A stretch of DNA of 64,000 nt from Herpetosiphon aurantiacus DSM 785 (lineage in GTDB: Bacteria; Chloroflexota; Chloroflexia; Chloroflexales; Herpetosiphonaceae), in NCBI GenBank assembly GCA_000018565.1, contig CP000875.1, positions 1,441,199 to 1,505,198 on the forward strand. The letters are read 5' to 3'. Positions 1-64,000 of the stretch are shown here, one piece after another (the stretch's first letter is position 1; the number at the start of each line of letters is the position of its first letter). The notes under the pieces were generated by a model, which was given only the letters and a program-made list of their open reading frames with translations, made no database searches and was not told the DNA's origin. Position numbers and translations under genes: made by a program.

Positions 1-250
1 CTTTGAGCGCTTTGCCATAAAATTCATCAACAAAACGATTGATGCTATCCGAGCCACCCCACATATACCAATTGACCGTTTGGCCGTTGGCGGCTTGCTC
101 AATACTGGTCCAATTGCTCAGATCAAGGCTGGTGCTGCTGGGAGCACTGGTTGGCGTAGCCGTATTGCTACCACAACTGGCGATAATCAGGCTCAGAAGG
201 CCAATTAACAAACCCAAATTCCAAATCCGTTTGCGTGCTGTTGCTTGCAT
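1..250 (-). CDS. YnjB-like ABC substrate-binding lipoprotein (N-terminal part)
   Basis: Only the first 83 codons are in the window; the gene runs off the left edge. The protein begins with a lipoprotein signal peptide ending in the lipobox IIASC, followed by a Ser/Thr/Pro-rich tether. The mature part has the motif NWYMWGGSDSINRFVDE, which resembles the start of YnjB-type periplasmic binding proteins of ABC importers, a family whose substrate is not well established. It lies 20 bases after the TVP38 gene, so it is probably the third gene of a minus-strand operon. The E. coli ynj locus also combines a YnjB binding protein with a CDP-alcohol transferase (YnjF), which supports the assignment. The cut end prevents a firm family call. 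Confidence 0.72.
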   Translation of the reverse strand, partial: MQATARKRIWNLGLLIGLLSLIIASCGSNTATPTSAPSSTSLDLSNWTSIEQAANGQTVNWYMWGGSDSINRFVDEFYGKALK

Positions 251-270
251 AAGTGTGTGTTTACCCTCGG

Positions 271-981
271 CTAGGCCGCTGGTTTAGCGGCTTCACGGCG
301 CTTAAGCCAGCGCGAAATCGCGATACTGATGATAAAAATAACGATCGAGCCAGCAAAGGCCCATGGATTGAACGAAAACTCAGCTTTGGCAAAATCGCCC
401 TCGAACGATGCCCCAAACAGCACAAAGGTTAGCGTGCCAGGAAACGATCCAAGCATGGTTGCCAACAAAAATTGCTTCCAGTTGATCCGTAAAATACCCG
501 CCAGATAATTTACTAAATCGTAGGGCAAAAAGATCAAGCGCATCAACATAATTGTTTCAAAGCTGTTGCGGCGTAAACGCTCGATATAGCCATTTACGAG
601 GCCGGTTTGATTTTGGTTTTGTTCGGGCTGGCCGAAAAACCGCCCAATCGTATAGGCCACCAGCGCCGAGCCATTGGCCCCAATCACGGTGTAAATCAAA
701 CCCCAAACACTGCCAAAGACACTGCCGCCAGCAAGCGTCAAAAATGTCGCTGGGAAGAAAATCAACGGGCGCAATAGGTACACGCCAATATAAATCAATA
801 CACCCACATCGCTTTTGAGCAGCTCGATTAATTGACCAACTGCCGCCGCTGGTGAAAGCTGATTGCGCCATGAATACCAGAGATAGCCGCCCACCAGCAA
901 CACCCAAAACCCCGCAGCGAGCAATTTTTGCCAATGGCGTTGCCAAAACGATTTGGTCGATGTTGATGTGCTAGTGGTCAT
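271..981 (-). CDS. TVP38/TMEM64 (DedA-like) membrane protein
   Basis: This is a 236-residue integral membrane protein of the TVP38/TMEM64 (SNARE-associated/VTT) family. A short Thr/Ser-rich N-terminus precedes a transmembrane helix at about residues 16-36. The family core follows with the signatures RPLIFFPATFLTLAGGSVFG and LPYDLVNYLAGILRI, then two C-terminal helices and a basic tail. I chose the ATG at 979-981 because a longer frame, open to 1044, would lie deep in the upstream CDS and lacks family similarity. This start overlaps the upstream stop by 11 bases, suggesting translational coupling. VTT proteins are implicated in lipid scrambling or membrane homeostasis. The adjacent phospholipid synthase fits a lipid role, but the substrate is unknown. 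Confidence 0.85.
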   Translation of the reverse strand: MTTSTSTSTKSFWQRHWQKLLAAGFWVLLVGGYLWYSWRNQLSPAAAVGQLIELLKSDVGVLIYIGVYLLRPLIFFPATFLTLAGGSVFGSVWGLIYTVIGANGSALVAYTIGRFFGQPEQNQNQTGLVNGYIERLRRNSFETIMLMRLIFLPYDLVNYLAGILRINWKQFLLATMLGSFPGTLTFVLFGASFEGDFAKAEFSFNPWAFAGSIVIFIISIAISRWLKRREAAKPAA

Positions 982-1600
982 GGCGTGGTTCCTCGCGAAG
1001 ATAGCGTTTGGCCCAAAGCAAGCGCTGGCCAATCGTAACGACAACTAAGGCCGTCATCAGCTGAAATAAGCGGCTCAGGTGGTTGGGGAGCGCAATAAAC
1101 AAACTGAAGAACAATACTGTTTCAGTGCCTTCGATCAAGCCACTGGGCATGGCAATGCTGGTCATGGCGGCTTGGGCTTTAGCGCCTTGTTGGCGTTTTT
1201 CTAAAATTGCTGCCAAATAGGCCCACGAAATTGCATTGACATAAAAGCTGCTGATCAGGCCAACAGCGGCCAAGGCGTTGCCAAGCGTTGGTTGTCCCGC
1301 CACCAAGCCAATTGGTAGCAACGCATAAATAATCACATCAAGCAGAATATCGATGTAGCCACCTAAATCGCTTTGCTGGTTGCTCAGCCGCGCCACTGTG
1401 CCATCAAGCCCATCGAGTAGCCGATTGAGTAGCCAACAGCCAAAGCTGACCCAATACGCTTGTTGCCAAGCGCAGATTGCTGCTGCTAAGCCGCAACCAA
1501 AGGCTGCCAAAGTGATAGTAGTTGGGTGTACACGCTGGAGCCGTTGGGCGATTGGGGCTAATAATTGCTCTTTGGGTTGGCGTAAAAACTGATCGACCAT
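971..1600 (-). CDS. CDP-alcohol phosphatidyltransferase family protein
   Basis: This 209-residue membrane enzyme has the complete CDP-alcohol phosphatidyltransferase signature D-x2-DG-x2-AR-x8-G-x3-D-x3-D, read here as DGLDGTVAR followed after eight residues by GGYIDILLD. The acidic residues bind Mg2+ and the CDP-alcohol. Family members transfer a phosphatidyl group from CDP-diacylglycerol to an alcohol such as glycerol phosphate, serine or inositol. The exact acceptor cannot be read from sequence. About six hydrophobic helices are visible. The order matches E. coli ynjF in a locus that also has a YnjB protein. It is the first gene of the minus-strand operon; its stop overlaps the TVP38 start. 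Confidence 0.87.
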   Translation of the reverse strand: MVDQFLRQPKEQLLAPIAQRLQRVHPTTITLAAFGCGLAAAICAWQQAYWVSFGCWLLNRLLDGLDGTVARLSNQQSDLGGYIDILLDVIIYALLPIGLVAGQPTLGNALAAVGLISSFYVNAISWAYLAAILEKRQQGAKAQAAMTSIAMPSGLIEGTETVLFFSLFIALPNHLSRLFQLMTALVVVTIGQRLLWAKRYLREEPRHDH

Positions 1601-1747
1601 CGCCTATAGCTCCTTGTAACGATCGAAGCTATCGTAGCTTAAAGATTGAGGCTAAATTCTTAACAGTTGATGATCTATCGATTGCATGCCCTTACCCACG
1701 GCGAATGGATGACGAGTGATGGCTTGGTCACTTGCATAGTTTGCGTT

Positions 1748-1857
1748 CCCTCACCCCCGACCCCTCTCCCACTGCGGTGAGCGAGGGGAGTTCTAATGGT
1801 CATGACTGGTGGGTTCCCCCTCGCTCGCTCGGCGGGAGAGGGGGCTAGGGGTGAGGG
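1748..1857. repeat. Dispersed GC-rich inverted repeat, family A, copy 1
   Basis: This intergenic element of about 110 bases starts CCCTCACCCCCGACCCCTCT and ends GGGGGCTAGGGGTGAGGG. The two arms are nearly complementary, so it can form a long hairpin. A related fragment (GAGAGGGGTTGGGGGTGAGG) lies at about 1913-1932. Much of the 343-base gap between the phosphatidyltransferase gene and rfbB is made of it; I saw nothing else there. The same element recurs at 9104, 18744, 20424, 34561, 48905 and 57940. Confidence 0.9.
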
Positions 1858-1943
1858 TATGCTAATCAACGTTGAATTCCATCTAGCCATTGTTAATAAC
1901 CGACCCTTCAAAGAGAGGGGTTGGGGGTGAGGACATGCCCTAA

Positions 1944-3038
1944 TTAGGATTGATGCTCAGCTTGCCAGTTTTCGCGCACAGCAACGACTTGCTCTTGGTT
2001 GGCGCGGACATCGCTGGTACGATCGTTCAAGCTTGCCAGCCATGCTTGACCTTCGGGCGATGTGTACCATTGCACGGTTTCTAAAAAGCCTTGTTGGAAC
2101 GAATAACGTGGCTGCCAGCCCAACTCACGCTTGATTTTGCTCAAATCCATGGCATAACGGCGGTCGTGGCCTGGGCGATCAGCCACAAATTCGACGCTAT
2201 TTTCAATTGTCAACGTGCGATCTAAATATTCGCTCATAATATCGAGCATGGTTTCGACCAAGTGATAGTTGGAAAGCTCGGCCTCGCCGCCAATCCCATA
2301 GGTTTCACCAATCCGACCTTTTTGAATCACCAAAGCAATCGCTTCACAGTGATCTTGCACATGCAACCAATCGCGGATGTTACGGCCTGGAATGCCCTCG
2401 GCATCAGTATAGAGCTTCACTTTTTGGCCGGCCAGTAACAAGGCAATTGAACGGGGAATCAGCTTTTCAGGAGTTTGGAATGGGCCATAATTGTTGGTGC
2501 AGTTGGTGATGGTGATTGGGTATTTGTGGGTGTGGGCAAAGGCTCGCACCACATGATCCGAGGCTGCTTTGCTGACCGCATAAGGGCTGCTGGGATTATA
2601 GGGATAGGTTTCGTGGAATTTTTGCGGATCATCAAAGTCTAAATCGCCAAACACTTCATCGGTCGAAACATGGTGAAAATGCCCAACTCCAGCCTCGCGG
2701 GAAGCTCGTAGTAAGCTGGCAGTACCTTCGATATTCGAGCGATAAAATTGACGCTCCATTTCAAACTCACCCAACGAGCGATCAACGTGGGTTTCGGCGG
2801 CAAAGTGTACTACCAAATTGACCCCCGCCAATACCTTGAGCATGGTTGGGTAATCGCAAATATCAGCCTGCACAAATTGGCAATTGGCGCGTTCGTGGTA
2901 GCCTGCCAAATTACTCAGATGGCCAGCATAGGTCAAGGCATCAATCACCACAACCTCATCAGCAGGATTTGTATCCATCCAATATCGCACAAAGTTGGAG
3001 CCAATAAAGCCTGCCCCGCCGGTAACTGCAATGCGCAT
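1944..3038 (-). CDS. rfbB: dTDP-glucose 4,6-dehydratase
   Basis: This 364-residue protein of the extended short-chain dehydrogenase family converts dTDP-glucose to dTDP-4-keto-6-deoxyglucose, the second step of dTDP-L-rhamnose synthesis. The NAD-binding glycine motif TGGAGFIGS is at residues 6-14. The catalytic region STDEVFGD and the SPYAVSKAASDH motif (Tyr and Lys of YxxxK) are present, as is the RPGHDRRYAMD motif near the C-terminus that is typical of RfbB. The C-terminus is slightly longer than usual. The other dTDP-rhamnose genes are not in the window, so it stands alone between a repeat and the MocR gene. The product feeds cell-surface polysaccharide synthesis. Confidence 0.95.
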   Translation of the reverse strand: MRIAVTGGAGFIGSNFVRYWMDTNPADEVVVIDALTYAGHLSNLAGYHERANCQFVQADICDYPTMLKVLAGVNLVVHFAAETHVDRSLGEFEMERQFYRSNIEGTASLLRASREAGVGHFHHVSTDEVFGDLDFDDPQKFHETYPYNPSSPYAVSKAASDHVVRAFAHTHKYPITITNCTNNYGPFQTPEKLIPRSIALLLAGQKVKLYTDAEGIPGRNIRDWLHVQDHCEAIALVIQKGRIGETYGIGGEAELSNYHLVETMLDIMSEYLDRTLTIENSVEFVADRPGHDRRYAMDLSKIKRELGWQPRYSFQQGFLETVQWYTSPEGQAWLASLNDRTSDVRANQEQVVAVRENWQAEHQS

Positions 3039-3187
3039 AAAAACCTTGGAACCTTTCTATCATTGGAATGCCTGAATTGTCGTCAATAGTCGCTGCATTG
3101 TGGATGATAGCGGGGTAGTTGTCAACTAATGAGTGCGCAGTTGCTAGGGGTCTCGAATCAGCCTATATTGGATTAGGAATCGGGCTA

Positions 3188-4624
3188 TTAAAAGCAACTG
3201 CCGAGCAACCGCACGGCGTGGGTCAATACGTCCTCAGGGTAACGGGCAAAACACAGTCGAATAGCATTATGCGTTTGATTGGCCTGATTAAGGTAAAAAG
3301 CTTGGCCCGGAAAAATCACTATGCCACGCTGTAAGGCGCGTTGAAACAAGCGCATGATCGACTGATCGGCTGGCAAATGCAGCCAGCTATAAAACCCACC
3401 ATCGGCGATTGTCGCATGAACTTCGGTTGGTAAATAGCATTGAATTGCCTCAAGCAGGGCATCGCGGCGTTGTTGGTAGATGCTGGTAACCCATGCCAAT
3501 TGTTCGTGATATTCGCCAGCATGCAGATATTCGGCCAGAATTTGTTGGCTAAACGATTCGTTGCTACCGCTGGTAATGGTTTTCAAGCTGACAAGTTGTT
3601 GCTGAAGCAGACCATTAGCGACAATAAAGCCAATGCGTAGGCCAGGCATCAACGATTTAGAATATGAGCCAATGTAAATCACATTCGGATCAAAGGCCCG
3701 CAGGGCTGGCTGACTTGGGCCAGTTAGACCTAAATCGCTATAGGTGGCATCTTCAATGATTGGAATGGCCTGCTGATTGGCCCAATTTAACAATTGATAG
3801 CGTTGGTCGCTGGCCCAGCGCATGCCTGTTGGATTATGATAATCGGGCACAACTAAAATAAAGCGTGGATGGCTTGAGCCCGTGCGTAAAGCCGCATTTA
3901 AACTTGCCCAATCTGGCCCATTATGGGTAACTGCAAAGCCATTGAGCCGAATGCCCGCTTGTTGCAAATTAAGCAACGTTGTATGAAACGAGGGTTCTTC
4001 GATCAAACCGCTATCGCCTGTTACTGCCAGCGCTTGAGTTACCAAATTAATCGCTTCGTTCGCGCCGTTGGTGATAATCAATTGTTCAGCACTAGTTTGA
4101 ATGCCATGGCGGGCGAGATCATTGGCAATCGCTTGACGTAATGGATAAAAGCCTTGGGGATGAGTGTAATTCCAAGCAGTTTGCGGGTTGCGGCGGGCGA
4201 TCCGCTGTTGCAATTGGCCGAAGCGTTGGCTCGGAAACATATCTGGAGCGGGCACACCCAAGGCCAGCGAAATCATCCCCTCGGCATGATTTAAACGCCA
4301 CAACTCAGCAATTAGCTGATCGTTGGCCAGCACAGGTGTGGTTAATGCTTGTGGTTTGGGTGCTTGGAGTGCTTGATCAAACAGACCTGAGCAAATATAA
4401 CTGCCGCTGCCGTGCAGCGTTTGAATGATGCCGCGTGCTCGGAGTTCATCGAATGCAGTAACCACTGTTGAACGATGCAGATTTAGTTGCTCGGCCAATT
4501 GACGCGATGATGGCAGGCGTTGATCGGCTTGCAACTGACCAGCCCGCGCCAACGCCGTAATATGGTCGGCAATTTGCAAATACAACGGGCGAGTTAAGTT
4601 GGGGTTGAGCGGAATTGCCAGCAT
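3188..4624 (-). CDS. MocR/GntR-type PLP-dependent transcriptional regulator
   Basis: This 478-residue protein is a MocR (PdxR-like) regulator. An N-terminal GntR winged helix covers about residues 10-75 (ADQRLPSSRQLAEQLNLHRSTV and following). A fold-type I aminotransferase domain covers about 105-478. The aminotransferase part keeps the PLP motifs YHNPTG and the Schiff-base lysine region IGSYSKSLMPGLRIGF. Such proteins sense PLP or an amino-compound adduct and control PLP, GABA, taurine or polyamine genes. The PLP decarboxylase gene just upstream on the same strand is a plausible target or functional partner. A ribosome-binding AAGGAT precedes the ATG, close to the end of a family B repeat. 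Confidence 0.9.
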   Translation of the reverse strand: MLAIPLNPNLTRPLYLQIADHITALARAGQLQADQRLPSSRQLAEQLNLHRSTVVTAFDELRARGIIQTLHGSGSYICSGLFDQALQAPKPQALTTPVLANDQLIAELWRLNHAEGMISLALGVPAPDMFPSQRFGQLQQRIARRNPQTAWNYTHPQGFYPLRQAIANDLARHGIQTSAEQLIITNGANEAINLVTQALAVTGDSGLIEEPSFHTTLLNLQQAGIRLNGFAVTHNGPDWASLNAALRTGSSHPRFILVVPDYHNPTGMRWASDQRYQLLNWANQQAIPIIEDATYSDLGLTGPSQPALRAFDPNVIYIGSYSKSLMPGLRIGFIVANGLLQQQLVSLKTITSGSNESFSQQILAEYLHAGEYHEQLAWVTSIYQQRRDALLEAIQCYLPTEVHATIADGGFYSWLHLPADQSIMRLFQRALQRGIVIFPGQAFYLNQANQTHNAIRLCFARYPEDVLTHAVRLLGSCF

Positions 4625-4639
4625 TCAAAATCCTTTTTT

Positions 4640-4800
4640 GATCCACGAAGTTCACGAAGTTCACGAAGGACGGAACCACGAAGGACGCGAAGAACGCGAA
4701 GGTTGTTTTGGCCACAGATTGGCACAGATTTGGAGGATTATATTCCTGTGATCAATGGCCAACAGCCTGATCCCCAACCCCCGCCAACCGATCCCCAACT
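4640..4800. repeat. Dispersed repeat, family B, copy 1
   Basis: This element starts GATCCACGAAGTTCACGAAG, contains several CACGAAGGA-type units, then the core CCACAGATTGGCACAGATTTG, and ends with CCCCAACCCCCGCCAACCGA. An almost identical element lies inverted at 11140-11283 in front of the alpha-xylosidase gene. The GATCCACGAAG end is about 16 bases upstream of the MocR start codon. It fills most of the 198-base gap between the MocR and decarboxylase genes. Confidence 0.88.
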
Positions 4801-4842
4801 TCTATGCTCTATGTTCTATGCTCTATGCTCTATGTTCTATGG
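4801..4842. repeat. Six tandem TCTATGN heptamers
   Basis: Six perfect-phase 7-base units (TCTATGC, TCTATGT, TCTATGC, TCTATGC, TCTATGT, TCTATGG) lie head to tail. Read on the minus strand, the array encodes the last residues and the TAG stop of the decarboxylase gene (stop at 4823-4825). Array length changes would alter the C-terminus of that protein. Confidence 0.9.
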
Positions 4843-6223
4843 CGACTCGCTCCATTGCCTGCCAAGCCAGCCCAACATCGGCGGTGGTGGTGCGCCAATT
4901 TGAGAAGGCCGCGCGAATCGCTGGTTGTCCAGCATAGACAGTCGCGGTCATAAAAACTGCTCCGCTAGCCCGTACTGCATCAAGATAAGCCTGAATTGTA
5001 GTGCTATCAGGATTGCCCGCCAAAGTGAAACAAACGACGTTCATGCGCACAGGCGCGACCAAGCGAAACAACGGTGAATCGCTGATATGGCTAGCCAGCA
5101 GTTGGGCTAAATCGCAATCGCGCTCAACCATTTCTTGATAGCCAGCCGAGCCATAGGCCATAAGCGTGAACCATGCTGGCAGTGCTCGCCAACGGCGTGA
5201 ATTTTCGGGCGTGCGATGAAAAAAGCCTGGATTCTCGCCAATTGGGCTGAGGTAGGCCGCGCTATTATGAAACACCTCAACTTGCAAGGCACTATGGCGG
5301 GTGAATTGCATAGCTGAATCATACGGCACATTGAGCCATTTGTGGGCATCAATCGTCAGCGAATCGGCTTGTTCAAGCCCATGCACTAAATGAGCAAAGC
5401 GCGGCGAACAGGCGGCAAAACCACCAAAAGCCGCATCAACATGCAACCAGAAATTGAATTCCTGCTTGAGCGCGGCAATTGCCATAAGATCGTCAAAATC
5501 GACACTATTGACCGTGCCTGCATTGGCAACAACGATCGCAGGTTGGTTCGCTGACAAGGCTTGAAGTGCTTGACGTAATGCTGCGATGTCAACCGCCTCG
5601 CGTTCGGGCTGTAAGGCGATTGTTTGCAGCTGTTGACGACCCATGCCCAACATTGACATGGCCTTGTAAATGCTTGAGTGCGGTGCTCCGCTCAAAACTG
5701 GAATTGGCGCAAGCCCATATAAACCCATGCGGGCAACATCATGGTTGAGTTGTTGAGCCGCCCATTGCCGCCCAATCGCCAAGCCGACAAAATTGGCCAT
5801 CGTTGCCCCAGAAACGAATGCGCCGCTAAAGCTTGTGGGCAAGCCAAAGAGTTCGCGCAACATGCTGATGGCTTCGTTTTCAACCCGAATCGCGGCGGTT
5901 TCGGTTGTGCCACTTGGATTCTGATCGAAGGTGCTGACCAGCCAATCGCCTGCCAGTGCTGCCGGAGTTGCGCCGCCAGTGACGAAGCCCCAATAGCGCG
6001 GACCAGTGCTACCAGTTAATGTATCGCTGTAGCGGGCCAAAAAATGCTCAAGCGTTTGTTCGGCTCCTAATCCAGCGCTTGGTAATTGGCTTGGTTGGTG
6101 GCTTTGCGGCGCAACTCCAACCGGACGCTGTGGCAAATCGTGGAGAAATTGTTTGGCTGTGGCAAGGGTCTGCGCTAAAATGTGGTCGATTTGAGCGGCA
6201 TCGTGGGCTAAAACTGGATGCAT
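4823..6223 (-). CDS. PLP-dependent group II amino acid decarboxylase family protein
   Basis: This 466-residue protein belongs to the pyridoxal-dependent decarboxylase II family (glutamate, aromatic amino acid and diaminobutyrate decarboxylases). Visible family features are GPRYWGFVTGGATPAALAGD, the substrate-side FVSGATMANFVGLAIGRQ, the PLP-binding histidine/aspartate region LHVDAAFGGFAACSP and the Schiff-base lysine in TIDAHKWLNVPYD. The substrate cannot be inferred reliably. The last few residues (IEHRA) and the stop codon come from a heptamer tandem array, so the natural C-terminus may have been changed. It lies upstream of the MocR regulator on the same strand, separated by a family B repeat. 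Confidence 0.87.
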   Translation of the reverse strand: MHPVLAHDAAQIDHILAQTLATAKQFLHDLPQRPVGVAPQSHQPSQLPSAGLGAEQTLEHFLARYSDTLTGSTGPRYWGFVTGGATPAALAGDWLVSTFDQNPSGTTETAAIRVENEAISMLRELFGLPTSFSGAFVSGATMANFVGLAIGRQWAAQQLNHDVARMGLYGLAPIPVLSGAPHSSIYKAMSMLGMGRQQLQTIALQPEREAVDIAALRQALQALSANQPAIVVANAGTVNSVDFDDLMAIAALKQEFNFWLHVDAAFGGFAACSPRFAHLVHGLEQADSLTIDAHKWLNVPYDSAMQFTRHSALQVEVFHNSAAYLSPIGENPGFFHRTPENSRRWRALPAWFTLMAYGSAGYQEMVERDCDLAQLLASHISDSPLFRLVAPVRMNVVCFTLAGNPDSTTIQAYLDAVRASGAVFMTATVYAGQPAIRAAFSNWRTTTADVGLAWQAMERVAIEHRA

Positions 6224-6317
6224 TGGGCTACCTCAATTAATTCAGAACTAGCTTGAGCATAGCAAACTCAAGTGGCTTGGTTAAGCACCACTTTTGAGCA
6301 TTTAACCCGACCAATTA

Positions 6318-6512
6318 TGATCCACAAAGAGCACGAAGGACACGAAGAACGGAACCGCGAAGCGCACGAAGAACGCGAAGGATGATGAATTCTCAGTGTT
6401 ATTAGCCTTCAGCCTTCATCCCTCAGCCTTCATCCTTCATCCTTATCAACGCTCTGTGCCTCTGGGTTAAAATCAGATCCCCAGTCCCCAACAACCGATC
6501 CCCGATCCCCAT
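6318..6512. repeat. Dispersed repeat, family B, copy 2, with low-complexity tail
   Basis: The element starts GATCCACAAAGAGCACGAAG and contains repeated CACGAAG and CGCGAAG units. It continues through an imperfect CCTTCATCC/CCTCAGCC tract and ends in GATCCCCAGTCCCCAACA-like sequence. It lies in the 411-base gap between the decarboxylase and the LacI gene. Its GATCC end points at the decarboxylase start (6223), the same arrangement as copies 1 and 3 have with their downstream genes. Confidence 0.82.
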
Positions 6513-6520
6513 TTCGTTGC

Positions 6521-6549
6521 TTGACAATCACGCTGAGGTTTTGTATAGT
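6521..6549 (+). promoter_or_regulatory. Sigma-70 promoter of the xyloside locus
   Basis: A perfect -35 TTGACA (6521-6526) is followed after 17 bases by TATAGT (6544-6549). It lies about 85 bases before the LacI-type regulator start and is the only strong promoter seen ahead of the plus-strand sugar genes. Confidence 0.85.
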
Positions 6550-6554
6550 ATTCA

Positions 6555-6594
6555 TCGAAGCGTTTCGACTATGCGTTTCGACTACACGCTTCGA
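6555..6594. promoter_or_regulatory. Candidate LacI-family operator cluster
   Basis: Directly after the -10 box is TCGAAGCGTTTCGA (6555-6568), a near-perfect palindrome with the central CG expected for LacI-family sites. A second half-site CGTTTCGA is at 6574-6581 and a third, CGCTTCGA, at 6587-6594. The position just downstream of the promoter fits repression by the LacI-type protein encoded next. Confidence 0.78.
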
Positions 6595-6634
6595 TAAACT
6601 AAGCTAACCGCCACAAGCGAGAACGGGGGGCATT

Positions 6635-7657
6635 GTGCCAACGATGGTCGATGTCGCGAAACGAGCCGGAGTTGCGCTCAGCACCGTCTCATATGCACTC
6701 AATGGAACGAGGCCGATCTCTGAAGAAACCCGCCAGCGGATTTATGCCGCGATGGAGGAGCTGGGTTACAAACCGCATGCCTTAGCTCGCGGTTTGGCCA
6801 GTAAGCGCAGCAAAATTATTGCCCTGCTTTTCCCCACGCCTGAACGTGGCTTAGGCTTAACTGAGCTTGAGTTTGTCACCAGTGCGGCGGAAGCGGCCCG
6901 CAATAAAGGCTACCACCTGGTTTTATGGTCGTTGCCCACCGATTCCAGCGAGCTACGCCAACTCTTGCAACAAGGCCTTGTCGATGGCGTGTTGGTGATG
7001 GAAGTCCACCTCAATGATCCACGGATTGAATTACTGCGCGAGCTTGAATTTCCCTTCAGCATGATTGGGCGTTGTGCCGAAAGCACTGGCATGAGCTATG
7101 TTGATATCGATTTTGATCGCACGACCCAACTCGCAGTCAATTGCCTCGCTGAGCTTGGCCACCGCCAAATTGGCTTTATCAATCATTCACACGAAGCGTT
7201 TGAGGCTGGCTACGGACCGACCGTGCGGGTGGCGCAACGCTTCAATGAGGCGATTGCTGCCGCTCAATTACACGGTGTGAGCAGCTTTTGCCACGATTCA
7301 GTTGCCGCAGGCTACGAAACCTTTAACCAACTTTTAACCGATCATCCAGCTTTAAGTGGCTTGATTGTGATGAATGAACGGGCAATTCCAGGCATTATTC
7401 AAGCTGTCAGCGAACGTGGCTGGTCAATTCCCGACGATATTTCGCTGATTTCGCTGGTTTCTTCGGCGCGGGTTGCCGAAATGACCTTGCCAACCCTGAC
7501 GACTCTAGAACCACCAATCGCCGAGCTTGGGGCGTTGGGGGTCGATTTACTCATCCAACAACTCGAAGCCCAAGATCGCGAGTTGCCCCAAGCACTCTTG
7601 CCATGTCAACTAGTTGTGCGCGGCAGTACCGGTCAAGCACGGCGCACAGAACGATAG
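6635..7657 (+). CDS. LacI-family transcriptional regulator of the xyloside locus
   Basis: This 340-residue LacI/GalR repressor has an N-terminal helix-turn-helix and hinge (MVDVAKRAGVALSTVSYALN to LASKRS, residues 4-60). A periplasmic-binding-protein-like effector domain follows (about 62-335). The frame opens with GTG at 6635, four bases after a run of six G that can serve as ribosome binding site; the ATG at 6644 (residue 4) is the alternative. It is the first gene after a strong promoter with operator-like palindromes, so autoregulation is likely. It probably also controls the downstream transporter, alpha-xylosidase and xylose isomerase genes, with a xylose-containing sugar as a likely inducer. 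Confidence 0.9.
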   Translation: MPTMVDVAKRAGVALSTVSYALNGTRPISEETRQRIYAAMEELGYKPHALARGLASKRSKIIALLFPTPERGLGLTELEFVTSAAEAARNKGYHLVLWSLPTDSSELRQLLQQGLVDGVLVMEVHLNDPRIELLRELEFPFSMIGRCAESTGMSYVDIDFDRTTQLAVNCLAELGHRQIGFINHSHEAFEAGYGPTVRVAQRFNEAIAAAQLHGVSSFCHDSVAAGYETFNQLLTDHPALSGLIVMNERAIPGIIQAVSERGWSIPDDISLISLVSSARVAEMTLPTLTTLEPPIAELGALGVDLLIQQLEAQDRELPQALLPCQLVVRGSTGQARRTER

Positions 7658-7724
7658 TTCACCACCGCTCACTCGTCGGCTGAAATTAACAATGACTATG
7701 GTAACGCTCCCAAGGAGGACACAG

Positions 7725-9059
7725 ATGTCCACATCGAAGTCAACGTTCCGACTCTCTTTTATGCTACTCTTGGTTTTGCTCACCAGCATCTTGGCGGCTT
7801 GCGGCTCTGAGACCGCTACCACTGCGCCAAGCGGGAGCACCACCACTAGCAACGAGCCACGCACCATCAAACTTTGGCACTACGAAGGTGCTAACAGCGC
7901 CATGGGTATTGCTTGGGCCGAGTCAATCAAACAATTTCAAGCATCACACCCTGGCGTAACGATTCAGTTTGAAGAAAAAGGCTTCGAGCAAATTCGCCAA
8001 ACCGCTGGTATGGTGCTCAACTCCGATGAAACTCCCGATATTTTGGAATACAACAAAGGGAATGCAACCGCTGGTTTGCTTTCAACCCAAGGCTTGCTGA
8101 CTGATCTTTCCGAGGTGGCGACCCAACGCGGTTGGGATAAATTGCTCAGCTCCAGCTTGCAAACCACCGCCCGCTACGATGAAAAAGGCGTGATGGGTGC
8201 TGGCAAATGGTTTGGTGTGCCCAACTATGCCGAATATGTGATGGTTTATTACAACAAAGACATGTTCGCCAAAGCCAACTTGCAAGTGCCAACTACCTTG
8301 GCCGAATTTGAAGCCGTCATGGATGCCTTTGTGCAACAAGGGGTCACGCCGCTCTCGGTCGGCGCTGCTGAATATCCCGCCCAACAGATTTTCTATGAAT
8401 TGGTGCTGAGCCAAGCTGATCGCGAATTCGTCAATGCCTTCCAACTCTATCAAGGCGATGTCGATTTCCGTGGCCCTGAGTTTACCTATGGCGCTGAAAA
8501 AATGGCCGAATGGGTCAGCAAAGGCTATATCAGCAAAGATGCCACCGGCATCAAAGCCGAAGATATGGGCGTGGCCTTCACCAATGGCACATTCCCAATC
8601 ATGATTTCGGGCAGTTGGTGGTACGGTCGCTTCACCGACGAAATCAAGGGCTTTGAATGGGGCACCTTCTTGTTCCCAGGCAATAAATTGCACCCTGGCT
8701 CAAGCGGCAACATCTGGGCCGTGCCAACCAATGCCAAAAACAAAGATCTGGTCTACGATTTCATCGATATCACGATGAGCCAAGATATTCAGACCTTGTT
8801 GGGTAATTCTGGTGGCGTGCCAGTTAACGCCGACGTGAGCAAAATCACCAACGAAAAGAACAAAGAATTGATCCAAAACTTCGATGCAATTTCCAAGGCC
8901 GATGGCTTAGCCTTCTACCCCGACTGGCCAGCCCCAGGCTACTACGATGTTTTGGTTGCCAACGTTCAAGAGTTGATTGATGGAACCAAAACTCCCAGCG
9001 AAATGCTCGATGCAATCGCTATTCCATATCAAGAAAATCGGGCAACGTTAGGCAAATAA
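7725..9059 (+). CDS. ABC sugar transporter, extracellular solute-binding lipoprotein
   Basis: This 444-residue family 1 solute-binding protein has a lipoprotein signal peptide: the basic start MSTSKSTFR, a hydrophobic stretch and the lipobox ILAAC with Cys26 as lipidation site. An AAGGAGG ribosome binding site at 7712-7718 fixes the start at 7725; the longer open frame from 7614 lacks one and would bury the signal peptide. The mature domain has features of oligosaccharide-binding proteins (TIKLWHYEGANSAMG, NGTFPIMISGSWWYG, GNIWAVPTNAKN). It would deliver sugar to the two permeases downstream. Given the alpha-xylosidase and xylose isomerase partners, a xyloside such as isoprimeverose or a xyloglucan fragment is the most likely ligand, by inference. 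Confidence 0.92.
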   Translation: MSTSKSTFRLSFMLLLVLLTSILAACGSETATTAPSGSTTTSNEPRTIKLWHYEGANSAMGIAWAESIKQFQASHPGVTIQFEEKGFEQIRQTAGMVLNSDETPDILEYNKGNATAGLLSTQGLLTDLSEVATQRGWDKLLSSSLQTTARYDEKGVMGAGKWFGVPNYAEYVMVYYNKDMFAKANLQVPTTLAEFEAVMDAFVQQGVTPLSVGAAEYPAQQIFYELVLSQADREFVNAFQLYQGDVDFRGPEFTYGAEKMAEWVSKGYISKDATGIKAEDMGVAFTNGTFPIMISGSWWYGRFTDEIKGFEWGTFLFPGNKLHPGSSGNIWAVPTNAKNKDLVYDFIDITMSQDIQTLLGNSGGVPVNADVSKITNEKNKELIQNFDAISKADGLAFYPDWPAPGYYDVLVANVQELIDGTKTPSEMLDAIAIPYQENRATLGK

Positions 9060-9103
9060 GGTATGACTATAGGCTGTAGCTGTAATGGTTCATTTGTAAC
9101 GTG

Positions 9104-9205
9104 CCCTCACCCCCAACCCCTCTCCCACTGCGGCGGGCGAGGGGAGCACTGGCAGCGCGATTCCCCCTCACCTCGCGGGCGGGAGAGGGGGTTAGGGGGT
9201 GAGGG
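9104..9205. repeat. Dispersed GC-rich inverted repeat, family A, copy 2
   Basis: The left arm CCCTCACCCCCAACCCCTCT and the right arm GGGGGTTAGGGGGTGAGGG are nearly complementary over about 40 bases, with a loop of about 20. It lies inside the sugar transporter operon, between the binding protein and the first permease. The rest of this 310-base gap holds a GACCCCTAGCCCCTGACCCC low-complexity tract at about 9305-9335 and no gene. It could lower downstream expression by forming a transcript hairpin. Confidence 0.9.
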
Positions 9206-9369
9206 CATGCAGTTCATTGCCAATCTAATGAACTATTACAGCTAATACATAGGGTCTTATGGCTAGGATTTAGGGATCATCCAATCTAAAATCATATCGA
9301 TTCTGACCCCCGACCCCTAGCCCCTGACCCCTGATCAACGTTCTAGCTTCCAATCGAAAGGTTACGGCA

Positions 9370-10263
9370 ATGATGCTTAAACGTTCAACAAACAGCGGCT
9401 ACTGGTGGTTTTTGCTACCTGGCTTGATTCTGTTTGTGATGGTTATCGCCATTCCCTTCTTGATGAATATTGGCACAAGTTTTACCAACTGGCAGGGTGT
9501 CGGCACGCCAAAATGGGCTGGGTTTGATAACTATGCCCGCTTGTTCCGTGATAGCACCTTTTGGGCATCATTCCGTAACAACTTGGCGATGCTGATTGCC
9601 ATGACGATTGTGCCAACCTTGCTGGGTTTGTTGCTGGCAGCGGTGCTCTACGATTACATTGGCAATAAATTTGGCTCTGGCACGGCCAGCTTTTTTCGCG
9701 CAGCCTTTTATCTGCCGCAAATTTTGCCCGTGGCGATTGCTGGCGTGGTGTGGGCTTGGATTTTGCACCCCAACTATGGGGCGCTGAATGGCTTTCTCGA
9801 AACGCTTGGCCTCGAGAATTTGACCCGCAACTGGCTTGGCAATCGCCAAACTGCCTTGCCCAGTGTAATGATGATTATGGTTTGGTTTCAACTAGGCTAT
9901 CCGCTGGTAATTTTCATGGCTGGTTTGCAACGCATCGACCCTGAAATTTATGAGGCAGCGGTGCTCGATGGCGCAAGTTGGTTTGATCGCTTTCGTTTTA
10001 TCACGATTCACCTCATTCGGCCTGAGATTTTCGTCGTGCTGTTAACCACCACGATTGCCTCACTCAAAGTTTTTGGCCAAATTTATGTGCTGACCCGTGG
10101 CGGCCCAGGTAATGCCACCTTGGTTCCTTCCTATTTTGCTTATCAAAACTTCTTCGAGAAGGCCAATGTTGGCTATGGCGCAGCGATTGCCACCGTCATG
10201 ACTTTGATCATCATTGTGCTGACGATCATTTTTATTCGTCGCCAATCTGCCGAGGAGCTTTAA
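9370..10263 (+). CDS. ABC sugar transporter permease (MalF/UgpA type)
   Basis: This 297-residue inner-membrane permease has six predicted transmembrane helices. The EAA loop that contacts the ATPase is EAAVLDGASWFDRFRFITIH (about residues 197-216). It forms the transport channel with the next permease. The TAA stop is one base before the next ATG, so the two are translationally coupled. The frame opens with two Met codons (9370, 9373) after TCGAAAGGTTACGGCA, in which AAAGG is the likely ribosome binding site. The ATPase subunit is missing from the locus, as in many such importers that share an MsmK/UgpC-type ATPase encoded elsewhere. Confidence 0.94.
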   Translation: MMLKRSTNSGYWWFLLPGLILFVMVIAIPFLMNIGTSFTNWQGVGTPKWAGFDNYARLFRDSTFWASFRNNLAMLIAMTIVPTLLGLLLAAVLYDYIGNKFGSGTASFFRAAFYLPQILPVAIAGVVWAWILHPNYGALNGFLETLGLENLTRNWLGNRQTALPSVMMIMVWFQLGYPLVIFMAGLQRIDPEIYEAAVLDGASWFDRFRFITIHLIRPEIFVVLLTTTIASLKVFGQIYVLTRGGPGNATLVPSYFAYQNFFEKANVGYGAAIATVMTLIIIVLTIIFIRRQSAEEL

Positions 10264-10264
10264 G

Positions 10265-11128
10265 ATGACCAGCCTACCAATTAAATCTACCCTCAAAAAA
10301 CCACATCAGGCTGGTTTTGGCCGCTACTTGGTCTTGGCTGCACTGATTATTGCAGTGCTGGTGGTGCTGCTGCCCTTTGCAATTGTGGTGATCAATGCCT
10401 TCAAAACCCCGACTGATTATGCCAGCAACGGCCCGCTCAGTTGGCCAAGCGCATGGTCGATCGATGGGATCGTTGAGTTTTGGCAGCGGGTCGATTATAG
10501 CCAGAAGTTGCTCAATAGCTTGCTGATTAGCGCGAGCGTGGCGGTGATCGGCGTGCTGTTGTCGTTGCTGAATGCCTTTGCGCTTGGGATTGGCCGCATC
10601 AAAGGCCGCGTTTGGCTGTTGATTCTATTTATGGTTGCCAACACCCTGCCCCAAGAATCACTGGTTTATCCGTTGTACTACCTCTCCAAAGAATTCGATC
10701 TCTACAACACACGCTTTGTCGTGATTTTGATTTTCTCAGTGATTCAGAGCGCCTTTGGCACCTATTTGCTCTCATCGGTGTTCAGTACGTTTCCCAAAGA
10801 GATGCTCGAAGCGGCAATGTTGGATGGCTGCAACAAACTGCAACTCTTGTTTAAGATTATTGTTCCGGTCAGCCGTCCAACCCTCTCGGTGCTCTTTACC
10901 TTCTTTTTCATCTGGACATGGAACGAATTTTTCTTGCCCTTGATTTTGTTGATTAGCAACGATCGCCAAACGGTGCCGATTGCGGTGGGCGTGCTGCAAG
11001 GCCAACGCAACATGGAAGCCACCCTATCCAGTGCTTCAGCTTTGTTGGGGATTCTGCCCTGCTTTATCTTCTTCCTAATCTTCCAACGCACCCTAACCAA
11101 AGGCATCGCCGCAGGTAGTGTGAAGTGA
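10265..11128 (+). CDS. ABC sugar transporter permease (MalG/UgpE type)
   Basis: This 287-residue permease is the partner of the preceding MalF-type subunit. Six transmembrane helices are visible, the first at about residues 21-41. The EAA loop reads EAAMLDGCNKLQLLFKIIVP (about residues 181-200). The C-terminus, KGIAAGSVK, is the usual MalG-family ending. It starts one base after the stop of the previous gene. A family B repeat separates it from the alpha-xylosidase gene, but the same direction and shared theme suggest one regulon. Confidence 0.94.
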   Translation: MTSLPIKSTLKKPHQAGFGRYLVLAALIIAVLVVLLPFAIVVINAFKTPTDYASNGPLSWPSAWSIDGIVEFWQRVDYSQKLLNSLLISASVAVIGVLLSLLNAFALGIGRIKGRVWLLILFMVANTLPQESLVYPLYYLSKEFDLYNTRFVVILIFSVIQSAFGTYLLSSVFSTFPKEMLEAAMLDGCNKLQLLFKIIVPVSRPTLSVLFTFFFIWTWNEFFLPLILLISNDRQTVPIAVGVLQGQRNMEATLSSASALLGILPCFIFFLIFQRTLTKGIAAGSVK

Positions 11129-11139
11129 TCAGAGCATAG

Positions 11140-11283
11140 GAGTTGGGAATCGGTTGGCGGGGGTTGGGGATCAGGCTGTGAGCCATTGATCACAGGAATA
11201 TAATCCTCCAAATCTGTGCCAATCTGTGGCCAAAACAACCTTCGCGGTTCCATTCTTCGTGTCCTTCGTGTCCTTTGTGGATC
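11140..11283. repeat. Dispersed repeat, family B, copy 3 (inverted)
   Basis: This is the reverse complement of copy 1 over almost its whole length: TCGGTTGGCGGGGGTTGGGG at one end, CAAATCTGTGCCAATCTGTG in the middle and CCTTCGTGTCCTTTGTGGATC at the other end. The GGATC end is about 18 bases from the alpha-xylosidase start, directly before its ribosome binding site (ATAAGGAT). The element therefore forms the 5' leader of that gene. Confidence 0.9.
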
Positions 11284-11300
11284 AACATAAGGATTGACCA

Positions 11301-13625
11301 ATGAAATTTACTGATGGATATTGGATGATGCGTGAGGGCGTTAATGCGCTCTTTGCATCACAGGCCTACGATGGCCAAATAAACGACACAACTCTGACGG
11401 TCTATGCGCCAGGCAAGCGGATCAATCATCGAGGCGATACACTGAACCTAGGCACAATTACCGCCCGTTTTTCCTCGCCCATGCCCGATGTGGTGCGGGT
11501 CAAACTTACCCATTTTGAAGGCCAACGTTCACTTGGCCCCAATTTTGCAATTGCTGAATCAGCCAATGAGAGCGTGAGCACCAGCGAAGATGAGCAAGAA
11601 TTTCGCTTGACCAGCGGCAAATTGAGCGTGCAAATCCCCAAAACTGGCGATTGGAGTATCAATTTTTGGGCTGAGAATCGCCGCATTACCAGCAGTGGCC
11701 GCAAAGGCATTGGCTACATTAGCATGGCCGATGCTGGCGAATTTATGCACGAGCAATTATCGCTTGGCGTTGGCGAGCAAGTGTATGGCTTGGGCGAACG
11801 CTTTACCGCCTTCGTCAAAAATGGCCAATCAGTCGATGTTTGGAATCAAGATGGTGGCACGGGCAGCGAGCAAGCCTACAAAAACGTACCATTCTATCTG
11901 ACCAATCGTGGCTATGGCGTGTTCGTCAATCAGCCCGAAAACGTGGCCTTTGAAATTGCCTCGGAAAAAGTTTCGCGGGTGCAATTTAGTGTGCCAGGCC
12001 AAAGCCTCGAATATTTTGTGATCTATGGCCCAACGCCCAAGGAAATTCTGGAAAAACTGACTGCTTTGACAGGCCGCCCAGCTTTGCCGCCAGCATGGTC
12101 GTTTGGTTTATGGCTCACCACCTCGTTTACCACCTCGTATGATGAGCAAACTGTTACCAGCTTTATCCAAGGCATGGCCGACCGCGATTTACCGTTGCAT
12201 GTCTTCCATTTCGATTGTTTTTGGATGCGCGAATTTCACTGGTGCGATCTTGAATGGGATTCACGCACCTTCCCCGATCCTGAGGGCATGCTCAAGCGGC
12301 TCAAAGATCGCGGCTTGAAAATTTGTGTTTGGATCAATCCATATATTGCCCAGCGTTCGGCGATGTTCCGCGAAGGTATGGAGCATGGCTACTTGGTCAA
12401 GAAGCCCAACGGCGATGTCTGGCAATCGGATATGTGGCAATCGGGCATGGGCTTGGTCGATTTCACCAACCCCGCTGCTTGCGCTTGGTATGCAGCCAAA
12501 CTCAAAGGCCTGCTCGATATGGGCGTAGATTGCTTCAAAACCGACTTTGGCGAACGCATTCCCACCGATGTAGCCTATTTCGACGGTTCCGACCCCCAGC
12601 GGATGCACAACTACTACACCCATCTTTACAACAAAACCGTGTTTGATTTGTTGAAAACTGAGCGCGGCGAAAACGATGCAGTGGTGTTTGCCCGATCGGC
12701 AACTGCTGGCGGCCAACAATTCCCAGTGCACTGGGGCGGCGACTGCGAATCGACCTTCGAATCGATGGCTGAAAGTTTACGCGGCGGTTTATCGTTAGGG
12801 CTTTCAGGTTTTGGCTTCTGGAGCCACGATATTGGCGGCTTCGAGGGCATGCCACCAGTTGAAATTTACAAACGCTGGATTGCCTTTGGCATGCTTTCAT
12901 CGCACAGTCGTTTGCATGGCAACCATACTTATCGCGTGCCATGGATTTACGATGAAGAAGCCGTCGATGTGCTGCGCTACTTCACCAAACTTAAATCACG
13001 TTTGATGCCCTATCTCTATGGGGCTGCTGTGACCGCTTCCACCAGTGGCATTCCAGTGATGCGGGCCATGTTGCTAGAATTCCCCAACGATCCGACCTGT
13101 GATTTCCTTGATCGTCAATATATGTTGGGCGATTCGTTGTTGGTTGCGCCAGTATTCGCCTACGACAACACGGTGACCTACTATGTGCCTGCTGGCCGCT
13201 GGACGCACATTACGACTGGTGCGGTGGTTGAAGGCCCACGTTGGGTCACTGAAACCCACGACATGCTGAGTTTGCCATTATTGGCTCGCCCCAACAGCTT
13301 GATTGCGATTGGTAACAACAGCGAGCGCCCCGATTACGACTATAGCAGCGGTGTGACCCTGAATTTATACCAATTGGGCGATGGTCAAGCGGCCTACACC
13401 ATGGTTCCGGCAACCAATGGCGATATTGCCGCCTCGTGGAGTGCCCGCCGCGATGGCGACACGATCAGAATCGTGCAAGAAGGCCAAGCTAACGATTGGC
13501 AAGTGGTGTTGGTTGGCGTGCAACAAGTTGCCAGCGCCGATGGCGCTTTAGTCGAGCAACATCCGCTCGGTGTCCAACTCACCGCACTTGATCAAGCCAC
13601 CAAGTTGGTGGTCAAGTTGAAGTAG
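11301..13625 (+). CDS. yicI: Alpha-xylosidase, glycoside hydrolase family 31
   Basis: This 774-residue GH31 enzyme aligns closely, by recognisable motifs, with E. coli YicI. It removes alpha-linked xylose from the non-reducing end of isoprimeverose and xyloglucan oligosaccharides. The catalytic nucleophile is Asp415 in CFKTDFGERIPTDV and the acid/base is Asp481 in HWGGDCEST, one residue off the E. coli numbering (416 and 482). The WSHDIGGFEG and SSHSRLHG motifs are conserved. No signal peptide is visible, so it acts in the cytoplasm on imported sugars. The neighbouring permeases and xylose isomerase fit: xylose released here is the substrate of the next gene product. Confidence 0.95.
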   Translation: MKFTDGYWMMREGVNALFASQAYDGQINDTTLTVYAPGKRINHRGDTLNLGTITARFSSPMPDVVRVKLTHFEGQRSLGPNFAIAESANESVSTSEDEQEFRLTSGKLSVQIPKTGDWSINFWAENRRITSSGRKGIGYISMADAGEFMHEQLSLGVGEQVYGLGERFTAFVKNGQSVDVWNQDGGTGSEQAYKNVPFYLTNRGYGVFVNQPENVAFEIASEKVSRVQFSVPGQSLEYFVIYGPTPKEILEKLTALTGRPALPPAWSFGLWLTTSFTTSYDEQTVTSFIQGMADRDLPLHVFHFDCFWMREFHWCDLEWDSRTFPDPEGMLKRLKDRGLKICVWINPYIAQRSAMFREGMEHGYLVKKPNGDVWQSDMWQSGMGLVDFTNPAACAWYAAKLKGLLDMGVDCFKTDFGERIPTDVAYFDGSDPQRMHNYYTHLYNKTVFDLLKTERGENDAVVFARSATAGGQQFPVHWGGDCESTFESMAESLRGGLSLGLSGFGFWSHDIGGFEGMPPVEIYKRWIAFGMLSSHSRLHGNHTYRVPWIYDEEAVDVLRYFTKLKSRLMPYLYGAAVTASTSGIPVMRAMLLEFPNDPTCDFLDRQYMLGDSLLVAPVFAYDNTVTYYVPAGRWTHITTGAVVEGPRWVTETHDMLSLPLLARPNSLIAIGNNSERPDYDYSSGVTLNLYQLGDGQAAYTMVPATNGDIAASWSARRDGDTIRIVQEGQANDWQVVLVGVQQVASADGALVEQHPLGVQLTALDQATKLVVKLK

Positions 13626-13721
13626 GTTGTTGGGGATCAGTTGTTGGAGGTCGGGGATCAGGAGCGCTTTTATGGCTTTTGGGTAGATCCAAGCTGTATT
13701 AGTTCTCCAGTTACTCGATTT

Positions 13722-13784
13722 TAGGGGGTGCAGGGAGATTAAAGCCCCCTGCGTCTCCCTCCAGCGGAGGGACGGAAGGGTGGA
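13722..13784. repeat. Dispersed repeat, family C, copy 1
   Basis: The element contains TAGGGGGTGCAGGGAGATTA, AAGCCCCCTGCGTCTCCCTC and GGAGGGACGGAAGGGTGG. The same sequence is found inverted at about 49082-49145 and in shortened form at 34713-34741. It lies between the alpha-xylosidase and xylose isomerase genes. Confidence 0.85.
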
Positions 13785-13814
13785 GAATCATGGATTAACA
13801 TAAGGAATTAAATC

Positions 13815-14963
13815 ATGACACAGCATAAATTTAGCTTTGGATTATGGACAGTTGGCAATGTTGGGCGTGACCCATTTGGTGAACCAGTGCGCAAAACCCT
13901 CTCGCCAGTTGAGATTGTGCATTTGTTGGCTGAAGTTGGAGCATGGGGCGTAAATTTTCACGATAACGATTTAGTGCCGATTGATGCTAGTGCCAGCCAA
14001 AAAGCCCAAATTATTGCCGATTTCAAACAAGCACTCAAGGATACCGGCTTGGTTGTGCCGATGGCAACCACCAATTTATTCGGTCACCCAGCCTTTAAAG
14101 ATGGCGCATTTACCAGCAACGATCCGGCTGTGCGGGCTTATGCCTTGCAAAAAACCATGGCAGCCATGGATTTGGGCGCTGAATTTGGCGCGAAAACCTA
14201 TGTGTTTTGGGGTGGCCGTGAAGGCAGCGAAACCGATGCCTCGAAAAATCTGCTCGAAGGCTTGAAGTGGTTCCGCGAAGCGCTCAACTTCTTGTGCGAC
14301 TATAGCAATGCCCAAGGCTATGGCTATCGTTTTGCCTTGGAAGCCAAGCCCAACGAACCACGCGGCGATATCTTCTTGCCTACCACCGGAGCCATGTTGG
14401 GCTTTATTCAGACCCTCGATCAGCCCGAGATGGTGGGGGTAAATCCCGAAGTTGCCCATGAAACCATGGCAGGCTTGAATTTTACCCATGCCGTGGCCCA
14501 AGCGCTTGATGCTGGCAAACTGTTCCATATCGACCTCAACGATCAAAATAGTGGTCGCTACGACCAAGATTATCGCTTTGGAGCACAAAACTACAAACAA
14601 AGCTTTTTCTTGGTGAAATTGCTGCAAGATGCTGGCTACGATGGCCCATTGCACTTCGATGCTCACGCTTACCGCAGCGAAGATCTTGAGGGAGTTAAAG
14701 ATTTTGCCCGTGGTTGTATGCGTACCTACCAAATTTTGGCCGAAAAAGTTCAGCGCTTCAATGCTGATGCTGAAATTCAAGCCTTGTTAGCTCAAATCAA
14801 CGCCCCAAATGCCGATGTTGAGCAATTCCGTGGTGGCTACACGCCAGAACGTGCCGCTGCGCTCAAAGCCTATCAATTTGATCGTCAAGCACTTGGCGAA
14901 CGCGGCCTCGGCTACGAAAAGCTTGATCAACTAACCTTCGAGTTGTTGATGGGAGCCAGATAG
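13815..14963 (+). CDS. xylA: Xylose isomerase (class I, actinobacterial type)
   Basis: This 382-residue enzyme converts D-xylose to D-xylulose in the cytoplasm. The length and the start [20 protein letters not shown] identify the short class I type known from Actinoplanes and Streptomyces. The catalytic pair is His49 and Asp52 in NFHDNDLVP. Metal ligands and the substrate lysine are in [12 protein letters not shown] (Glu176, Lys178), with further ligands in [16 protein letters not shown] and HFDAHAYR. No xylulokinase gene follows, so the next step must be encoded elsewhere. It closes the xyloside locus that starts with the LacI regulator. Confidence 0.96.
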
Positions 14964-15041
14964 AAAGGCAAAAGGCAGAAGTCAAAAGGCAAAAATATCT
15001 GTCAATAATCAGCTTTGTGCTCTTCATGGGTTCAAATTATT

Positions 15042-15160
15042 GATCCACGAAGAGCACGAAGGCTTCTCATCCCATTGTGTTTGCATGTCCCTAAAACCTT
15101 CATCCCTCATCCCTCTGCGTTAAAATCCTGACCCCTAGCCCCTGAATCCTGACCCCTAGC
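15042..15160. repeat. Family B fragment and CCTGACCCCTAG low-complexity tract
   Basis: GATCCACGAAGAGCACGAAGG (15042-15062) matches the end of family B repeats. It is followed by CTTCATCCCTCATCCC-like sequence and, at about 15126-15160, a tract built from CCTGACCCCTAGCCCCTGA units, also seen at 9305-9335. Together they fill much of the 300-base gap after xylA. Confidence 0.75.
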
Positions 15161-15206
15161 TGCTTACCCGCAAATTGCCAAGATATGCTATGCTAGAAGC
15201 TACAAT

Positions 15207-15230
15207 GTTGTTTGCAATGGGGCAAACAAC
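15207..15230. promoter_or_regulatory. Perfect inverted repeat upstream of acyl-CoA dehydrogenase
   Basis: GTTGTTTGC (15207-15215) and GCAAACAAC (15222-15230) form a perfect 9-base inverted repeat with a six-base spacer. It lies 33 bases before the acyl-CoA dehydrogenase start, just downstream of a possible -10 TATGCT. The size and position suit a TetR-type operator, but a leader hairpin is also possible. Confidence 0.6.
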
Positions 15231-15263
15231 GAGCTATACAGCACACACGAGGTAGAACAAGCC

Positions 15264-16511
15264 ATGATTGATTGGACCGAAAATTACGGGTTTTTGCTGA
15301 ATGAACAGCACGATATGCTGCGTAAAACTGTGCGCGATTTTGCTGAAAAAGAAGTCGCTCCCTACATCCAAGAATGGGATCGTAAGGGCGCTGGTGAGCA
15401 TGCCGGAACTGCCGAGCATATGTTGCCAATTATCAAACGCATGGGTGAACTCGGTTTTCTCGGGGTGTGTCTACCACAAAAATATGGCGGTGCAGGCTTC
15501 GATTATTTGGGGCTAGCAGTCGTTTGTGAAGAATTAGAGCGGGTTGATACATCGCTGCGGGTGATTCTCAGTGTGCATACTGGCCTCAACTCGTTGGCCG
15601 TGTTCCAATGGGGCACTGAAGAACAAAAGCAAAAATATCTTGTACCCCAAGCGACTGGCGCAAAAATTGCCGCCTATTGTCTGACTGAGCCAAATGCTGG
15701 CACCGACGTTGCTGGGATGCAATCGACCGCTGTGCTCGAAGGCGATCACTATATTCTCAACGGCGAAAAAACCTGGATCAGCCTCTCGGATTTGGCCGAC
15801 CATTTCTTGGTGGTAGCCTACACCGATAAGAGCAAAAAGCAACGTGGCATGACCGCGTTTATCGTCGAACGCAGCTTTGAGGGCGTTTCAACGATGCCAA
15901 TTCATGGTAAGTTGGGCGTGCGGGCTGGTAACACTGGTAGCGTCGTATTCGAAAATGTACGCGTACCCGTTGCCAATCGCTTGGGCGAAGAAGGCGAAGG
16001 CTTCAAAATTGCTATGACGGCGCTCGATAATGGCCGCTACACCGTGGCAACTGGGGCAACTGGCTTGATCCAAGCTGCCTTGGAAGCATCGGTCAAGTAT
16101 GCCAAAGAGCGTGAAACCTTTGGTGTGCCGATTGGTCAACACCAATTGGTCAAGCGTATGATCAGCCATATGGTGCTGAAGTTGGAAACCGCTCGTTTGT
16201 TGTGCTATCGCGCTGGCTGGCTCAAAAACCAAGGTATTCGCAACACCCGCGAAACTACCTTGGCCAAATGGCATGCTACTGTCGAAAGCTTCAACTGTGC
16301 CAACGATGCAATTCAAATTCACGGAGCCTATGGCTTTAGCGACGAGTATCCAGTCGAACGCTATTTGCGCAATAGCCGTGGCGCGGTAATTTACGAAGGA
16401 ACCCGCGAGTTGCAAGAACTGTTACAAGCGGATTTTGCGCTCTCAGAGCGAGAAAACAAGCCTTTGCGCTGTGAGCTACCAGCCTACGATGAAGAGGCTT
16501 GGAACGCCTAA
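15264..16511 (+). CDS. Acyl-CoA dehydrogenase
   Basis: This 415-residue FAD enzyme introduces a trans-2,3 double bond into acyl-CoA, the first oxidation step of beta-oxidation or branched-chain amino acid breakdown. The flavin/substrate motifs AAYCLTEPNAGTDVAGMQS and GEKTWISLSDLADHFLVV are present. The C-terminal domain carries the catalytic glutamate region AVIYEGTRELQE and the IQIHGAYGFSDEYPVERYLR motif. The closest subgroup appears to be short-chain or butyryl-CoA dehydrogenases, but chain length cannot be set from sequence alone. It is a single-gene unit, with an inverted repeat in its leader and a strong terminator right after its stop. Confidence 0.94.
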   Translation: MIDWTENYGFLLNEQHDMLRKTVRDFAEKEVAPYIQEWDRKGAGEHAGTAEHMLPIIKRMGELGFLGVCLPQKYGGAGFDYLGLAVVCEELERVDTSLRVILSVHTGLNSLAVFQWGTEEQKQKYLVPQATGAKIAAYCLTEPNAGTDVAGMQSTAVLEGDHYILNGEKTWISLSDLADHFLVVAYTDKSKKQRGMTAFIVERSFEGVSTMPIHGKLGVRAGNTGSVVFENVRVPVANRLGEEGEGFKIAMTALDNGRYTVATGATGLIQAALEASVKYAKERETFGVPIGQHQLVKRMISHMVLKLETARLLCYRAGWLKNQGIRNTRETTLAKWHATVESFNCANDAIQIHGAYGFSDEYPVERYLRNSRGAVIYEGTRELQELLQADFALSERENKPLRCELPAYDEEAWNA

Positions 16512-16535
16512 ACAGCCTTGGCTGTCGGAGCGAAC

Positions 16536-16585
16536 ACCACCGCGAGCAAGGTTTTTTGAGCTTGTTCGCGGTGGTCGTGTTTTTA
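16536..16585 (+). terminator. Rho-independent terminator after acyl-CoA dehydrogenase
   Basis: A 15-base-pair stem forms from ACCACCGCGAGCAAG (16536-16550) and CTTGTTCGCGGTGGT (16561-16575) with one G-U pair and a T-rich loop. It is followed by CGTGTTTTTAAGG. The ribosome binding site of the next gene begins immediately after. Confidence 0.88.
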
Positions 16586-16595
16586 AGGAGGAAGT

Positions 16596-18734
16596 ATGTC
16601 GCGTTGGATTATTATCGTTGTTCTGATCTTTTCAGGTTTTTCTGCCCAATTTGTTCAACAATCGAACCCTGAGCTTTCCCCTGCTGCTGTTCCTGCTGGC
16701 TTCACCCAAACTGTGGTTGTACCCTCGAATAGCCTTGATGCTCCAACTGCCTTTACTTGGTTGCCCTCTGGTGAGATGTTGATTACTCAGCAAAATGGTC
16801 AGTTGTTGGGTTGGAATGGCACAAGCACGCGCACCGTAATGAGCCTTGGCAATCGAGTTTGTTACGATTTTGAGCGTGGTTTGCTGGGCATCGCGGTTGA
16901 TCCCCAATTTACCAGTGGTCGTCCATATGTCTATGTCTACTATACCTTTAATAAATTTAACCAAACTTCGAACAATTGCCCTCGCCAAAGCCCCAGCACC
17001 AATCCGGTCAATCGAGTTTCACGCTTTACTTGGAGTAATAATGTGCTCGATATCAACTCGGAATCGGTCTTGATCGACAATATTGGCTCATATAACGGCA
17101 ATCACAATGCTGGCGATCTTGGCTTTGGCAAAGATGGCAAGTTGTATATCAGCGTTGGCGATGGCGGTTGCGATTATCTCGATAGTGGCTGTGGTGGCGC
17201 AAACGATGCCTCGCGCGAACAGCACACCTTGCTTGGCAAAATTTTACGCATCAATGCTGATGGTACGATTCCTAGCGATAATCCGTTTACTGGCAGCGGC
17301 ACGGCCCGTTGTAATACTGGCTCAGTGGCTAGCGGCACGATTTGCCAAGAAACTTGGGCTTGGGGTTTTCGCAATCCCTACCGTATAACCTTCGATCCCA
17401 ATGCTAGCGGCGTGCGCCTGTTTGTCAACGATGTTGGCCAAAATGTGCGCGAAGAAATCGACGAAGTTGTGGCGGGCAAGGATTATGGCTGGAATTGTCG
17501 CGAAGGTACGCGGGTCAATAATTCAACGGGGCCATGTTCGCCAACGCCCGCCAATATGGTTGACCCAATTTATGAATATAGCCATGGCAACGCTGGCGCA
17601 CCATTTACCAACTGTAATTCGATCACTGGTGGCGCGTTTGTGCCTGCCAATACTTTTCCTAGCAATTACAGTGGTTATATGTTTGGCGATTATGTTTGCG
17701 GCAAGATTTTTATGATTTCAGCCCAAGCGCCCTACAATTCGGTTCTAACTTTCTCAGATGATCCTGGATCAGTCACGCATATGGCGTTTGGCCCGAATGG
17801 CGGTCGCCAAGCGTTATTCTATGCGACCTATGCTAATGGTGGCGAGATTCGCCGAATTAGCTATGATGGTAGCACCAGCTTGAATTCTTCGTTTACAGCC
17901 AACCCCAGTTTTGGCGCGGCTCCCTTGGCCGTAACCTTTACCGCTAGCAATCCAAGCAGCGGCGCAAGCTATTTGTGGAATTTTGGCAATGGCACGAGCC
18001 GCGAAACTAGCACGGCCAGCACATCCTACACTTACGCCAACAATGGCACCTACACTGCAACCCTGTATTTGCGCGGCAGCAATGGCGATTTATCGAATGT
18101 GAGCCAGGCGATTGTGCGGGTTGGCGCAACTGCGCCGAACGCCAGCATCACCCAACCAAACTCAAGTGCCCAATTTGCGGTTGGCCAAACAATCCAAGTG
18201 CGGGGGCAGGCCAGCGATGCCGAACAAGGCCAATTGCCAGCCAGCGGTTTATCGTGGAAAGTAATTTTGCATCACGATACCCATACCCACCCCTATTTGA
18301 CCCAACCAACCACCAATAGTTTTAGCTTTACTGCGCCAGCCCCCGAAGATTTATTGGCGGCCAGCAACAGCTATTTGGAGCTTGAGCTGACTGCGACTGA
18401 CGATAGTGGCTTGAGCCATGTTGTTACCCAAACTATCCAGCCCCATAAAGTCAATGTGACCTTGGCCTCAACCCCGAATGCTAACGCCAACTTTGTGGTC
18501 AACAACGACCCGATCGAAGCTGATGATCCGTTTATTTCGTGGGAAAACTACAGCCTACGCGTGACTGCACCAGCCTATGCTGATAGCAATCGTTGGTGGC
18601 GTTTTGTGCGTTGGAGCGATAACAACACCAGCAATCCGCGCACCTTTACGACACCTGCCAGCGCTACGACTTACACCGCGGTCTACGAAGAATTTATCCC
18701 CTATCAGCTCTATTTGCCAGTTGTGCGCAAGTAA
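16596..18734 (+). CDS. Secreted glucose/sorbosone dehydrogenase-like protein with PKD domain
   Basis: This 712-residue exported protein starts with a signal peptide (MSRWIIIVVLIFSGFSAQFV). Residues of about 35-430 form a GSDH-type six-bladed propeller, as in PQQ-dependent soluble aldose dehydrogenases; visible motifs are ERGLLGIAVDPQF, HNAGDLGFGKDGKLYISVGDGG, WGFRNPYRITFDP and VNDVGQNVREEIDEV. A PKD domain follows at about 440-510 (ASNPSSGASYLWNFGNGTS), then Ig-like modules. Many cysteines suggest disulfides. It may oxidise sugars outside the cell, or only bind them; PQQ use is not certain. It ends in YQLYLPVVRK, a motif discussed in the findings. An AAGGAGGAA ribosome binding site precedes the ATG. 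Confidence 0.87.
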   Translation: MSRWIIIVVLIFSGFSAQFVQQSNPELSPAAVPAGFTQTVVVPSNSLDAPTAFTWLPSGEMLITQQNGQLLGWNGTSTRTVMSLGNRVCYDFERGLLGIAVDPQFTSGRPYVYVYYTFNKFNQTSNNCPRQSPSTNPVNRVSRFTWSNNVLDINSESVLIDNIGSYNGNHNAGDLGFGKDGKLYISVGDGGCDYLDSGCGGANDASREQHTLLGKILRINADGTIPSDNPFTGSGTARCNTGSVASGTICQETWAWGFRNPYRITFDPNASGVRLFVNDVGQNVREEIDEVVAGKDYGWNCREGTRVNNSTGPCSPTPANMVDPIYEYSHGNAGAPFTNCNSITGGAFVPANTFPSNYSGYMFGDYVCGKIFMISAQAPYNSVLTFSDDPGSVTHMAFGPNGGRQALFYATYANGGEIRRISYDGSTSLNSSFTANPSFGAAPLAVTFTASNPSSGASYLWNFGNGTSRETSTASTSYTYANNGTYTATLYLRGSNGDLSNVSQAIVRVGATAPNASITQPNSSAQFAVGQTIQVRGQASDAEQGQLPASGLSWKVILHHDTHTHPYLTQPTTNSFSFTAPAPEDLLAASNSYLELELTATDDSGLSHVVTQTIQPHKVNVTLASTPNANANFVVNNDPIEADDPFISWENYSLRVTAPAYADSNRWWRFVRWSDNNTSNPRTFTTPASATTYTAVYEEFIPYQLYLPVVRK

Positions 18735-18743
18735 ATTATTGTT

Positions 18744-18852
18744 CTCTCACCCCCCCCAACCCCTCGCCTACTGCGGCAGGCGAGGGGAGTTCCAATGGTC
18801 ATGGTGGTTCCCCCTCTCCCGCAGGCGAGGCGAGGGGGCTAGGGGGTGAGGG
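18744..18852. repeat. Dispersed GC-rich inverted repeat, family A, copy 3
   Basis: It starts CTCTCACCCCCCCCAACCCC, just after the stop of the GSDH-PKD gene, and ends GGGGGCTAGGGGGTGAGGG. A further fragment (GGAGGGGGCTAGGGGGTGAG) is at about 18907-18926. Confidence 0.9.
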
Positions 18853-18939
18853 CATGAACATCGACTCCAGATCCTACCCGACCATTATTAAAACCTACCC
18901 TTGAAAGGAGGGGGCTAGGGGGTGAGGAATAGTATCAAC

Positions 18940-18975
18940 GCCCTTTGATCGCCACCATCAAAGGGCATTTGTTTA
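18940..18975 (+). terminator. Rho-independent terminator after the GSDH-PKD gene
   Basis: GCCCTTTGAT (18940-18949) pairs perfectly with ATCAAAGGGC (18957-18966) across a seven-base loop and is followed by ATTTGTTT. It lies downstream of the family A repeat and ends the transcript of the preceding gene. Confidence 0.85.
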
Positions 18976-19119
18976 TGCTGCGCCAAAAGGTGTAGAGCTG
19001 ATTGGTTCAGCCTCAATTCAGCTCCAAACAGCTACACATCCAAGATACATCTTTTGCAGGCTGCCGATTGTAGGCTGAGCCAGCTATAGTTTGGCTAGTT
19101 TCAACCAAAGGAGCTAGCA

Positions 19120-20397
19120 ATGCAAAATCCTTCTTCAACGGCTTGGTTGGGTCGGTTTCTGAGTATTTGGCTGGGCCAAGTTTTCTCATTAGTCGGAAGC
19201 CAATTAGTTCAATTTGCGATTATTTGGAATTTAACCCTGCGCACTGGTTCGGCCACAACCTTAGCTTTTGCCACATTAATGGCGATGTTGCCAGCGGTGT
19301 TGCTTTCACCGTTTATCGGCACTTGGGTTGATCGCATGAATCGCCAAGTGATTATGTTGGTTGCTGATGCATGTTCGATGTTGGTGACGATTGGCTTGGC
19401 CTTGCTCTTTTGGCGTGGGGCTGATGCAGTGTGGCATATTTACGCGGCGTTGTTATTACGTTCGATTTGTGAGCGATTCCATGCCACAGCTATGGGTGCT
19501 TCGACTGTGTTACTTGTGCCCAAAACCCATTTGGCCCGGGTTCAAGGCCTCAACCAAGCCTTGAATGGCGGTATGAATATTGTTGCCGCGCCACTGGGCG
19601 CATGGCTGATTGCCAAATTTCCCTTGCAAGTTGTTTTATCAATTGATGTAGTTACAGCCTTGTTGGCAATTTTGCCCTTGCTTTTTGTGCGTATTCCCCA
19701 GCCACAGCGTGATGCCGACCGCAAAGTTACCTTTTGGCAAGATATGCGCGAAGGTTTTAACTATGTAATTGGCTGGCGTGGCTTGTTGATAAGCTTGATT
19801 ATGGTGAGCATGATCAATTTGGTGATGACTCCGATTGGCTCATTGTTGCCTTTGCTCGTGACCAAAATTTTTGGTGGCGGAGCCAGCGAATTGGGCTGGA
19901 TGGAAGCTGCGCTCTCGATTGGGATTATCCTCGGCGGGGTTTTGCTGAGCGTTTGGGGCGGCTTCAAGCGGCGGATTGTTACAGCCTTGTTTGGCTTGGT
20001 GCTGCTGGGCAGTTTCACCTTGTTGATGGGAATCATGCCTAGTTCATTGATTTGGGCCGCGATTGCCATGAACGGTTTGGTTGGCCTGAGTTTGCCAATC
20101 GTTAATGGCTCGTTTGGGGCGATGATTCAAGGTGTGATTGCGCCCGAATTGCAAGGGCGGGTATTCTCGTTGGTTGCCAGCTTTGCCACGGCCATGGCTC
20201 CATTGGGCCTCTTATTAGCTGGCCCGATTGCTGATAGTTTTGGTCTGCGGGTTTGGTACATTCTTGGTGGTGTGGTGACGATAGCAATGGGCGTGTTGGG
20301 GTTTGGTTTGCGCTCAGTTATGACTATGGAAAGCCAATCGCACGAGGCTGAACCACCAATCGTCGAGGCAAGCCTAAGCCAAGCCGAAGCGTTATAG
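19120..20397 (+). CDS. MFS transporter (DHA3-like drug/siderophore exporter family)
   Basis: This 425-residue membrane protein has about twelve transmembrane helices. The start FLSIWLGQVFSLVGSQLVQFAIIWNLT is typical of the MFS_3/DHA3 group that includes macrolide efflux and enterobactin export proteins. The loop between helices 2 and 3 has LSPFIGTWVDRMNRQVIMLVAD, the conserved MFS motif A. The substrate is unknown. An AAAGGAG ribosome binding site precedes the ATG. It stands alone between a terminator and a family A repeat. Confidence 0.9.
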   Translation: MQNPSSTAWLGRFLSIWLGQVFSLVGSQLVQFAIIWNLTLRTGSATTLAFATLMAMLPAVLLSPFIGTWVDRMNRQVIMLVADACSMLVTIGLALLFWRGADAVWHIYAALLLRSICERFHATAMGASTVLLVPKTHLARVQGLNQALNGGMNIVAAPLGAWLIAKFPLQVVLSIDVVTALLAILPLLFVRIPQPQRDADRKVTFWQDMREGFNYVIGWRGLLISLIMVSMINLVMTPIGSLLPLLVTKIFGGGASELGWMEAALSIGIILGGVLLSVWGGFKRRIVTALFGLVLLGSFTLLMGIMPSSLIWAAIAMNGLVGLSLPIVNGSFGAMIQGVIAPELQGRVFSLVASFATAMAPLGLLLAGPIADSFGLRVWYILGGVVTIAMGVLGFGLRSVMTMESQSHEAEPPIVEASLSQAEAL

Positions 20398-20423
20398 GTA
20401 AAATAAGGGATCGGATGTTAGCT

Positions 20424-20523
20424 CCCTCACCCCAACCCCTCTCCCACGGCGGTGGGAGAGGGGCTTTTGGTTTGGTAATTCCCCTCGCTCGCTGGGCGGG
20501 AGAGGAGGGCTAGGGGGTGAGGG
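20424..20523. repeat. Dispersed GC-rich inverted repeat, family A, copy 4
   Basis: It starts CCCTCACCCCAACCCCTCTC and ends GGAGGGCTAGGGGGTGAGGG. It lies between convergent genes (MFS transporter and GDYXXLXY gene), where a hairpin could act as a transcription stop for both. Confidence 0.9.
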
Positions 20524-20602
20524 CATGCCAATCGACGGTGAATTTCCATTAATCATGGTTAAAAACCGACCCTTGAAAGCAGGGATGCGGCAAGGTTATT
20601 GG

Positions 20603-21085
20603 CTACTTAATCAAGTTCAAATCCTTATCGCGCAAGCCAACCAAGGCCATCTCGCCTGCTTCGTTGATATGCAACTCGGCATAACGAGCCTGATTAAAAC
20701 GCTCACCCGTGCCCTCTTGGAAGAAGAATGTGTTTGCTGCAAGCTGCACATCATAACCTCGCGAGCGATATTTAAGCCGTTGTTGATTTGCTGCCAAGGC
20801 TTGTTCACTTGTTTCAAAATGCGAAAATGTACCAATATTCTGCTGATCAATTGTCAGAACCACGGTGCCACGCGATGGAATGTTGCGATTATAGCCCCGT
20901 GGAAAGGTATTGTAATATAACTCCATATAATCGCCTTGCAGCAACGAGCGTGGATCAACTGGCATTAATTCGAGGTAGACCACCCGCCCTGTATTGATTA
21001 TTGCTTCGCGTTGTACCACGCTGAAATTAACCAAGCCCAAACAAGCCACCAAACTGAGGATAATTAAGCCATAACGAATACTCAT
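20603..21085 (-). CDS. GDYXXLXY domain protein
   Basis: This 160-residue protein has one N-terminal transmembrane helix or signal anchor (about residues 5-25) and the name-giving motif LLQGDYMELYY at about residues 48-58. The family has no established biochemical role. It is usually encoded next to DUF2157/DUF4401 membrane proteins, exactly as here. The start overlaps the stop of the DUF4401-like gene by four bases, so the three genes form a coupled operon. Confidence 0.87.
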   Translation of the reverse strand: MSIRYGLIILSLVACLGLVNFSVVQREAIINTGRVVYLELMPVDPRSLLQGDYMELYYNTFPRGYNRNIPSRGTVVLTIDQQNIGTFSHFETSEQALAANQQRLKYRSRGYDVQLAANTFFFQEGTGERFNQARYAELHINEAGEMALVGLRDKDLNLIK

Positions 21086-22143
21086 ACAGCTTCCTTTTGA
21101 TTCAATTTCAGCACCAATGCCCGAATTGCCAGCAACATCATTCCAGTGCCAAATAAGATGATTGATTTGTAGAGCAATGAAATATTAAGATTGTAGTAAT
21201 ACAAACTCAATGCTCCAATTAATGCCAAGCAACCAAACCCAAACATTACCGGATAGCCGCGCCAATAGCTGAGTAAAATAATTAATAGGGCAATAATGAT
21301 CGCAGGTGTGTTAATACCTGCAAAGGCGATAAATAATAAGCCAAATGCAATACAACCAAGCTCAATGAACCCCAATTTATACTCAAATTCATTGATAATC
21401 ATCCAAATAGTTGTGCCCAAGCAGATGATTCCGACTAGCGCTGGCAAAATAAAGAAACTGCCGCGCGAGAAGAATTCAGCCCAATTAAAGTTGATTAGCA
21501 GGCTGGAGATGGCCATAAACAGCAGCATGCCATAGGCTATTGGCGAAGCGCTTGACCAACGCTGATCTTCGTGAATTTTTGCTTCAAACCACATCAGGAG
21601 CGAAAAGCTAATGATCATAACGCTCAACAGCAGATACATATAATTGAAACTCTCGACCCAATTGTTCAGATCACCTGCAATTACATGAATAGCGGTAATA
21701 ACGCCCAACGTCGAGATTAAGCGTTGGCTGAAGTCGCGATGGGCGACAAAGAGGGCTATTTCTAAGACGATCATCCCAAGCGCAGCAACTATCACAGATT
21801 CAACAATTATTGTCCAGCCAAATAGAACTAATGCCTGTCCGGTGATACTAATTGCTAAAGCGAGTTGGCGTAAAAAGGTTGATGCTTGATTGGTGCGATT
21901 GATCCCTATTGCAACGGCGCATAAACCTAATCCAACAACCAATGCGCCAAATTCATTGGTAATAATGTTGGTAATGGCCAAAAAACCAAGGAACATGAAT
22001 GCTGCGAACCATGCCCCAATTCCAGCAAAAATTCGCATATACCATGGATCTTCGCTCGGTGGTTGGGCCGTAAGCACAAATGTTGGTGGCTCAAGCTCAA
22101 GGTCGGCGAACAATTGGCGTAAGCTATAACGTGCAGTGCTCAT
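21082..22143 (-). CDS. DUF4401-like integral membrane protein
   Basis: This 353-residue protein is mostly hydrophobic, with about ten or eleven transmembrane helices after a short cytoplasmic N-terminus. It is the middle gene of a three-gene minus-strand operon with DUF2157 and GDYXXLXY proteins and overlaps both neighbours by four bases. The DUF4401 label rests mainly on this context and on general architecture. Function is unknown. Confidence 0.78.
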   Translation of the reverse strand: MSTARYSLRQLFADLELEPPTFVLTAQPPSEDPWYMRIFAGIGAWFAAFMFLGFLAITNIITNEFGALVVGLGLCAVAIGINRTNQASTFLRQLALAISITGQALVLFGWTIIVESVIVAALGMIVLEIALFVAHRDFSQRLISTLGVITAIHVIAGDLNNWVESFNYMYLLLSVMIISFSLLMWFEAKIHEDQRWSSASPIAYGMLLFMAISSLLINFNWAEFFSRGSFFILPALVGIICLGTTIWMIINEFEYKLGFIELGCIAFGLLFIAFAGINTPAIIIALLIILLSYWRGYPVMFGFGCLALIGALSLYYYNLNISLLYKSIILFGTGMMLLAIRALVLKLNQKEAV

Positions 22144-23150
22144 GCATGGCCTCCTAGCAGTTGTTGGCGTTGGCGAACCCAGAGAATTGAGACCACTGTT
22201 TGACCCAAAATGATCATGCCACCAAATAGGAATGTCGCTCCAGAATCATATGAAAGCCATTCGAAGAGCCAACAATCGACAAAAAAACAAATTGTACCAA
22301 GGCTTGCTAAGGCTAATAGCCCATCAAACGTTACAAAATAATGGTAAGCACCCATTAATCCTAGCATCACAAGCGCTAAGCTATACAGCAAGAATAATGC
22401 GATACTCGGTTTGTCCGATCCATAGCTGAATACCGTATCGACGAAGTTATTGCTGATTAAGCTGAGCACCCAAAGGAGGCCTAAACCAAGTACCCGATGG
22501 AGCCAATTGGTTTGGAGCCAAGCTAATTTGCGTTGGCGTAGGCCTTCAGCAAGCGCAAAAATCAGGGCATTGAAGAGCAATAAGACGAATAAATCGTTGG
22601 TGTTGCGAAAATCACTCGTTTGATCGTAGTAAAGCACAATCGTAAGGTTCCAAAGCCCCCACCACAGCAGCCATAACGGCGCAAAATTGCCAGCAATTGC
22701 CAAGCCGGTGATCACTAAAGCCCAATTCAAGAACAGGGTGTAGGCATCAGCGCCAGTTTGATAAATTTGGCCAAACAGGGCCATGAGTGCCCCAACCAAA
22801 CATGCACTGACCATTAATAAAATCTTGCCTTGAATTCGTTCCAAGCCATACCACAAGGCTGCCACGATCGAAATAAGCAATGCGCCTTCAACTAGGCCCA
22901 ATTTGGCGAAGCGATGCATGCTGGCCCAATTGAATGCAAAGAAGAAATAGACCCCACAAACCGCCAAGCCAGCGCCCAGCACCAGCAAGATAAGGTTGAA
23001 AAAGCGCACCCAAGCTTGGGCCGTTGGCGTAAACCCGCTTAGTTGTAAGGCGCGTTTCATCGTTGGCCGATTAAAAATTCCTTCATCAACATAATGATGG
23101 AGTATGTCGCGGGTTGGGGCTTGATCAAGTGGATCAGGAAGCTCGATCAT
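22140..23150 (-). CDS. DUF2157 integral membrane protein
   Basis: This 336-residue protein has a soluble N-terminus with the DUF2157-type helix (GIFNRPTMKRALQLSGFTPT) and about ten transmembrane helices. The frame extends to a GTG at 23171, but the ATG at 23148-23150 has an AAAGG ribosome binding site five bases upstream and gives the natural start MIELPDPLDQAP. It is the first gene of the operon with the DUF4401-like and GDYXXLXY genes. The biochemical role of this conserved trio is not known to me. Confidence 0.83.
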   Translation of the reverse strand: MIELPDPLDQAPTRDILHHYVDEGIFNRPTMKRALQLSGFTPTAQAWVRFFNLILLVLGAGLAVCGVYFFFAFNWASMHRFAKLGLVEGALLISIVAALWYGLERIQGKILLMVSACLVGALMALFGQIYQTGADAYTLFLNWALVITGLAIAGNFAPLWLLWWGLWNLTIVLYYDQTSDFRNTNDLFVLLLFNALIFALAEGLRQRKLAWLQTNWLHRVLGLGLLWVLSLISNNFVDTVFSYGSDKPSIALFLLYSLALVMLGLMGAYHYFVTFDGLLALASLGTICFFVDCWLFEWLSYDSGATFLFGGMIILGQTVVSILWVRQRQQLLGGHA

Positions 23151-23296
23151 ACAAGCCTTTCTTTCTATCACTCAATAGTTCTATGCTTATTGTAAGCCTC
23201 AATGGCTACTATCGGATGTAACCAAAGGTACACTTGAAGGGTGATTCTAGGGCTGCAAGAACTGCCTAGCTGCTTGACCTTTGCCTGTTTGTAGCG

Positions 23297-23325
23297 TTGA
23301 TTATTGAGCTATGATGCGCTATGAT
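23297..23325 (+). promoter_or_regulatory. Sigma-70 promoter of the seven-gene MinD/HAMP operon
   Basis: TTGATT (23297-23302) is followed after 17 bases by TATGAT (23320-23325), 57 bases before the first start codon. A copy of GCTATGATG lies inside the spacer. No other promoter is obvious before the seven genes. Confidence 0.7.
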
Positions 23326-23381
23326 GAACCACGTTACCCTCCGTGTACACCAGCACTTGCCATTTTTACAGGAGCACCTGC

Positions 23382-24134
23382 ATGTCGAAGATAATTTCAA
23401 TCCACTCATTTCGGGGTGGCACGGGTAAATCGAATACGACCGCTAACCTTGCCAGCTTAATCGCGGCAACTGGTCGCCGTGTTGGCGTAATTGATACCGA
23501 TATCATGTCGCCTGGTATTCACGTACTATTTGGTATGAATGAAGATGACATGAAATATTCGCTCAACGACTATCTGTGGGGCAAATGCGAAATCAAACAA
23601 GCAGCCTATGATGTCAGTTCAACCGTCAAAGGCTTGACCTCAGGTCGCATTTTCCTCATCCCTTCGAGTATCAAGGCAGGCGAAATTGCCCGCGTGCTAC
23701 GTGAAGGCTACGATGTGGGTTTGCTCAATGATGGTTTTCATCGCTTGGTCGAGGAATTAAACCTCGATGTGTTGTTGATCGATACTCACCCAGGCTTGAA
23801 TGAAGAAACTTTGCTCTCGATTGCGATCTCCGATTCGTTGATAATCATTTTGCGCCCCGATTCGCAAGATTATCAAGGAACTGGGGTCACGGTCGATGTT
23901 GCCCATAAGTTGGATGTGCCGCAGCTGTTTTTGTTGGTCAATAAAGTGCCAACCTCATTCAATTTTGCCGAAGTCAAGGCCCGCGTCGAAAAAACCTACA
24001 ATAGCGAAGTTGCGGCGGTTCTGCCTCATTCCGATGAGATGATGACGCTGGCCAGTGCTGGCATTTTCGTCTTGCAATATCCCGACCATCCATTAAGCCA
24101 ATCGCTGCGTGGAGTCGCCAATCGGTTAGTGTAA
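23382..24134 (+). CDS. MinD/ParA-like P-loop ATPase, first paralogue
   Basis: This 250-residue SIMIBI-class ATPase starts at the ATG at 23382, ten bases after a GGAG site; the longer open frame adds a sequence without family similarity. The deviant Walker A reads HSFRGGTGKSN, with arginine where ParA/MinD proteins have the signature lysine. VGVIDTDIMSPG is the switch I region and VLLIDTHPGLNEE the Walker B/switch II region. The C-terminal half has no clear amphipathic membrane-targeting helix. It is the first of seven tightly spaced genes and is closely similar to the next one, which suggests a heterodimer or gene duplication. Confidence 0.88.
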   Translation: MSKIISIHSFRGGTGKSNTTANLASLIAATGRRVGVIDTDIMSPGIHVLFGMNEDDMKYSLNDYLWGKCEIKQAAYDVSSTVKGLTSGRIFLIPSSIKAGEIARVLREGYDVGLLNDGFHRLVEELNLDVLLIDTHPGLNEETLLSIAISDSLIIILRPDSQDYQGTGVTVDVAHKLDVPQLFLLVNKVPTSFNFAEVKARVEKTYNSEVAAVLPHSDEMMTLASAGIFVLQYPDHPLSQSLRGVANRLV

Positions 24135-24159
24135 TTTGTGGAATGAGGGCGAGGCAACC

Positions 24160-24924
24160 ATGCCGAAGATTGTTTCCATCCATTCGTTTCGCCCAGGTAC
24201 CGGTAAATCGCAATTAACTGCCAATATTGCAACAATTTTGGCAGCCGCCGGCCAACGGGTGGCAATTATTGATAGCGATGTCCACTCGCCCTCAATCCAG
24301 TGGCTGTTTGGTTTGCCTGAGGGCGCAATTACCCATAGCCTGAATGATTTTCTGTGGGGCAAATGTGGCATCGAATCAACCGCCGTTAATCTCAATCCAA
24401 CGGTTCGCCATCCACTCAAGGGCCAAGTCTATTTAGTGCCATTTGCCACTCGCAATAGCACAATTGATTATGATATTAGCCTACTCAGCGATAGTTTTGA
24501 GTTGTTGATCAATACCTTGCGGCTTGATGTGCTGCTGATCGATACGCAGCCTGGGGTGCAATTCGCGGCGCTACCATCAATCGCCTTTTCGGATATTCAG
24601 GTGTTGGTGTTGCAGCTGCGCGAGCAAGATCTCCAAGGCACAGGCGTGGTGATCGATATTTCCGAGCAACTTGGCATTAGCGAAATGGTGCTGATTGTCA
24701 ATCAAATTCCTGAGCATTATAATTTGCGCGAAGTCCAGCAAAAAATCGAGCAAATTTATCAACGCCCCGTCTTGGCTGCCTTGCCCTACGATGAATTGCT
24801 CGCCGATTACAATCAGGCAAGTTTGTTGCTTGAACGAACTTCATCGAATATTTTTGTGGTAGAACATCCCGACCATCCAATCTCCCTACTTTTGACCAAT
24901 GTGGCTGCAACCTTGACCGCTTAA
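24160..24924 (+). CDS. MinD/ParA-like P-loop ATPase, second paralogue
   Basis: This 254-residue protein is a paralogue of the preceding ATPase. Shared blocks include SIHSFRxGTGKS, the HSLNDFLWGKC segment, LDVLLIDTQPG and the C-terminal PDHPIS motif. The Walker A is SFRPGTGKSQ, again with arginine in place of the signature lysine and with a proline replacing a glycine. The ATG at 24160 follows a GAGG site; the frame opens earlier at 24136. A 25-base gap links it to the first ATPase gene. The role, perhaps positioning or activation of a membrane sensor, is inferred from the operon only. Confidence 0.87.
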   Translation: MPKIVSIHSFRPGTGKSQLTANIATILAAAGQRVAIIDSDVHSPSIQWLFGLPEGAITHSLNDFLWGKCGIESTAVNLNPTVRHPLKGQVYLVPFATRNSTIDYDISLLSDSFELLINTLRLDVLLIDTQPGVQFAALPSIAFSDIQVLVLQLREQDLQGTGVVIDISEQLGISEMVLIVNQIPEHYNLREVQQKIEQIYQRPVLAALPYDELLADYNQASLLLERTSSNIFVVEHPDHPISLLLTNVAATLTA

Positions 24925-24968
24925 TCGAACTCGGACATTGTTGTATTTGCGTAAAGGATGCTGGCTGC

Positions 24969-26321
24969 ATGTTGAAACGGCTGGAACAAGGCTTAAAGTT
25001 ACGTCCAAATGAATGGCGTTTGGTGCTCACGCTCATGGGCTTATTGGCGCTGAATACCTTGGTGCTTGAACTTGCCGATGTGGTCGCCATGGCGGGCTTT
25101 ATTAGCAGCCTTGGCACTGAACAATTGCTGTGGCTCTGGCCAGTCGGCATGCTGCTCACGATTGTAGCTGCTGGTAGCTATGCCTTAATCGTTGATCGCA
25201 CCGAGCGAGTCAGATTAATTCAACGGCTGTTGGCAGGCTTTGGGGCATGTTATCTGGCTATTTTAGGCTTATTTTGGCTCAGCGCACCCGCGTGGCTGAT
25301 CTACCCAGCCTTGTCGATTTTGAACGAACAGCAATATGCAATTTTCCCGTTGGCCTTTTGGGCCTTAGCCAATGATATTTATGCCACTTCTGAGGCCAAG
25401 CGGTTGTTTCCCTTGCTGGGCGCTGGCGCAACCATCGGCAGCCTGCTGGGCAACGGCTTGGCCGCGCTGATCGCCACTTGGTTAGTTGGCAGCGATCAGC
25501 AAAATACTAGTTTGGTGCTGGGTTTGTGCGCAGTTTTATGCTTTTTGGGCATTGGCCAAGTTTGGTTGATGTTTCATAAACACCCAGTTCGGGCACGGCA
25601 AAGCAAAACTGAACGGGAATCAATTCGCGAGACCTTTAAAGTGGGAGCCGATGTGATTCGCCATGTGCCGCTATTTAGTTTGTTGGCGCTGGTGTTGTTT
25701 ACCACTGGCTTGGCTTTAACAGTAGTCGAATTTCACTTTTTGCGCAGCATTGATCAAATAGCGGCAGCCGATCCGTTGCGCTTTCAACAAGTCTATGGTT
25801 CATATAAGTTAGCCTTTGTAGTGATGCTTTTGGCATTTCAATGGCTGTTGGCTGGGCGTTTGCTCAGCACAACCAGCCCCAAACAAGGTTTTATCGCCCT
25901 ACCTATCGTCTTACTACTTTGTATTCTGGGGGCACTGGTTCAGCCACTGATCGGCGGGTTAATTGGTCGATTTGGGGCACGTTTAGCCCAAAGCGGCTGG
26001 GATGAACCATTACGCAAATCAGTTCAGAGTATTATTCCCGACGAGCGGCGCGGGCGCGTAAGCGTTTTTCTTGATAGCTATTGTTATTCATTCGCGACAA
26101 TCGTTGGGTGTGGGGTGATTAGTGTGCTATTGTTGCCAAGCTGGCTGGGAGAGCTAGCGGCTTCGGTTAGTACCCTGATTTATCTTGGCTTTGCAGCGGT
26201 GGCAACTGCTGTCGGCCTTTGGGCCGCTTGGCGTATCCGCCATGTTTACGATAAAAGTCTGCTGAACTGGCGACTGTCGCGCTCTCGACGAAGGAGCGTT
26301 CTCGATGGCATCGAGTTCTGA
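24969..26321 (+). CDS. MFS/Npt-like multi-pass membrane protein
   Basis: This 450-residue protein has about twelve transmembrane helices. The layout and the segment LDSYCYSFATIVGCGVISVLLLPSW after a conserved cytoplasmic stretch (IIPDERRGRVSV) resemble the Npt1/Npt2 ATP/ADP-carrier-like branch of the MFS. That branch includes many bacterial proteins that do not transport nucleotides. The substrate is unknown. Its stop overlaps the start of the acetyltransferase gene by 17 bases, which ties it firmly into the operon. Confidence 0.75.
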   Translation: MLKRLEQGLKLRPNEWRLVLTLMGLLALNTLVLELADVVAMAGFISSLGTEQLLWLWPVGMLLTIVAAGSYALIVDRTERVRLIQRLLAGFGACYLAILGLFWLSAPAWLIYPALSILNEQQYAIFPLAFWALANDIYATSEAKRLFPLLGAGATIGSLLGNGLAALIATWLVGSDQQNTSLVLGLCAVLCFLGIGQVWLMFHKHPVRARQSKTERESIRETFKVGADVIRHVPLFSLLALVLFTTGLALTVVEFHFLRSIDQIAAADPLRFQQVYGSYKLAFVVMLLAFQWLLAGRLLSTTSPKQGFIALPIVLLLCILGALVQPLIGGLIGRFGARLAQSGWDEPLRKSVQSIIPDERRGRVSVFLDSYCYSFATIVGCGVISVLLLPSWLGELAASVSTLIYLGFAAVATAVGLWAAWRIRHVYDKSLLNWRLSRSRRRSVLDGIEF

Positions 26322-27117
26322 GGCGCGATTAGCTCAGTTTGGTGAATTAGAACCGTTGTGGAATAAGTTGCAAGATAGTGTGCGTTGGCCGATGATTCCG
26401 CCGCTTGCCAATCGTGATGCGCCCAAGGGCATGCAATTGCGGGCAATTTTGGGGGCCGAAGCGAGTGAAATTGGGCTGGTACAAGAGCTATTTGCCACGA
26501 TTTTCCCACATTTGGCCCATTATGAGCCTTTTTTGGCGATGTATGCTGAGCCATTTTCGCGCAGCCACCCCGCCACCCTCGACCATTTGTGGTTGATTGA
26601 GCAACACGGCAAGCCAGTCGGGGTGCGCATGTTCAGCTATCTCTATCGGCGCAATTTTGGGCACGGGGCATTTATTGGCATCGATCAACGGGCACGTGGC
26701 ACGGGTATTGGGCGTTGGCTGGTACAAGCTACCCATCAACAATTGGCACTTGATGCCTTGTATAGTGGCAATGAGGCAGTTTTGGGTTATAGTGCCGAAG
26801 TAACGCGGGTTGAGGATGCTCAGCATGAGCTTGAACGCCAAGAACGTGAGGCTCGCCTGCGCTTTCATCTTAATAATGGGGCAGTACTGCTGCCAGTTGA
26901 GTATATTGAACCGCCAGTGATCAAAAATAGCGATGATCAAGCGGCACGGCAACTAACGATTGCCTCACAACCTATGCACTTGGTGTTTTACCCAAGCCAG
27001 CCTAGCCCATTAAATGTCGCAACTATGCGAACGATCGTTGAAGCGATTTACCATGATGTCTACTATTTGGAATCCGACAATCCTTTTGTGCAGCACGCCC
27101 TCGCGTCGTTGCGGTAA
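26305..27117 (+). CDS. GNAT-like acetyltransferase domain protein
   Basis: This 270-residue protein contains a GNAT-type acetyl-CoA site at about residues 118-145: HGAFIGIDQRARGTGIGRWLV, with the R-x-x-G-x-G/A pattern. The C-terminal 100 residues do not resemble a family I know. An AAGGAG site inside the upstream gene and the overlap with its end support the start at 26305. The acceptor molecule is unknown. In this operon it might modify the neighbouring proteins or a small signal molecule, which is speculation. Confidence 0.78.
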   Translation: MASSSEARLAQFGELEPLWNKLQDSVRWPMIPPLANRDAPKGMQLRAILGAEASEIGLVQELFATIFPHLAHYEPFLAMYAEPFSRSHPATLDHLWLIEQHGKPVGVRMFSYLYRRNFGHGAFIGIDQRARGTGIGRWLVQATHQQLALDALYSGNEAVLGYSAEVTRVEDAQHELERQEREARLRFHLNNGAVLLPVEYIEPPVIKNSDDQAARQLTIASQPMHLVFYPSQPSPLNVATMRTIVEAIYHDVYYLESDNPFVQHALASLR

Positions 27118-27129
27118 GGAACAACACCT

Positions 27130-28200
27130 ATGACAGCCGTAGCACCCAAAAGCCGTTTTTTAAGCCTGCGTTGGCGTTTGTTGGCCATTTTTACCCTGCT
27201 GTTTTTCATTGTTTTGACTGGGGTGTTTGTCTGGTTTTTGAATTATGCCACCGATAATGCCCAAGCTGACCTCGAAGCCGATCTGATGGCGATTGCCAAA
27301 ACGGCTGCCGCTGGAATCGATGGCGATGAACATAGCGCCTTGTATAGCCAAGGCCAAATTGATGACCCAACCTATCTCAAAATCAATGCCTACTTGCGTG
27401 AGGTCAAAACCACCAATCCCAAGGCTTCGGGCATTTATACCTTTGTCCAACTGCCCAATGAGCCAGATCAAGCGCGTTTTGTGGTGAGTGCGGCGATTCC
27501 GCCAGGCCAGTCGGAAACTGCCCGCGAGAAAGAATTACTGACCGAATCGACCTATGGCTGTACGATTAACCGCACTACCCGCCCTTTGATGAACGCTAAT
27601 TTTACATCAGCTGGTGGCTTTTCGGCAGCTATGGCGCGTGGTTTGCGTGAACCAAGCATCGATCCCAAGCCCTCGGTTGATCAATGGGGTGAGTGGATTG
27701 CTGGGGCTGCGCCAATTTACAATGCCAAAGGCGAAACGGTTGGCGCAGTTGGGGTTGATATGTGCGTGGCCGAAGTTACCGCTGTGCGCAATCGGATTAG
27801 CCAAACCTTGATTCCAGGCTTTTTGATTGTGACGGTGCTCTTGGCGATTGCAATTTATCTGATTGCCCATCGTCTAACCAAGCCAATTATTGGCTTGACC
27901 GCTGTTGCCAAGCAAATTAGTAATGGCGACTATAGCTCAGAAGTGCCCGAAAGCACCAGCCGTTTGCGTGATGAAGTTGCCACCCTCGCCAGCGTTTTTG
28001 CTATGATGGTCGATAAAGTCCGTGAACGTGAACATAAATTGCGCCAGCAAGTGGCTGAATTGCAAATTATCGTTGATGAAGGCAAACGCAAACAGCAAGT
28101 CGATGAAATTGTTGATAGCGAATTCTTTCGTAATTTGCAAGAAAAAGCCCGTGAAGCCCGTCAACGCCGTGATCGCCGCCCGCCTGACCAAACCAGCTAA
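27130..28200 (+). CDS. Membrane sensor with extracytoplasmic domain and HAMP, no output domain
   Basis: This 356-residue protein has a transmembrane helix at about residues 17-38, an extracytoplasmic Cache/PAS-like sensing region to about 228 (GEWIAGAAPIYNAKGETVGAVGVD is Cache-like), and a second helix at about 231-249. A HAMP domain follows (RLTKPIIGLTAVAKQISNGD, about 251-303) with a coiled coil. It ends in a short charged tail containing VDEIVDSEFFRNLQEKAREA. There is no kinase, cyclase or phosphatase domain, so the signal must pass to a partner, perhaps the MinD-like ATPases. Similar output-less HAMP proteins exist in cyanobacteria and Chloroflexota as I recall. Confidence 0.87.
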   Translation: MTAVAPKSRFLSLRWRLLAIFTLLFFIVLTGVFVWFLNYATDNAQADLEADLMAIAKTAAAGIDGDEHSALYSQGQIDDPTYLKINAYLREVKTTNPKASGIYTFVQLPNEPDQARFVVSAAIPPGQSETAREKELLTESTYGCTINRTTRPLMNANFTSAGGFSAAMARGLREPSIDPKPSVDQWGEWIAGAAPIYNAKGETVGAVGVDMCVAEVTAVRNRISQTLIPGFLIVTVLLAIAIYLIAHRLTKPIIGLTAVAKQISNGDYSSEVPESTSRLRDEVATLASVFAMMVDKVREREHKLRQQVAELQIIVDEGKRKQQVDEIVDSEFFRNLQEKAREARQRRDRRPPDQTS

Positions 28201-28221
28201 CCACCAGCGGAGGCTCCAGCT

Positions 28222-29076
28222 ATGCCAATCTATACCGTCAACGATCAATCGATTCATGTGTGGGAAGAGGGTGCAAGCGATAAACAAGTAGCCTTGTTAA
28301 TTCATGGCTGGTCAAGCTCATGGTTTGCCATGTCGCCGTTGTTTCCCATTTTGTCGCGCTATCGCTGTTTGGCGGTCGATTTGCCAGGCTACGGCCAATC
28401 GCCTAAGGGTGATGATCCGGTCAGCATTGTGGCCTATACCGATCTGTTGGCCGACCTTTTGCGCCAAGTCACCGATCAACCGGCAGTGTTGATTGGCCAT
28501 TCGATGGGTGGCATGATTAGCTTGACCATGAGTTTGCGTCACCCTGAGCTAATCGAGCGCATGGTCTTAATTTGCCCAACGATCAGCGGGCGTTTATCGA
28601 TGTTTATCAATATGTTTCTTGGGCCGTTGGTAGTGTTGGAGCGCGTGCCTTTTGCCGATCGAGTAACTTCGCTGATTGAAACGCGTATCTGGCGAATTAC
28701 CGACCGCGTGATGAAACCAGCCTCGTATGCCGAGCGCAGCGCCATTAGTAGCGAAGCCCATGAACGTATCAAGGCCGATGTGCGGCGGCCAGGTCAAGGC
28801 CAAATTCGCGCTGAATGCTACCGTGCCATGCGCGAAAACGATTTGCGTGGGCAATTGCAAAAAATTAGCCATCCTTCGCTCTATTTATGGGGCATGGAAG
28901 ATAACACAGTGCCCTTGCGCGATGCCAGCAGCGTCGTCGCCGAATTGCCCGATGCCGATTTGCGGATTATTCCCAACGCTGGGCATTGGCCCCATTTTGA
29001 AGCCCTCGTTACCACTCAACGCTATGTTCGGGCATTTCTTAGCACCCCGATTAAGTTGCTCAAGGCACAATTTTAG
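28222..29076 (+). CDS. Alpha/beta hydrolase
   Basis: This 284-residue protein has the alpha/beta hydrolase fold of the esterase/haloperoxidase group. The oxyanion motif LLIHGWSSS is at about residues 25-33, the nucleophile elbow is GHSMGGM with Ser94, the acid is probably in WGMEDNTVPLRD, and the catalytic His is in NAGHWPHFEA near the C-terminus. No signal peptide is visible. The substrate cannot be inferred. It is the sixth gene of the MinD/HAMP operon, 21 bases after the HAMP gene. Confidence 0.9.
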   Translation: MPIYTVNDQSIHVWEEGASDKQVALLIHGWSSSWFAMSPLFPILSRYRCLAVDLPGYGQSPKGDDPVSIVAYTDLLADLLRQVTDQPAVLIGHSMGGMISLTMSLRHPELIERMVLICPTISGRLSMFINMFLGPLVVLERVPFADRVTSLIETRIWRITDRVMKPASYAERSAISSEAHERIKADVRRPGQGQIRAECYRAMRENDLRGQLQKISHPSLYLWGMEDNTVPLRDASSVVAELPDADLRIIPNAGHWPHFEALVTTQRYVRAFLSTPIKLLKAQF

Positions 29077-29091
29077 CTGTGGAGTTGGTTT

Positions 29092-29541
29092 ATGGATAGT
29101 TCAGCCGAACCAAGTGGCGGCCTTAGTTCCTTAGATTTTGAGCATTTATCGTTGGCCGAGCGCACCGTGATTCGGGCGATTTTGCGCCAGCGCGAGGTTG
29201 ATGAAGCCAAATTAATTGAGGCACTAGCTGATTTACCCGATGCGGAGCAATTGAGCGTTGCCGAAATGGAGCAGGCGATCGCCCAGTTGCTTGAACAGCA
29301 GCATGTCTTGATTCTTGAGGGCGAGCCACGCCGCTATAAAGTCAATTTACGCCCCAAACATACCAGCAGCCTGCGTCGCCCAATTTGGGATGCCCTGCAA
29401 AGCACTCCCGGCGATGAGCAGCAACAAGCCCGCAGCGAGCGTCGCCGCCGCATCCCAAATGTGTGGGATGCCCTCGATGAACATAAGCCGCGCCGCGATC
29501 TGCCCAATTTTAGCGATCAGAGCAACGATGAGCAAGCCTAA
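29092..29541 (+). CDS. Small acidic protein of unknown function
   Basis: This 149-residue protein ends the seven-gene operon, 15 bases after the hydrolase gene. The N-terminal half looks helical and acidic (EHLSLAERTVIRAILRQREV, ALADLPDAEQLSVAEMEQAI), possibly a small winged-helix-like fold with the LLEQQHVLILEGEPRRYKVN segment as wing. The second half is a basic, repetitive low-complexity region with two similar segments, RPIWDALQ and PNVWDALDEHKP, that could be linear binding motifs. I do not recognise the family. Confidence 0.75.
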   Translation: MDSSAEPSGGLSSLDFEHLSLAERTVIRAILRQREVDEAKLIEALADLPDAEQLSVAEMEQAIAQLLEQQHVLILEGEPRRYKVNLRPKHTSSLRRPIWDALQSTPGDEQQQARSERRRRIPNVWDALDEHKPRRDLPNFSDQSNDEQA

Positions 29542-29548
29542 GCGGGTG

Positions 29549-30876
29549 TTAATTTGGTAGGGCAGAGTAACCTGTATAAACAATTGACCATACGCCTCGC
29601 TCTAATTTAATCGGCTGCGGAGCCTTCTCTGGATTGTGCATATGTTTATCAAGTGAGCTGAGAAAGTAAATGACCTCACGACCATTATAGATTGGAGTTC
29701 CAAAAAAGATTTTTTGATGATTAATATTGAGAAATATGATCCAAAATACGCATATACTTATTGTAATCTTGACGATAACCGTGTGATTTGAATGATTTTG
29801 GGTTGTAAATGACGATTTCATTAAGCGAAAGTAAAATAACTCTAAGATTAATATAATAAATAACATATGTTGGATATAGAAATAGCGATTTGATGACCAT
29901 GGTTCAAGCATAATTAGTTCTTTTTGGGAAATTAAATTACGCGTAATAGTTGGGATAATTGTTAATCCAATAATAAGAAATCCGATTACTATAAATTGTT
30001 CTACTATAGGTTTAGGAAGATAGCCTCGCCAGCGATAGATTAATCCTGTTAAAGTTAGACCAATGATTATCCCAATTGATATAGGAATATAAGGATAATG
30101 CTTAACTAAATCAATTCGTAAAATATTTCCAAAAAACCCCTCAAAAAATACTCTTTCGAATAATAATTGAAGGCTGAAAATAAAACTTTTAGGCGATAAA
30201 TTCATTTGCGATTTAATTGGATGAACACTTGTAATGATATATGATAGAACGCCAAGTAGTAATATGCCATTATATATTTTATCAAGTAGCTTTGGACGAG
30301 TAAATAGAAAATAAGCACAGAATGGTATAATTATGAAGGACATACCATGGGATGCGATCATCAATAATGATATGATTGTTTGAAAAATTGTGACTAATTT
30401 TGACGAACTTACAGGAACACTAATAAGTAAAATTAGGATAAAGAGGCTATTCCATATTGAATAAACAGTATTCGTTTGCAAAATATAATCACCAAATGGT
30501 ACTAATGTGATAGTTAAGCATATTAAATAGCGAATATTATCATTATCTATGAAATAGCGAAAACGACGTAAAGCAAAAATGCTATAGGCAGCAATGCTAT
30601 TCAAGAAACAAAAAATTATCATTATATATGGGGATAAAGGTAGAAATGGTGCAAAAAGTGATAGATAAATAATTGAATTGGGGATAATCGATCGATATCC
30701 TGAGTATGTAAACCCAATTTGCTTAATATTGTGATTATTAAGCATACGACTAAAGAAATAGCTGTCTTCTACAACTAATCCTGGATAAAGCAAGGCATTT
30801 TTGTTGCGAATAAATATAATTGTTGTAATTGCTATTAATAGATAAAAAACTTAATGTTAAGAGAATATACCTTCAT
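29549..30876 (-). pseudogene. Multi-pass membrane protein gene with an apparent homopolymer frameshift
   Basis: The open frame from 30793 (TTG) to 29549 encodes 414 residues with about ten transmembrane helices and no obvious start. Reading upstream, an ATG at 30874-30876 begins MKVYSLNIKFF and runs into a stop. Adding one T to the six-T run (30844-30849 on the plus strand) would join it in frame to YLLIAITTIIFIRNKNALLY, restoring an N-terminal signal anchor. The gene is strongly AT-rich compared with its surroundings and uses AT-ending codons, suggesting horizontal acquisition. General layout recalls oligosaccharide-polymerase or mannosyltransferase-like membrane proteins, but no family motif is certain. 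Sequencing error, programmed slippage and true inactivation are all possible. Confidence 0.68.
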
Positions 30877-31003
30877 AACTCACTCTCTCATGCGTAAATA
30901 CCACAATTAATACCGCTAAATCATTAAATACATAGACTTATTAGTTTATATTTCTATCCATTGGATGATTTAGAACAGGTGTTATGATTGTTGTATGTGC
31001 TGA

Positions 31004-31112
31004 CTCTCAGGGTTCCATCAATGCTCTCTATTGATGGGGTGTATCTTAGCAATAGATAGATTATTCGTCAATGTGGAAGAAGCTGTTCGCATTGATTATT
31101 TAACCCTGAGAG
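31004..31112. other. Candidate structured RNA or cruciform with three-way junction
   Basis: CTCTCAGGGTT (31004-31014) pairs perfectly with AACCCTGAGAG (31102-31112). Inside it, CCATCAAT/ATTGATGG (31015-31022/31030-31037) forms a second stem directly next to the first, and TCAATG/CATTGA (31068-31073/31090-31095) a third. This lies in the 379-base AT-rich gap between the frameshifted membrane gene and the HhH gene. I see no ORF there. Confidence 0.45.
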
Positions 31113-31181
31113 CATTTAACCACGGTTTAATTTGCGTGCCAAATTGCTAAATTCAAAAACTTGTATTTATAAAATTACTAC

Positions 31182-31210
31182 TTGACTTTTTGAAGTATAA
31201 CAGCTATACT
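31182..31210 (+). promoter_or_regulatory. Sigma-70 promoter of the HhH-VOC unit
   Basis: TTGACT (31182-31187) is separated by 17 bases from TATACT (31205-31210), 46 bases before the HhH protein start. Confidence 0.82.
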
Positions 31211-31221
31211 GCTTAGTATTA

Positions 31222-31233
31222 GAACATTTGTTT
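31222..31233. promoter_or_regulatory. GAAC-N4-GTTT operator-like box before the HhH gene
   Basis: GAACATTTGTTT lies 12 bases after the -10 box, a classic repressor position. It fits the GAAC-N4-GTTY pattern of Gram-positive-type LexA (SOS) boxes. Its reverse complement, AAACAAATGTTC, nearly repeats the boxes at 54993 and 55524. Confidence 0.55.
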
Positions 31234-31255
31234 TACTGACAAAGGCACTTGACTG

Positions 31256-31483
31256 ATGAACGCAGCTGAACAATCAACTGAGGATTTTCCTCCCAAACTA
31301 AGCCAACCAGCACTGCGAGCCTTGCACAATGCTGGCTATCACAGTTTGGGGCAATTGACCCAAGTCAGCGCCCGCGAGCTTGGCAAACTGCATGGTATGG
31401 GGCCAAAGGGCATTCGTCAGTTGCGCGAAGCGTTGGCAGCCAAGGGTTTAGCTTTTGCCGATGAAACAGCATCAACGGATTGA
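31256..31483 (+). CDS. Small helix-hairpin-helix protein (RNA polymerase alpha C-terminal-like)
   Basis: This 75-residue protein consists almost entirely of one HhH fold: LSQPALRALHNAGYHSLGQL, then LGKLHGMGPKGIRQLREALA. This resembles the alpha C-terminal domain of RNA polymerase and small HhH proteins that bind DNA without sequence preference. It is followed after 37 bases by a VOC protein gene in the same direction. Promoter and operator-like box are directly upstream. A role in DNA metabolism is possible but unproven. Confidence 0.85.
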   Translation: MNAAEQSTEDFPPKLSQPALRALHNAGYHSLGQLTQVSARELGKLHGMGPKGIRQLREALAAKGLAFADETASTD

Positions 31484-31520
31484 GTACAGTGAATTGTGTT
31501 TGTAGGTAAGGAGTTGCTAC

Positions 31521-31934
31521 GTGAATACTCAAGTTTTTATTAATCTGGCAGTGCAAGATCTCCCCAAATCAATTGAATTTTTCAAAGCCTTGGGCTATCA
31601 ACAAAATCTGCAATTTAGCGATGAAACTGCTGCCAGCATTGTGATTAGCGATACAATTTATGTGATGTTGCTGACCCATCCCAAATTCAAAGAATTTATT
31701 CCTAAAGCTGCGGCGATTAGCGATGCCCGTAGTGCAACTGAGGTGCTGGTTTCATTAACGATGGAAAGCCGCGAGGCTGTTGACCACATGTTTGATAAAG
31801 CACTGTCGCTTGGTGCTACCAGTTTTGCTGAGCCAATTGAAATGGGTGCTATGTATAGTCGCAGCATTCAAGACTTCGATGGCCATATTTGGGAATTCTT
31901 TTATATGGATATGAACGCTGCTCCACCCCAATAA
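31521..31934 (+). CDS. VOC-family (glyoxalase/bleomycin-resistance-like) protein
   Basis: This 137-residue protein has the paired beta-alpha-beta-beta-beta modules of the vicinal oxygen chelate fold: INLAVQDLPKSIEFFKALGY at the start and SRSIQDFDGHIWEFFYMD at the end. The start is a GTG at 31521, after AAGGAG. Such proteins can be lyases, dioxygenases or antibiotic-binding proteins; this one resembles the uncharacterised YaeR/PhnB-like extradiol group. It probably shares a transcript with the HhH gene. Confidence 0.9.
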   Translation: MNTQVFINLAVQDLPKSIEFFKALGYQQNLQFSDETAASIVISDTIYVMLLTHPKFKEFIPKAAAISDARSATEVLVSLTMESREAVDHMFDKALSLGATSFAEPIEMGAMYSRSIQDFDGHIWEFFYMDMNAAPPQ

Positions 31935-31959
31935 GTGCGATTAAGCGGTTTGATTTTTC

Positions 31960-31996
31960 ACAGCACCATGAATTCATGGTGCTGTTTGGATTTTTT
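31960..31996 (+). terminator. Rho-independent terminator after the HhH-VOC unit
   Basis: A perfect palindrome of 26 bases (31960-31985; arms ACAGCACCATGAA and TTCATGGTGCTGT) is followed by TTGGATTTTTTAGG. A T-rich run also precedes it. It ends the HhH-VOC transcript. Confidence 0.9.
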
Positions 31997-32042
31997 AGGT
32001 TTTGGTTTAAACTGAGCCCAACATTCAGCGATCGGTGGGTTT

Positions 32043-32507
32043 ATGCGCCAAATCTGGGTTGATGGAACCGTTATTCGTGGCCATGGTGTGGCTTCAGGGC
32101 AATCGAATGCATCGCCCTATCCTGCGGGCACAATCGCCATGCAACAGCCCTATTTTGCAGCATTAGGCTTGGATTTAACCGGCTTGCATTTGGCAACGAT
32201 TAATTTCGATATTCAGCCTGCGCAGTGGCGTTTGCTCCAAGCCGATTATCACTTTCCAGCAGTATGTTGGACTGAATTGCACCCGCCTGAGGATTTTTCG
32301 TTTATCAGTTGTCAATTGTTGTGGCAAGATCAAGCCTATGCTGGCTATATTTACTATCCCCATCCTGCGACCAAAATTCAGCATTTTCAATCGCCGAGCA
32401 TGGTGGAATTATTGCTACCATGGATTTCGACGATCAGCTATGGCGCACAAGCTCGTTTGAGCTATCGGCCTGAGCAAATTCAAATTCAAGCGGCGGCTCT
32501 GCTATAA
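32043..32507 (+). CDS. Conserved-looking protein of unknown function
   Basis: This 154-residue soluble protein is not one I recognise with confidence. It starts IWVDGTVIRGHGVASGQSNA and contains AGTIAMQQPYFAALGLDLTG and GLHLATINFDIQP. This pattern, a glycine-rich start followed by a small beta-barrel-like segment, loosely recalls CTP-dependent riboflavin kinases (RibK), but key motifs cannot be confirmed. It is 39 bases upstream of the glycogen debranching gene in the same direction, so co-transcription is likely. Confidence 0.65.
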   Translation: MRQIWVDGTVIRGHGVASGQSNASPYPAGTIAMQQPYFAALGLDLTGLHLATINFDIQPAQWRLLQADYHFPAVCWTELHPPEDFSFISCQLLWQDQAYAGYIYYPHPATKIQHFQSPSMVELLLPWISTISYGAQARLSYRPEQIQIQAAALL

Positions 32508-32546
32508 TCGCAGGCATAGCCGACCATTTTAGCAGGACATAACACT

Positions 32547-34520
32547 ATGTTTGGACGTGAAATTCTTGGGCATCCCGCTGCTGCATTACGCCGCGAATGG
32601 ATTGTAACCAATGGGGCTGGGGCATATGCAATGGGTTCGCTCTTGGCCAATGCTCCAATTCGCAAATATCATGGCTTGTTGATTGCTGCCTTAGAGCCGC
32701 CGCTTGGTCGTACCTTGTTGGTTGGTGGCTTGCAAGCCAGCGCTGAATATGGCTCAGAAACCTATGAGCTGAGTAGCTTTGAATATAGCGATGGCCGTTT
32801 AAGTGCGGGCCATTGCAACCTTGAAACATGGCAATTGGATGGCGCGATTCCAACTGCGCGGTATGCCTTGGCCGAGGCAGTGCTCAGCCAACGGATTTGG
32901 ATGGAAGATGGAGCTAATACCACCTATCTGCTGCTGACTCATGAGCGTGGCAACGACCCGATTAAGCTTGAATTACGCCCCTTATTGAGCGAGCGCGATC
33001 ATCACGATACAACCGTTGAAACCGATTGGCAGCCCAATTTTGCCGCCTTGACCAATGGCGTATTGATGACCACGCCTGCTGGTACGCAGTTGCGTATGCT
33101 CAGCGACCACGCGACATGGCAAACCGAGTCAGCAACATGGGTTGAAGATATTTATTATCGTGAAGAATTAGAGCGTGGCTACCCTGATACCGCACGATTG
33201 TTACAAGCAGGCCGATTTAGCGCAAGCTTACAGCCTGGTCAAAGCCTGACCTTGGTATTTTCAACTGAAACTGAACCAAGCACTGATGGCTTAGCAGCGC
33301 TGGCGCGTGAACAAGCACGCCAAGCCCAATTGCTCGAGCAGGCTCGGCTTTTGCACAAAGCTCCCGATTTTATCAAGCAACTGGTGTATGCCGCCGATCA
33401 ATTTATGGTGCGGCGGGCGGTACAATTGCCCGATGGCAGCACATGGCAAGGCTGGAGCGTGATTGCTGGCTATCCATGGTTTAGCGATTGGGGCCGCGAC
33501 ACCATGATTTCCTTGCCTGGTTTGTTGATGGCAACTGGGCGGGCTACGTTGGCGGCTGATGTGTTGCGCACATGGAGCCATTTTTTAAGCCAAGGCATGT
33601 TGCCCAACCGCTTCCCTGATGTTGGCGCTGAGCCAGAATACAACACTGTCGATGCGACCCTATGGTTTTTTCAAGCGCTGCGCACGGTTTATCAAGCAAC
33701 TGGCGATATTCAATTGGTTGCCGATTTATACCCAAAATTGGTCGAAATTATTGATTGGCATGAACGTGGTACCCGCTACTCAATCAAAGTTGCCGATGAT
33801 TATCTCTTGACTGCTGGCGAACCCCATATTCAATTAACCTGGATGGATGCCAAGTTTGAGGATTGGGTGGTCACACCCCGCGAGGGCAAAGCGGTTGAAA
33901 TTAATGCCTTGTGGTATAGTGCCCTACGAACTTTGGGCGAATTTGCCACTTTATTGGGCAATGATCAGGATGTTGAGCGCTTTCGCTGTGCTGCTGAACG
34001 AGTGGCGACTGCTTATCGCCGCTTTTGGTCGGCTGAGCATGGCTACCTCTACGACGTAATCGACGGCCCGCACGGCGATGATCCGGTGTTGCGACCCAAC
34101 CAACTATTTGCAGTTTCGGTGGCACACTCGCCGCTTGATGATGCCACCGCCAAAGCTGTGGTTGATAGCTGCGCCCGCCATCTCTTAACCTCATATGGTT
34201 TGCGCTCGTTAGCCCCCCACGACCCACAATACCTTGGTCGCTATGGTGGCGATTTGAAAACCCGCGATGCCTCGTATCATCAAGGCATCACGTGGGGCTG
34301 GTTGATTGGGCCATTTATCAGTGCGATCAGCAAAGTCTATGGGGTTGAGCAGGCGCGTAGTTATCTGCAACCATTCGCCGATCACCTGCGCGATGCTGGA
34401 ATTGGCTCGGTGAGCGAAATTTTCGATGGCGATGCGCCGATCACCCCGCGCGGCTGCCCATGGCAAGCTTGGAGCGTGGCAGAATTACTGCGTTGTAGCG
34501 TCGAACTGAATAATCGCTAA
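32547..34520 (+). CDS. Amylo-alpha-1,6-glucosidase (glycogen debranching enzyme, GDE family)
   Basis: This 657-residue cytoplasmic enzyme has an N-terminal GDE_N domain (EWIVTNGAGAYAMGSLLANAP, RKYHGLLIAALEPPLGR) and a C-terminal (alpha/alpha)6 barrel of GH133 type. Catalytic acidic residues are expected in the WFSDWGRDTMISLPGL and WMDAKFEDWVVTPREGKAVE regions and near the C-terminal ISEIFDGDAPITPRGCPWQAWS-like motif (here SVSEIFDGDAPITPRGCPWQ). It cleaves alpha-1,6 branches of glycogen. The GH13 enzyme at 47211-48893 belongs to the same metabolic theme but is far away. Confidence 0.94.
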   Translation: MFGREILGHPAAALRREWIVTNGAGAYAMGSLLANAPIRKYHGLLIAALEPPLGRTLLVGGLQASAEYGSETYELSSFEYSDGRLSAGHCNLETWQLDGAIPTARYALAEAVLSQRIWMEDGANTTYLLLTHERGNDPIKLELRPLLSERDHHDTTVETDWQPNFAALTNGVLMTTPAGTQLRMLSDHATWQTESATWVEDIYYREELERGYPDTARLLQAGRFSASLQPGQSLTLVFSTETEPSTDGLAALAREQARQAQLLEQARLLHKAPDFIKQLVYAADQFMVRRAVQLPDGSTWQGWSVIAGYPWFSDWGRDTMISLPGLLMATGRATLAADVLRTWSHFLSQGMLPNRFPDVGAEPEYNTVDATLWFFQALRTVYQATGDIQLVADLYPKLVEIIDWHERGTRYSIKVADDYLLTAGEPHIQLTWMDAKFEDWVVTPREGKAVEINALWYSALRTLGEFATLLGNDQDVERFRCAAERVATAYRRFWSAEHGYLYDVIDGPHGDDPVLRPNQLFAVSVAHSPLDDATAKAVVDSCARHLLTSYGLRSLAPHDPQYLGRYGGDLKTRDASYHQGITWGWLIGPFISAISKVYGVEQARSYLQPFADHLRDAGIGSVSEIFDGDAPITPRGCPWQAWSVAELLRCSVELNNR

Positions 34521-34560
34521 ACTGCGTCTTTAGGTTGGTAGGTTTTAAGTAATCTTCGAT

Positions 34561-34671
34561 CCCTCACCCCCAACCCCTCTCCCACTGCGGCGGGCGAGGG
34601 GCGTTCCACCGTTCATGATGAATGGGTTCTCCCTCGCTTCGTGTGCGGGAGAGGGGGTTAGGGGGTGAGGG
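34561..34671. repeat. Dispersed GC-rich inverted repeat, family A, copy 5
   Basis: It begins CCCTCACCCCCAACCCCTCT and ends GGGGGTTAGGGGGTGAGGG. It starts 41 bases after the debranching enzyme stop in a 423-base gap. A further fragment, GCCCCTCGCCCGCAGCGTGG, lies at about 34813-34832. Confidence 0.9.
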
Positions 34672-34712
34672 AATGCCAATCGACGGCATATCCCACCCAA
34701 CGATGCTTAATG

Positions 34713-34741
34713 TAAGGGGCTTTAATCCCCCTGCACCCCCT
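34713..34741. repeat. Dispersed repeat, family C, copy 2 (short)
   Basis: AAGGGGCTTTAATCCCCCTG followed by CACCCCCTA matches part of the copies at 13722 and 49082. It lies between the family A copy and the promoter of the next gene. Confidence 0.8.
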
Positions 34742-34901
34742 AAATTTTGATTTAGTGATCGCTAGCATACCTACAGTTCAACCCGCTATGAATGAACTAC
34801 CCAAATGAAAGCCCCTCGCCCGCAGCGTGGGCGAGGGAATGCACTGAATTAGGCTCTGCCAAGCACCAAAAAACCACTATGTCGAGAGGGCCGGGCTATG
34901 C

Positions 34902-34907
34902 TATAAT
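34902..34907 (+). promoter_or_regulatory. TATAAT -10 element before the barrel-sandwich/KOW gene
   Basis: A consensus TATAAT lies 37 bases before the start at 34944. No good -35 hexamer is present at the expected distance. It probably starts transcription of the sensory cluster. Confidence 0.5.
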
Positions 34908-34943
34908 GCAGCCTGTTGCCACTGCCTGTAGGAGACCCAACCA

Positions 34944-36095
34944 ATGACGCACTACTACCCTGATGGTGCTGCCCCGGTCGTCATGCATACGGTTGCACGC
35001 ATCGAACGCCAACTACCAGTTGAAGGAGAAGTGCTGGTGCGCGTTGGTAGTCGGGTGGAGCCAGATGATATCGTGTTGCGGGCGCAATACCCACTTGATC
35101 CCCAAATTATTAATATTGCCCGTGATCTGGGAGTTTTGCCAACCCAAGTTTATTCGAAAATGAAAAAAGAAGAGGGCAATAAAGTCGCCAAGGGCGAAGT
35201 TTTGGCGCGGGCGGGGTTAATTGCTGGCTCGACGGTGGTGGCTCCAGTTGCTGGTACAATAACAACAATCGATCGTAGCACGGGCTATGTGACATTAACA
35301 CCCAATGCGTTGCCAATCGAACTTAAAGCGCAAGTTCGTGGGATCGTGATGGAAGTGCCAGATTCGCGCACAGTCATTATTGAAACGCCTGCATCATATG
35401 TTCAGGGCATTTTTGGCCTTGGTGGCGAGCGGTTTGGCGTGCTGCGCTTGCTGGTGACTGATCCCAAGGAACAAGTTGATATTAGCTCGATCGATGCTCG
35501 TTCAGCCTACGCGATTTTGATTGGCGGAGCCAGCATCACCGCAGCGGCGCTCCGGCGAGCGATTGATGAACAAGTGCGCGGTGTGATCGTCGGCGGAATC
35601 GAAGAACATGAACTGCGCGATTTCCTTGGCGATGATGGCTTTGATGCTTGGCGCACAGGCTATAATACATGGCGCTTGCCAGCCCCGCCCTACAACCGTG
35701 ATCCTGGTTTGACTCTGATGATCACCGAAGGCTTTGGGGTGCAGCCCATGAACGAAGCGCTATTCAAAGTTTTAGCTTCGTATGATCAACAAGAAGCCTT
35801 GATCGAAGGCGTTACCCAACTTCGTAGCCCTCAACGCCGCCCTCGGGTGGTGATTCCACTCTCACGGGTACGCAACATCGAGCAAGCTGCTGTGGTAAAA
35901 GCCAGCTTAGCAGTTGGTAGCCCAGCGCGAATTGTGGCCGGCCCACATCGTGGCACAGTTGGCACTGTGCGCAGTTTTCCGGCATTGCCACAACTCTTGC
36001 CCTCTGGTGTTCGTTCGCATGTCGTTGAAATAACCCTTAGTGATGGGAAGCAAACGCTGCTACCGGCAGCAGCTCTTGAACCCCTATCACCCTGA
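34944..36095 (+). CDS. Barrel-sandwich/KOW-like protein of unknown function
   Basis: This 383-residue protein has a lipoyl-like barrel-sandwich segment near the N-terminus (GEVLVRVGSRVEPDDIVLRA, KGEVLARAGLIAGSTVVAPV) and a central region with repeated GG turns (AILIGGASITAAALRRAIDE, GVIVGGIEEHELRDFLGDDG). It ends in a KOW-like barrel (SPARIVAGPHRGTVGTVRSF). No catalytic motif is clear. It precedes the hybrid kinase gene by 32 bases and may share its transcript. I think this architecture is restricted to Chloroflexota, but a search is needed to confirm that. Confidence 0.78.
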   Translation: MTHYYPDGAAPVVMHTVARIERQLPVEGEVLVRVGSRVEPDDIVLRAQYPLDPQIINIARDLGVLPTQVYSKMKKEEGNKVAKGEVLARAGLIAGSTVVAPVAGTITTIDRSTGYVTLTPNALPIELKAQVRGIVMEVPDSRTVIIETPASYVQGIFGLGGERFGVLRLLVTDPKEQVDISSIDARSAYAILIGGASITAAALRRAIDEQVRGVIVGGIEEHELRDFLGDDGFDAWRTGYNTWRLPAPPYNRDPGLTLMITEGFGVQPMNEALFKVLASYDQQEALIEGVTQLRSPQRRPRVVIPLSRVRNIEQAAVVKASLAVGSPARIVAGPHRGTVGTVRSFPALPQLLPSGVRSHVVEITLSDGKQTLLPAAALEPLSP

Positions 36096-36133
36096 TCCTA
36101 CCAATCTAGGTTGATCGAGGAGTGTAGTTGGCC

Positions 36134-37762
36134 ATGACCGAACGCCAACCCAACGAAGCCTCTGAGTATAGCCGCGCTCCGGCTATCCTTGTTGTTGATG
36201 ATGATACGTCGATTTGCCGCTATTGCTCGAAAGCACTTCGCAATGTTGGCTATCAGGTTGTTGACACCACATCGGGTTTAGTCGCGCTTGATCATTTGCG
36301 CCATCAAGCGTTTGATTTGTTGTTGACTGATATTAAAATGCCTGAGATGAGTGGACTTGAGTTGGCTCGGCAGGCGCGGGCGTTGAATCCAGGCTTGGCG
36401 GTCATCATCATGACTGGCCAAACCACCTTGGAAACCTTGCGCGAGGCCGTTCAACAGGGCGTAACCAGTTATCTTAGCAAGCCTTTCGAAATTGAAGAAA
36501 TGCGCTTGACAGTAGCTCAAGTGCTGCATCAACGGGCAATGGTGTTGCAAAAGGTCAAGCTTGAAGCGATTGTGCATCAACTTGAATTAAGCAGCGCCTT
36601 TAATCGCACATTGTCGCTCAGCGAATTGTGTGGCGAGATTGTACGGGTCACCAATAGCGAAATTGGCTGTCAATTTGGCTATTTTCTGTTGCAACAACCC
36701 GATGAATCGCCGCGTTTGTTGATGGGACAGGCGAGCCATCCTCAATTAAATGAGGCTGGCTGGCAGCTTTTGCAAGAAACCTATCAACAGCAACAGCCAA
36801 TTCAAACCACGCTCAAGCTAGCCGAGGCTGACCACAACGTGATCACCTTTCCGCTGCGAGTTGGTGGAGCGATGATCGGCAGTGCCTTGTTTGATTATAC
36901 TGAGGCCTTGCCCAGTGCTCAGATCGAAGGCATGATGCTGTTGCTCAATCAAGCGGCAGCAGCTCTGAATAATGCCCAACTCTTCACCCGTGTGCAAGAA
37001 GCCAATAGCCGCTTGCAAGAGCTTGATCGGCTAAAGAGTGAATTTATTTCGATTACGTCGCATGAGTTGCGCACGCCGCTGGCCGTGGTTTTAGGCTATG
37101 GCATCGTGATTCAAGAGCGTAGCGAGCCGCCAATTCGTACCTATCTTGATCGCTTGGTCGAGAGCGCTCAGCGCATGAAAGAAATTATCGACGATATGAC
37201 CCATCTGCGGCGGTTGGATACCCGCCAAACCGAGCTGCAGCTGGAGCCAATTGTGCTCGATGAATTGCTCTACGAAGTGATCGATCAAATGCATGGGCTG
37301 GCCCAAAAGAAATCGCAAACACTTTCATTGGCAACCCCACCTGATGCCTTGTGCACCTTGTATGCCGATCGGGCCAAAATTGCCTTGGTGCTGATGAGTT
37401 TGCTTTCGAATGCCATGAAATTCACCCCTGCTGAGGGGATGATTACGGTACGGGCATGGTGTGAGACGGTTCAATCAGTGCCCTATGAACATGCCTATTT
37501 CAAAGGCACGCTGCAACCTGGCCCATGGGTCTTTGTCAGCGTCAGCGATTCAGGCATTGGCATTCCTGAGTCCCATCTGCAACGGATATTCGAGCGTTTT
37601 TACCAAGTAGCCCAATCACTCACCCGAGAGTATGGGGGTACTGGGGTAGGTTTAGCCCTTGTGCAAGGACTCGTTGCATTGCATAATGGTCATGTTTGGG
37701 TTCAAAGCGAAGAAGGTCGCGGCAGTACGTTTACGGTTGCACTGCCACAGCGGGGGCTTTAG
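36134..37762 (+). CDS. Hybrid sensor: receiver-GAF-histidine kinase
   Basis: This soluble 542-residue protein has an N-terminal response regulator receiver domain (residues 15-130, phosphoacceptor Asp in LLLTDIKMPEMSG, switch Thr in IIMTGQ, Lys in YLSKPFE) and a GAF-like domain (about 155-300). HisKA follows with the phosphohistidine motif SITSHELRTPL (about residues 315-325), then an HATPase domain with N box NAMKFTP, DSGIGIP and GGTGVGLALV. A TTG at 36128 lies five bases after GAGGAG and is an alternative start; the ATG at 36134 is eleven bases away. Receiver first, kinase last suggests it integrates an upstream phosphorelay. The next protein also has a receiver domain. Confidence 0.93.
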   Translation: MTERQPNEASEYSRAPAILVVDDDTSICRYCSKALRNVGYQVVDTTSGLVALDHLRHQAFDLLLTDIKMPEMSGLELARQARALNPGLAVIIMTGQTTLETLREAVQQGVTSYLSKPFEIEEMRLTVAQVLHQRAMVLQKVKLEAIVHQLELSSAFNRTLSLSELCGEIVRVTNSEIGCQFGYFLLQQPDESPRLLMGQASHPQLNEAGWQLLQETYQQQQPIQTTLKLAEADHNVITFPLRVGGAMIGSALFDYTEALPSAQIEGMMLLLNQAAAALNNAQLFTRVQEANSRLQELDRLKSEFISITSHELRTPLAVVLGYGIVIQERSEPPIRTYLDRLVESAQRMKEIIDDMTHLRRLDTRQTELQLEPIVLDELLYEVIDQMHGLAQKKSQTLSLATPPDALCTLYADRAKIALVLMSLLSNAMKFTPAEGMITVRAWCETVQSVPYEHAYFKGTLQPGPWVFVSVSDSGIGIPESHLQRIFERFYQVAQSLTREYGGTGVGLALVQGLVALHNGHVWVQSEEGRGSTFTVALPQRGL

Positions 37763-37782
37763 CCTCACAGGTAGGAGTTTGT

Positions 37783-39015
37783 ATGGGCTATAGGGTCTTT
37801 GTGGTAGCTGGTGATAATCCGGTGCTTCAATCGCTGAGTACGGCTGTCACAGGCGAAATTGAGCTTTCTATGTTGCAATCTTCCAACGAGGCGTTGTGGG
37901 AGTTGCAGCAAATTGCGCCCGATGTCTTGATTGCCGATTATGATTTGCCCGGGTTTAGCGGCCTGGATTTGGCTGATCTTGTGCCAAATTTTGCGCCCGA
38001 CACGCGGGTGATTCTGGTGGCACGTTCGGCCAATCCTGAGGTTGCTGAACAAGCGGCGCAACGTGGAGTATTTCGCTTCATCGACCGTAATTTAACTGCG
38101 GTGTTAGTGCTTGATGCTTTAGATGAAGCCTTGCAAGCCGTCCCGCCACCGCGTCCGGTCGAGCCAGAGCCTGTTTATGAACCAGAACCTGAGCCAGAAC
38201 CACAGCCTGAAGCTCCTGCTCGCTTTGCCCCGCCGCCAAGCGTTTCCAAAGCACCTGCGCCAGCGCGAATGGGTGGGCCACCGCCAGTTTCCAAAGCACC
38301 AACCCCTGTAGCACGTTCGACTGCGCCCGCCAGCGTGAGCAAAGCGCCGCCGCCAGTTAGCCCGCGGCCAACTGCGCCACCTCAGCGAACGCGCACCGCG
38401 CCGCCGCCAGTCAGCGCCCGCCCAACTCCGGTTTCACGTTCCGCGCCACCGCCGGTTAGTCCACGGCCTGCGACCCAACAACCAAACCGCCAAGCACCTG
38501 CGCCAGCGCGGCCAACCGCGCCCGCCCAACAAACCCCGCCACCTGCGCAACAAGCGCCACCACCTGCGCCAACCACGAATTTTGATGATTCGTTTGGCTC
38601 GAAACTGCGTAGTGGTGGTTCTTTGGTGCTCACTGCCGAAACTTTGGCTCCTTTGGTAGCAAAACTCAAGGATCTCGGCGTTCAGCTTGGGGCGCAATCA
38701 ACGATTTTGACCGACCGTTGGGGCGTGCCCTTGGTTGAAGAAGGCCATACTTCGTTACCCTTGCCGCCATTTTTGCCTTTGTTGGCCACTAGTTTCTCAA
38801 CAATGGTCGATTATACCCGTCAATTGCATAACGACCCAGGCAGCGGCCTGTATATGCACGAAGGCGATATTTACGATTTCTATATTTTTGACGTTGGCAG
38901 GCAATTTTTGCTGGTCATGGTCTTTGATAAAACCATCGCTGCCCCCAAACTTGGTACGGTCTGGCTCTATGCCAAACGAGCCGTGCGCGAATTAGCCGAC
39001 GAGCTTGAGGGTTAA
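37783..39015 (+). CDS. Receiver-like domain, Pro-rich linker and roadblock/LC7-like domain
   Basis: This 410-residue protein has an N-terminal receiver-like domain (about 1-120; phosphoacceptor region IADYDLPGFSGLDLAD). A long linker of about 145 residues rich in Pro and Ala with recurring PPPVSxRP and VSKAP units follows. It ends in a roadblock/LC7-like domain (about 270-410: LKDLGVQLGAQSTILTDRWG, SFSTMVDYTRQLHNDPGSGL). A GTAGGAGTTT site sets the start at 37783, inside a longer open frame from 37696. Roadblock proteins often regulate small GTPases of the MglA type in gliding bacteria; no GTPase gene is nearby. Its position after a kinase gene suggests it is the target of that kinase. Confidence 0.87.
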   Translation: MGYRVFVVAGDNPVLQSLSTAVTGEIELSMLQSSNEALWELQQIAPDVLIADYDLPGFSGLDLADLVPNFAPDTRVILVARSANPEVAEQAAQRGVFRFIDRNLTAVLVLDALDEALQAVPPPRPVEPEPVYEPEPEPEPQPEAPARFAPPPSVSKAPAPARMGGPPPVSKAPTPVARSTAPASVSKAPPPVSPRPTAPPQRTRTAPPPVSARPTPVSRSAPPPVSPRPATQQPNRQAPAPARPTAPAQQTPPPAQQAPPPAPTTNFDDSFGSKLRSGGSLVLTAETLAPLVAKLKDLGVQLGAQSTILTDRWGVPLVEEGHTSLPLPPFLPLLATSFSTMVDYTRQLHNDPGSGLYMHEGDIYDFYIFDVGRQFLLVMVFDKTIAAPKLGTVWLYAKRAVRELADELEG

Positions 39016-39029
39016 TTGCCATTTTAACC

Positions 39030-39070
39030 AGGCTCGGTAGTCAATCTCAACAACTACCGAGCCTCGTTTT
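39030..39070 (+). terminator. Rho-independent terminator after the roadblock gene
   Basis: AGGCTCGGTAGT (39030-39041) and ACTACCGAGCCT (39053-39064) form a perfect 12-base-pair stem followed by CGTTTTC. It separates the kinase/roadblock genes from the FIST gene. Confidence 0.85.
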
Positions 39071-39214
39071 CAACCACTTTCACCCGCTAAGCCAGCCCAT
39101 GTTAATCCTTCGGTTTATTGCCTATATTCTAGTTGCCATCGTATCCTAGGCCTAGCTAATCCGCACTTGCGACAAAGCAGTCACTGCATCTTTTGTGTTG
39201 TGAGGTATTCCACA

Positions 39215-40378
39215 ATGACGACACACGCAGCTACCGGTGCATCGCAGATTGAGCACAGCTATGATGCTGGTTTCGCCGCCGCCCAGCAAGCCTGTACGCA
39301 GCTTGCCCCCCATTCGCCAACCTGTCTGATCGCCTTTACCACTGATGCCTATGATCAGGCCGCCGTTGTTCAAGGCATTCGTGCAGCAAGCCAACAAGCG
39401 CCATTAATCGGCTGTTGTGCTGGCGGCATTATTAGCAATGCCGGCACTTTTACCCATGGTGTGGTGCTACTCGCACTGGCTTCCGATGATCTCAAGCTGG
39501 ATTTGAGCCTTGTCGCAGGGGTCAAAGCCGATCCGGGCAAGGTTGCCGATCAGTTGGCTGATCAATTAGAGGCTGTTTTAGATAACCCCACTAGTCAACA
39601 AGCTGCCTTGATCTTGGTCGATGGTTTGGCTGGCACCTTGACCGATTTTGTGCAGCATGCCACCGCTGCTTTTGGCCCGTTATGCCCGCTGGTTGGTGGC
39701 GGCGCTGGCGATAGCTTCCAATTCAAACAAACCTATCAATTTGTCAACGATCAGGTCATTAGCGATGGTGCGGCAGTCGGCCTATTGCAATCGCCAACTC
39801 CGATGGGCATTGGGGTACAACATGGCTGGGAGCCTGCTGCAAGAGGTTTGGTGGTTACACGCAGCGAAGGCACAATTATTTACGAGCTTGATGGACGGCC
39901 TGCCTTTGCAGTCTATCAAGAGCTTTTCCCCGATTTGACAGTGGAAAATTTCGGGCGCTTTGTGATCGATCATCCGATTGGCTTGCCCCAAATTAATGGC
40001 GAATTTTTGATTCGCGACCCGTTGCGCACCCATCCTGATGGCTCGATCGAATGCATTGCCAGCGTGCCCAAAAATGTGGTCGCGCATATTATGCATGGCT
40101 CGCATGAAACCTTGTTCAACGCTGCTCAACTGGCCACGAAACGGGCCTTGGCTGCGCTAAATGGGCCACCAGCAGCATTAATTATTTTCGATTGTGTTTC
40201 GCGTCTGGCAATGTTGGGCGATGCAGCCGCCACCGAAGTGCAACGCATTCGCGAAGTTGCTGGCTTGGATGTGCCAGTTGTCGGTATGTTTAGCTTTGGC
40301 GAAATTGCTGCTGCGGAAACAGGCGGAGCGCTGTTTCATAACAAAACCGTTGTTGTGTACGCTATTGGTCAGGCCTGA
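39215..40378 (+). CDS. FIST N/FIST C domain sensory protein
   Basis: This 387-residue protein has both FIST domains: the N part (about 30-210, LIGCCAGGIISNAGTFTHGV and PLVGGGAGDSFQF) and the C part (about 220-370, IIYELDGRPAFAVYQELFPD and GMFSFGEIAAAETGGALFHN). FIST domains are sensory modules thought to bind small ligands such as amino acids. Here they are free-standing without an output domain. A TGAGGT site precedes the ATG at 39215; the frame opens earlier. A GAF-STAS gene follows after 22 bases, probably in one operon and as its partner. Confidence 0.93.
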   Translation: MTTHAATGASQIEHSYDAGFAAAQQACTQLAPHSPTCLIAFTTDAYDQAAVVQGIRAASQQAPLIGCCAGGIISNAGTFTHGVVLLALASDDLKLDLSLVAGVKADPGKVADQLADQLEAVLDNPTSQQAALILVDGLAGTLTDFVQHATAAFGPLCPLVGGGAGDSFQFKQTYQFVNDQVISDGAAVGLLQSPTPMGIGVQHGWEPAARGLVVTRSEGTIIYELDGRPAFAVYQELFPDLTVENFGRFVIDHPIGLPQINGEFLIRDPLRTHPDGSIECIASVPKNVVAHIMHGSHETLFNAAQLATKRALAALNGPPAALIIFDCVSRLAMLGDAAATEVQRIREVAGLDVPVVGMFSFGEIAAAETGGALFHNKTVVVYAIGQA

Positions 40379-40400
40379 CCATTGAACGGATGAACCTTGT

Positions 40401-41378
40401 ATGCTCAATCGTGAAATCGAACTTGCCATCCTCTATGAAATTTCATCGCTGCCTTTAACGCTCACAACGATTGAGGCAACCTTGGATGTTGCGCTGGATA
40501 AAGTAACCAGGTTGTTTGCCTGCGAAGTTGCGGTCTGCTATGTGCTTGAATCACCATTAACCTTGGTGGCAAAGGCCTGTCGTGGGGTGCGGCTCAAGCG
40601 TGTTTTGCCAAGCATCGAGCTTGAGCAACCCCAGCAACTTGGCGATTATAGCCATGCTTGGCAGGCTGGCGAACCCTTGCCATGGCCCGCCGACCCCTTA
40701 CAAAGCCAGTACCCGATGCAAGCAGCAATTGGCCTGCCAATTTGGAACGAAGGCACGTTGCTGGGTTGGATCTATGCTGGGCGTTTGAAGGGCCAAACAT
40801 TCAGCACCGTCGAAGTCTCGTTATTTAATATTTTTGCCAACCGGATTGGCAGCGCCTTGGCGATTACGCTTGGGCGCTTGCGCGATCAGCAGCAACAGCG
40901 CGATTTAGCTCAAGCCAATGCCCAACTTGAGCAAACCCTAACCCGCTTGACCGATGTTTATCAGCAACAAGAACAACTATTGCAAACCATTCGCGAGCTT
41001 TCGGCTCCGTTATTGCAAATTGCCGATGCTGTGATGTTACTGCCCTTAATTGGTACAGTTGACGAAGAACGAGCCAGCCAAATCACCGCCAATGTGCTGA
41101 TGACGATCAGCCAAAATCATGCGACAGTCTGTATTATTGACATTACGGGGATTGCCGCGCTGGATTATGTGGCAGCCAATAGTTTGTTGCAGTTGGCGCA
41201 ATCGGCGCGTTTGCTGGGAACTCAAATTATCTTGTGTGGCATTTCGCCCGATGTCGCCCAAATTTTGGTCTCGTTGGGCATGAATTTGGCCTGCACCCGC
41301 ACCACCAACGATTTACAACATGCCCTACGTTTAGCCTTCCAACTAGCTGGATCGCGTGATCATCACATGGTTGCTTAA
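40401..41378 (+). CDS. GAF-STAS (RsbR-like) signalling protein
   Basis: This 325-residue protein has an N-terminal GAF-like sensing domain (about 10-155), a coiled coil (about 158-198, QQQQRDLAQANAQLEQTLTR) and a C-terminal STAS domain of the RsbR type (about 200-315, IRELSAPLLQIADAVMLLPL, then CIIDITGIAALDYVAANSLL). RsbR paralogues form stressosome complexes and are phosphorylated at Thr/Ser residues next to the conserved DITG-x4-D motif. Here tyrosine follows that Asp where RsbR has threonine, so normal phosphorylation by an RsbT-like kinase may be lost. No RsbT or RsbS gene is adjacent. Confidence 0.9.
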   Translation: MLNREIELAILYEISSLPLTLTTIEATLDVALDKVTRLFACEVAVCYVLESPLTLVAKACRGVRLKRVLPSIELEQPQQLGDYSHAWQAGEPLPWPADPLQSQYPMQAAIGLPIWNEGTLLGWIYAGRLKGQTFSTVEVSLFNIFANRIGSALAITLGRLRDQQQQRDLAQANAQLEQTLTRLTDVYQQQEQLLQTIRELSAPLLQIADAVMLLPLIGTVDEERASQITANVLMTISQNHATVCIIDITGIAALDYVAANSLLQLAQSARLLGTQIILCGISPDVAQILVSLGMNLACTRTTNDLQHALRLAFQLAGSRDHHMVA

Positions 41379-41384
41379 ATAATT

Positions 41385-41420
41385 AATGGGTGAACTCAAC
41401 CCACTGAGCGCACCCATTTT
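41385..41420 (+). terminator. Possible terminator after the GAF-STAS gene
   Basis: AATGGGTG (41385-41392) pairs with CACCCATT (41411-41418), followed by TTGCG. The stem is short and the T run weak. It lies between two convergent genes. Confidence 0.45.
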
Positions 41421-41442
41421 GCGTCCCTCGGCCTACCGTTGC

Positions 41443-41859
41443 CTAATCTGGCTCCCAGACTGCCTCGCCATCCATTACCCGTTGTAATTGTTCTGGAAAC
41501 CGATCATGGCGTAAAGGTTTACCAATAAACCCATCGAACCCCGAAGCGCGAACTTTAGCAACATCTTCAGCGGTATTATCAGCACTGACTGCAACCACGA
41601 TGGCATTGCTTAATTTTGGATGAACCCGAATCTTTTCGAGAATGCTATATCCGTCATCACCAGGCAAATTTAAATCAAGTAAGACTAAATTAATTGGTGG
41701 AACGTCATTTTTTGCCATAAATGCGAAAAGTTGCTTGCCTGATGGTCGCACATTGCAATAACGCACGCGCGGGTCATCATTCAGCATTTCGGTAATAATC
41801 CACATGTTATCGGCGTTATCTTCGACAACCATAACAAACGCTTTTTGAATTGGGGGCAT
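41443..41859 (-). CDS. Single-domain response regulator
   Basis: This 138-residue protein is a stand-alone receiver (CheY/Rcp1-like). The acidic pair is in MVVEDNADNMW, the phosphoacceptor Asp is in LVLLDLNLPGDDGYSIL, the switch Ser is in VVAVSAD, and the Lys in GFIGKPLRHDRF. I chose ATG 41859 because AGAAAGGA is just upstream; the frame opens eight codons earlier. It faces the sensory cluster and could be phosphorylated by the kinase at 36134. No output domain is present. Confidence 0.92.
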   Translation of the reverse strand: MPPIQKAFVMVVEDNADNMWIITEMLNDDPRVRYCNVRPSGKQLFAFMAKNDVPPINLVLLDLNLPGDDGYSILEKIRVHPKLSNAIVVAVSADNTAEDVAKVRASGFDGFIGKPLRHDRFPEQLQRVMDGEAVWEPD

Positions 41860-42100
41860 CGCTGCATCCTTTCTGTGGTACATGGAGCGCGATAATGGCG
41901 TAGCGATCTCACTCTATTGTATGCCACACTTGAAAAAAGTACAACTAGCTTGGTTACGACAGCCTTACGAATTCCATCAGACGCACTAGCGAAATTAAGC
42001 ACAGCATAAAAATCATTAAGTAATTATTAAGTAATTTCAACCCAACTTGAACAACTTCTTGAACATGCGGCTTGAAGCATAACCAAATTAAGGAGATTGA

Positions 42101-42855
42101 ATGCAGGTTGAATATGTACCAAGTTTGTTGCGCCAACGGGTATTGTATGATCCTCCGCGTGGGCCTGCCCGCTTCGAGGCCTACACCACGAGCATGCTCA
42201 ATGCCCAACGTGATGGCATCGACTGGCCTTTTGTAGCACTTAACCCAATGGGCAAGCAGCATGTACCAGCCCATTATGAGGCACTGTTGGCGTTTGATGC
42301 TGAAGCTATTGCCCAACAAACCCTTGCCGAGATTCAGGCCGATTTTCCGCCGATGGATTTCGCGTTACGCATGACCTTGGTGGTCGTTGACGATCTTATG
42401 GGCGGTTGGACGCAGCAGCATTTTACCGATTGGGCTTATCGCTTTAATCTTATGCCCAATCCAAAAAATACATGGTTGCCCATCTATAGCTGGACAAGAG
42501 CATCCCTACTCCAGCCTTGATTGCACAATCAGTCCGTGCTGTGCTTTATCGTGCTGCCTATTGTTTGATCCACGGGGCCCGAAACTTGTCCGAAATGTTG
42601 CGGCAAGAAGGGGCAGTTACACGCTTTGCAGGCCAAGCTTTGCCCAACTACGACCCAGAAGAACTCAACTATATTCGCGAACTTATCGCAGAACATCACC
42701 AATCGACACATCAGCCAATCCAATTTGCGGCATTTTATGGCGATCAAATTGCTGCAATGGTTGGCTACCCTAGCCTTGGGTTGTCAGCGTATGCGGGGCT
42801 GGTAGTGGCGACCCTTGATGCACCAGCCAATCCAATCAGCTTACTAACCCCTTGA
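42101..42855 (+). pseudogene. Protein of unknown function split by an apparent one-base frameshift
   Basis: The first part (42101-42520, 139 residues) starts at an ATG with AAGGAG upstream. The second part (42517-42855, 112 residues) begins only with a TTG, has no ribosome binding site and lies in another frame. If one G is added to the TGGAC at 42491, the text reads on as YSWDKSIPTPALIAQSVRAV, giving one protein of about 250 residues. A nucleotide lost in sequencing or a real mutation would explain it; a true four-base overlap of two genes is the alternative. I do not recognise the family. The protein is soluble and rich in Ala and Gln. Confidence 0.65.
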
Positions 42856-42921
42856 CAGTACTGCTATGCTTGCGACTGTGGAAATTTTACCCTATCAATA
42901 GGGTCTGTGAGGAAACGCATT

Positions 42922-43407
42922 ATGAAACTGGTTCGTCGTTTGGCATCAGGCTTGATGTTGTTGATGGTGATGGGTGTTTTGGCTGCTTGTGGTGGTTCAG
43001 CCGCCGAAGCCCCCGAAGTTCGGGCCGAAAAATTCTTCAGCGATTTTGCGGCTGCCTTCAATGATCCCAAGCTAAGCGAAGCTGCAACCCAAGAAAAATG
43101 GGCCGATACCCTTTCAAAATATTTCGTGCCTGAGCAACAAGCTGCCCAAAAAACCGAAATCTTAACTTCATTGCAACAATTGGGTTCGCTTGGCGCTGAA
43201 TTAAACGTCAAGGTCGAAAACCTCAAAGTTGAAAAAGTTTCAGAAAGCGGCGATGATGCTGAAATCAAAATCGCCAGTGGTACGATGAGCATGTCGGTGC
43301 TGGGTCAAGAACAAAAAACCGATATGGCGACCGAAGGCTTTGGCTCATCGGGTAGCAGCACCTCAAAAATGAAAAAAGTTGATAATGTTTGGTATATCAT
43401 TCCATAA
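42922..43407 (+). CDS. Small lipoprotein of unknown function
   Basis: This 161-residue protein has a lipoprotein signal peptide (MKLVRRLASGLMLLMVMGVL followed by the lipobox LAACG). The mature part is mainly charged helix, then beta-rich sequence with the ending STSKMKKVDNVWYIIP, which recalls DUF4878 or lumazine-type NTF2-like lipoproteins. GAGGA at 42909-42913 fixes the ATG at 42922; a GTG at 42907 opens the frame. It is followed by a strong bidirectional terminator. Cell-surface location is likely; role unknown. Confidence 0.85.
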   Translation: MKLVRRLASGLMLLMVMGVLAACGGSAAEAPEVRAEKFFSDFAAAFNDPKLSEAATQEKWADTLSKYFVPEQQAAQKTEILTSLQQLGSLGAELNVKVENLKVEKVSESGDDAEIKIASGTMSMSVLGQEQKTDMATEGFGSSGSSTSKMKKVDNVWYIIP

Positions 43408-43426
43408 GCAACCAGCTTAACCAAGC

Positions 43427-43463
43427 AAACGCCCCGCCGATCGTTTGATCGTGCGGGGCGTTT
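43427..43463. terminator. Bidirectional rho-independent terminator
   Basis: AAACGCCCCGC (43427-43437) pairs with GCGGGGCGTTT (43453-43463). The loop itself can pair as CGATC/GATCG. It lies between the convergent lipoprotein and WXG100-fusion genes, with A and T runs on both sides. Confidence 0.9.
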
Positions 43464-43481
43464 GTAAAAAAAGACCGGGAT

Positions 43482-44792
43482 CTAGTGATTTGCCGACATG
43501 TTCAAGGCATCTTTGCGTTCGTTGACGAAGCGGTTTTTCAAGCCTTGAATAACCCCAGCATCGCTGGTATTTTTGAAATAGGCCAAGCGCCCATTATCGA
43601 GGGTTTTGCTACGTTCGGTGTAAATCGCATTGATAATTTGCGATTCGCTCATTTGGCTAAGATCTTTGCCACGGAGCGCATTGGTGATCACGCTTGCGCC
43701 TGGGCCATGTTGAACTGAGGTTGACCAAACAACATCGCGCATTGCTGGCGAATAGTTGTTTACATCAAAGCCAGCTGCCTTGAGCTTGTTGACTTGAGGC
43801 TGATAGTGGGTGTTTTCAATATACTGATGTTGGGCAGCAGCAAAGCCTTGTGGATCGCGAGCAGCAATTTGCTTCCACTTGGCGGTAAATTCAGCGCTCC
43901 CTGGTTTCAAGCCCTTAAATTCTTCAGCATATTGTGCACCAGCAGGGTTGCGTAAAAATTCAGCGACCCGTCCGCCATTAACAAAGACAATTTTGCCATC
44001 TTTTTTGATGGCAGTTTGGCTGGTCATTTGGTATGAGCCATATGAAGCGCCGCCAAGGTCGCCTTTGCCTGATGAAACCGTGCCTGGGCCACGGCCACCA
44101 GTTTCGTATTTTTCAGAGAGTTTACCAAGGCTTGCATTACCTGCAGCGGCTGCATTACCACCAGTTGGTTGGGCTGAGGCTGTTCCGCCACCACCACCAC
44201 CGCCACCGCCGCCACCACTGGTAGCCTTGGGTTGTTGGCCAGTTGGTTGAGCTGAGGCTGCTCCGCCACCACCACCACCGCCGCCGCCACTTGCTTGAGC
44301 CGAGGCTGCACCGCCACCGCCACCACCGCCGCCGCCACTGCCACTGGCAGAAGCGCTGCTGGTGCCACCAGCCATTACGCCAACATTACTTGGGCTAGCA
44401 CTGGCTGCCGCAGTATCGCCACCAGCACTTGAGGCTCCACCGCCACCAGCGCTTGAACTAGCGCTTTGGGTGCTGGCTGAGCCACCAGTTGGATCGCCTT
44501 TAAATAGATTGGCGGCCTCTTGCTCGGCTTCTTGTAAAACTTTCTTAATTTCTAAGGTTGTACTTTGGGCGGTTTGGAAAGCGTTGATCAGCCGTTGCAC
44601 TGCAGGCAAAATATCAGCCTGCATTTCTTTTTGAAATGCAACCGCAGCATCACCCAACCATGTTGAGCGTAAGTCTTCAATAGTTTGTTTGAGCGTATTT
44701 TGCATTGCCGTAACACTCTCAGCATTTTTGCTAAGGCGCTGGGCAACTTGATCCATTACTTCAAAATCAGCTTGAACGATTGGTGCGGCCAT
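43482..44792 (-). CDS. WXG100 domain fused to a peptidoglycan-hydrolase-like domain
   Basis: This 436-residue protein has an N-terminal WXG100-type helical hairpin (residues 5-95) with Trp45-Leu46-Gly47 at the turn, so WLG rather than WXG in strict spelling. A Gly/Ala/Ser linker (about 103-222) contains glycine runs of up to eleven and recurring GGGGAASAQP units. The C-terminal domain (about 225-436) has KYETGGRGPGTVSSGKGDLG, GASYGSYQM and MRDVVWSTSVQHGPGASVI. These resemble lysozyme-like domains of VgrG3-type T6SS spikes and phage lysins, with Glu230 as candidate catalytic residue. WXG100 proteins are exported by type VII systems. An exported cell-wall enzyme or antibacterial effector is the likely role. 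No immunity or EccC gene is adjacent. Confidence 0.82.
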   Translation of the reverse strand: MAAPIVQADFEVMDQVAQRLSKNAESVTAMQNTLKQTIEDLRSTWLGDAAVAFQKEMQADILPAVQRLINAFQTAQSTTLEIKKVLQEAEQEAANLFKGDPTGGSASTQSASSSAGGGGASSAGGDTAAASASPSNVGVMAGGTSSASASGSGGGGGGGGGAASAQASGGGGGGGGGAASAQPTGQQPKATSGGGGGGGGGGGTASAQPTGGNAAAAGNASLGKLSEKYETGGRGPGTVSSGKGDLGGASYGSYQMTSQTAIKKDGKIVFVNGGRVAEFLRNPAGAQYAEEFKGLKPGSAEFTAKWKQIAARDPQGFAAAQHQYIENTHYQPQVNKLKAAGFDVNNYSPAMRDVVWSTSVQHGPGASVITNALRGKDLSQMSESQIINAIYTERSKTLDNGRLAYFKNTSDAGVIQGLKNRFVNERKDALNMSANH

Positions 44793-44968
44793 GAATCCTC
44801 CAACACTAGCGTGCTAAAAGGGTGGTAATAGCCCTCGACGGTAGGCTATTGCCAAAATCTTAACCGTATCCTGCTCTGGGGAGTCATGGTAGTGTGTTGG
44901 TTGTTATACCACGAACAGCGTAATAATGACATAAAAGGTGGATTTGTGTCAAATGGCTTTTAAAATAG

Positions 44969-45634
44969 CTAGATAGCTTGTTTTTGGAACCAATCAGGCT
45001 GTGCTTGATATGCTTGCCCTTGATTTTGGCGACGTGTGCCACTCAATGCTTTTGAATCAGCCACGATTAAACGCCATGGGGCTGCCACAGTATGCGGATC
45101 GCTATTAATCCCAATTCGGGGAGTTTGCAAAATTGCTTGATCCGGTAAACTTGGGCCTTGCTCGAACCATAAGCCAGCTTGTTGGGAACTCAGATCAACG
45201 CCATCAAGGCTTTTATCAACCGCTAAGGCCCGACAAACCATGCCTGGCCCGCTGGCAATTCGCATGGGGTTAGCTGGATCTTTTTGGACAAGCTGGGCCA
45301 TGGTTGCATTGCCGCTCAACGGCTCAATTGCCCGAATTAGTACGGCTGCGCCTTCGCCAAGGCCTTGAGTTACTACATTTAAACAATGATAGATGCCATA
45401 GATAATGTAGACGTAACTAATGCCACCAAGCGCAAACATTGATCGAGCACGAGGAGTATTGCGGCGATGGGCATGGCACGAAGGATCATCAGGGGTATAG
45501 GCTTCGGTTTCAACGATCCGCCCGCGTAATTCTTCGCCAGTTGCTAAGCGGCGCACAAGGCTACATCCTAAAAGCTCGCGGGCAACCACCAACGAATGCC
45601 GTTGATGAAATTCAGCGCTCAGAATTTTTGACAT
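44969..45634 (-). CDS. mpg: 3-methyladenine DNA glycosylase (MPG/AAG family)
   Basis: This 221-residue protein is an alkyl-purine DNA glycosylase of the eukaryotic-type MPG family. It removes alkylated bases such as 3-methyladenine and hypoxanthine from DNA. The catalytic glutamate is in RIVETEAYTPDD. The base-pocket segments RNTPRARSMFALGGISYVYI and VLIRAIEPL and the GPGMVCRAL motif are present. Length is normal. The start at 45634 is the only good ATG. No SOS-like box is visible in front of it. Confidence 0.94.
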   Translation of the reverse strand: MSKILSAEFHQRHSLVVARELLGCSLVRRLATGEELRGRIVETEAYTPDDPSCHAHRRNTPRARSMFALGGISYVYIIYGIYHCLNVVTQGLGEGAAVLIRAIEPLSGNATMAQLVQKDPANPMRIASGPGMVCRALAVDKSLDGVDLSSQQAGLWFEQGPSLPDQAILQTPRIGINSDPHTVAAPWRLIVADSKALSGTRRQNQGQAYQAQPDWFQKQAI

Positions 45635-45683
45635 AAACGCTCACCTAATAAACAGCTCATTTGTGCGAATAGTATAACTGATT

Positions 45684-46064
45684 TTAGGCGATGGTACTGA
45701 GCCATGTCAACCCAGCAATGATTAAGAAGATGAGCCACGAGGGATGTTTGGCCCGCGAGCCAATCAGGGCAATGCCAAAGCAAACAATGAAGGTGATTGA
45801 ACTGGTGCGTAGCAGCAAAATTTGGCTCGGATTGAGTTGGGATTGTTGGGCACAATCGAAAAAAAGCCAGGCCATGCCTAAGCCGAGTACGCTGGTGATA
45901 TGCCATGTAAACCGCAAGGTTGGCAGCCGCGATTGCAGCAAGCGGTTGGGCGTAGTTTGGATTTGACGCGCTAATGGCCGCAAGATCAATTGTTCACCAA
46001 AAATGCTATGGGCTAACGCCATGAGCACCGTGAGTAATCCTGCGACCATCAAATAGCTATGCAT
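45684..46064 (-). CDS. Small integral membrane protein of unknown function
   Basis: This 126-residue protein has four predicted transmembrane helices (about 5-23, 50-68, 81-101 and 107-124). Conserved-looking His20 sits near the end of the first helix, and a short basic loop follows. I do not recognise the family with confidence. It starts just after the sigma factor stop on the same strand, 13 bases away, so it is probably co-transcribed and may be linked to it, perhaps as a membrane anti-sigma-like partner, though it has no obvious sigma-binding domain. Confidence 0.7.
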   Translation of the reverse strand: MHSYLMVAGLLTVLMALAHSIFGEQLILRPLARQIQTTPNRLLQSRLPTLRFTWHITSVLGLGMAWLFFDCAQQSQLNPSQILLLRTSSITFIVCFGIALIGSRAKHPSWLIFLIIAGLTWLSTIA

Positions 46065-46077
46065 CGTTCAAGCTCGG

Positions 46078-46989
46078 CTATTGCGATAACTGCGTGCGCA
46101 AGACTTGCAATGCACCCGCTTCGATTTGTTGAATCCGCTGGCGCGTGCGGCCCACCACTGCGCCAACTTCCGAGAGTGAACGGCTTTTACCATCTTTTAA
46201 GCCATAGCGCAGCGTCAACACTTCTTGCTCTTGCTCAGAAAGTTGGTTGAGCATGGCACGGGTATATTGAGCATCAATGCTGGTCAGCAGACATTCGAGT
46301 TCGTCTTCCCAATCTTCGTCGGGCAAGCTATCGCCGAGCAACATATCAGTTTCTTCATTTTTAGGGGTTGCCAGCGAGATTGGCACTTGGGCGATGCTCA
46401 GTAAATCGCAAATTTTTTCTTCAGGGACACCCAAGGCAGTGCTAATTTCGTTGGCGCTTGGTTCACGGCCTAGCGCTTGCAGTAATTTGGTTTCGATCCG
46501 CCGCACTTTAATCAACAGCTCCCAGCGATGGACTGGCAAGCGAATTAAGCGACCTTGATTGGCCAGCGAACGTGTGATCGCTTGGCGAATCCACCAGGTA
46601 GCATAGGTTGAGAAGCGCACGCCTTTGGTGGCATCAAAGCGCTCGATCGCATTCATCAGGCCAATGTTGCCCTCTTGAATTAAATCTTGGAAGGGCAGGC
46701 CAAAGCCACGATAGCGCTTGGCGATGCTGACGACCAAGCGTAAATTAGCCCGCACCAGTTGCTCGTGGGCTGGCTCTTTGAGTTTGGTTACACATTGCTC
46801 AAATAGGGCACAACTTGGGCAACGTTCAATTCGACAGGCTGGGGTTGGCTGAGCTTGACGCGCTACATGGACAATTTGGGTTAGCTTTTGCTCCTCTTCT
46901 GCTGCCAGGAGTGGAGTTTCAGCAATTTCATTAAGATAACGTTGCAGCCCATCATCAAGGGCTGGTTCGTTGCTGGCGTGCAACATCAT
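46078..46989 (-). CDS. Sigma-70 family RNA polymerase sigma factor with a cysteine cluster
   Basis: This 303-residue group 2/3-type sigma factor contains region 1.2 (DDGLQRYLNEIAETPLLAAE), region 2 (EQLVRANLRLVVSIAKRYRG, then GNIGLMNAIERFDATKGVRF and STYATWWIRQAITRSLANQG), region 3 and region 4 (QEVLTLRYGLKDGKSRSLSE and the HTH VGRTRQRIQQIEAGALQVLR). Between regions 1.2 and 2 is an insert with C52-x4-C57-x2-C60-x5-C66 (ACRIERCPSCALFEQC), a spacing suited to Zn or Fe-S binding. No N-terminal 1.1 region is present. AGGAG seven bases before the ATG supports the start. A redox- or metal-sensing sigma factor is inferred from the cluster. Confidence 0.92.
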   Translation of the reverse strand: MMLHASNEPALDDGLQRYLNEIAETPLLAAEEEQKLTQIVHVARQAQPTPACRIERCPSCALFEQCVTKLKEPAHEQLVRANLRLVVSIAKRYRGFGLPFQDLIQEGNIGLMNAIERFDATKGVRFSTYATWWIRQAITRSLANQGRLIRLPVHRWELLIKVRRIETKLLQALGREPSANEISTALGVPEEKICDLLSIAQVPISLATPKNEETDMLLGDSLPDEDWEDELECLLTSIDAQYTRAMLNQLSEQEQEVLTLRYGLKDGKSRSLSEVGAVVGRTRQRIQQIEAGALQVLRTQLSQ

Positions 46990-47058
46990 TGGCTCACTCC
47001 TATAAATCGATGCTGTGACGGGCGTATAGCTAGTTTAATCACCTCAAAAGGGCTTGAC

Positions 47059-47076
47059 ATCAGGTCGTGACCTGAT
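47059..47076. promoter_or_regulatory. Perfect palindrome in the sigma factor/GH13 divergent region
   Basis: ATCAGGTCGTGACCTGAT is an 18-base perfect inverted repeat with a two-base spacer. It overlaps a TTGACA hexamer at 47054-47059, which has no good -10 at 17 bases. It is 70 bases upstream of the sigma factor start and 135 bases from the GH13 start. The regulator is unknown. Confidence 0.65.
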
Positions 47077-47210
47077 CTTTGGTGCCTAAATTGGGCTTAA
47101 TTGGTTTGCCAAAGCCTCCATTTGTGGCATAGACTCTGCTATGTGGGGTTTGGAAATTATTAATCTAGAGTGGTAGCTAGTGATTTAGTTAGTCGATGAG
47201 GTTCACATAT

Positions 47211-48893
47211 ATGCAAAATGATGCCAATCCTGATGCTTCGCCAACGGTGGCTAGTTTGCCCGATGGGGTTTGGATGGGTGCACGCGATTTAGGCAATGGC
47301 GCGGTGGCGTTTGGCCTTTATGCACCATGGAAGCAGAGTGTTCATTTAATTGGCTCGTTTAACGATTGGAACCAAACCGCTGATCCATTAAATATTTCGG
47401 ATCGCGGGATTTGGTGGATTATCAAAGAAGGTTTAGCAGCTGGCGAATATGCTTATCAATTTGTGATTGACGGCGAGACGATCATCGGCGACCCCTATGC
47501 CCGTGAATTGCGTTGGGCTGGTGGCGATCAGCCACAGGCGATTATTCATGTTGGCGAGCCAGCCTACGAGTGGCACGACGATGGTTTTGGCATTCGTCCG
47601 CTGAATGAATTGGTGATTTATGAATTGCATGTTGGCGATTTTAGCGAGGCTGGCACCTTCAAAGCCGTCACTGAACGAATTCCTTATCTTCAAGATTTAG
47701 GGGTGAATGCGCTTGAATTAATGCCGTTGTTTGAGTTTCCTGGCGATCGTTCGTGGGGCTATAATCCGGCCTATTTCTTTGCTCCCGAATCGACCTATGG
47801 CACGCCTGCCGATTTGCGCGAGTTGATCGATACGGCCCACCAACATGGCATTGGGGTGATTTTGGATGTAGTGTTTAATCATGTCGATCACTCTAGCCCG
47901 ATTAACTATTTGTATCCCTACGATCAAAGCCCTTTCTTTAGCAGCGACGGCAACCCGTGGGGCTTCCCCGATTTGAACCATTGGAATGAAGCAGTCAAAC
48001 AATTAATCAGCGATGTGCAAACCTATTGGCTCAGCGATATGCACATCGATGGCTTTCGCTACGATCACGCCGAGGGAATTGGCTTTGATGGCGAGAATGG
48101 GGTTTCGTTCTTGGGCTGGCAGGCTCGCCAAATCAAACCGCATGTCTATTTGATTGCCGAAAATCTCAAAGATTACACCACCATGGTTGATCAAACTGAT
48201 ATGGATTCGTCGTGGCATCGTTCGTTTCATTCGCAAATGTTTGCCAACTTGCGCGAAGGTGATTTCGAGGGCAATCAGTATGGCAATGTTGAGGCCACGC
48301 TGGGGATTATCGATTTTCGCAATGCTGGCTACAACGATAATGCCCAAGCGATCAATTATCTTGAATCGCACGATGAGCAGCGGATTGTTTACGAGGCCCA
48401 AACCAACGAAAATATCAGCCGCGAAACCGCTTATTTGAAATCGCGACTGGGCGCGATTGTGCTATTTACCGCTGCTGGTGTGCCCATGCTATATCATGGC
48501 CAAGAATTTGGCATGGATACCGAACGTACAATCGACAAAAATATGCTGAAATGGGAGTTATTGCAAACAGCTGAGGGCACTGATTTGCACGCCTTCTATC
48601 GTGGCATGATTCAATTACGTACCTCATCGAAGGCCTTGGTTGGCAATAATATCCGGCCTGTCGCCATGGATGCTGAGCGCAAATTGTTGGCCTACTATCG
48701 CTGGGCCGACGATGGCAGCGAACATGTGATTGTTGTGGTGAATTTTGGCATCACCCTGCAATACCTTGATGTGCATTTCCCGGTTGGTGGTTTATGGCAC
48801 GAATGGGTCTATAACTACGATCGTGAAACCCCTGAAGGTATGGCCACAATCGAAGTGCCTGGCTCAGGTGGGAAGGTCTTTGTGTTGCGCTAA
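47211..48893 (+). CDS. GH13 alpha-amylase family enzyme with CBM48-like N-terminus
   Basis: This 560-residue enzyme has an N-terminal E-set/CBM48-like domain (about 20-115, VHLIGSFNDWNQTADPLNIS and GEYAYQFVIDGE). The GH13 barrel carries catalytic Asp in GFRYDHAEGIGF, Glu in YLIAENLKD and Asp in LESHDEQR, plus DVVFNHVDHSSP. The closest subfamilies are branching-enzyme-like or trehalose-hydrolase-like proteins; which reaction is catalysed is not certain. TGAGG at 47197-47201 lies nine bases before the ATG at 47211, preferred over ATG 47196. It is probably part of glycogen or trehalose metabolism together with the debranching enzyme of the window. Confidence 0.9.
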   Translation: MQNDANPDASPTVASLPDGVWMGARDLGNGAVAFGLYAPWKQSVHLIGSFNDWNQTADPLNISDRGIWWIIKEGLAAGEYAYQFVIDGETIIGDPYARELRWAGGDQPQAIIHVGEPAYEWHDDGFGIRPLNELVIYELHVGDFSEAGTFKAVTERIPYLQDLGVNALELMPLFEFPGDRSWGYNPAYFFAPESTYGTPADLRELIDTAHQHGIGVILDVVFNHVDHSSPINYLYPYDQSPFFSSDGNPWGFPDLNHWNEAVKQLISDVQTYWLSDMHIDGFRYDHAEGIGFDGENGVSFLGWQARQIKPHVYLIAENLKDYTTMVDQTDMDSSWHRSFHSQMFANLREGDFEGNQYGNVEATLGIIDFRNAGYNDNAQAINYLESHDEQRIVYEAQTNENISRETAYLKSRLGAIVLFTAAGVPMLYHGQEFGMDTERTIDKNMLKWELLQTAEGTDLHAFYRGMIQLRTSSKALVGNNIRPVAMDAERKLLAYYRWADDGSEHVIVVVNFGITLQYLDVHFPVGGLWHEWVYNYDRETPEGMATIEVPGSGGKVFVLR

Positions 48894-48904
48894 ACAGGAG
48901 CACG

Positions 48905-49012
48905 CCCTCACCCCCTGACCCCCGCTCCCGCCCAGCGAGTGAGGGGGAACCGATGATCATGAAGGATGAATGCCCCTCGCCCGCCGCCGTGGGAGAGGGG
49001 TTGGGGTGAGGG
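48905..49012. repeat. Dispersed GC-rich inverted repeat, family A, copy 6
   Basis: It begins CCCTCACCCCCTGACCCCCG right after the GH13 stop and ends GAGAGGGGTTGGGGTGAGGG. The inner parts run in the opposite order from copies 1-5, so it is inserted in reverse orientation. A related fragment, CCTAGCCCCCTCGCCCGCCG, lies at about 49213-49232. Confidence 0.88.
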
Positions 49013-49081
49013 AACGGAGATTGGTATGCCCTCACCCCCTAGTGTTACAAGGGTAGGTTTTTAATTATCATTGCGAATCAC

Positions 49082-49145
49082 CACCCTTCCGTCCCGCCTC
49101 AAGGCGGGAGACGCAGGGGGCTTTAATCCCCCTGCACCCCCTCAA
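49082..49145. repeat. Dispersed repeat, family C, copy 3 (inverted)
   Basis: CACCCTTCCGTCCCGCCTCA, GAGACGCAGGGGGCTTTAAT and CCCCCTGCACCCCCTC form the reverse complement of the copy at 13722. It lies in the 361-base gap between the GH13 gene and hsdS. That gap is filled by family A and C repeats and holds no ORF I can support. Confidence 0.85.
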
Positions 49146-49254
49146 GGGCAATCAGGGCCGTCATCCATGCATCGATGAACCAGCCTTCCGTGGTTCGCCG
49201 CAGAAAGCACACCCTAGCCCCCTCGCCCGCCGCTGTGGGAGCGGGGTTGAGGCC

Positions 49255-51030
49255 TCATACTAGGGCGTGTTGAATCAGCGCAGCCAAACTACGGCTCCCC
49301 AAATCTTGGCTCTGGGCAAGCTGCTGCTCTAGCTGATCACATAAGCCCAACAATTGCTCAACTTTGGCCACAATTCGTTGTTGCTCAGCCAGTGGCGGCA
49401 GGGTTAAGATAAATTTCTTAATATGTTTCAAAACTAAATTTTTATTTCCTACACCAATAGTATGTTTTTTTGACTGATTTCGTCCTAGCGGTGAATTTAT
49501 TAATAATTCTAAGTACCTTGGATAAGTATAGCGACTAAAATATTTGAGTAAGGCTATACTTACAAAGATACTGAATTCAATGTTGGTATCAACTATTTTT
49601 GCAATTCCCGTTGTTCCTACTTTTGTAAGTAAAATATCATTATATTGTGGATTACATCGTTTACTGAGATTAAGATGTTCCTCTTCCGTGATAAAACGGG
49701 TGTCTGAAAAATCAATAAATCCTTTGGAAATATCTTTAACAGATAAAAAGGGAACACCATTGTCTACATAAGTCGGTGTGTAATGTGTGCCATCAGTAAT
49801 TAGATAACAAATATCTTCTAACCTAACCCAAACCTAGCCCTTGGGTAAGCCAAATGGTAGCTCGCTGGCGGCGATGGGCGTAAGCGCTTTTTCGGGCTTG
49901 AGTTGGCCCGCTGCAATCAGGCGTTGTTTTTCGGCTTGAATTCGTTCCAATAAAATGCTCGCTGGCTCGTCGCTGGGGTTTTGAGCCACCAAGCGGCCTT
50001 GCACGGCGAGCTGCAAAATCAATTCGCGCAATTGGCCGATTGCTTTGGGCGTGGTATGCAGATCGTCAAACTGCTCAAAAAACAACTGTTGCTCACTGCT
50101 TATGCTCAATCCGTCGTCAGCAAGCGGCTCGATTGGTTGATTCGCCAGAGTGGGCCGAGTAAAGAGGCTGGTTTGGCGCTCAGGTTGGCTTGGTTGGGCA
50201 ATCTGCTGCGCATCGGCTGGTCGGGCTAGCTCGCTCAAAAGCTGCTTGATTGCGCTTTGCTGGACTTGCTGGCGCAGCGCCTCGCGGCTGGTTTGCTGCT
50301 GCTCAAGCTGATCGCACAACGCCATCAATTGCGCAACTTTGGCGACGATGCGTTGTTGTTCAGCGAGTGGTGGTAGGGGTATAGATGCCTTTTTGCCATC
50401 TAGTGTTCCTAGTCGAGGCATCTTTGTTCCATATGAATGTTGGTTTACGTAGCTAACGAAAAAGGGGCTTTTGAGGAAATTTTGTATATAGAAGGGACTC
50501 AATTCCAATTTTGGACGTAACACCACTATTTCAGTAGTACAAAATCCTGAAGTATGAGCAACAATAACTTTATTCAAATAAGGTCGCAATTTTCCATAAA
50601 GAATATCATTTTTCTGGAAGCTTGCTTTGTTACTTTTAGGCTTTCGCTCTTTTACTAGAAATTGTCCTAAAATAACAGAGGTATTTTTTTCAATATCCTC
50701 AAGTTCTAACAACCAACTATCAGGATCAAGATTGTTGGGATCATGCTTTGAACCTGCATCATAGACTACAATATCATCCAGTGATACCCATATCCATGAA
50801 GGAGGAATCTGAAATTTTGTATGTTCTTTATTTATAGATGATCTAACGTCTATATTCAACATTTGTTGCTCTTTGATTAGCGGCTTAAACATGTTATACG
50901 CTGGCTCATCGTTAGGATCTTGCTCGACCAAGCGGCCTTGCACAGCCAATTGCAAGATAAGCTCGCGAATGCGACTGATGGCTTGGGGCGTTTCAGCTAA
51001 CTGATCGAGCGCGGTAATCAGTTCGTTCAT
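49255..51030 (-). pseudogene. hsdS: Type I restriction specificity subunit, interrupted by an in-frame amber codon
   Basis: The frame from 51030 to 49255 would encode 591 residues of an HsdS subunit but has a TAG at 49834-49836 (codon 399). Each half has a conserved block, RxRELILQLAVQGRLVxQ, a target recognition domain, and a PLPPLAEQQRIVAKV block with a C-terminal coiled coil. In the first half, the block reads PPSWIWVSLDDI; in the second, LPKG-stop-VWVRLEDI, so TGG (Trp) most likely became TAG. After the stop, 192 codons stay open and HsdS-like. The truncated 398-residue product keeps one complete recognition domain. The recognition domains are much more AT-rich than the conserved parts. 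The start overlaps hsdM by four bases. Confidence 0.88.
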
Positions 51031-52472
51031 GCGAGCTCCAGCAAGGCTTGCAGCGCAGCGACCAATTCGGCTTTGAGGCTGGCGCGGGTTTGGGCGGCGC
51101 TGGCAGTAGCGGCTTGGTATTCAGCCAATAATTGATAGGGGTCAGTTTGGGCATCGGCTTGACGATTGGGGTTTTTCCAATCCAAGTTGAAATTATTGGC
51201 CCGAATGTCAGCGATATCGACCTTCCAAGCAAACTGATTGGTTTGACGATTGATCCACCAAGCCCGTTCTGGTTCAAACTCCTCAAGCCGAATCGGCTTA
51301 GTTTTGGAATACGATTTATAGCCAGCGGGGTAGGGGTGCTCGTAATACCAAATCTCTTGGGTAGGCTGGCCCTTCTCAAAAAACAATAAATTGGTTTTAA
51401 TTCCGGTGTACGGGTTAAAAACCCCATTGGGCAAGCGCACAATCGTATGCAAATTACAATTTTTCAGCAATTCTTCCTTGATCCGAGTTTTGATGCCTTC
51501 GCCAAAAAGCGTGCCATCGGGCAAAATAAGCGCCGCCCGACCGTTGGGCTTGAGCAAGCGCATAATCAAGACCAAGAACAAATCAGCAGTTTCGCGGGTG
51601 CGGAAGAGTTCAGGGAAGTTGTTTTCAATCCCATCTTCTTCTTGGCCGCCAAACGGTGGGTTCGTCGCGATAATATCGACTTGATCATCAACCCCATAGC
51701 TGCTGTAGGAGCGGGCCAAGGTGTTGGCGTGTTGCAAATTGGGCAGATTAATTCCATGCAAAATTAAGTTGGTGATGCCCAACAAATGCGGCAGCGGTTT
51801 TTTCTCAATCCCACGAATATTGGCTTGCAAGGTTTCCAAATCGCTAGGCGTGTGGACATCGTTACGCCGAATATACTCCACGGCTGAGACTAAAAATCCG
51901 CCAGTACCAGCGGCTGGGTCGAGCAAGCTCTCGCCTAAACGGGGCTTGAGCATTTCGATCATAAACTGCGTAACCGTGCGCGGCGTATAATATTCGCCAG
52001 CATTGCCAGCGGCTTGTAAATCGCTGAGCAACTTTTCATAGACATCGTTAAAGAGATGACGATCGGCAGAGCGATTGAAATCAATTTCATTGATTTTATT
52101 GATCACTTGGCGTAAGAGCGTGCCATTTTTCATGTAATTATAGGCATCCTCGAACACCGACTGAATCATGGCCTTGGCCTGATTGGTAGCTGCAAGATTT
52201 TTCAATTGGGGAAACAGCTGGTTATTGACAAAATTGAGCAATTCCTCGCCTGTGATGCCTTCGCGATTGATGGCCCACTGATGCCAAGCCAAGCCCTCGG
52301 GCATGGGCGAACGATAATGTGGGTCAATCAGTGCTAATTCCTGCTCGCGATCATCGAAGATTTTGAGGAAAAGCAACCAAACCAATTGACCAATCCGTTG
52401 GGCATCGCCATCGACCCCAGCATCCTTGCGCATAATATCCTGAATGCTCTTGATGGTTGTAGTGAGATTCAT
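51027..52472 (-). CDS. hsdM: Type I restriction-modification DNA methyltransferase subunit
   Basis: This 481-residue protein methylates adenine (N6) at the sequence chosen by HsdS. The N-terminal HsdM helical domain (IQDIMRKDAGVDGDAQRIGQ) is followed by the methyltransferase core with the AdoMet motif DPAAGTGGFLVSAVEY and the catalytic NPPF motif in DIIATNPPFGGQ. A helical C-terminal part (about 430-481) contacts HsdS. Its stop overlaps the hsdS start by four bases, and hsdR lies upstream with a short gap. Confidence 0.95.
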   Translation of the reverse strand: MNLTTTIKSIQDIMRKDAGVDGDAQRIGQLVWLLFLKIFDDREQELALIDPHYRSPMPEGLAWHQWAINREGITGEELLNFVNNQLFPQLKNLAATNQAKAMIQSVFEDAYNYMKNGTLLRQVINKINEIDFNRSADRHLFNDVYEKLLSDLQAAGNAGEYYTPRTVTQFMIEMLKPRLGESLLDPAAGTGGFLVSAVEYIRRNDVHTPSDLETLQANIRGIEKKPLPHLLGITNLILHGINLPNLQHANTLARSYSSYGVDDQVDIIATNPPFGGQEEDGIENNFPELFRTRETADLFLVLIMRLLKPNGRAALILPDGTLFGEGIKTRIKEELLKNCNLHTIVRLPNGVFNPYTGIKTNLLFFEKGQPTQEIWYYEHPYPAGYKSYSKTKPIRLEEFEPERAWWINRQTNQFAWKVDIADIRANNFNLDWKNPNRQADAQTDPYQLLAEYQAATASAAQTRASLKAELVAALQALLELA

Positions 52473-52484
52473 GCAACCCTTTTA

Positions 52485-54782
52485 TTATGCAGCATATAAG
52501 TGCCGCACTAGCTCGTCTACGGCTTGCTGATACTGGCCGAGACTGCCAAACGCTTGAATAATTTCGCGTGGCGTGCCAAGTTGTTGAAAGCTTGGCAACT
52601 GCAATACCTGACGATCTTGAATTGTAGCTAACCCCTGATCGGCGTATTTTTCCAAGAGTGCTTGAATCACGGCCCGGGCTTTTTCGCCATATTGGGCAAA
52701 ATATGAACGTTTACGCACCTGTTCGGCCCGTTCGCGGCGCGTCAGGGCTGGCTGATCAAAGGCAACATGACAAATCAGATCAAACGGATCGTACTCGTAT
52801 CCCACAATTTCAGCAAGTTTATCGAACAAAATCCCTTGGGCTGCCAGCTCTTGCACAATTGCCTGTTTTTGCGCTTCGTGGCTCCATGTCTGCAAAAAGT
52901 TAGCGAGGGTGGTATAGCGTTGGCGCACGGTGTTGCGAGCAAAATGCTCGACCGATTCGGTAATTAAGCGGCCATCGCTGCTGTAGTAGCGCACCTGCTC
53001 AGCCAAAATATGCACCACTTCGCCAGAGCCTATTTGGTAGCGAATATTGGTGGTTTGGGCCTCGGCGGGTGGCGCGGCGGTTGCGGTGGGCAAGGCTTGA
53101 TCAACGCCGAAGTTTTGAACCTGAACTGGATCACCGTCAAATTCCGGATCGTTAAACAGCGTTGTAACATTGCGAAAATCCATAATTGTAAAATACAATT
53201 TATTATAATCCTCGCGAATGCGGGTTCCCCGTCCAATAATTTGCTTAAACTCGGTCATCGATTCCAAGTATTGGTCGATCACAATCAACCGACAGGTTTG
53301 CACATCTACGCCAGTGGTAAGCAACTTCGAGGTTGTAACGACCACTGGATAACGGCTATCGGGCAAGATAAACATATCGAGTTGAGCTTTACCCTCAGGA
53401 TTATCGCCAGTAATTTGCATGACATAACGTGCATCTTCTTGAACAAACTCATTACAATGTTGGGCGATAGCGGTGCGCATCCGGGCGGCGTGCTCAATAT
53501 TTTGGCAAAAGACAATGGTTTTTTGGTAAGGGTCGTGATTGCGTAAAAACTCCGCGATTCGGGCAGCGACCAACTGAATCCGATCATCTAAAAAAACCAT
53601 GCGCTCAAAATCGCGGCTATTGTAGAGCCGATCTTCAATCAATTGACCGTCGGCATCACGCTGGCCTGGCTGAGGCCGCCAACCCTCAAGATCAACATTG
53701 GTGGCCACGCGCAGCACACTATAGGGTGCAAGAAAGCCATCGGCAATTCCTTGTTTGAGTGAATAGGTATACAGTGGATCGCCAAAATAATCACTATTTG
53801 AGATGGTTTGGGTTTCTTTGGGCGTGGCAGTTAGCCCAATATGGGTTGCACTGGCAAAATAATCTAAAATCTGTCGCCAAGCTGAATCTTCGGCGGCGCT
53901 GCCTCGATGACACTCATCGATGACGATGAGATCAAAAAAAGTCGGCGAAAACTGCCGATAAATATTCTGGCTAGCCTCGCTACCGCTCATAGCCTGATAG
54001 AGCGCGAGGTAAATCTCAAATGCTGTATTAGCCTCACGATTGCTGATTTTGGTCATGGCATTGCCAAAGGGCTTAAAGTCGTTATTGCGAGCCTGATCGA
54101 CCAAAATATTCCGATCGGCCAAAAAAAGAATCCGTTTTTTAACCTTGGCTTTCCACAAGCGCCAAATAATTTGAAAGGCGGTATAGGTTTTCCCAGTACC
54201 AGTTGCCATCACCAATAAAATCCGTTGTTGACCACGGGCAATTGCCTCAATCGTGCGATTGATAGCAATCATTTGATAATAGCGTGGAGCCTTGCCATAG
54301 CCATCGAGGTAATAATCTTGATTGATCAGGCTAGTCTGATTGGGAGTTAGCTGCTTCCAAACACAATAACGCCGCCACAGCTCCTCGGGCGAAGGAAACT
54401 CATCGAGCTCCAAATAGCGTTCCACTAAGCCATGGGCCGCAGTTCGATCATGCTCAATAAAACCAGTGCCATTCGAACTATACATAAAGGGCACATCAAG
54501 CAAATCGGCATAACCCAAAGCCTGTTGAATGCCAGCCCCGACTGCATGGTTGGCATCTTTTGCCTCGACCACCGCCAGCGGAATATTGGGTGCGTGATAC
54601 AACACATAATCGGCAAATTTTTTGGCCGCTCGCTGAACGACCCCATTCGTGACTAAAATTTGTCCAGCAGTTAATTGAACCTCTTCACGCAGATGAAAAT
54701 CGGCTGTCCAGCCAGCTTGAACCAATGCTGGAGTAATGAACTTGGTTTGAATATCACGTTCGCTTAACTCAGATCGATCCAT
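52485..54782 (-). CDS. hsdR: Type I restriction enzyme endonuclease/translocase subunit
   Basis: This 765-residue subunit cuts unmodified DNA after ATP-driven translocation. The N-terminal nuclease region has DYVLYHAPNIPLAVVEAKDA, containing the Asp and the E-x-K motif of the PD-ExK fold. Helicase motifs follow: Walker A VMATGTGKTYTAF, DEAH-type box VIDECHRGSA, motif III LTATPKE and motif VI QIIGRGTR. The C-terminus is shorter than in EcoKI (about 1,170 residues) but normal for the EcoKI-unrelated families. It is the first gene of the operon hsdR-hsdM-hsdS. If the specificity subunit is inactive, the complex cannot be targeted. Confidence 0.94.
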   Translation of the reverse strand: MDRSELSERDIQTKFITPALVQAGWTADFHLREEVQLTAGQILVTNGVVQRAAKKFADYVLYHAPNIPLAVVEAKDANHAVGAGIQQALGYADLLDVPFMYSSNGTGFIEHDRTAAHGLVERYLELDEFPSPEELWRRYCVWKQLTPNQTSLINQDYYLDGYGKAPRYYQMIAINRTIEAIARGQQRILLVMATGTGKTYTAFQIIWRLWKAKVKKRILFLADRNILVDQARNNDFKPFGNAMTKISNREANTAFEIYLALYQAMSGSEASQNIYRQFSPTFFDLIVIDECHRGSAAEDSAWRQILDYFASATHIGLTATPKETQTISNSDYFGDPLYTYSLKQGIADGFLAPYSVLRVATNVDLEGWRPQPGQRDADGQLIEDRLYNSRDFERMVFLDDRIQLVAARIAEFLRNHDPYQKTIVFCQNIEHAARMRTAIAQHCNEFVQEDARYVMQITGDNPEGKAQLDMFILPDSRYPVVVTTSKLLTTGVDVQTCRLIVIDQYLESMTEFKQIIGRGTRIREDYNKLYFTIMDFRNVTTLFNDPEFDGDPVQVQNFGVDQALPTATAAPPAEAQTTNIRYQIGSGEVVHILAEQVRYYSSDGRLITESVEHFARNTVRQRYTTLANFLQTWSHEAQKQAIVQELAAQGILFDKLAEIVGYEYDPFDLICHVAFDQPALTRRERAEQVRKRSYFAQYGEKARAVIQALLEKYADQGLATIQDRQVLQLPSFQQLGTPREIIQAFGSLGQYQQAVDELVRHLYAA

Positions 54783-54867
54783 AGTCTGCTCCCTGCCAAA
54801 TGGATGGATCTGAATTGTAGCAAATTTTGGACTACTACTATTGATACCTGTTTACAATTGTGTTTCG

Positions 54868-54957
54868 TATTCCCTCTCCTTCCGAGCGAGCGAGGGGAAA
54901 CCACGCAACGAAACGCCTCTCGCCCGCCGCCGTGGGAGCGGGGTTGAGGGTGAGGGA
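54868..54957. repeat. Dispersed GC-rich inverted repeat, family A, copy 7 (shortened)
   Basis: It contains CCCTCTCCTTCCGAGCGAGC and GGAGCGGGGTTGAGGGTGAG, so the left end is incomplete. It lies between hsdR and the AraC-type gene. Confidence 0.8.
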
Positions 54958-54992
54958 ACGAAGATGAACCTTAAAACCTACATTACAATAAA

Positions 54993-55031
54993 GAACAAAT
55001 GTTTTGATTTAAATCATGGATTTGCTATAAT
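54993..55031 (+). promoter_or_regulatory. Promoter with operator-like boxes before the AraC-type gene
   Basis: GAACAAATGTTT (54993-55004) overlaps the -35 TTGATT (55004-55009); TATAAT follows after 16 bases (55026-55031). TTGATTTAAATCAT (55004-55017) also matches the FNR/CRP pattern TTGAT-N4-ATCAA at nine of ten positions. The first box matches the SOS-like boxes at 31222 and 55524. Confidence 0.6.
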
Positions 55032-55050
55032 AGCTGTATTTGGGGGTAGT

Positions 55051-55470
55051 ATGAAACTCGCATCAGCAGCAACCAAGCAGCTATTATGGCAAGCTCGCCA
55101 ATATATTGATGGCACTTATGCCGAGCACGTAGAGTTACCACAGCTGGCCGAGCAAATTGGCTTCTCGCACTATCACTTTTTGCGGCTTTTTCAACGCAAT
55201 TTTGCCATTACTCCTCACCAGTATTTGATTCATCGGCGGATTGAGCGAGCGCGTGAGTTGCTGGTCGCCAGCGATTTATCAGTAACCGAGGTCTGTTTTG
55301 CGGTTGGTTTTCAGAGCCTCGGCTCGTTTAGTAGCCTATTTCAACGCAGCACTGGCCATGCGCCCAGCCATTATCGCCGCCGCAACTTCCAAGGTTTCAG
55401 CCTACCTCGGCGCTTTGTACCCTCATGCTATCTCACCATTTTTGGCATTGGCTTGAGCTACAAGCACTAA
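55051..55470 (+). CDS. AraC/XylS-type transcriptional regulator (DNA-binding domain only)
   Basis: This 139-residue protein consists of the two helix-turn-helix motifs of AraC regulators: LPQLAEQIGFSHYHFLRLFQ and VTEVCFAVGFQSLGSFSSLF (about residues 25-105). The N-terminal effector domain is absent, so it may act constitutively or bind its effector in a different way. The start at 55051 follows GGGGGT and lies twenty bases after a TATAAT box. The longer open frame from 54841 runs through a repeat and is unlikely. A VOC protein gene follows in the same direction. Confidence 0.9.
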   Translation: MKLASAATKQLLWQARQYIDGTYAEHVELPQLAEQIGFSHYHFLRLFQRNFAITPHQYLIHRRIERARELLVASDLSVTEVCFAVGFQSLGSFSSLFQRSTGHAPSHYRRRNFQGFSLPRRFVPSCYLTIFGIGLSYKH

Positions 55471-55523
55471 CTGCGCAATTTTCAAGAAGTTTTTATCCGC
55501 CGATCAGCCTATACTCGCTATAT

Positions 55524-55535
55524 GAACAAATGTTC
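55524..55535. promoter_or_regulatory. GAAC-N4-GTTC box before the VOC gene
   Basis: GAACAAATGTTC is a perfect palindrome of the LexA-like type. It lies eight bases after TATACT (55510-55515), a possible -10 element, and 26 bases before the VOC gene start. The box before the AraC gene has the same eleven starting bases. Confidence 0.6.
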
Positions 55536-55560
55536 GTAATGATGTGTTAGGAGCAACCCA

Positions 55561-55977
55561 ATGATTACCAAACTTTCGCACGCCACGATTTACGTGCTCG
55601 ATCACGATGTGGCCTATGATTTCTATGTCAATAAATTAGGTTTTGATGTGCGTATGGATATGAAACTGGATAATGGGTTTCGTTGGTTGACGGTCGGCCC
55701 CAAAACCCAGCCTGAACTCGATTTGGTGCTGTTCGAGGTTGCAGAAGGCGGCACGATGATGAGCGCTGAAGTCGTTGGTCAAATGCGTTCAATCTTGCAA
55801 AGTGGCGTGGTTGGGCCTGGCGTTTTCCAAACTGCCGATTGTCATGCCGCGTATACCGAGCTTCAAGCGCGTGGCGTTGAATTTGTAGCCCCACCCCAAG
55901 AGCAATTTTACGGCATCGAAGCCACCTTCAAAGATCCCTTTGGCAATATATTCAGCCTAACCCAGCCCAAAATGTAA
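55561..55977 (+). CDS. VOC-family (glyoxalase/extradiol dioxygenase-like) protein
   Basis: This 138-residue protein has the VOC modules at both ends: KLSHATIYVLDHDVAYDFYV with a metal-ligand-like His, and FYGIEATFKDPFGNIFSLTQ with the C-terminal glutamate/phenylalanine pattern. AGGAG is upstream. Such proteins include glyoxalase I and fosfomycin or bleomycin resistance proteins; the substrate is unknown. It shares an operator-like box with the AraC gene and may be its target. Confidence 0.9.
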   Translation: MITKLSHATIYVLDHDVAYDFYVNKLGFDVRMDMKLDNGFRWLTVGPKTQPELDLVLFEVAEGGTMMSAEVVGQMRSILQSGVVGPGVFQTADCHAAYTELQARGVEFVAPPQEQFYGIEATFKDPFGNIFSLTQPKM

Positions 55978-56001
55978 GTAATAGCTCCATGGGCAATCAG
56001 G

Positions 56002-56568
56002 CTATTGAACCTGCATAGCCCAATCTGCCACGAATTGGCGTTGCAGATCATTGCTTGGCGATGGATAGCGCGAGTCGCGAGTGGCTTGGCGTAGGTTTAC
56101 GATCTGCGCCAAGGCTTGGGCATATTCCCAGCCTTGTTCGACGAGCAAGCAGCCAATGACTGTGCCAGTTCGGCCTAGCCCACCCCAACAATGTACATAC
56201 ACATTTTGTTGCTGATCAAGCGCACTTATTATTTGAGCCAGAATCGCTTGTATCTGAGGAATTGATGGAATGTGCATATCAGGGATTGGGAAATGATGGC
56301 GAACAAGCGCTGGGCTTGCTTGAATTTGGTGCAGCGCCGCGCTGTAATCGCCCAATTCCTGAGTTTCTGTTTCCTCAGTCAGATCAATAAAAACAGTGAT
56401 TTTGGCCTTGCTGAAGTGCTGTAAACGCTCATGCAACGGCTCTTTTTCCAACAGCATGGGATGTTCGCCCGCCAGCAAACATCCTGGGAGCACCCAGTAC
56501 GAAGCCGAAATCGGTGTAGCAGGCATAGTTGGCTCATTTATTTGGTGCCATAAACTCTTGTTGGTCAT
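56002..56568 (-). CDS. Dual-specificity/protein-tyrosine phosphatase
   Basis: This 188-residue protein has the signature loop HCWGGLGRTGTVIG (H-C-x5-R-[ST], with Cys and Arg catalytic) of cysteine-based phosphatases at about residues 130-143, and the general acid in the FPIPDMHIPSIPQI segment. It would dephosphorylate phosphotyrosine/serine proteins or small phosphates. It follows the XRE regulator gene by 11 bases on the same strand, so these two are probably an operon. No kinase is adjacent. Confidence 0.9.
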   Translation of the reverse strand: MTNKSLWHQINEPTMPATPISASYWVLPGCLLAGEHPMLLEKEPLHERLQHFSKAKITVFIDLTEETETQELGDYSAALHQIQASPALVRHHFPIPDMHIPSIPQIQAILAQIISALDQQQNVYVHCWGGLGRTGTVIGCLLVEQGWEYAQALAQIVNLRQATRDSRYPSPSNDLQRQFVADWAMQVQ

Positions 56569-56579
56569 CCATAACTCGC

Positions 56580-57386
56580 TTATCGACTAGCCTTGGCTGC
56601 ATGCAACTGGCGCAAATGTTCGGCGGTGGCAGCATTGGCTGGAAAAAATGCCTCAATCGCCAATTCTGAAACTGTCACGTCAATCGGTGTGCCAAACACC
56701 ATGGTTGTGCTAAAAAAGCTGAGCATGCCATGGGCGGTGCGCAACGTGAAGGGCAAGGCAATGTCCATGCTTTCATGATAGGGCGGAATCGGCGTAGTAT
56801 GAGTTTGATTGGTGGGATAGGCCGCCAATTCATGATACAGCTCATCCAAATATGTATCGGCGGTTAGCTCGATTTGGTGGCGCAAACGGGCCAATAAATG
56901 CGCTTTCCAAGCCGCTAAATTGACAATCTGTGGTGCTAAGCCCTCAGGATGCAGACTTAAGCGCAAGACATTAACTGGTGGAGTTAATAAATCTGGGGCT
57001 ACGCCTGCCAGAAAATAATCAATACAATTATTGGCCATTATCATCTGCCAATGGCGATTAATGGCAATCGCTGGATATGGCTCGTGGCCGTGCAACACAT
57101 GCTGAATTGCCTCGCGAGCAGGATCTAAATCACCATCATCAAGCGAACGCTCGCTGAACAACGGTGCAAACCCAGCCGCCACCAACAAAACATTTTGCTC
57201 ACGGAGCGGTACTTCTAAATGCTCAGCCAAATGCAACAGCATATCGCGGCTAGGCAATGAACGCCCAGTTTCCAAGAAACTCAAGTGTTTGGTCGAAATA
57301 TTGGCATCGCTGGCCAGATCAAGCTGGCTCAAGTGGCGACGCTGCCGCCAAGTACGAATCAGTGAACCAATTGCTGCTTGTTTCAT
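56580..57386 (-). CDS. XRE-family transcriptional regulator with MmyB-like ligand domain
   Basis: This 268-residue protein has an N-terminal XRE helix-turn-helix (IGSLIRTWRQRRHLSQLDLA and LSFLETGRSLPSRDMLLHLA, about 8-65) and a C-terminal MmyB-like PAS domain (PAIAINRHWQMIMANNCIDY and the ending VSELAIEAFFPANAATAEHL). Members of this group regulate neighbouring oxidoreductase genes and bind palindromes close to ATTACCTC/GAGGTAAT as I recall. Just such a palindrome lies 36 bases upstream of the start. The phosphatase gene follows. Confidence 0.91.
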   Translation of the reverse strand: MKQAAIGSLIRTWRQRRHLSQLDLASDANISTKHLSFLETGRSLPSRDMLLHLAEHLEVPLREQNVLLVAAGFAPLFSERSLDDGDLDPAREAIQHVLHGHEPYPAIAINRHWQMIMANNCIDYFLAGVAPDLLTPPVNVLRLSLHPEGLAPQIVNLAAWKAHLLARLRHQIELTADTYLDELYHELAAYPTNQTHTTPIPPYHESMDIALPFTLRTAHGMLSFFSTTMVFGTPIDVTVSELAIEAFFPANAATAEHLRQLHAAKASR

Positions 57387-57421
57387 AGCTGCATCTTAGC
57401 ATAATTTGGGTAGTTGCCACG

Positions 57422-57438
57422 ATTACCTCAGAGGTAAT
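57422..57438. promoter_or_regulatory. Palindromic operator between the MmyB-type gene and the 57534 gene
   Basis: ATTACCTCAGAGGTAAT is a perfect inverted repeat with one central base. It is 35 bases from the XRE gene start and about 95 bases from the membrane protein gene on the other strand, so it may control both. Confidence 0.7.
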
Positions 57439-57533
57439 TGTGCTGCCCACCATCAGCGCCTATGCTGCATCTAGGTTCTTCAAAACCTGACGCTGTTGGG
57501 ATTTGACATCAGTTACAACAAAGGAGCAATCGT

Positions 57534-57932
57534 ATGCGTTGGTTACAACACCCTCAATTATTACGCTATGCAATTCGTTTTGATGGAATGAGCGCTGGAG
57601 TTTTGATGGCTGGCTTGCTAGGCTTGAATCAACCGCTGGCTGAATTTTTTGGTTTGCCAAGCGGCTTTTTGTGGTATGTCGGTTTGGGCTTGATTCCATG
57701 GGTCAGCTGGTTGGTGTGGCTCTCGTTTCGACCAACGATCAAGCGCGGGGCGGCTTGGTTTGTGGTGGCAGTCAATGCCTTGTGGCTGGCCCAAAGTGTT
57801 TGGCTGATTGTTGGACCTAGCTTTGATCCAACAGTTTGGGGCTATGGCTTTCTCATCGCGCAAGCTATTTTGGTGCTGCTGATTACCGAAACCGAAATTA
57901 TTGCCTTGCGGCGCAAATTGGTGAATGCCTAA
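57534..57932 (+). CDS. Small integral membrane protein of unknown function
   Basis: This 132-residue protein has four predicted transmembrane helices (about 15-33, 44-63, 75-95 and 102-121) and the sequence IRFDGMSAGVLMAGLLGLNQ near the N-terminus. It resembles generic DoxX-like or SPW-repeat-like membrane proteins, but the family is not certain. AAGGAG eight bases before the ATG supports the start. It is divergent from the MmyB-type regulator, and the palindrome between them suggests regulation by that protein. Confidence 0.77.
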   Translation: MRWLQHPQLLRYAIRFDGMSAGVLMAGLLGLNQPLAEFFGLPSGFLWYVGLGLIPWVSWLVWLSFRPTIKRGAAWFVVAVNALWLAQSVWLIVGPSFDPTVWGYGFLIAQAILVLLITETEIIALRRKLVNA

Positions 57933-57939
57933 GCATAAT

Positions 57940-58049
57940 CCCTCACCCCAACCCCTCGCCCACTGCGGCGGGCGAGGGGCATTCCAACGTTCATGCTGAA
58001 TGGGTTCCCCCTCGCCTCGCGTGCGGGAGAGGGGGCTAGGGGGTGAGGG
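57940..58049. repeat. Dispersed GC-rich inverted repeat, family A, copy 8
   Basis: CCCTCACCCCAACCCCTCGC at the left and GGGGGCTAGGGGGTGAGGG at the right flank a central GTTCATGCTGAATGGGTTCC. It lies between the convergent 57534 gene and nadA and ends seven bases before the nadA stop. Confidence 0.9.
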
Positions 58050-58055
58050 AAACGC

Positions 58056-59183
58056 TTAATTACCAGCAATCTCTAACATTCGTTCGAGTGCCAAACGGGC
58101 TTTTTGCTTGATGGCAGTTGGCACAGCGATTTGATTGACGACATTGCCCTCGACCAAATTCTCCAAAACCCAACATAATTCCTCAGGATCGATCCGATAC
58201 ATGGTTGAACAAAGACAGGCAAACGGCGAGACAGAGACAATCGTTTTATCAGGATTGTTGGTTTGTAAACGATTGACCAAGTTGATTTCGGTGCCAACCG
58301 CCCACATACTGCCTGCTGGAGCCTCGTTGATCGTTTTGATGATGTAGGCCGTTGAGCCAACATAATCAGCCTCGTTGGTTACGCCCAAGGTGCATTCAGG
58401 GTGTACAATCACATTAATTTCGGGGTGTTTTTCGCGCCAAGCTTTGATGTAGGCTGGGCGGAATTGGGCGTGTACCGAGCAGTGACCAGCCCACAGCAAC
58501 ACTTCAGCCTCGCGAATGGCCTCTGGCGTATGCCCACCATAGCGTAAATTGGGATTCCAGACCAACATTTTATCGAGCGGAATGCCGAGCTTGGCAAACG
58601 CGGTATAGCGGCCAAGGTGCTGATCAGGCAGAAACAGCATTTTGGGGCGGAGATTTTTGGCCCAGCGCACAATTGGCTCAGCGTTGGATGAGGTGCAGCA
58701 AGCCCCGCCATGTTCGCCGACAAAAGCCTTGACGGCTGCCGATGAGTTGACGTAAGTAATTGGCATTACCTGAGCCTCGGCATCACCCAAAATCTCATCA
58801 AGCTCATCCCAAACTTCTTCAAGCTGTTCGATATCGGCCATATCAGCCATCGAGCAACCAGCGGTATGGTCGGGCAGAATCACAGTTTGGTCGTCGCGCC
58901 CGAGAATATCGGCGCTTTCGGCCATAAAGTGAACGCCACAAAAGACGATATATTCGGCGGCAGTTTTGCGTGCATCAACCGAAAGCCCATAGGAATCGCC
59001 ACTTAAATCGGCATGCTTGACCACATCATCACGTTGATAGTGATGGCCCAGAATCACCAAACGTTCGCCCAATTTGGCCTTAGCCGTAGCAATCCGTTGA
59101 TCCAATTCCTCGATTGAAAGCCCTGCATAGTCCTCGGCACGTTCATGTGCCACGCCAATTGCTTCGGCTGCGATGACGGTCAT
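58056..59183 (-). CDS. nadA: Quinolinate synthase A
   Basis: This 375-residue enzyme condenses iminoaspartate with dihydroxyacetone phosphate to quinolinate in NAD synthesis and carries a [4Fe-4S] cluster. Visible motifs are VILGHHYQRDDVVKHADLSG, ILPDHTAGCSMADM and GGACCTSSNAEP, with the third ligand in FACLCSTMYR. The start at 59183 is supported by GAGAGTCATC just upstream in coding direction; the frame opens earlier at 59207 with no family similarity. No nadB or nadC gene is adjacent. Three palindromic sites lie directly upstream. Confidence 0.95.
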   Translation of the reverse strand: MTVIAAEAIGVAHERAEDYAGLSIEELDQRIATAKAKLGERLVILGHHYQRDDVVKHADLSGDSYGLSVDARKTAAEYIVFCGVHFMAESADILGRDDQTVILPDHTAGCSMADMADIEQLEEVWDELDEILGDAEAQVMPITYVNSSAAVKAFVGEHGGACCTSSNAEPIVRWAKNLRPKMLFLPDQHLGRYTAFAKLGIPLDKMLVWNPNLRYGGHTPEAIREAEVLLWAGHCSVHAQFRPAYIKAWREKHPEINVIVHPECTLGVTNEADYVGSTAYIIKTINEAPAGSMWAVGTEINLVNRLQTNNPDKTIVSVSPFACLCSTMYRIDPEELCWVLENLVEGNVVNQIAVPTAIKQKARLALERMLEIAGN

Positions 59184-59213
59184 GATGACTCTCCATTGGG
59201 TAAACATTTAGTA

Positions 59214-59317
59214 AGTGTCATTTTGACACTATAAATCGTGAGAAAAAGAGCGGGACGTATCAAACGCCCCTAATAATGTCATTCTAACACAATGATCAGT
59301 AGTGTCAAGATGACAAT
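59214..59317. promoter_or_regulatory. Three palindromic operator sites upstream of nadA
   Basis: AGTGTCATTTTGACACT (59214-59230) is a perfect palindrome with a three-base centre. AATGTCATTCTAACACA (59275-59291) and AGTGTCAAGATGACAAT (59301-59317) are related sites with the same TGTCA-N3-TGACA framework. They lie 31 to 134 bases before the nadA start. Control by an NAD- or niacin-responsive repressor is likely; which family is uncertain. Confidence 0.78.
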
Positions 59318-59565
59318 TTTGATTAGCTGGGGATCGGGGATCGTGAAATACGGCTATTGGCGCGAAGCTTTGGTTCGAAATGAATGATCCAACACCTCGT
59401 GCCATATTTGCTCTGCGCCTCGGGTAGAGGAAAGAGCGTTGATGCTGATCCTCAGATTATCAGTATTTTTGTGGATGTTCACCCCGCAAGTTCAAACTGC
59501 CTGAAAAAATAATCAGCTTTGGTATCTTAACTATATGATAGGATTTATTGCTCATAGGAGGAACG

Positions 59566-59871
59566 ATGAAAAACATGGTTAAGCGTTTGCTATTGAGCGG
59601 ATTGTTGGTGGGCATGACCTTGCTGCCAGTTTCAGCCTCGGCAGCGGGTAGTGCAGGAATTTATGCCTCGTGTAGTAATGGAGCACGAGTAAATGTTAGT
59701 GGTAGCGGCAACATCACAGTGACGTTCTATCGCTTGAATGCAAGTCCGATTGTTAAGTATATCAACCTTGGAGTTGGTATGTCCACGACCGTCTACTCAG
59801 GCACATCTGGGAGCTACTCGACGGTTTATGCCAATGGCAATAGCAGTGTCTCGGGTGCTGGCTGCTACTAA
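59566..59871 (+). CDS. Small secreted protein with a possible disulfide
   Basis: This 101-residue protein has a signal peptide (MKNMVKRLLLSGLLVGMTLL, cleavage likely after ASAAG or SASA). The mature part of about 70 residues is rich in Gly, Ser, Thr and Tyr with two Cys, near its start (YASCSNG) and next to its end (GAGCY), which could form one disulfide closing the whole domain. AGGAGG at 59556-59561 fixes the start. It resembles the size class of secreted bacteriocins or surface proteins, but I recognise no family. Confidence 0.82.
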   Translation: MKNMVKRLLLSGLLVGMTLLPVSASAAGSAGIYASCSNGARVNVSGSGNITVTFYRLNASPIVKYINLGVGMSTTVYSGTSGSYSTVYANGNSSVSGAGCY

Positions 59872-60039
59872 ATTGAACAATTAAGAGAAGAGCGGGGTGA
59901 AGGTTGAACAATACTTGACGGCACTGTTATCCACTATATGCTATTTAACCACGAAGGGCGTGAAGGCTAAGGCACTAGGCTAATCGTAAGCATCTTCGGT
60001 ATTGACAGCCAATTCGCGCTAGCCCCTGTTCCTGCCTGC

Positions 60040-60092
60040 GAGCCGACAGTGGTTCCCTCTCCCACTGTGGCGGGCGAGGGAACGGGAGAACT
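60040..60092. repeat. Fragment of the family A repeat
   Basis: GGTTCCCTCTCCCACTGTGG and GCGGGCGAGGGAACGGGAG match the inner part of family A elements. It lies in the 253-base gap between the small secreted protein gene and the Crp-type gene, with a CACGAAGGGCGTGAAGG fragment of family B at about 59951. I see no gene there. Confidence 0.65.
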
Positions 60093-60124
60093 GGTTGTTA
60101 ACCCCATGACCCATTACATATAGG

Positions 60125-61042
60125 TTAACTTGGCAAACAAAAACGCTCTTGGGCACCATGGCCAGCGGTGTACACCAAGCCACGATTGCGTAGATCGCGC
60201 AGTAGGCGAGTGGTGGTGGTGCGATTGACTCCAATTGCTGAGGCAAGTTGTTCATGGGTTAAGCGAATATCAATTAATGTGCCTTGCTCAGTTGGCTTGC
60301 CAAATTGCTCGGCTAATAATCCCAACAAGCCTAAAATGCGCTGATCGCTATAGCCATTGGCTTGCATCGATGCCCAACGCTCCATTTGGCTTAATCGGCT
60401 GCGCAGGCGTTGTAATAATGATGGATGCTCGGCAACCTGCGCCCAAGCATAAACTTGACCAACGACATCGCTATGGGCGTACAGCTGGACGCTCGATTGT
60501 TGCTCGGTGCTATACACCAACTGTTGTGGGCCGCATAAGCTGACGAGCACCTGCGAACCATCGCTATGCAACGTGGCTAAACCTACCACACCTTCATTAA
60601 TTAATAAGATATGCTCGGCTGGCAGTCTGATTAATGTGCCCCGTTGATAATGGCGTTGGCGCTGTTTGACAATCGGGTCGCTCTGGCCAGCGATATAGTT
60701 GCTGCGCTGGCTAAGCACATTCAGCAACAATTGCTCGGTGCAACTATCAGTCAACACAATATCGGCGCTAGCTTTGTAGGCCGCAATCGAAAGCTCGATC
60801 TGGCCGCTCAAATTCCAGCCAATCCATGGCATATTCCAGGTTGGCAGGGTGGTGGTCAGTTGTTCAAGCTCAGTTTGGTTGTTGAAACAAGCGACAACGA
60901 TGGTTTGGTGTGGTAGGGCTGGCAATTGAGCCAATTGATTCAACGGCAAGAGCATTGGAATATAGCCATGCTCCATCAATAGGTTGGTTTGAATGCTGGC
61001 GGTGCTGGTGTGATTAATTAACAAAATAAATGAGGCTGACAT
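60125..61042 (-). CDS. Crp/Fnr-family-like regulator with a receiver-like N-terminus
   Basis: This 305-residue protein has an N-terminal region of about 110 residues that looks like a degenerate receiver (IVVACFNNQTELEQLTTTLP, SADIVLTDSCTEQLLLNVLS), a central cyclic-nucleotide-binding-like barrel (GTLIRLPAEHILLINEGVVG, LVSLCGPQQL) and a C-terminal Crp-type winged helix (LTHEQLASAIGVNRTTTTRL). The start at 61042 is preceded by AAAGGAAG; the frame opens at 61081. It is the last gene of a minus-strand group next to nirK, so a role in nitrite/NO or oxygen response (NnrR/DNR-like) is likely. No Cys ligands of an FNR cluster are visible. Confidence 0.85.
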   Translation of the reverse strand: MSASFILLINHTSTASIQTNLLMEHGYIPMLLPLNQLAQLPALPHQTIVVACFNNQTELEQLTTTLPTWNMPWIGWNLSGQIELSIAAYKASADIVLTDSCTEQLLLNVLSQRSNYIAGQSDPIVKQRQRHYQRGTLIRLPAEHILLINEGVVGLATLHSDGSQVLVSLCGPQQLVYSTEQQSSVQLYAHSDVVGQVYAWAQVAEHPSLLQRLRSRLSQMERWASMQANGYSDQRILGLLGLLAEQFGKPTEQGTLIDIRLTHEQLASAIGVNRTTTTRLLRDLRNRGLVYTAGHGAQERFCLPS

Positions 61043-61124
61043 ACTGCTGCTTCCTTTCAAAATCATGCCACAACGACTCAACTACGGTTGAGCTTTTCGG
61101 AGTTTGACATCATGAATTGAATGG

Positions 61125-61532
61125 TTAGGCAGAACGCGGTGGGGGCAGTTTGGGTAGCAAATCAAACGAGGCTAAACGCAGCCGTTGCTGATAGATGCGC
61201 TGGGTTTGCGGTTTGACTTGGAGCAATAAATTCAGGCCAATCAGCACCATTGCGAATAAAGCCACCAGTTGATGGCGATGCAGCGCAGTGCTCAGCATGT
61301 GATCTGAAGTGGGGCTGCTGTCCGAGGGCGTTTCGATCCGACAGACAAACATAGCTGTGCTAGGATTAGCTTGAACATGGGCGGAATTGCTGAAACTTAA
61401 TTCATGGATGATACAGGCGATTGGGCAAATCAGCGCTAGTTGCAGAATAAAGTAGCAACAGCAAAACCAGCCCCAACGGCTGAGCTTGCTGCGACGGATG
61501 GGTTGTCCCAATTGTTGGCCTGCATGTGCCAT
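61125..61532 (-). CDS. Small membrane protein of unknown function in the nitrite/NO cluster
   Basis: This 135-residue protein has two hydrophobic segments (about 22-42 and 89-107), several cysteines in the first one (WFCCCYFILQLALICPIACI), and a basic C-terminus. I do not recognise it. It lies between the heme-copper-oxidase-like genes and the Crp-type gene, with gaps of 37 and 82 bases, so it is probably co-transcribed. The ribosome binding site is weak, which makes this a less certain gene. Confidence 0.6.
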   Translation of the reverse strand: MAHAGQQLGQPIRRSKLSRWGWFCCCYFILQLALICPIACIIHELSFSNSAHVQANPSTAMFVCRIETPSDSSPTSDHMLSTALHRHQLVALFAMVLIGLNLLLQVKPQTQRIYQQRLRLASFDLLPKLPPPRSA

Positions 61533-61569
61533 GAGTTTGTTCCACCAAAACTAGTGGCATCATAGCATA

Positions 61570-62001
61570 TTATTTAAGCTTTTGGTGCAGAATTGGCTCA
61601 ATTATTAATGGTTGTAAACGAGGCCAGCAATGCCATGCCATGGCTATGGCCGCTGCACATTCAAGGCCACTCGCAATAAAAATTGCTGCTGACCACGGCC
61701 AAATACTGGCCCAAATTAGCACTGCTAGCGCGATATGCAGCAAACCGCTGGCCGACCAAACCAGCCATGGTGAGCCACGCCAGCCATTGGCATCAAGCCG
61801 TGGCAAAATCCAAAAGGCCACGCCAAAAATTAAATTCAGTAGCCAGCCCACCAGCATGGCATGAATGTGGGCGGTGCGCCAATACCAAATCCATGGCCAA
61901 ACTCCAAAGGCCTTGCTCACCAATAAGATGCCACCAACGCTACCGCCAATTACCAAATAGAGCAGGGCAGCCCGAATGCTGATTTGACTAAATTTTGGCA
62001 T
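61570..62001 (-). CDS. Short heme-copper-oxidase subunit I-like membrane protein, second copy
   Basis: This 143-residue protein has four transmembrane helices. The motif WRTAHIHAMLVGWLLNLIFG (about 43-62) recalls the start of heme-copper oxidase or NO reductase subunit I, where a histidine in such a helix binds heme; here the rest of the 12-helix domain is absent. The start at 62001 follows GAGGGAAGC; the longer frame to 62139 overlaps the previous gene. Neighbouring genes suggest a role in nitrite/NO handling, for example as a small heme protein, not proven. Confidence 0.78.
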   Translation of the reverse strand: MPKFSQISIRAALLYLVIGGSVGGILLVSKAFGVWPWIWYWRTAHIHAMLVGWLLNLIFGVAFWILPRLDANGWRGSPWLVWSASGLLHIALAVLIWASIWPWSAAIFIASGLECAAAIAMAWHCWPRLQPLIIEPILHQKLK

Positions 62002-62012
62002 GCTTCCCTCGC

Positions 62013-62450
62013 TTATTTGGCTTTGACCGCTTTGCCCTTGACCCGTGGCCAGAGCATCAGCAAAATCAACCATAATGCGCCAACTTGCAAGCTTGCTGCA
62101 ACGACCACCGCCCAGCTGACGACCGTGCTCGGTTGCCATTGCAGCATTGGCTCAACCACGCTGCGCAGCCCAAGCCCAAGATTAAATGTGATATACGCAG
62201 CCCACGCGATGCGTTCGTTGCCGCGTGGCTGCTCACGGGTATGTACCGGAAACAGCCAAATCGCCACGCCCACAATCAACTGAGTAACCCAACCAACCAT
62301 CAGTGCGTGATAAAACACAATTTGCAAAGCTGCTAATGGATTGGTTTTGAAGCCCCACAATTGGCTGGTGAGCATGGCGCTGCCTAAACCAAACGCCAGC
62401 ACCAGCCAAACAAATGCCGTGCGAATATAGTAACGAGCAAGTGTTGGCAT
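62013..62450 (-). CDS. Short heme-copper-oxidase subunit I-like membrane protein, first copy
   Basis: This 145-residue protein resembles the following one in length, four-helix layout and the motif VFYHALMVGWVTQLIVGVAI (about 45-64), so the two are tandem paralogues. A histidine stands in the same position (HALMVGW against HAMLVGW). It lies 18 bases after the DUF542 gene, on the same strand, and 11 bases before its paralogue. Such short subunit I-like proteins are known beside nitrite reductase genes, but their role is not established to my knowledge. Confidence 0.8.
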   Translation of the reverse strand: MPTLARYYIRTAFVWLVLAFGLGSAMLTSQLWGFKTNPLAALQIVFYHALMVGWVTQLIVGVAIWLFPVHTREQPRGNERIAWAAYITFNLGLGLRSVVEPMLQWQPSTVVSWAVVVAASLQVGALWLILLMLWPRVKGKAVKAK

Positions 62451-62468
62451 GATCCTGGCTCCTCGAAA

Positions 62469-62684
62469 TTAGGCTGTTTTGCTCAAAATGGCGGTTAAAT
62501 CGGCGACGATCGGCACTAGTTCAACGTGATGGGCTTGGGCAGCTTGGCTCAGGCTTAATCCGCCGCCGCAACACAAATCAAAGCCATGTTGGCGTAAAAC
62601 AGCCATAACCTCGGGGTGAGCTTCGGCTAATGCGGCGAGAGTGCTTTCGGCGATCACTTCTGGGGTTATGGTTATAGTTGACAT
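62469..62684 (-). CDS. DUF542 (ScdA/RIC N-terminal) domain protein
   Basis: This 71-residue protein is the free-standing DUF542 domain found at the N-terminus of the iron-sulfur repair protein ScdA/YtfE/RIC, with the motif HGFDLCCGGGLSLSQAAQA. The paired cysteines are typical. RIC proteins repair NO- or peroxide-damaged Fe-S clusters or release iron. The di-iron hemerythrin-like domain is missing. The ATG at 62682-62684 follows AAGGAG at ten bases; the longer frame to 62762 is unlikely. It is the first gene of the minus-strand NO cluster. Confidence 0.9.
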   Translation of the reverse strand: MSTITITPEVIAESTLAALAEAHPEVMAVLRQHGFDLCCGGGLSLSQAAQAHHVELVPIVADLTAILSKTA

Positions 62685-62750
62685 AAATTTAATGCTCCTT
62701 GCAACAATTAAGCTGGCTCTAGCATACCCGTGAGAGAACTGTTGAGCAGC

Positions 62751-62795
62751 GACTTTTCTCACAAGCAGCTAGCTAGGCACCATGCGAGAAAAGTC
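62751..62795. promoter_or_regulatory. Inverted repeat in the divergent DUF542-nirK region
   Basis: GACTTTTCTC (62751-62760) and GAGAAAAGTC (62786-62795) are exact complements 25 bases apart. They lie 67 bases before the DUF542 gene and 134 bases before nirK, so one regulator could control both sides. Confidence 0.7.
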
Positions 62796-62928
62796 ACAGC
62801 CAAACCAATTGTGAGGTTCTAAGCTAGCGCTATGTAATTACAACGGCTGGCCAACATCCAATTGCATATCGATCACTGGCGATCCCCAGCATCGATTGAT
62901 GGTTCGCTTTCAAGCAAGGAGCGTCGCA

Positions 62929-64000
62929 ATGAACCGCCGATCATTCATTATGGTAGTGATTTTTAGTCTATTGTTAGCAAGTATTGCCGCATGTAGCGAT
63001 CAGGCTACACGAACGAGTAGCCTTGCCCCAACGGCTTCGGCTAAGCCCGAAAGCCAAGTTGTGAGCCAACAGGCTAGCCAACCAACCAGCCAAGAAGTGT
63101 TGGAAATTCATTCGTTTGATATGGGCTTCAAACCACAGAATCTCACAGTGCCAAGTCCTGGTGTCTATACGATTAAATTAGTTAATGATGGGGTGATTCC
63201 TCACGATATTACCTTTCCAGATGGCACAGTTATTAGTGCTAAGGCCAACGAAACAGTGACTGGCGAGGTCACAATTCCGGCTGAAGGCATGAATTTTATT
63301 TGTGCTGTGCCTGGCCACGAAGCTGCGGGCATGAAAGGCTCAATTCAAGTTGCCTCGGCTGATGCAGCCGCAGTTACCCCAACCATGATGGATGACCATA
63401 GTGGGCCTGCACCAGAGAGCGATATTGCTGCCGATGAGTCGGCTCCGGAATATATTCTGCACGATGCCAAAGCGCCAGCCGCCTTAGAAGGCACACTCCA
63501 TGACATTGAATTAGTGGTTGAAGAAAAACCAATGACTGTGGCTCCAGGCTATGTCCAGCATGTTTGGACATTTGGCGGCACAGTGCCTGGCCCAGTCATT
63601 CGGGTGAAGGTTGGCGATACTGTGCGGATTCACCTCAAAAACCCTAGCTCCAACAAAGTGCCACACTCAATCGATTTTCACTCCAGCGAGGTTGCTTGGA
63701 ACGACGAAATGACCTCAATCAATGTTGGCGAAGATAAGATGTATGAATGGAAAGCCAATTATGCTGGGGTTTGGATGTATCACTGTGGCACAACTCCCGC
63801 GCTGCATCATATTGCTAATGGGATGTATGGGATGGTGATTGTTGAACCTAAGGAAGGCTTGCCAGCAGTTGATCATGAATTTGCCTTGGTGCAAAGCGAA
63901 TGGTATCTCGGCCCGCAAGGCGATTTGGTCAGCCTCGAAAAAGCTGCTTCAGCCGCTCCAGCCCCAGAATATGTGGTCTTCAACGGCGTTGCCAACCAAT
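62929..64000 (+). CDS. nirK: Copper-containing nitrite reductase lipoprotein with extra cupredoxin (partial)
   Basis: The gene starts at 62929 after AAGGAG and runs past the window end; 357 codons are visible. A lipoprotein signal ends in ASIAAC with Cys22. Residues 55-142 form an extra cupredoxin with type 1 copper ligands His92 (PHDI), Cys125, His130 and Met135 (CAVPGHEAAGM). The NirK part follows from about 190. PHSIDFHSS gives the type 1 ligand His246, the catalytic Asp249 and the type 2 ligand His251; YHC gives His285 and Cys286; a His at 293-294 and Met299 follow. NirK reduces nitrite to NO. The final type 2 ligand and any C-terminal domain are outside the window. Confidence 0.93.
   Translation, partial: MNRRSFIMVVIFSLLLASIAACSDQATRTSSLAPTASAKPESQVVSQQASQPTSQEVLEIHSFDMGFKPQNLTVPSPGVYTIKLVNDGVIPHDITFPDGTVISAKANETVTGEVTIPAEGMNFICAVPGHEAAGMKGSIQVASADAAAVTPTMMDDHSGPAPESDIAADESAPEYILHDAKAPAALEGTLHDIELVVEEKPMTVAPGYVQHVWTFGGTVPGPVIRVKVGDTVRIHLKNPSSNKVPHSIDFHSSEVAWNDEMTSINVGEDKMYEWKANYAGVWMYHCGTTPALHHIANGMYGMVIVEPKEGLPAVDHEFALVQSEWYLGPQGDLVSLEKAASAAPAPEYVVFNGVANQ

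Follow-up and report, generated by a model that had tools for sequence, protein, structure and literature searches.

The two adjacent ATPase genes at positions 23382-24924 of the window (the whole 64,000-nucleotide stretch of Herpetosiphon aurantiacus DSM 785 DNA that was analysed) belong to a widespread and apparently uncharacterised bacterial family, here called MinD-R, which is found almost solely together with sensors that have a hitherto unnamed C-terminal tail in common. The family probably acts not in cell division but as the common output switch of a signalling system that has so far gone unrecognised. Its hallmark is a fixed arginine at the signature lysine position of MinD and ParA, combined with a retained catalytic lysine. 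The main interest, however, lies outside these two genes, in a system of sensors sharing one C-terminal tail, which was missed in the preliminary description of this DNA.

The motifs given in that description, FRGGTGKS and FRPGTGKS, were recovered exactly as described when both open reading frames were read again. From its reading frame, alignment, AlphaFold2 model and structural matches, MinD-R paralogue 1 (MinD-R1; 23382..24134, plus strand; sequence MSKIISIHSFRGGTGKSN) is an arginine-type MinD-like ATPase. It starts with the ATG at 23382, with AGGAG upstream, its stop codon ends at 24134, and residues are numbered from this ATG. The protein contains the P-loop FRGGTGKSN, the switch I residues D38 and D40, a Walker B region D134-T-H-P-G and the family motif RPDxQDYQGT. 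MinD-R paralogue 2 (MinD-R2; 24160..24924, plus strand; sequence MPKIVSIHSFRPGTGKSQ) is, from its reading frame, alignment and tree, a fast-evolving sister with the P-loop FRPGTGKSQ; although its frame is listed with a TTG start at 24136, the ATG at 24160 is the likelier start, and the stop codon ends at 24924. In the alignments both ATPases have arginine for K11 of E. coli MinD, and MinD-R2 also has proline for G12, again as first described. All other MinD-, ParA-, Mrp- and CpaE-type proteins checked in the window genome have lysine at the signature position, and two BY-kinase-like proteins of this genome have neither lysine nor arginine. The first glycine of the classic Walker A motif is replaced by phenylalanine in MinD-R1, but ordinary ParA proteins of the window genome vary at this position too (NFKGGIGKT, NQKGGVGKT), and the arginine is therefore the sole real deviation of MinD-R1.

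The search for relatives drew on 251 Chloroflexota genomes, of which 31 were positive, on 79 genome loci and on plasmid records, the plasmid relatives coming from Deinococcus, Nostoc, Pseudanabaena, Kovacikia, Rhizobium and Streptomyces. Arginine occupies the signature position in 128 of 128 non-identical MinD-R1 sequences from Chloroflexota, Cyanobacteria, Deinococcota, Actinomycetota and Rhizobium, with plasmid records providing the coverage outside Chloroflexota, while every ordinary MinD/ParA/Mrp relative sampled has lysine. This invariance rules out a neutral or chance K-to-R change. R11, G12, K16, D38, D40, D134, H136, E142, R158, D160, D163 and N187 are each present in all 128 sequences, and the positions equivalent to K16, D38, D40, D120 and E146 of E. 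coli MinD are likewise invariant, the last being an aspartate at position 160 of MinD-R1. In E. coli MinD, E146 contacts the partner's nucleotide across the dimer. When analysed with 20 lysine-type MinD, Soj, Mrp and CpaE sequences, E. coli MinD among them, the MinD-R family formed a single clade outside ordinary MinD (SH-aLRT 99.8; 98 in a larger tree), which supports the separate SIMIBI subfamily that had been suggested earlier. The outcome named at that time as counting against the suggestion, a phylogeny placing both proteins amid ordinary MinD with frequent K-to-R changes, was not obtained, and the signature position of MinD-R1 does not flicker between the two residues.

The AlphaFold2 model of MinD-R1 (pLDDT 93.8) found its best Foldseek matches in MinD, FlhG and FleN (1hyq, 4v02, 4rz3 and 5j1j; E 1e-14 to 1e-17). 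By its MinD-type fold, Walker A lysine and switch aspartates, with the signature lysine absent, the ATPase falls within the known SIMIBI MinD/ParA superfamily, and it is already annotated generically as a "MinD/ParA family protein". The window protein agrees with the definition of MinD-R, that is [FY]RGGTGK[ST]N, RPDxQDYQGT and linked or co-occurring tail proteins. No account of the motif or the cluster was found in the open-licence literature, and an earlier description elsewhere is possible. Viral contigs gave no match to MinD-R, phage records gave distant ParA-type matches only, and PADLOC and PHROGs gave nothing beyond generic ParA-like or weak matches. Copies 70-74% identical occur on contigs with cyanobacterial, Bacteroidetes or Bacillota/Clostridiales names (L046, a Pleurocapsa minor MAG, and L060, L106, L109 and L111); the neighbours of L046 also match Chloroflexota loci, and these five look like binning or naming errors.

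In the window, seven co-directional genes extend over 23382-29541 on the plus strand, with gaps of less than 50 bp or overlaps. After the two ATPase genes comes a TLC/MFS-like membrane protein (24969..26321; Pfam PF03219, 33.9 bits; a homologue is found in L094), a family for which 17 of 18 genomes possessing it also have MinD-R, and for which a long homologue-like neighbour with HEAT and cNMP-binding domains was seen in L070. It is followed by a GNAT-family acetyltransferase (26305..27117; PF00583), whose neighbour family recurs in 9 loci, and by a membrane HAMP sensor (27130..28200; Pfam HAMP) with no kinase or cyclase output, ending in the shared tail. An alpha/beta hydrolase identified by Pfam (28222..29076) and a small winged-helix protein (29092..29541) complete the operon. 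Across 80 loci the recurrent neighbours include TLC-like, GNAT, HAMP, cNMP-binding, PrsW-like membrane, STAS and RsbW-like proteins and class III cyclases. In Deinococcus and Streptomyces, the order AGE epimerase, STAS, GlgX, then STAS/RsbW/SpoIIE with MinD-R is repeated, and Nostoc and the Chloroflexota locus L094 have abridged or altered versions of it; the loci showing this glycogen and partner-switching arrangement beside MinD-R, whole or in part, are L117, L119, L123 and L094. Directly upstream of MinD-R1 in the window lies a divergent operon (20603-23171, minus strand) encoding DUF2157, DUF4401 and a small membrane-anchored protein, and at 19120-20397 there is an MFS-type efflux pump similar to the Mef proteins for macrolides, although its score of 226 against 800 bits is far under the curated cut-offs.

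The tail of the HAMP sensor (27970..28176, plus strand; tail HMM E ~1e-28) is a module of some 68 residues at the C-terminus that HAMP sensors share with cNMP proteins, and no family was assigned to it in Pfam scans. Its consensus is REx..LKxQVxxLxIxIDExKRxxQVxEITxTDFFxxLxxKAxxxRxR, in which R, E, D, I, L and a C-terminal R are near-invariant. Separate HMMs built from the tails of the HAMP proteins and of the cNMP proteins detect each other, with E ~1e-14 to 1e-18 for most members. The module is carried, either terminally or as a linking segment, by dCache-HAMP, HAMP, CHASE2, CHASE3-HAMP-GAF, GAF, REC, HisKA-REC and cNMP proteins; the operon's HAMP sensor is the single tail protein of the window genome. 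Two genomes of the same order encode REC-GAF-tail-alpha/beta hydrolase fusions in which the tail is internal (L203:565-3123 and L204:565-3168, both minus strand), and these match the separate hydrolase gene directly after the sensor in the window. A tail-bearing dCache-HAMP protein was also seen on Pseudanabaena sp. ABRG5-3 plasmid ABRG53d (L206, 696-9952), close behind a phage-tail-like contractile cluster with VgrG, PAAR, gp25, baseplate and tail genes; MinD-R was not found on this plasmid.

The tail and MinD-R occur together to a striking degree. Among the 251 Chloroflexota genomes, MinD-R was found in 31, the tail in 30 and both in 29 (hypergeometric p ~1.7e-34), and among 162 genera the corresponding counts are 18, 17 and 16 (p ~5e-19); relatedness among the genomes makes these p-values overstate the independence of the samples, and the genus and plasmid counts are the more reliable figures. 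On plasmids the tail is present in 7 of 72,556 records, 6 of which also have MinD-R. The co-occurrence is not one inherited event, because some families mix genera having both with genera having neither, as in family f2, where g3, g9 and g10 have both and g4 and g5 have neither. In two MinD-R genomes, which are only 76-80% complete, no tail was detected, and the tail is found without MinD-R in one genome and one plasmid. A tail protein is encoded within 6 kb of 39 of 52 MinD-R1 genes. The other 13 loci have no nearby tail protein and include Nostoc NIES-3756, Nostoc UHCC 0870 and Pseudanabaena; for NIES-3756 and Pseudanabaena the tail is present elsewhere on the plasmid, and in the Streptomyces locus examined no tail protein was seen. 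What the co-occurrence indicates is partnership, not direct contact.

Partnership with sensors could have another meaning. ParA and MinD relatives position chemoreceptors and carboxysomes, and it is conceivable, though unlikely, that MinD-R, like McdA, ParC or PpfA, spaces clusters of tail-bearing sensors as its cargo, with the winged-helix or tail proteins as cargo adaptor. The sensors are the most consistently linked genes, and McdA, a positioning ATPase for carboxysomes (PMC6328274), is likewise devoid of the signature lysine; against this, a large number of the tail-bearing proteins are soluble or occur in one copy (REC, cNMP and GAF proteins; one in the window genome) and do not look like obvious cargo of an array, and the linked anti-sigma, SpoIIE and hydrolase genes suit signalling better.

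The small winged-helix protein has no Pfam family. Its AlphaFold2 model is a winged helix with a C-terminal tail mostly at lower confidence, and this C-terminus bears two W-motifs, PIWDALQ and NVWDALDE. The partner lies near MinD-R1 (within 400 bp, same strand) in 62 of 121 cases, and 21 of the 22 genomes having it also have MinD-R. Its C-terminal motif is [ILV]Wxx[LI]D; the looser form [ILVM]Wxx[LIV] ends 68 of 83 winged-helix partners, against a mean of 6.3 and a maximum of 14 in shuffled sequences. A similar C-terminal W-motif was found in 13 of 24 PrsW-like neighbours, an unrelated family, compared to 0.12 in shuffles, whereas among the 853 other neighbours it was present in just 3, and two of these are winged-helix family members by profile. 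These PrsW-like putative intramembrane proteases (L082:5497-6606, minus strand, and homologues) adjoin a second intact MinD-R copy in Anaerolineales. Two unrelated proteins with the same tail motif in the same clusters suggest a common binding partner, which would most simply be MinD-R.

FleN, one of the top fold matches, provides through FleN-FleQ a precedent for an anti-activator, and MinD-R might by analogy sequester or remodel the winged-helix protein as a transcription factor, which we consider quite unlikely. The winged-helix core does match the DNA-binding domains of MecI and Fur, and the partner is often close to MinD-R1, but the cullin WHB match is equally good and the core is acidic (pI ~5), unusual for DNA binding, which makes a DNA-binding role unsure; moreover, the partner is missing from 10 of the 31 MinD-R genomes, whereas the tail is nearly always there.

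The tandem pairing of the two ATPases had led to the suggestion of an obligate heterodimer of paralogues sharing the same change. As a description of the window this is correct in that both copies have the arginine, but within the family the situation is asymmetric, with MinD-R1 strict and the second paralogue eroded. The 24 second paralogues cluster together with long branches and moderate support (SH-aLRT 92 in the larger tree, 76 in the outgroup tree). G12 is lost in all 24, R11 in 8, K16 in 3 and D40 in about 9; the signature residue is arginine in 16 of the 24 and otherwise L, E, Y, H, Q or M. The window MinD-R2 retains the equivalents of R11, K16, D38, D40 and D134, and is changed at G12P, E142A, R158Q and D160R. 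The low dN/dS values among Herpetosiphonaceae (0.016-0.074 for MinD-R1 and 0.03-0.22 for MinD-R2) place both paralogues under purifying selection, clear but weaker on MinD-R2, and, being well below 1, rule out that MinD-R2 is a pseudogene. The window locus is 93-99% identical to Herpetosiphon loci. That the pair stands in tandem in all Herpetosiphonaceae examined, that both members are under selection and that active-site residues are lost asymmetrically, in paralogue 2, would suit an obligate heterodimer. Yet MinD-R1 retains all residues required for a homodimer and has no second family member beside it in several genomes of 95% completeness or more (such as G061, G238, G013, G026, G128 and G192), so that obligate pairing is not supported as a family trait and is, in our judgement, very improbable. 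In the genomes searched, the second paralogue is always on a contig bearing paralogue 1, and in the family f12 lineage MinD-R1 is instead accompanied by another, intact duplicate with FRGGTGKS. These observations suggest that the MinD-R2-type paralogue is a regulatory, partly inactive partner and not an obligate half. Finally, although Pfam and NCBIfam models of MinD/ParA do match, the reading of MinD-R as an ordinary MinD/ParA ATPase of cell division or partition whose lysine changed neutrally to arginine is refuted as stated and hardly credible given equivalog scores far under cut-off (53.6 against 212.9 for MinD), the separate clade, the lack of a membrane-targeting tail and of adjoining MinC, MinE or ParB, and the presence in the window genome of its own lysine-type MinD-like and Soj-like genes.

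We return to MinD-R as a signalling output. The family, the tail, the W-motif, their linkage and co-occurrence, the selection and the predicted fold were observed or computed. From the invariant active site, the MinD/FlhG fold, the tail linkage and co-occurrence and the W-motif, MinD-R1 may be read as an ATP-driven homodimerising switch and common receiver for tail-bearing sensors, a reading to which we lend even weight for and against. All of the binding and catalytic steps that follow are ones that we infer. ATP binding would cause MinD-R1 to dimerise in the manner of the MinD/FlhG fold, and the arginine, like the signature lysine, would probably still extend over the dimer interface to the ATP of the partner subunit. 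Sensors with HAMP, Cache-HAMP, CHASE2, GAF, REC or cNMP domains, membrane-bound or soluble and without an output enzyme of their own, would feed in through the shared tail, which would comprise a coiled-coil and a helical part (TDFFxxLxxKAxxxRxR). The tail would dock on the ATP-bound dimer and alter its ATPase state, and exposure or alignment of the tail by the sensor would either stabilise or discharge the dimer. Segments of MinE, ParB and BcsR act on their ATPases, and these, together with FlhG, are the analogies on which the model draws. The state of the dimer would then set the binding of the W-motif winged-helix adaptor, a second and ATPase-state-dependent partner, and the adaptor would pass the signal to outputs varying between lineages, such as partner-switching anti-sigma modules, transporters, hydrolases and glycogen enzymes. 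Where present, MinD-R2, a degenerate regulatory sister, likely tunes MinD-R1 by hetero-pairing, biasing the cycle.

More tentatively, and with somewhat more doubt than belief, we propose a new signalling class, found in several phyla, in which varied sensors share one C-terminal output module and an arginine-type MinD receiver, and a degenerate paralogue together with W-motif adaptors provides further regulation. Genome annotation often leaves unexplained those sensors that have HAMP, Cache, GAF, REC or cNMP domains and lack an output enzyme; here one short tail, through its very strong co-occurrence with MinD-R, ties these orphans to a single ATPase family. Should the tail control the ATPase, they would gain a testable output and the role of the MinD fold would extend from spatial positioning to signal integration in general. 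MinD-R is also a natural system in which to ask whether arginine can take the place of the signature lysine when the catalytic lysine is kept, and what role a degenerate MinD paralogue plays.

Compared to known systems, the proposed class differs in that its receiver is a MinD-type ATPase and not a kinase, cyclase or methyl-accepting output. MinD-R has the same fold as MinD and FlhG/FleN, to which it is also related by sequence matches, and keeps the Walker A lysine and the D38, D40 and D120 equivalents; it differs from them in its ~17-25% identity, in the arginine for the signature lysine and in its partners. Unlike them it has no C-terminal membrane helix, MinD-R1 ending at the last helix of the fold with no amphipathic membrane-targeting extension as in MinD, and no MinC, MinE or FlhF neighbours were found. 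Membership of MinCDE is rejected on this absence of the extension, on scores below the TIGR01968/TIGR01969 cut-offs (53.6 of 212.9 and 95.7 of 201.75 bits) and on the lack of minC and minE in the window operon or among recurrent families of related loci; membership of ParABS is rejected because no ParB was found next to MinD-R in the window operon or in the recurrent neighbour families. SpoIIE/STAS/RsbW partner-switching modules adjoin MinD-R, whole or partial, in loci of four phyla but are absent from the window operon, and MinD-R is not a component of known partner switches. The second-best NCBIfam model for both paralogues is NF047398, a KGGVGR-motif variant AAA ATPase, with 76.3 and 64.0 bits, both under its 90-bit cut-off; its name points to lysine first and arginine at the catalytic site, which is the opposite of the MinD-R arrangement.

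Loss of the signature lysine is in itself not new, as seen from three precedents. It is tolerated in ATPase assays of mycobacterial MSMEG_3743 (PMC10482377). Type 1 McdA has serine in its place (PMC6328274, PMC8262871) and an unusually high ATPase activity (PMC6328274); MinD-R differs from it in having arginine and in its genomic context, and no McdB partner is annotated in the operon or among recurrent neighbours. The closest precedent for the residue itself is BcsQ, which has arginine at the signature position (Table 1, PMC9178275) and forms a nucleotide-driven sandwich dimer with the small partner BcsR (PMC11470070). MinD-R1 reaches 42.2 of the 157.85 bits required by the BcsQ model TIGR03371, and no bcs genes are among the annotated neighbours in the operon and related clusters. 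The BcsQ motif is VRGGVGTT (from the E. coli K-12 sequence, where the gene is a pseudogene), and thus BcsQ has threonine for the catalytic lysine, which MinD-R1 keeps.
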